Below are positions 1-8,174 of a DNA stretch of 8,174 bases, piece by piece. The first letter of the stretch is position 1, and the number at the start of each line of letters is the position of its first letter. The position numbers were made by a program, and so were the translations under genes. This DNA comes from a bacterium (lineage in GTDB: Bacteria > SM23-31 > JAUVVT01). The stretch covers positions 1-8,174 of the forward strand of contig JAUWXV010000164.1 in the NCBI GenBank assembly GCA_030616165.1. The letters run 5' to 3'. The notes under the pieces were generated by a model. The model was not told the DNA's origin. It worked only from the letters and a program-made list of their open reading frames with translations, and did not search any database.

Positions 1-796
1 CCACTCCCACATTCCCAATCGGTGATTTCACAAACATCTCAACATTTCCACGATCGGGTGTTATAATATTTCTTAAATTTTCAATTATATCCCCAGCATT
101 TATATACTGCAGTTGAAAAATTTCTATCTCGAGGTCGCCCAGCAATTCTGTCTTACGATTTTTAACAAGAATTATATCATTCTTTCTTATGTAATTATAT
201 TCATTCGCAGTGAGAATTGCCTCCAGAGCACCCTCAAAGGGAACATTTTGAAGCCTCACCGTCACAAGGTCTGCCTCATTTACGTCTTTCGATATTACAA
301 TATTCACATTATAAACCTCACTAAAAACCCTTAAAAGGTCAATGATAGAAATATTTCTGTAATTCATCATTTCAATCTTTTGCTCTGCCAGCGCAGATTT
401 ATGAGGAATTTTTACTGAAAGCCCCTCTTCGATTAGTTCAATATTATAACCAACCTTTTCAGAAAGGTCAATTACAATCCTGACAATATCCGGATTTGTA
501 AACCATTGACTTACACGAATTCGTTTCACTGGACCTTCATTTACATTGATTATCCTTGAATTTTTAAATCTCGCATTTCTAATATCAACTACTACTTTAA
601 ACGGAAATTCTCCTGCTTTCAACGAAAAATATCTGTAATCGGGAATAAAATCTGTAATAACTTTTACAACTATATTACCATTTTCAACTTGAACATTAAT
701 ATTTTTAACAAAATTGACATCATCTTTTGCAGATACTGAAATAATCAAAGAAAATTGGATGAGCAAAAATAGTATTAAAATATAGATACTTTTCAT
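1..796 (-). CDS. pilQ: Type IV pilus secretin PilQ, N-terminal part (cut by window edge)
   Basis: This is the amino-terminal 265 codons of a type IV pilus secretin, the outer-membrane ring through which the pilus leaves the cell. The frame stays open to the left window edge, so the pore-forming C-terminal domain is not visible. Residues 1-23 form a signal peptide (MKSIYILILF, hydrophobic core, SVSA before the likely cut). Residues of about 35-120 read as an AMIN domain, with VVVDIRNARF, KRIRVSQW and VRIVIDLSEK; in this family the domain anchors the secretin to peptidoglycan. Residues of about 140-190 read as the secretin short domain (STN): ISIIDLLRVFSEVYNVNIVI, then VTVRLQNVPFEGALEAIL. A further N-domain starts near residue 215. 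The ATG overlaps the pilP stop (ATGA), and a strong Shine-Dalgarno GGAGGAG lies inside the pilP end, so translation is probably coupled. Confidence 0.93.
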   Translation of the reverse strand, partial: MKSIYILILFLLIQFSLIISVSAKDDVNFVKNINVQVENGNIVVKVITDFIPDYRYFSLKAGEFPFKVVVDIRNARFKNSRIINVNEGPVKRIRVSQWFTNPDIVRIVIDLSEKVGYNIELIEEGLSVKIPHKSALAEQKIEMMNYRNISIIDLLRVFSEVYNVNIVISKDVNEADLVTVRLQNVPFEGALEAILTANEYNYIRKNDIILVKNRKTELLGDLEIEIFQLQYINAGDIIENLRNIITPDRGNVEMFVKSPIGNVGV

Positions 797-1293
797 TTTT
801 CTCCTCCAAGTCTCAAAATAAATTCTTTATTGCTCTCTCTCAAAACCACACAATCTTTTTCAACTTTAACTATTTTTTTACCCTCAACAACATCTCCTTC
901 CCAATAAATCTTATTATTAATGACAGCAATTGCTCCTCCATTGACCCATTGAACTCCACTTAAAACAAGACTCAGCGTTTCCTCAGCCTGTTTTTGTTCA
1001 ACAGTTATTTGTTTTTTAACCTCCCTGAAAAACGGGTCTCTATCACCCCAATCGCCATCAAACTTTTTAACTGGTGCTGTGTCATCAGGGGCTAAATCAT
1101 CAACATTAGAAGATATATTCCCCCTTGAAGGGATTTTTACATCCGCAGAAATCGGTGGTTTACCAATTGAAAAAGAATCACCCGGTAGAACTGACTTGGT
1201 TGGATTTGAAAAAAATGTCGTATAAATATAAAAAGACGCCACAATAATTAAAAGCACAATCAATATCTTCACCGTTGTACTTAATTTATTCAT
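793..1293 (-). CDS. pilP: PilP-like pilus assembly protein (PilP/GspC HR domain)
   Basis: A 166-residue protein in the usual place of pilP, directly before pilQ. It has one N-terminal membrane segment (about residues 9-27, ILIVLLIIVASFYIYTTFF), a low-complexity linker rich in Pro, Asp and Ser to about residue 80, the motif RDPFF, and a small beta domain (about residues 107-163: LSLVLSGVQW, AIAVINNKIYWEGD, VEKDCVVLRE). A membrane anchor, a linker, a DPF motif and a beta domain that presents INN...GD is the plan of PilP and GspC proteins. These link the inner-membrane PilN/PilO complex to the secretin periplasmic domains. The start is supported by AAGGA six bases before the ATG. It overlaps pilQ by four bases. 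Unlike canonical PilP it appears to be a transmembrane protein rather than a lipoprotein: no lipobox cysteine is visible, which is closer to GspC. It is separated from pilO by about 1 kb of repeats and may therefore need its own promoter. Confidence 0.8.
   Translation of the reverse strand: MNKLSTTVKILIVLLIIVASFYIYTTFFSNPTKSVLPGDSFSIGKPPISADVKIPSRGNISSNVDDLAPDDTAPVKKFDGDWGDRDPFFREVKKQITVEQKQAEETLSLVLSGVQWVNGGAIAVINNKIYWEGDVVEGKKIVKVEKDCVVLRESNKEFILRLGGEK
801..807 (-). promoter_or_regulatory. Ribosome binding site of pilQ inside the pilP coding end
   Basis: GGAGGAG on the minus strand, about six bases before the pilQ ATG when counted from the GGAGG core. It lies within the last codons of pilP and fixes the pilQ start. 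Together with the ATGA stop/start overlap it points to translational coupling of the two genes. Confidence 0.8.
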
Positions 1294-1540
1294 AAATTTC
1301 CTTTTTTATTAACTTTATGAACAATCCAGAATATAATAAAGTTTAAAATAATTTAAAAAACTTCCTGACCTGATTAATTCATAAAATTGAGCTAATATCC
1401 TGAATACGGTAATGTAAATGAAAAATTAATAATCGTCTTTCCATGTTTTATTTGTCATTCCCACGAAAGTGTGTGTTGCATAACACCCCCGTGTCATTTT
1501 CCTCCTTAGGCGAAGAATGACAAAAGTCTTCAATTCTCGC

Positions 1541-1592
1541 GTAGGGGCGGGTTTACCCGCCCTCTTTTAAGGGTGAACAAGTTCGCCCCTAC
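1541..1592. repeat. GTAGGGGCG hairpin unit with inverted ends
   Basis: The unit begins GTAGGGGCG and ends CGCCCCTAC, so its termini are inverted repeats. Inside is a compact hairpin GGGCGGGT-TT-ACCCGCCC (1545-1562), followed by GGGTGAAC-AA-GTTCGCCC, which pairs with one wobble. It is one of four units in the window sharing the GTAGGGGCG head, all in the same orientation (1541, 1777, 2005, 3552). This suggests a dispersed, possibly mobile repeat family. Confidence 0.75.
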
Positions 1593-1730
1593 ACGTAATG
1601 ACAAAAAAAATATTTCTGCAACATCCACGAAAGTATGTGTTGCACAACACCGCCGTGTCATTTCGACCGAAGTCTCCTCCGAAGGCGGTTCCGCCTTTGG
1701 CGGAGAGAAATCTCATAACGCTTGCTGTAG

Positions 1731-1904
1731 AAGGTGTTCCCACAAAATAGCCTATAATAATGTCTTTTAATTAAATGTAGGGGCGAACCTATGTGCGTGC
1801 ACTGTGTGCTTGCACTGTGTGCCTGTCCTTTGGATTCGCCCTCTTTGTTTTCTAATAGCTAATATCTATAAGCTTGAGGCTATAATCCAGTTATTGTCAT
1901 TCCC
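1731..1904 (+). repeat. Direct repeat copy 1 (long form)
   Basis: This stretch is nearly identical to 1959-2093, from the shared TTCCCACAAAATAGCC block through TTATTGTCATTCCC. It carries a GTAGGGGCGAACC unit at 1777. Compared with copy 2 it has about 39 extra bases inside the hairpin loop. These contain two copies of TGCACTGTGTGC (1798-1809 and 1811-1822), so the loop appears to have expanded by short tandem duplication. Confidence 0.8.
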
Positions 1905-1918
1905 ACGCCCACCTTGTC

Positions 1919-1942
1919 ATTCCCCCGAGAACTCGGGGGAAT
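1919..1942. repeat. Perfect 11-bp-stem palindrome
   Basis: ATTCCCCCGAG, two A bases, then CTCGGGGGAAT: a perfect hairpin preceded by TGTC and followed by CC. It is of the widespread dispersed TGTCATTCCC repeat type. No T-run follows on either strand, so it does not look like an intrinsic terminator. Confidence 0.7.
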
Positions 1943-1958
1943 CCATCTTCTTCTGGCG

Positions 1959-2093
1959 AAGGTATTCCCACAAAATAGCCTATAATAATGTCTCTTAATT
2001 AAATGTAGGGGCGAACCTGTGTGTTCGCCCTCTTTGTTTTCTAATAGCTAATATCTATAAGCTTGAGGCTATAATCCAGTTATTGTCATTCCC
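1959..2093 (+). repeat. Direct repeat copy 2 (short form)
   Basis: Second copy of the 1731-1904 segment. The offset is 228 bases at the left end and 189 at the right because the loop here is shorter. Its hairpin is intact and minimal: GGGCGAAC (2009-2016), loop CTGTGT, GTTCGCCC (2023-2030). The high identity suggests a recent segmental duplication. Confidence 0.8.
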
Positions 2094-2301
2094 GTACCCA
2101 CCTGTCATTCACGTCTCCTCTGGATTCCCGCTTTCGTATGTGTTGCACAACACCCACCTGTCATTTCGACCGAAGGCGGTTCCGCCTTTGGATTTTGAGC
2201 TTGATTTGACACTTGTCCCGCCAAAGGCGGGGTTTGGATTTTGACATTTGAAATTAAATATTCTATTTTCTACTAATATAGAAGAATTATTAGTTAAAGG
2301 T

Positions 2302-2865
2302 TCAAGAAATCACTTCACTATATAAATAAGTATATACCACAAGATAAATATCCATTTCTGGATAGTTATTATCATCTGCTGATATTGTCACAGAACCCGC
2401 CTTCAACAAAAAAGGGAAATCATCAAAACTCTCAATAAATCTTCCCAAATCAAAATATTTCCCGGTCATCCATATATTTATTGGTATTTTAATAATAGGT
2501 GAACTTTCAGTTTGCTCGGCAAAAAGAATATCTTTCTGTGGTGTAATTCTTTGAAAATGTATGCCATATTGTTCCCCCTTCCTCTGGATTACATTTGATA
2601 TATACAATAATTCATCTTTGGAAGGAATTTTTCCTTTAGTCTTCTCGATATCTCTTTTAATATTTTCAATATCATCCTGAAGCTTTTTTATCCCCTCCGT
2701 AGAACTCTTTGCCTTATTAAGACCATCATTTATTTTTGCAATCTCGAGTTTCATTTCAGCAATCTTTCTGTTCTGAATATTGTAAAAACCAAAAAACCAT
2801 AAAAGTATCAAACCCACCAGCCCAATAACATACAATATAAATCTTTGTTGATAATTCAAATTCAT
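2302..2865 (-). CDS. pilO: PilO-like type IV pilus inner-membrane protein
   Basis: This is the alignment-complex partner of PilN, about 187 residues from the chosen ATG. It has a short cytoplasmic tail (MNLNYQQRF), one membrane segment (about residues 9-29, LYVIGLVGLILLWFFGFY), a long charged coiled coil (about 33-80, QNRKIAEMKLEIAKINDGL and later KKLQDDIENIKRDIEK), and a C-terminal ferredoxin-like domain (IHFQRITPQ, IKIPINIWMTGKYFDLGRFIESF, MDIYLVVYTY). That order is diagnostic of PilO; the segment TGKYFDLGRFI is the familiar PilO core. An in-frame TTG at 2886 would add seven residues and overlap the pilN end. I prefer the ATG at 2865, eight bases after the pilN stop. Neither start has a clear Shine-Dalgarno, so coupling to pilN translation is likely. 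The known role of the family is dimerising with PilN through periplasmic domains to hold the pilus machine in register with the secretin. Confidence 0.9.
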   Translation of the reverse strand: MNLNYQQRFILYVIGLVGLILLWFFGFYNIQNRKIAEMKLEIAKINDGLNKAKSSTEGIKKLQDDIENIKRDIEKTKGKIPSKDELLYISNVIQRKGEQYGIHFQRITPQKDILFAEQTESSPIIKIPINIWMTGKYFDLGRFIESFDDFPFLLKAGSVTISADDNNYPEMDIYLVVYTYLYSEVIS

Positions 2866-2873
2866 TTTATAAA

Positions 2874-3527
2874 TCAAATAATACAAGTAATTTCAAAATG
2901 AAGTTTTTCACTGCTCCCTTCTGGAGAAATCTCCTTATAGGGTTTTACCCTTGAAAAAAAAGCAGTATTTTCGAGACGCACCATAAAATCTGCTAAAAAC
3001 ATTCCGGAATTAAAATCCGTGTTGTTTACATATCCAGTGATTATAACATTATTTGGAGAAATATTGACATCATTTATCGTTATGTATTCAGGAGTTATAT
3101 TACTTAAGATTTTCATTACTCCAACAACATCTGCTGTCTCAGTAATGCCAGTAATCTGAGACATAAAATAATCCTTCTCATTCTCAAGAGCACTTTTTTG
3201 ATTTTTAAGCCTATCATAATCCTTGAGTATTGGATAAACACTGCCGCTGTAAAGATTAATTTGGCTTAATCTTTTTTCAAAATCAGATTTATTTTTAAAT
3301 ATCATTATGGAGAAGATTCCAAGAACAAACAGAATAAAAATAGAAGCAAGTTTAAATTTTATTTTTTCTTTTACTTTACTCTTTTCTACATTGCCAGGAG
3401 ACAGAATAGCCCTTTCCTCTTCTTCGGAGAGGTGAATGGAAATTTCCTTTTCTTCTGGCTCTACCTCTTTCCCTCTCAACACCTCAAGCAGCCTATCGGT
3501 TGCTAACTCTTTATTCTTATTATGCAT
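2874..3527 (-). CDS. pilN: PilN-like type IV pilus inner-membrane protein
   Basis: About 217 residues from the chosen ATG. The layout is an unusually long, charged cytoplasmic tail (about residues 1-55, with EEKEISIHLSEEEERAI), a single membrane segment (about 59-77, FKLASIFILFVLGIFSIMIF), a coiled coil (YDRLKNQKSALENEKDYF), and a periplasmic ferredoxin-like domain (VVGVMKILSNITPEYITINDV, NVIITGYVNNTDF, MVRLENTAFF). This matches PilN, which binds PilM through its tail in canonical systems and pairs with PilO. A GTG at 3545 would add MKRSIG, but that sequence lies in a duplicated copy of the upstream ATPase-gene end (3519-3545 repeats 3593-3619) and has no Shine-Dalgarno. The ATG at 3527 has AAGAGG nine bases before it and matches the presumed ancestral start. 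The C-terminus abuts pilO. Confidence 0.87.
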   Translation of the reverse strand: MHNKNKELATDRLLEVLRGKEVEPEEKEISIHLSEEEERAILSPGNVEKSKVKEKIKFKLASIFILFVLGIFSIMIFKNKSDFEKRLSQINLYSGSVYPILKDYDRLKNQKSALENEKDYFMSQITGITETADVVGVMKILSNITPEYITINDVNISPNNVIITGYVNNTDFNSGMFLADFMVRLENTAFFSRVKPYKEISPEGSSEKLHFEITCII

Positions 3528-3619
3528 GCCAATCGACCTCTTCACTTTTATGTAGGGGCGACCCGCTGGGTCGTCCCTCCTGATTCATTACCATTATGCA
3601 TGCCAATTAATCTCTTCAC
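3519..3619. mobile_element. Hairpin element insertion flanked by 27-bp direct repeats
   Basis: The segments 3519-3545 and 3593-3619 are imperfect direct repeats of 27 bases with three mismatches; both share ATTATGCATGCCAAT and CTCTTCAC. Between them lie 47 bases (3546-3592) holding a GTAGGGGCG unit with an 11-bp stem, AGGGGCGACCC, loop GCT, GGGTCGTCCCT, with one wobble. The left copy contains the pilN start and the right copy contains the ATPase stop. Removing the 74-base duplication plus insert would restore an 8-base overlap (ATGCATAA) between the ATPase stop and the pilN start. The simplest reading is insertion of a small hairpin element with target duplication. Duplication during break repair is an alternative. 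Confidence 0.7.
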
Positions 3620-4421
3620 GAACAAGTGATAAAACTAACTTTTCATCAACAATTTTTTTATTACTTCTTAACATAGCAATGAGAGAATTGTGACACAAAA
3701 CAGTTATCCTTCTCGGAAAACCCTGTGTGTGAATATAAATCTGTTTTAATGCTTTGTCAGTAAAAAGGATTCTCTCGGAATTGGAACTCGCCATCTTCAA
3801 TCGGAAATTTATCAAACCTATGGTATCCTTTTCATTAAGGGGATTTATCACATATCCCATAGTAACCCGGTCAAGGAAATTGGGCTGACGCTTCATCTTC
3901 TGAAGGAATTCCGGCTGAGCAAATATTATCAGTTGAAGTAACTTATATTCGTTGGTCTCATAGTTTAAAAGTGTCCTTAAAACTTCAACGTATGTTGGTG
4001 TCAGTTTCTGACCCTCGTCAATAATTAATATTACAATTTTCTTTTCTTTAATCCCTTTCCCAAGAAGATATTTCTCGAGTTCGTTCTTATGTTCAAATGA
4101 AGAGCGTGCAGATGTCTCTATTCCAAATGAGGTTGTAAGATTCTTTATGAATTCGAATTCAGACTTAAAAGTTGGGTCGAGTATTAATCGCACAATAAAA
4201 TTTGACTTTTCTTTTGCAAATTTTTGAATCAAAAGCCTGCTAACAGTGGTTTTGCCGGTTCCCACATCCCCAAGGATTACAGAAAGCCCCCTCCTTAACC
4301 TGATGGCAATTTCAAGCCTGTTCATACATTCCCGATGCTCTCGGGAATAATAAAAAAATGCGGGGTCAGGAGAGGTCGAAAAAGGTTCGTTTCTTAAACC
4401 TAATAACTTATAATAATCCAT
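3594..4421 (-). CDS. ExeA/GspA-like AAA ATPase of the pilus operon
   Basis: A 275-residue P-loop ATPase of the ExeA/GspA family. The family signature opens the protein (YYKLLGLRNEPFSTSPDPAF, then YYSREHRECMNRL). Walker A is GDVGTGKTT (51-59), Walker B is VILIIDEGQ (130-138), the sensor region is LLQLIIFAQPEF (161-172), and the terminal GFPRRI (234-239) is the usual C-terminal motif. Aeromonas ExeA is about twice as long because it also has a membrane segment and a peptidoglycan-binding domain; this protein stops after the ATPase, so it should be cytoplasmic. ExeA acts in placing the secretin; a comparable role in PilQ assembly or in energising the inner-membrane complex is inference. It sits where pilM is expected. 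Its ATG is preceded by AGGAG eight bases upstream and overlaps the end of the MerR gene by 14 bases, which suggests translational coupling. Its end carries the repeated 27-bp segment. Confidence 0.88.
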   Translation of the reverse strand: MDYYKLLGLRNEPFSTSPDPAFFYYSREHRECMNRLEIAIRLRRGLSVILGDVGTGKTTVSRLLIQKFAKEKSNFIVRLILDPTFKSEFEFIKNLTTSFGIETSARSSFEHKNELEKYLLGKGIKEKKIVILIIDEGQKLTPTYVEVLRTLLNYETNEYKLLQLIIFAQPEFLQKMKRQPNFLDRVTMGYVINPLNEKDTIGLINFRLKMASSNSERILFTDKALKQIYIHTQGFPRRITVLCHNSLIAMLRSNKKIVDEKLVLSLVREEINWHA

Positions 4422-4641
4422 TCTTTTTTCTCCTGAAGATTTCTTTTATGGGTACTCTTTCTAATCTTAATTTTTTTATCTTTTCAAGTTGTTGCAATGT
4501 TTGGTCAATAAAATATCTGTAATTACTTCCTTCACTTCTTGAAACCTCTTCAATCAGCCCAATTCTCAAATAATAATTCAAAGTATCAATTGACAATTCA
4601 CTCAACCTTGCTAAATCACCGATAAGATAAATCTTTTCCAT
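4408..4641 (-). CDS. Short MerR-family transcriptional regulator
   Basis: A 77-residue protein made almost only of a MerR-type winged helix-turn-helix: YLIGDLARLSELSIDTLNYY (helix-turn-helix, about residues 5-24), then the wing GLIEEVSRSEGSNYRYF with the family pattern of GLI, R and YRYF, and a helix QTLQQLEKIKKLRLERVPIKEI. The usual effector-binding domain is missing, so metal or drug sensing is unlikely; the protein ends in RRKKNGLL. Short MerR proteins of this kind can act as dimeric DNA-binding proteins. It is the first gene of the pilus operon and overlaps the ATPase gene by 14 bases. A three-half-site operator candidate lies 40 to 89 bases upstream of its ATG, suggesting autoregulation of the whole operon (inference). 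The start is supported by GAAGG just upstream of the ATG. Confidence 0.85.
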   Translation of the reverse strand: MEKIYLIGDLARLSELSIDTLNYYLRIGLIEEVSRSEGSNYRYFIDQTLQQLEKIKKLRLERVPIKEIFRRKKNGLL

Positions 4642-4680
4642 AATACCTTCTTGCTATTCTAAATAGGGAGTAGAAAATTT

Positions 4681-4730
4681 ATATTACTCAATGGTTTCAT
4701 ATATTACTCAATAGTTATTGAGTAATATAT
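4681..4730. promoter_or_regulatory. Operator candidate: three ATATTACTCAAT half-sites
   Basis: A perfect inverted repeat with 15-bp arms and a 2-bp centre occupies 4699-4730 (ATATATTACTCAATA, GT, then the complement). A third half-site, ATATTACTCAAT, lies at 4681-4692 in the same orientation as that at 4701-4712, exactly 20 bases or about two helical turns away. There is no T-run and no upstream gene to terminate, so this looks like a binding site rather than a terminator. The adjacent MerR-type regulator is the obvious candidate binder. On the minus strand the sites also supply TTGAGT (4711-4706) and TAATAT (4686-4681) with a 19-base spacer, the stretched spacing typical of MerR-controlled promoters. 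Confidence 0.65.
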
Positions 4731-4735
4731 AATTA

Positions 4736-4764
4736 AATCTAATAAACTTTTTTCCTTATGTCAA
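4736..4764 (-). promoter_or_regulatory. Sigma-70-type promoter candidate for the pilus operon
   Basis: The minus strand reads TTGACA (4764-4759), a 17-base spacer, then TAGATT (4741-4736). The -35 box is perfect and the -10 matches four of six consensus bases. Transcription would start near 4729, at the edge of the palindrome, so a protein bound there would repress. The 19-base-spaced TTGAGT/TAATAT pair described under the operator is the alternative promoter; start mapping would be needed to choose between them. Confidence 0.5.
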
Positions 4765-4953
4765 GAAATTTTTATATTTTTTTTAAAATCTTTCCCAAAA
4801 AAATAACCTCCTTCTGAATTATTGTGATAATTAACTAATCACCCATTCACCAAATAAAACATAAAAATCGCTTTGAAAATTCACTCTAATTTGTTATTTT
4901 ATAAAGCAAAAATGCATATTTGAGGCATTGAATATGAAACGAGGTAAGGGTAA
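4765..4953. other. AT-rich intergenic stretch without a gene
   Basis: Between the operon promoter and the inverted-repeat element there is no supported gene. On the plus strand there is a weak TTGAAA box at 4873-4878, a GAGG at 4922-4925, and an ATG at 4934 that opens a 12-codon frame ending inside the left terminal repeat of the element. This could be the stump of a gene cut by the insertion, or chance. Confidence 0.5.
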
Positions 4954-5218
4954 TTCGGGGACACAATACTAATTATTCCTGGTTTTTAGCTTGAATTTCG
5001 GACCACGTTTCCGATGTAGAAGCATACGTACAAAGTAGGAAGTACGAATGACGAATTGGGAATAGGCAATGGGTAAGAGGCAATAGGAAAAACGAATTAT
5101 GAATTGGGACAAGAATTCTGGACTGAGTGCATAATGCTGATGAGCGTATCCAATCGTGCTATGTTAAAATGTATGATTTTCTGAGTATGTTGTCAATAAT
5201 TAGTATTGTGTCCTAGAA
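4954..5218. mobile_element. MITE-like element with 24-bp terminal inverted repeats
   Basis: The ends 4954-4977 and 5195-5218 are inverted repeats of 24 bases with two mismatches, including a perfect 19-bp core GGACACAATACTAATTATT. The 265-base unit has no coding frame. Its middle carries degenerate direct repeats of the GAATTGGG / GGCAATGGG / GGCAATAGG kind (about 5055-5110). A short non-coding body between good inverted repeats is the plan of a miniature non-autonomous transposable element. From memory, GGGGACACAATAC-type ends occur near transposase genes in other genomes, but I cannot confirm the family here. No clear target-site duplication is visible. The right end touches the conserved GTT of the last attC. 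Confidence 0.65.
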
Positions 5219-5301
5219 CGCCCAGGGTAACCAGCGGCGTCAAAAGACTTGCAAGTAAAACCACAGCGTTTCTCGCCGTCTGGTTGATACTTTTGTTATG
5301 C
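5217..5301 (-). repeat. attC recombination site of the 201-residue cassette gene (last in array)
   Basis: Reading on the minus strand, the R'' core is GCATAAC (5301-5295), five bases after the gene stop. The inner arm AACCAGACGGCG pairs with CGCCGCTGGTT, leaving one unpaired A; such extrahelical bases are the hallmark of folded attC sites. The R' end is GGGCGTT (GTT at 5219-5217). The site is 85 bases long. The bases after GTT (CTAGGACAC) are not those of a normal R' box but the end of the inverted-repeat element. Confidence 0.8.
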
Positions 5302-5305
5302 AATT

Positions 5306-5911
5306 TCAGTTTTCCCTATTTAAACGATTCCACATTATATCGTCATATTGAGTGGGGAAAATATCGTTATTAAAATTCTTTTTTATGTCTAATATGATAA
5401 GTTTTTGAAGTTTTTCATATGTGCTTTCGTCTATTTGCTCTACTGTTTTCGACAATATATTCTCATTAGGGAATGACTTCTTCAAATGTTTTAGAATTGG
5501 AATGTCAATAGCGGTATTTAAAAAAGGTAATATTGTCTTTGCTGTTCGCATGTTCGGCAAACTTGAATAGTAGACATAGACTTTTAGCGAAACGTCGAGT
5601 AGCTTTGCTGCATGACCATATAGGGCATAACCCGATTTTTTGATGATTTTATTATTTCTTTCTTTTTGTGCTGTTTTAATATTGCTTGCAAACCAATTAC
5701 AGAATCCCTTATGAAATGCCTGAAATTCTGTAATATTTTTTATATTTTCCAACGTTTGAAATTCTACGTGCAATTTGCCAGCAATTTTTGGTTTTGATTC
5801 TTTTTCAAACAAGCGAATCATAGCTGTAAATGTCAAAGCCATATCAATGACATTTTTCTGTTTTATCTCAGCCGTAATATATGAATTTTCTGTATTCATA
5901 TTTTTACACAT
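5306..5911 (-). CDS. Cassette-encoded protein of unknown function
   Basis: A 201-residue protein that I do not recognise. It has no signal peptide or clear membrane segment. It looks mostly alpha-helical and is rich in Lys, Ile and Asn. Notable stretches are FQAFHKGFCNWFASNIKTAQ, GYALYGHAAKLLDVSLKVYV and TILPFLNTAIDIPILKHLKK. The first ATG lies inside the R' box of the preceding attC (GTTATG), as is common for cassette genes; an alternative ATG four codons later at 5899 (MNTENSYI) is equally possible, and neither has a Shine-Dalgarno. It forms a cassette of its own (about 5219-5913) between two attC sites. It is more AT-rich than the SIR2 gene before it, in keeping with independent origins of cassettes. 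No function is proposed. Confidence 0.75.
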   Translation of the reverse strand: MCKNMNTENSYITAEIKQKNVIDMALTFTAMIRLFEKESKPKIAGKLHVEFQTLENIKNITEFQAFHKGFCNWFASNIKTAQKERNNKIIKKSGYALYGHAAKLLDVSLKVYVYYSSLPNMRTAKTILPFLNTAIDIPILKHLKKSFPNENILSKTVEQIDESTYEKLQKLIILDIKKNFNNDIFPTQYDDIMWNRLNREN

Positions 5912-5977
5912 AACGCCGAACTCGCCAGCAGCGAGGGACGCCAGGCCCTTGCCGTCAGGTGCAGTGATATGTTGGCC
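5908..5977 (-). repeat. attC recombination site of the SIR2 cassette
   Basis: On the minus strand the R'' core GGCCAAC (5977-5971) overlaps the last base of the SIR2 stop codon. The R' box is GTTATGT (5914-5908), preceded by GGC. The site is 70 bases long. Its inner arms (CACTGCACCTGACGG against GAACTCGCCAGCAGCG on the other side) pair only imperfectly by eye, and CTCGC-TGCTG-GCGAG forms an extra small hairpin. The cassette starts with TTGGCA, which matches its own R'' complement (TTGGCC) at five of six bases. Confidence 0.7.
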
Positions 5978-7134
5978 TATTTTGAGAAGATTTTATCAAT
6001 AGCCTCCATATTGAAACCGCTCATATGCAAATGTGCCTTATTAAAATCTACGAAACGATAATCCTTTTTGAATTCATTATGTTCGTCTTTTGTAGTTTTG
6101 TAATCAACAAATACCAATGGATTCTTTTTACGACCAAAAACCTCTTCATCCCAGTATGCTTCTTGATAATTCTTAACCAAAGAATATATGGTTTGTCTTG
6201 CATAGATATCATGGAATGGTAGAGAGTATCCAATTATCGCCATTCCAAAATTTAGACATCCAGCTACACCAAGCCCATTCCAAAAATCGCCAAGCGCACT
6301 TGCGTAGACAATTTTATTTGTAGATGGAGACAGTATCCATGGGGTTGTAAAAAACATTATTTGCTGCTTGTAGAGCCCTTCAACGTTTGCAGCCCTATAC
6401 ATATTCAATAAGGGATCATTATCATGTCGAGGTCCATCAAGTATTTTAGTCAGGCCCCAATCAATCCTGCCATTAAACACAGGGTGATTTGGTAGTGAAT
6501 TAACTCCTTGTTCTTTATAAGTTTTTACATATTCAAGGTATTGGCTTTTGTCAAACCAGTCTATCGAGCCATGCAATTTTAGTATTATTACCTCATCTTT
6601 GCTTGAATCGATTATGCCACTATAACTCGATACTGATTTGAAACGGTTAGGGAAAAGTCGATATGGCTTTCCAATTGCATCTAGCGAACGTTCTAAAAGA
6701 ATATCGTAGTTGAAGGTGAGAACGTAGTCATTAGGTCTTAGACGGCGAGCGAACTCAAGATAAAGTTCAGGAATCTTGTCAGGAGAAGGCATGTGCTGGG
6801 CTAGAATTTTTCCTATTAAAGTCTTTACAACCACTTGGCCCTCATTACCATCCCTGCTCCAAGTATCTCCCCCTCGTAATCCAAGATAGTGCTCAATATC
6901 CAAATAGCCCAAGAATTCTTCAAAATTTAGAGTATCGCGAGACAGATTTATTCCATCGCAATCTCGACGATATTCAATATATGCGTCAATATCTTCTCTA
7001 AGCATGCCAGCTCGCCCGCAAAGCGTTTTACTTCTATTAAGAATCTGCTCCCAAAGTTCATCTCCAAGTGGAAGACCAGCGGGCTTGGAAAAACCAGCTC
7101 CTAATATTATTACCCTATATTTTTTCTCTGTCAT
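5977..7134 (-). CDS. SIR2-domain protein (SIR2_2 type), probable NAD-consuming defence protein
   Basis: A 385-residue protein with the motifs of the bacterial SIR2-like family. An N-terminal nucleotide-binding loop reads IILGAGFSKPAGLPLGDEL (9-27). LTFNYD (139-144) holds the conserved Asn and Asp; KLHGSIDW (186-193) holds the conserved His188; and IIGYSLPFHD (300-309) is the final family signature. Proteins of this type act in several anti-phage systems (Thoeris ThsA, DSR, SIR2-HerA, Avs-linked SIR2) by degrading NAD+ when infection is sensed, which kills or stops the cell. Here the domain fills nearly the whole chain and there is no obvious second effector or sensor domain. The start has AAGGGA 11 bases upstream. 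The gene forms a single integron cassette (about 5914-7168). Defence is inferred from the family and setting; the NADase activity rests on the intact motifs. I am sure of the domain, less sure of the role. Confidence 0.88.
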   Translation of the reverse strand: MTEKKYRVIILGAGFSKPAGLPLGDELWEQILNRSKTLCGRAGMLREDIDAYIEYRRDCDGINLSRDTLNFEEFLGYLDIEHYLGLRGGDTWSRDGNEGQVVVKTLIGKILAQHMPSPDKIPELYLEFARRLRPNDYVLTFNYDILLERSLDAIGKPYRLFPNRFKSVSSYSGIIDSSKDEVIILKLHGSIDWFDKSQYLEYVKTYKEQGVNSLPNHPVFNGRIDWGLTKILDGPRHDNDPLLNMYRAANVEGLYKQQIMFFTTPWILSPSTNKIVYASALGDFWNGLGVAGCLNFGMAIIGYSLPFHDIYARQTIYSLVKNYQEAYWDEEVFGRKKNPLVFVDYKTTKDEHNEFKKDYRFVDFNKAHLHMSGFNMEAIDKIFSK

Positions 7135-7162
7135 TGAGTTTTATTTCCCTTGGCAATATGAG

Positions 7163-7223
7163 TGCCAATGCCGAGTTGACCGGCAGGTTCTCCTGTATAA
7201 TGGTCGCTTGCGGCTGGTTATGC
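7163..7223 (-). repeat. attC recombination site of the nuclease-like cassette
   Basis: On the minus strand the R'' core GGCATAAC (7224-7217) contains the stop codon of the nuclease gene. Inner arms include GCCG and GACC, which pair with GGTC and CGGC across an internal loop. The R' box reads ATTGGCA (7169-7163), where GTTRRRY is expected, so the G at the cut position is an A. At 61 bases it is close to the shortest known attC sites. The match of this R'' to TTATGCC at the start of the same cassette (7713-7707) is exact, as expected if both ends were once joined in a circular cassette. Confidence 0.7.
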
Positions 7224-7694
7224 CTCGCTTTCATCTGCTAAAATGGTTCCCCATTCGGGTGTCTCTATCAATTTTAGGCCTTCTTCATCAAAAAATTTCA
7301 CAAAAGCTGGCCGCTTAACTGGTTTCTCACTTTCATACTTAGCGGGCTGGCATCTATAGCCACGAGAATGTGTTTTTATAATAGAAAGCGGGGTATAAGC
7401 TACGAACACCGGATATTCTGGAACAGCTAAGGAATAATATGGAATCGCTAAAACCATATTAGGGTGAATCTTGCTTAATTTTCCAACGAACCCATAAATA
7501 GGATTATTCTTTTTTCCGGAAGTTGGGTATTTACCTTTTACTTGAACGGGCCTAATAGTTTCGCCTTCCCCTGCAACATACTTTGAGACTATGAAATCAA
7601 AGCCTTCATCTCTATGCGGGAAATACACATTCCAACCGGCATTAGCGAATCTTCCAGCTACATGCAGTTCTGCGGAATAGTCAGTTACTTTCAT
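7218..7694 (-). CDS. Small PD-(D/E)XK nuclease-like cassette protein
   Basis: A 158-residue protein whose first 55 residues look like a PD-(D/E)XK nuclease core: SAELHVAGRFANAGWNVYFP (Glu9 on the first helix), then HRDEGFDFIV (Asp33), then the beta-strand motif RPVQVKGKY with Gln51 and Lys53. The E, D, QxK order is typical of restriction-endonuclease-like and DUF4365-like domains. The rest (NPIYGFVGKLSKIHPNMVLAIPYYSLAVPEYPVFVAYTP) looks like the following strands of the same fold, with a Lys- and Pro-rich tail. The assignment is by motif only and could be wrong about activity. It is encoded in its own cassette (about 7169-7713). The ATG has no Shine-Dalgarno, and its stop codon lies inside the attC R'' box. 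Possible roles are a restriction-like or defence nuclease, alone or with the next-door SIR2 protein. Confidence 0.7.
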   Translation of the reverse strand: MKVTDYSAELHVAGRFANAGWNVYFPHRDEGFDFIVSKYVAGEGETIRPVQVKGKYPTSGKKNNPIYGFVGKLSKIHPNMVLAIPYYSLAVPEYPVFVAYTPLSIIKTHSRGYRCQPAKYESEKPVKRPAFVKFFDEEGLKLIETPEWGTILADESEA

Positions 7695-7707
7695 TTTATT
7701 TAAGTAG

Positions 7708-7796
7708 GCATAACGTTGAAGTGAGCAGCAGCACCAAAAAGCCTACCCGATAAGGGCGCAGTGCTACTCGCTGTCCGCTCAACTGATTTGTTACAC
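7708..7796 (-). repeat. attC recombination site of the protease-like cassette
   Basis: On the minus strand the R'' core is GTGTAAC (7796-7790), 27 bases after the gene stop. The outer arm GTTGAGCGGACAGCG pairs with the complement of GCTGCTGCTCACTTCAAC, leaving unpaired bases. The R' box GTTATGC (7714-7708) fits the GTT-purine-rich pattern well. The length is 89 bases. It is the best-formed attC of the window together with that at 5217-5301. Confidence 0.8.
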
Positions 7797-7823
7797 CTTG
7801 ATGTTTATTATTGATTAATGTTA

Positions 7824-8174
7824 TTATCCCTCTTTTAATATCCTTTCCGTCCAGTCGGTAAGTAGATTAGCCAAAACTGGCAATGAGCATCCGAAAGTAA
7901 TTCTACGAGTCTTTAGCCAGGCACTTTGAATAGCCACAATCCAATACCGCATTGGAGGGCCATGATTAAAACCGAAAATTGGACCACCGCTCATCCCGAC
8001 AATACTATCAAGAGGCATGTCAGGGTCCAATTGACCAATAAAACGAGAATATTTCGTCTTTTTTATGTTTTCTGGTGGAGAAGCCAGTTTTTGCACACTT
8101 ATCAAGGTCGGTGATACTGATCCCAGCGTCTGCAAATTTTGATCAGCCTCACTATGGATTGTAGTAATAAATTC
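7824..8174 (-). CDS. Trypsin-like serine protease domain protein, C-terminal part (cut by window edge)
   Basis: The frame is open to the right window edge, so only the last 116 residues are seen. The core motif SIVGMSGGPIFGF (57-69 of the visible part) contains the G-x-SGGP signature around the catalytic Ser62 of chymotrypsin-fold proteases, followed by YWIVAIQSAW, a strand that usually follows the active-site loop, and a helical end PVLANLLTDWTERIL. The His and Asp of the triad would be upstream, outside the window. It resembles trypsin-like peptidase domain proteins (HtrA/trypsin_2 fold) without a PDZ domain at the C-terminus. A TTG at 8135 could be mistaken for a start, but 13 more in-frame codons (EFITTIHSEADQN) precede it. 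It is the first visible cassette of the array, followed by an attC. Its substrate is unknown. Confidence 0.75.
   Translation of the reverse strand, partial: EFITTIHSEADQNLQTLGSVSPTLISVQKLASPPENIKKTKYSRFIGQLDPDMPLDSIVGMSGGPIFGFNHGPPMRYWIVAIQSAWLKTRRITFGCSLPVLANLLTDWTERILKEG

Follow-up and report, generated by a model that had tools for sequence, protein, structure and literature searches.

Integrons and clusters of attC sites lacking an integron integrase (CALINs, in the sense of IntegronFinder) have already been reported in many phyla, uncultured ones included (PMC9024848, PMC9668308), and draft assemblies overstate CALINs, as integrons break at contig ends (PMC9024848). The locus described here is hence of a kind already known, and its points of interest are its phylogenetic place and its defence-like cargo. 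With regard to the latter, published screens show that some Vibrio cassettes confer protection against phages (PMC12409362). A literature search conducted without the phylum name found no report of integrons in the phylum to which this genome belongs.

The window, that is, the whole stretch of 8174 bp under analysis, is the entire contig C311 of the source genome (G000), a 3.74 Mb draft assembly of 343 contigs that is 90% complete and has 1.6% contamination. The phylum is sampled here by six genomes, the source genome and five relatives (G001-G005). All the relevant genes lie on the minus strand, with a putative cassette array running from 8174 down to 5213 and a pilus operon from 4641 down to 1. 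Read from 8174 downwards, the cassette genes encode a protease-like, a nuclease-like and a SIR2-family protein and the product of cassette 3, and the contig end cuts the array inside the first of them. The features are the following:

7824 to 8174, minus strand: 5'-truncated fragment of a trypsin-like serine protease (GMSGGP), in an open frame running off the contig end
7708 to 7796, minus strand: attC site A, 89 bp, R'' GTGTAAC, R' G|TTATGC
7218 to 7694, minus strand: cassette 1 gene, 158 aa, PD-(D/E)XK nuclease-like by the motif GFDF..VQVKG only
7163 to 7223, minus strand: attC-like site B, degenerate, 61 bp, R' core ATT, not GTT
5977 to 7134, minus strand: cassette 2 gene, 385 aa SIR2-family protein (Pfam SIR2_2, E 6.1e-6, above the gathering score)
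5908 to 5977, minus strand: attC site C, 70 bp, R'' GGCCAAC, R' G|TTATGT
5306 to 5911, minus strand: cassette 3 gene, 201 aa (fewer if translation begins at an inner ATG), predicted to be all-helical
5213 to 5301, minus strand: attC site D, 89 bp, R'' GCATAAC, R' G|TTCTAG, the final site of the array
4951 to 5213, unstranded: REP/MITE-like element with 19-bp terminal inverted repeats GGACACAATACTAATTATT
4408 to 4641, minus strand: MerR-type regulator, the first pilus-operon gene after the array (Pfam MerR_1, E 2.9e-11)
1 to 4421, minus strand: type IV pilus operon (AAA ATPase, PilN, PilO, PilP-like and the start of PilQ, by Pfam), chromosomal backbone

We conclude with high confidence that positions 5213-8174 are an integron cassette cluster, either a CALIN or the distal part of an integron with its intI end missing from the assembly; both forms are retained because the contig ends within the array and the assembly lacks intI. 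A main line of evidence comes from a covariance model, R1, built with the R and L arm pairs from an alignment of 13 attCs taken from plasmid-encoded class 1 cassettes, and trained without any sequence from the window. Scanning both strands, its three best matches in the window are sites A (29.5 bits, E 4.6e-6), D (16.3 bits, E 0.009, match 5301-5211) and C (12.7 bits, E 0.07), all of them on the minus strand. With this model, held-out known attCs such as arr-2, arr-3, dfrA27, OXA-2 and IMP give 16-23 bits, so that D falls among divergent known attCs and C slightly lower. A half-site PWM test, consisting of two half-site matrices with no window sites in their training, puts the same three sites at the top, with C first in the window at 31.8 bits, followed by A (28.8) and D (23.5), against a best of 19.9 bits in 100 Markov sequences of window length. 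All three align to the class 1 model including the R''/R' and L''/L' pairs, the paired L''/L' arms of D displaying an extra-helical C, whereas B remains unmatched. A broader model, R2, was built from class 1 sites and from phylum sites chosen by R1. It assigns 22.8 bits (E 1.9e-4) to C, which lies outside its training; the partial training on R1-found sites makes the A and D scores circular. The arm pairs of R2 covary strongly, in a count that includes both trimmed and full copies of each site and phylum sites chosen by R1.

The first-pass annotation, made from the letters of the sequence, had proposed four attC-like sites of 61-89 bases and a check with an attC covariance model. That check recovers A, D and C ahead of everything else in the window, and the half-site PWM agrees, but site B is matched by neither R1 nor R2, and the half-site PWM places its 3' half no higher than 220th in the window. 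We treat B as a degenerate attC on account of its boundary match, its stop codon and its hairpin: its R'', GGCATAAC, and the start of its own cassette, GTTATGCC, are perfectly complementary over 8 bases; the nuclease-like gene ends with a stop codon (TAA) inside that R''; and its hairpin, with a z-score of -1.95, is fairly stable and the best of the four sites. Folding energy alone was also considered as an attC criterion and set aside: against shuffles, A (z 0.44) and C (z 0.29) show no excess, and a weak separation is seen only for B and for D (z -1.45). A search of the window against Rfam returned sub-threshold matches only, none of them useful. The clustering expected of a CALIN or integron cassette array, at least two same-strand attCs within 4 kb, is seen for A, C and D, which lie within 2.6 kb on the minus strand, and the GC content of the attC sites (0.49-0.63) is higher than that of the pilus genes (0.33).

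The second line of evidence is provided by the cassette boundaries. For a cassette to have been a circle, its own R'' has to be complementary to the bases that follow G| at its start. This match is 6/6 for the nuclease-like cassette (545 bp) and 5/6 for both the SIR2 cassette (1255 bp) and cassette 3 (695 bp), values that we recomputed and that coincide exactly with those initially claimed. Other features put forward at the outset also hold, namely a stop codon within an R'' box (the TAA at B), an ATG within an R' box (the first ATG of the cassette 3 gene, inside R' of C) and the succession of four consecutive genes, the first of them being truncated where the contig stops. In the SIR2 gene, the stop codon (TAG) adjoins the R'' of site C. 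The same rule applied to contig C262 of G005 yields one cassette, between 8869 and 9914, that matches its own R'' 6/6, and two longer, multi-gene intervals that fail the boundary match.

The gene content of the array, together with that of the other attC-bearing contigs described below, is in agreement with the mix seen in known integron arrays. The nuclease-like protein has no match in Pfam, NCBIfam or PADLOC, shares 46% identity with a hypothetical protein from a Qipengyuania plasmid, and its single-sequence AlphaFold model (pLDDT 35) is unusable and too poor for a fold search. The protease-like fragment shows a weak match to LmuA in PADLOC (E 0.0013) and none in Pfam. The protein of cassette 3 has no meaningful HMM match and no plasmid match, and its single-sequence AlphaFold model is of low confidence (pLDDT 56) and likewise too poor for a fold search. 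The SIR2-family protein carries the motifs GAGFS (12), FNYD (141), LHGS (187) and GYSLP (302) and is matched by several PADLOC SIR2 profiles (E 2.7e-9). Its nearest relative found (58%) belongs to an uncultured bacterium, where it adjoins a UvrD-like helicase gene and lacks an attC; it stands at 40% to a SIR2 protein from a Thalassospira plasmid and has no relative in viral contigs. The SIR2 cassette protein is likely an NAD-degrading defence effector.

The array lies beside the pilus operon and is not part of it. The AAA protein of the operon is 85%, 75% and 73% identical to those of relatives in the phylum, orthologues of MerR occupy the same place in G002 and G003, DNA similarity extends across merR in G004, and the region upstream of merR aligns between the window and G002 up to about 4788. 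In G002, G003 and G004, prepilin-like genes, with no cassettes, precede the MerR-AAA-PilM genes. Given that prepilin genes sit at the syntenic place in the relatives, the array occupies their spot, upstream of the merR promoter region. Searched without a positive control, the source assembly gave no match to the prepilin-like protein (533 aa) found in G002. Neither the SIR2 gene nor the nuclease-like one, the two covered by the search, is matched in the other five phylum genomes. Their absence, together with the prepilin genes at the syntenic place, indicates that the array is not a fixed operon; the refutation proposed beforehand, that attC matches would be missing at all four sites and the same four genes would form a fixed operon in relatives lacking attC-like spacers, was put to the test and did not materialize, since attC matches are present and the syntenic relatives are without the array.

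Several observations concern the flank itself. A repeated CTCAATAAC.ATTGAGTAAT motif, located at 4684-4735 upstream of merR and shared with G002 and G003, is probably a MerR operator. The REP/MITE-like element, with 45 full or partial matches across the source genome, abuts site D and ends at the last base of its R' box, the final one of the array; it may have inserted next to the attC, or a cassette may have been captured next to the REP. The PilN gene of the window (2874-3545, minus strand) keeps the N-terminal tail of the PilM-PilN protein of its relatives and lacks the whole PilM actin-like domain, which is present in L024:8523-10001 and L025:8315-10279, as if it had been deleted in frame. 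Lastly, a long intergenic stretch between the pilP-like gene and pilO (1440-2250) contains the near-repeats tgtcattcccacg, gtgttgcacaacacc and gtaggggcgaac.

The window is not the only part of the source genome to contain attC sites. R1 locates them at C233:11665-11726 (49.6 bits), C233:6289-6422 (33.5 bits) and C172:4935-5005 (28.7 bits), and R2 adds C204:15423-15494 (40.2 bits) and C233:12157-12245 (21.0 bits), both outside its training, so that at least three contigs (C233, C172 and C204) bear attCs besides the window. In C204 (L168, G000:C204, 6331-7495), a TIR-domain gene (Pfam TIR_2, E 3.8e-25) directly precedes an attC, and the next gene encodes a nucleotidyltransferase-domain protein. 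This TIR gene is a second defence candidate of the NAD-consuming type among the cassettes of the source genome. In C172, the gene of an exonuclease-BRCT protein is followed by the attC and preceded by a PD-(D/E)XK-like gene. Two other genera of the phylum also carry attCs. In G005, from another family of the class, R1 finds them in at least eight places, several of them on C262, where a multi-attC array includes BrnT/CopG and PemK toxin-antitoxin cassettes, while G001 and G003, used as negative controls, have no match with either model. Because the genome-wide R1 search relied on a lossy first pass, which missed site A and C233:6289-6422, the attC counts per genome are lower bounds. The R1-detected attCs, the boundary rule, the lack of the SIR2 and nuclease-like genes in relatives, the prepilin genes at the syntenic place and the further attC sites together support the suggestion of the first-pass annotation that a CALIN or other array of integron cassettes adjoins the pilus operon. 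A broader proposition, that the whole phylum keeps scattered cassette clusters (SIR2, TIR, toxin-antitoxin) with no integrase of its own and that these are moved only by integrases acting in trans or by a recombinase that escapes current IntI profiles, seems improbable to us.

The most tenable alternative is a sub-case of the integron cassette cluster, in which the integron is complete, with intI, attI and Pc beyond 8174 on a piece that was not assembled or binned, and the window holds its distal cassettes. The contig stops inside a cassette gene and the assembly is 90% complete in 343 contigs, both of which speak for this possibility, as does the excess of CALINs that broken integrons produce in draft assemblies (PMC9024848). 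Against it, no integron integrase scores above the IntI cut-off in the window contig or in the 90%-complete source assembly, with its 22 recombinase candidates, and none is found in the five relatives; in the same search the positive control, IntI1 of R100, reached 508 bits. The profile has no match at 1e-40 in any of the six phylum genomes, and nothing above the cut-off in G002 or G005. The best candidates, XerC/D-like proteins on C169 and C274, were considered as IntI and discarded, as they match in two pieces only, with at most 86 bits per piece. On a G005 contig that also carries an attC, a truncated and stop-interrupted fragment of a tyrosine recombinase (L144, G005:C278, 14967-15257) scores 40 bits against the IntI profile. 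With a contig end inside the first cassette gene and drafts that are incomplete, the absence of an integrase is not proven, and we regard a complete integron as a real, if somewhat less than even, possibility.

A binning or assembly artefact, with the cassettes of another organism joined to this contig, is very unlikely. The draft is indeed fragmented and has 1.6% contamination, and REP repeats beside the array could mislead an assembler, but the REP element that separates the array from the pilus operon is one of a family with many copies in the source genome, attCs are found on other source contigs and in two other genera, and the pilus flank is orthologous to those of the relatives. Even less credible is a chance resemblance of spacers to attC within a fixed operon or defence island, for which one might invoke the occurrence of SIR2 proteins in defence loci elsewhere and the 58% homologue adjoining a UvrD-like gene without an attC, but which would have to accommodate three same-strand attCs, every one of them preceded by a gene, detected by a model trained elsewhere and scoring above all of 100 simulated sequences, as well as the boundary matches, the missing SIR2 and nuclease-like genes in relatives and the additional attCs in genome and phylum.

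Under the preferred reading of an integron cassette cluster, the tyrosine recombinase IntI would recombine attC at G|TT, using its bottom strand in folded form, and would excise cassettes as circles or insert them. The cassettes now located upstream of the chromosomal MerR-AAA-pil operon would owe their past mobility to IntI; as neither the assembly nor the phylum genomes yield an integrase, such past recombination is something we infer. The cassettes may be expressed, and the SIR2 cassette could act in defence by depleting NAD on phage infection. Regarding their origin, the attCs of the phylum are close to the class 1 consensus, given that a class 1 model finds them, which makes exchange with Proteobacterial integrons plausible. 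More generally, these results extend integron cassettes to a barely sampled bacterial phylum and suggest that the gene-capture machinery of Vibrio and of drug-resistance plasmids reaches this phylum too. The cargo, SIR2 in the window and TIR, nuclease and toxin-antitoxin genes in the sister arrays, fits the recent notion of integrons as stores of anti-phage genes (Darracq et al. 2025, summarised in PMC12409362).

Among described systems, the CALIN is matched in having at least two attCs less than 4 kb apart in one orientation, one gene per cassette and no intI found nearby; it differs in that the contig is cut inside the array, so that an intI may lie at the missing end, and in that site B is degenerate. 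The sedentary chromosomal integrons of Vibrio and Xanthomonas are similar as chromosomal arrays of unknown, toxin-antitoxin and defence-like cassettes, whereas here no intI was found and short arrays are scattered over contigs in a candidate phylum. The SIR2 anti-phage effectors (DSR1/DSR2, ThsA and pAgo-SIR2) share with the cassette 2 protein the SIR2 motif set, LHGS included, and the matches to PADLOC SIR2 profiles, and differ from its single-gene form of 385 aa, which lacks the partners of those systems. Finally, the integrons and CALINs described from metagenome-assembled genomes of archaea (Sci Adv 2022, PMC9668308) are comparable in being mostly CALINs in fragmented drafts, while the present case concerns a bacterial candidate phylum represented by six genomes.

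Follow-up and report, generated by a model that had tools for sequence, protein, structure and literature searches.

How a cassette array comes to end flush against a transposon is the question raised by contig C311, whose entire 8174 bp (the window) were analysed here and which is one of 343 contigs of an assembly that is 90% complete. The last attC of the array is directly followed by an inverted-repeat element. In a preliminary description of the sequence, two origins were proposed for this arrangement: precise insertion of the element at the attC, as some attC-targeting elements do, or insertion of a cassette by an integrase, with the end of the element as secondary site. The features of the locus are collected in Table 1.

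Table 1. Features of the window on which the analysis is based, with positions, strand and basis of assignment.
Feature	Position	Strand	Basis or remark
MerR-type regulator, heads the pilus gene cluster beside the element	4408..4641	-	Context; orthologous locus in G001, G004 and G002
Left (3') TIR, complete, TAATTCGGGGACACAATACTAATTATT	4951..4977	+	Fits family consensus W-A-A-T-T-C-G-G-GGACAC
Miniature, internally deleted TIRYT/RAYT-type (Y1, HUH) element, 265 bp	4954..5218	- (transposase sense)	Inverted arms; end copies genome-wide; C24 copy
Right (5') TIR, TTCTAGGACACAATACTAATTATT	5195..5218	-	Outer WAA missing, GG replaced by TA; sole case among ~65 genuine ends in which -7 is not A
Last attC of the array	5213..5301	-	R'' 5295-5301 GCATAAC; R' 5213-5219 GTTCTAG; crossover point 5219/5218
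Last-cassette ORF, 201 aa	5306..5911	-	No family found
attC	5907..5977	-	Common fold and extrahelical A
SIR2-like cassette ORF, 385 aa	5977..7134	-	PF13289 above cut-off; PADLOC SIR2 models
Degenerate attC, approximate limits	7163..7228	-	Read from sequence; missed by attC model
Cassette ORF, 158 aa	7218..7694	-	No family found
attC	7708..7796	-	Common fold and extrahelical A
Partial cassette ORF, runs off contig	7824..8174	-	GMSGGP motif, read by eye

Composition of the array

The array comprises three clear attC sites and a degenerate one, and its short ORFs all run in one direction. The clear sites can be aligned over L''/L' and R''/R', and a single extrahelical A is common to all three. 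A covariance model was built from these sites and recovers them by construction. Outside this training set, the model matched two further places in the same genome: C233:11665-11726 (E = 1.8e-6), a textbook attC, and C204:15423-15494 (E = 0.003), an attC which comes after a TIR-domain gene. Since neither had been used in building the model, the identification of the attC sites is considered sound. The crossover box of the degenerate site (7163-7169, minus strand) reads ATTGGCA in place of GTTRRRY, and this site possibly represents a decayed attC. The motif in the partial ORF suggests that a trypsin-like protease may be encoded at the contig end. The heptamer AGGGTAA occurs twice, just outside the left TIR (4947-4953) and inside the last attC (5224-5230), which may be chance. 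The last-cassette protein had no match when searched against plasmids.

No integron integrase exceeded the TIGR02249 cut-off in the 90%-complete assembly, and the array is therefore best called a CALIN; the contig ends inside the array, which leaves room for an integrase upstream. In common with CALINs, the array has at least two attCs, with short ORFs in one direction; it differs in ending in a transposon TIR and in being interrupted by the contig end. Two fragments on contig C22 (locus L095 of G000, 4410-4686 and 899-1075), one of them with three stops, align with the C-terminal portion of the model for integron integrases and may be relics of tyrosine recombinase genes.

A family of transposon ends

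The inverted arms of the element (4954-4977 and 5195-5218, 24 nt) were 92% complementary in a repeat search. Their two mismatches, GG versus TA, lie just inside the TTC. The 5' end, at 5218, faces the attC, and the transposase-sense strand is the minus strand, as for the cassettes. In a BLAST search of the element against its own genome 43 matches were obtained, nearly all of them to ends. At C24:949-1386, in a copy that starts MARLARVIAPGYPHHVIQRGN, both element ends enclose a decayed Y1 transposase gene, which has kept the MPNHVH motif, exceeded the PF01797 cut-off when the genome was searched, and is a weak match to NF047646, REP-associated tyrosine transposase (E = 0.004). Over its 3' 70 bp, the window element shares 90% identity with the 3' end of this copy, and over its 5' 130 bp it shares 85% with C8:1583-1713. 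On contig C329, an intact REP-type transposase ORF begins 46 bp inside an end (NF047646, E = 2e-17; PF01797 above cut-off).

RAYT-like genes flanked by GGGGWSAS inverted repeats are reported as TIRtrons with TIRYT transposases (PMC3733652, PMC6006769). The left TIR and the family consensus both contain GGGGACAC, which fits GGGGWSAS, and the right TIR reads TAGGACAC. Because the ends fit this motif and the same ends surround a Y1 transposase gene elsewhere in the genome, the window element can be classified as a miniature TIRtron derivative. With TIRtrons (TnpA-REP subclass 2.1, PMC6006769) it shares the GGGGACAC TIRs, the presence of dozens of copies, single as well as clustered, and a REP-type Y1 transposase gene between the same ends; it differs in that the window copy lacks a transposase gene, is shortened in its body and is damaged in the TIR that faces the attC. 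A search of viral contigs for the TIR gave no match.

Nested family TIR ends, the second ~41 bp inside the first, were seen at three loci (L032, 2507-2700; L034, 1846-1933; L036, 952-993), which suggests that one element was inserted at the end of another. On contig C204 (locus L033 of G000, 6331-7495), a solitary cassette-like unit, consisting of a TIR-domain gene with a ThsB-like match and then an attC, is flanked by two TIRtron miniatures, and a nucleotidyltransferase-like gene follows. Taken with the SIR2 cassette of the window, this unit suggests that the cassettes of the lineage include defence-type genes.

To delimit the family, ends were collected by the inner GGACACAATACT motif plus a downstream motif, with no selection on the outer bases. 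The sample consists of 44 5'-type and 22 3'-type ends from the window's genome and one relative, including two evident chance matches. The outer sequence of the ends is W-A-(A/T)-T-T, and every genuine end other than the one at the attC has A at position -7. The left end in the window, GTAATTCGGGG, agrees with W-A-(A/T) outside TTC. At the attC-side end, GGGCG/TTCTAGGACAC (the slash marks the crossover point), TTC agrees with the family, and all bases outside are attC sequence. TTC had initially been described as the start of the terminal repeat; this applies to the attC-side end only, and both the family and the left end in the window carry W-A-(A/T) further out.

Among the 44 5'-type ends, the bases of TTC are found in 42, 41 and 41 cases, respectively. 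The three bases outside the window TTC (G, C and G) occur in 1, 0 and 1, and the TA which replaces GG inside it occurs in 4 (T) and 1 (A). Due to these two departures from the family, TTCTA carries ~0 bits as an element end versus background, so that any argument from TTC alone is weakened; it was rejected as weak. None of the ~64 other genuine ends has lost WAA while keeping GGACAC. Only the outer bases are thus gone from the attC-side end, and the break falls where the integrase crosses over.

Origin of the junction

On the minus strand, the G of the attC box is at 5219 and its TT at 5218-5217; the first T of the element directly follows this G and is the first base past the G/TT cut, which bears out the abutment noticed in the preliminary description. 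The crossover lies at a GNT between G and TT, as at attG or secondary sites, but the G comes from the attC. The fourth R' base at the junction is C, which none of 12 other R boxes from the window's genome and relatives shows (A in 10, G in 2). The DNA after the G is therefore unlike a normal cassette or attI start.

Other junctions of this kind were sought in several ways. None of the ~64 other element ends in the window's genome and one relative abuts an attC. The nearest case is an end at C204:15942, ~450 bp from an attC and separated from it by a gene. In 84,980 species genomes, a set that may not include the records of the window's own genome, a scan for CGTTC-NNN-GACAC(A/C)ATACT-N-ATT yielded no second junction; its sole match lay within a coding region of Prevotella and is put down to chance. 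In the relatives G005 and G006, attCs are present and have no TIRs beside them; in G001, TIRs are present and no attC was called.

Our preferred reading, to which we assign a probability of about 0.5, is that the cassettes were joined by an integron integrase to an element end that already existed and served as a non-classical (secondary, attG-like) site. A miniature TIRYT-type transposon would have been in place upstream of the merR/ATPase pilus genes when an integrase, acting in trans, took its outer TIR end as a site and crossed over just before TTC. A cassette attC would have been joined to the element end, either by cassette insertion or by loss of the DNA that separated the last attC from this site. 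The product would be attC-G/TTC-element, and the outer WAA would have been lost or would now lie on the opposite side of the array. Insertion and deletion give the same junction and are indistinguishable here; the second of the two origins proposed at the outset, insertion at a secondary site, thus fits best, on moderate evidence, in a form that includes deletion.

Cassette insertion at secondary sites was reportedly described by Francia and co-workers in 1993. In the papers that cite Loot et al. 2024 (PMC12901181, PMC12444791), insertion at non-classical attG sites is treated as established. For IntI1, hardly anything beyond GNT is reported to be required of a secondary site (PMC10127599). 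As these insertions are cited (Loot et al. 2024; Francia et al. 1993), the window resembles them in that an attC is joined at G/TT to DNA which is neither attI nor attC; it differs in that its pre-insertion sequence is a reconstruction and in that TTC is expected to be preceded by A or T instead of G. IntI1 secondary sites want G before TT, and in the family G stands there in 1 of 44 ends. This is a real difficulty for the integrase unless the window copy carried G or the enzyme tolerates A or T. The integrase reading is supported by the coincidence of the element breakpoint with the G/TT crossover, by the C after GTT and by the lack of any other genuine end that lost WAA and kept GGACAC. The ~0 bits of TTCTA as an element end and the absence of an integrase above the cut-off from the assembly stand against it.

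It is also possible, and somewhat doubtful, that the coincidence is fortuitous: the array would have ended in other DNA that read CTA directly after G/TT, the TTC would be a chance match, and an element truncated or damaged up to GGACAC would happen to follow, whether or not an integrase made the junction. The low information of TTCTA speaks for this explanation, and so does the fact that TT is supplied by the attC box, which leaves C as the only independent match. In raw likelihood, TTCTA as an element end is favoured 3:1 over an ordinary R box with a truncated element, and is at 0.13:1 against random DNA, which favours chance. A random truncation, however, must stop in exactly the right register; allowing 10-30 positions of free register, the ratios become ~30-100:1 over an ordinary R box with a truncated element and only 1.3-4:1 over arbitrary DNA with a truncated element, all of these being rough weights from small samples. 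The unusual C after GTT argues against chance as well, as does the absence of any comparable truncation among the other genuine ends of the genome.

It is unlikely that a Y1 transposase, acting on a folded or single-stranded site, placed the element at the G/TT of an attC that was already there. The abutment is exact, attC recombination and Y1 transposition both use single strands (PMC6006769), and joining the flanks of TTC...GAA gives GGGCG/TTACCC, which still begins GTTA. Elements of the IS1111 family target one attC end (PMC11187229), and the window likewise has a mobile element at one attC end. The IS1111-attC insertion sequences, however, encode DEDD transposases and hit attCs repeatedly, whereas the window has a Y1-type miniature at an attC once; there is no transposase gene inside the element, and its relatives carry Y1 genes. 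The A at -7 in every other genuine end, whether it is element or target sequence, is absent here, and no further cassette or attC is found beyond the element. The proposal of precise insertion, made by analogy to attC-targeting elements, is accordingly poorly supported: the other genuine ends carry WAA, and neither the end survey nor the genome scan returned a second case for the pattern used. The preliminary description itself had suggested looking for the element at other attC sites, and had named copies never found near attCs as evidence against its proposal; this is what was found.

The pilus locus and wider implications

In G001, G004 and G002, pilin-like genes precede the merR-ATPase pair, with a gap of ~200-300 bp, and comparison of these orthologous loci revealed neither element nor array upstream of merR. 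The pilin-like and TPR proteins preceding the locus in G001 had no match in the window's assembly (90% complete). These genes may have been removed by the event behind the junction, or they may sit on missing sequence. Palindromic repeats TTACTCAATAACTATTGAGTAA upstream of merR (4675-4734) are kept in the same three relatives and look like a putative operator of the adjacent regulator. Further along the pilus cluster, the PilN-like protein (2874-3545, minus strand) has retained an N-terminal KELATDRLLEVLR segment with which the PilM-PilN fusion proteins of G004 and G001 start, and the PilM part of ~400 residues between this segment and PilN is missing; the sole PilM_2 match in the window's genome is a shorter one, on C217. 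Between pilus genes (1440-2260), there are diverged intergenic direct repeats of GTAGGGGCGAACC and TGTCATTCCCACG type with units of 39-88 nt.

If the integrase reading is true, array-free strains should read W-A-N-TTCTAGGACACAATACT, and the upstream edge of the array should be WAN followed by TTRRRY. That the TIR ends of TIRYT/RAYT elements, repeats which are abundant in bacteria and have a fixed (A/T)TTC, act as repeated integrase landing sites and spread cassettes via transposon ends is very improbable.

The kinds involved, i.e. a TIRYT miniature, a CALIN and a secondary-site junction, are already known, and the practical weight of the case is small. The integrase reading is the best of the three, yet unproven, and attC targeting is not supported. 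An element flush with an attC need not be attC-targeting, and comparison of its other copies separates both readings. If an integrase made the junction, this little-studied lineage would show an array without an integrase of its own that ends fused to a transposon end and not in the remains of an attI.
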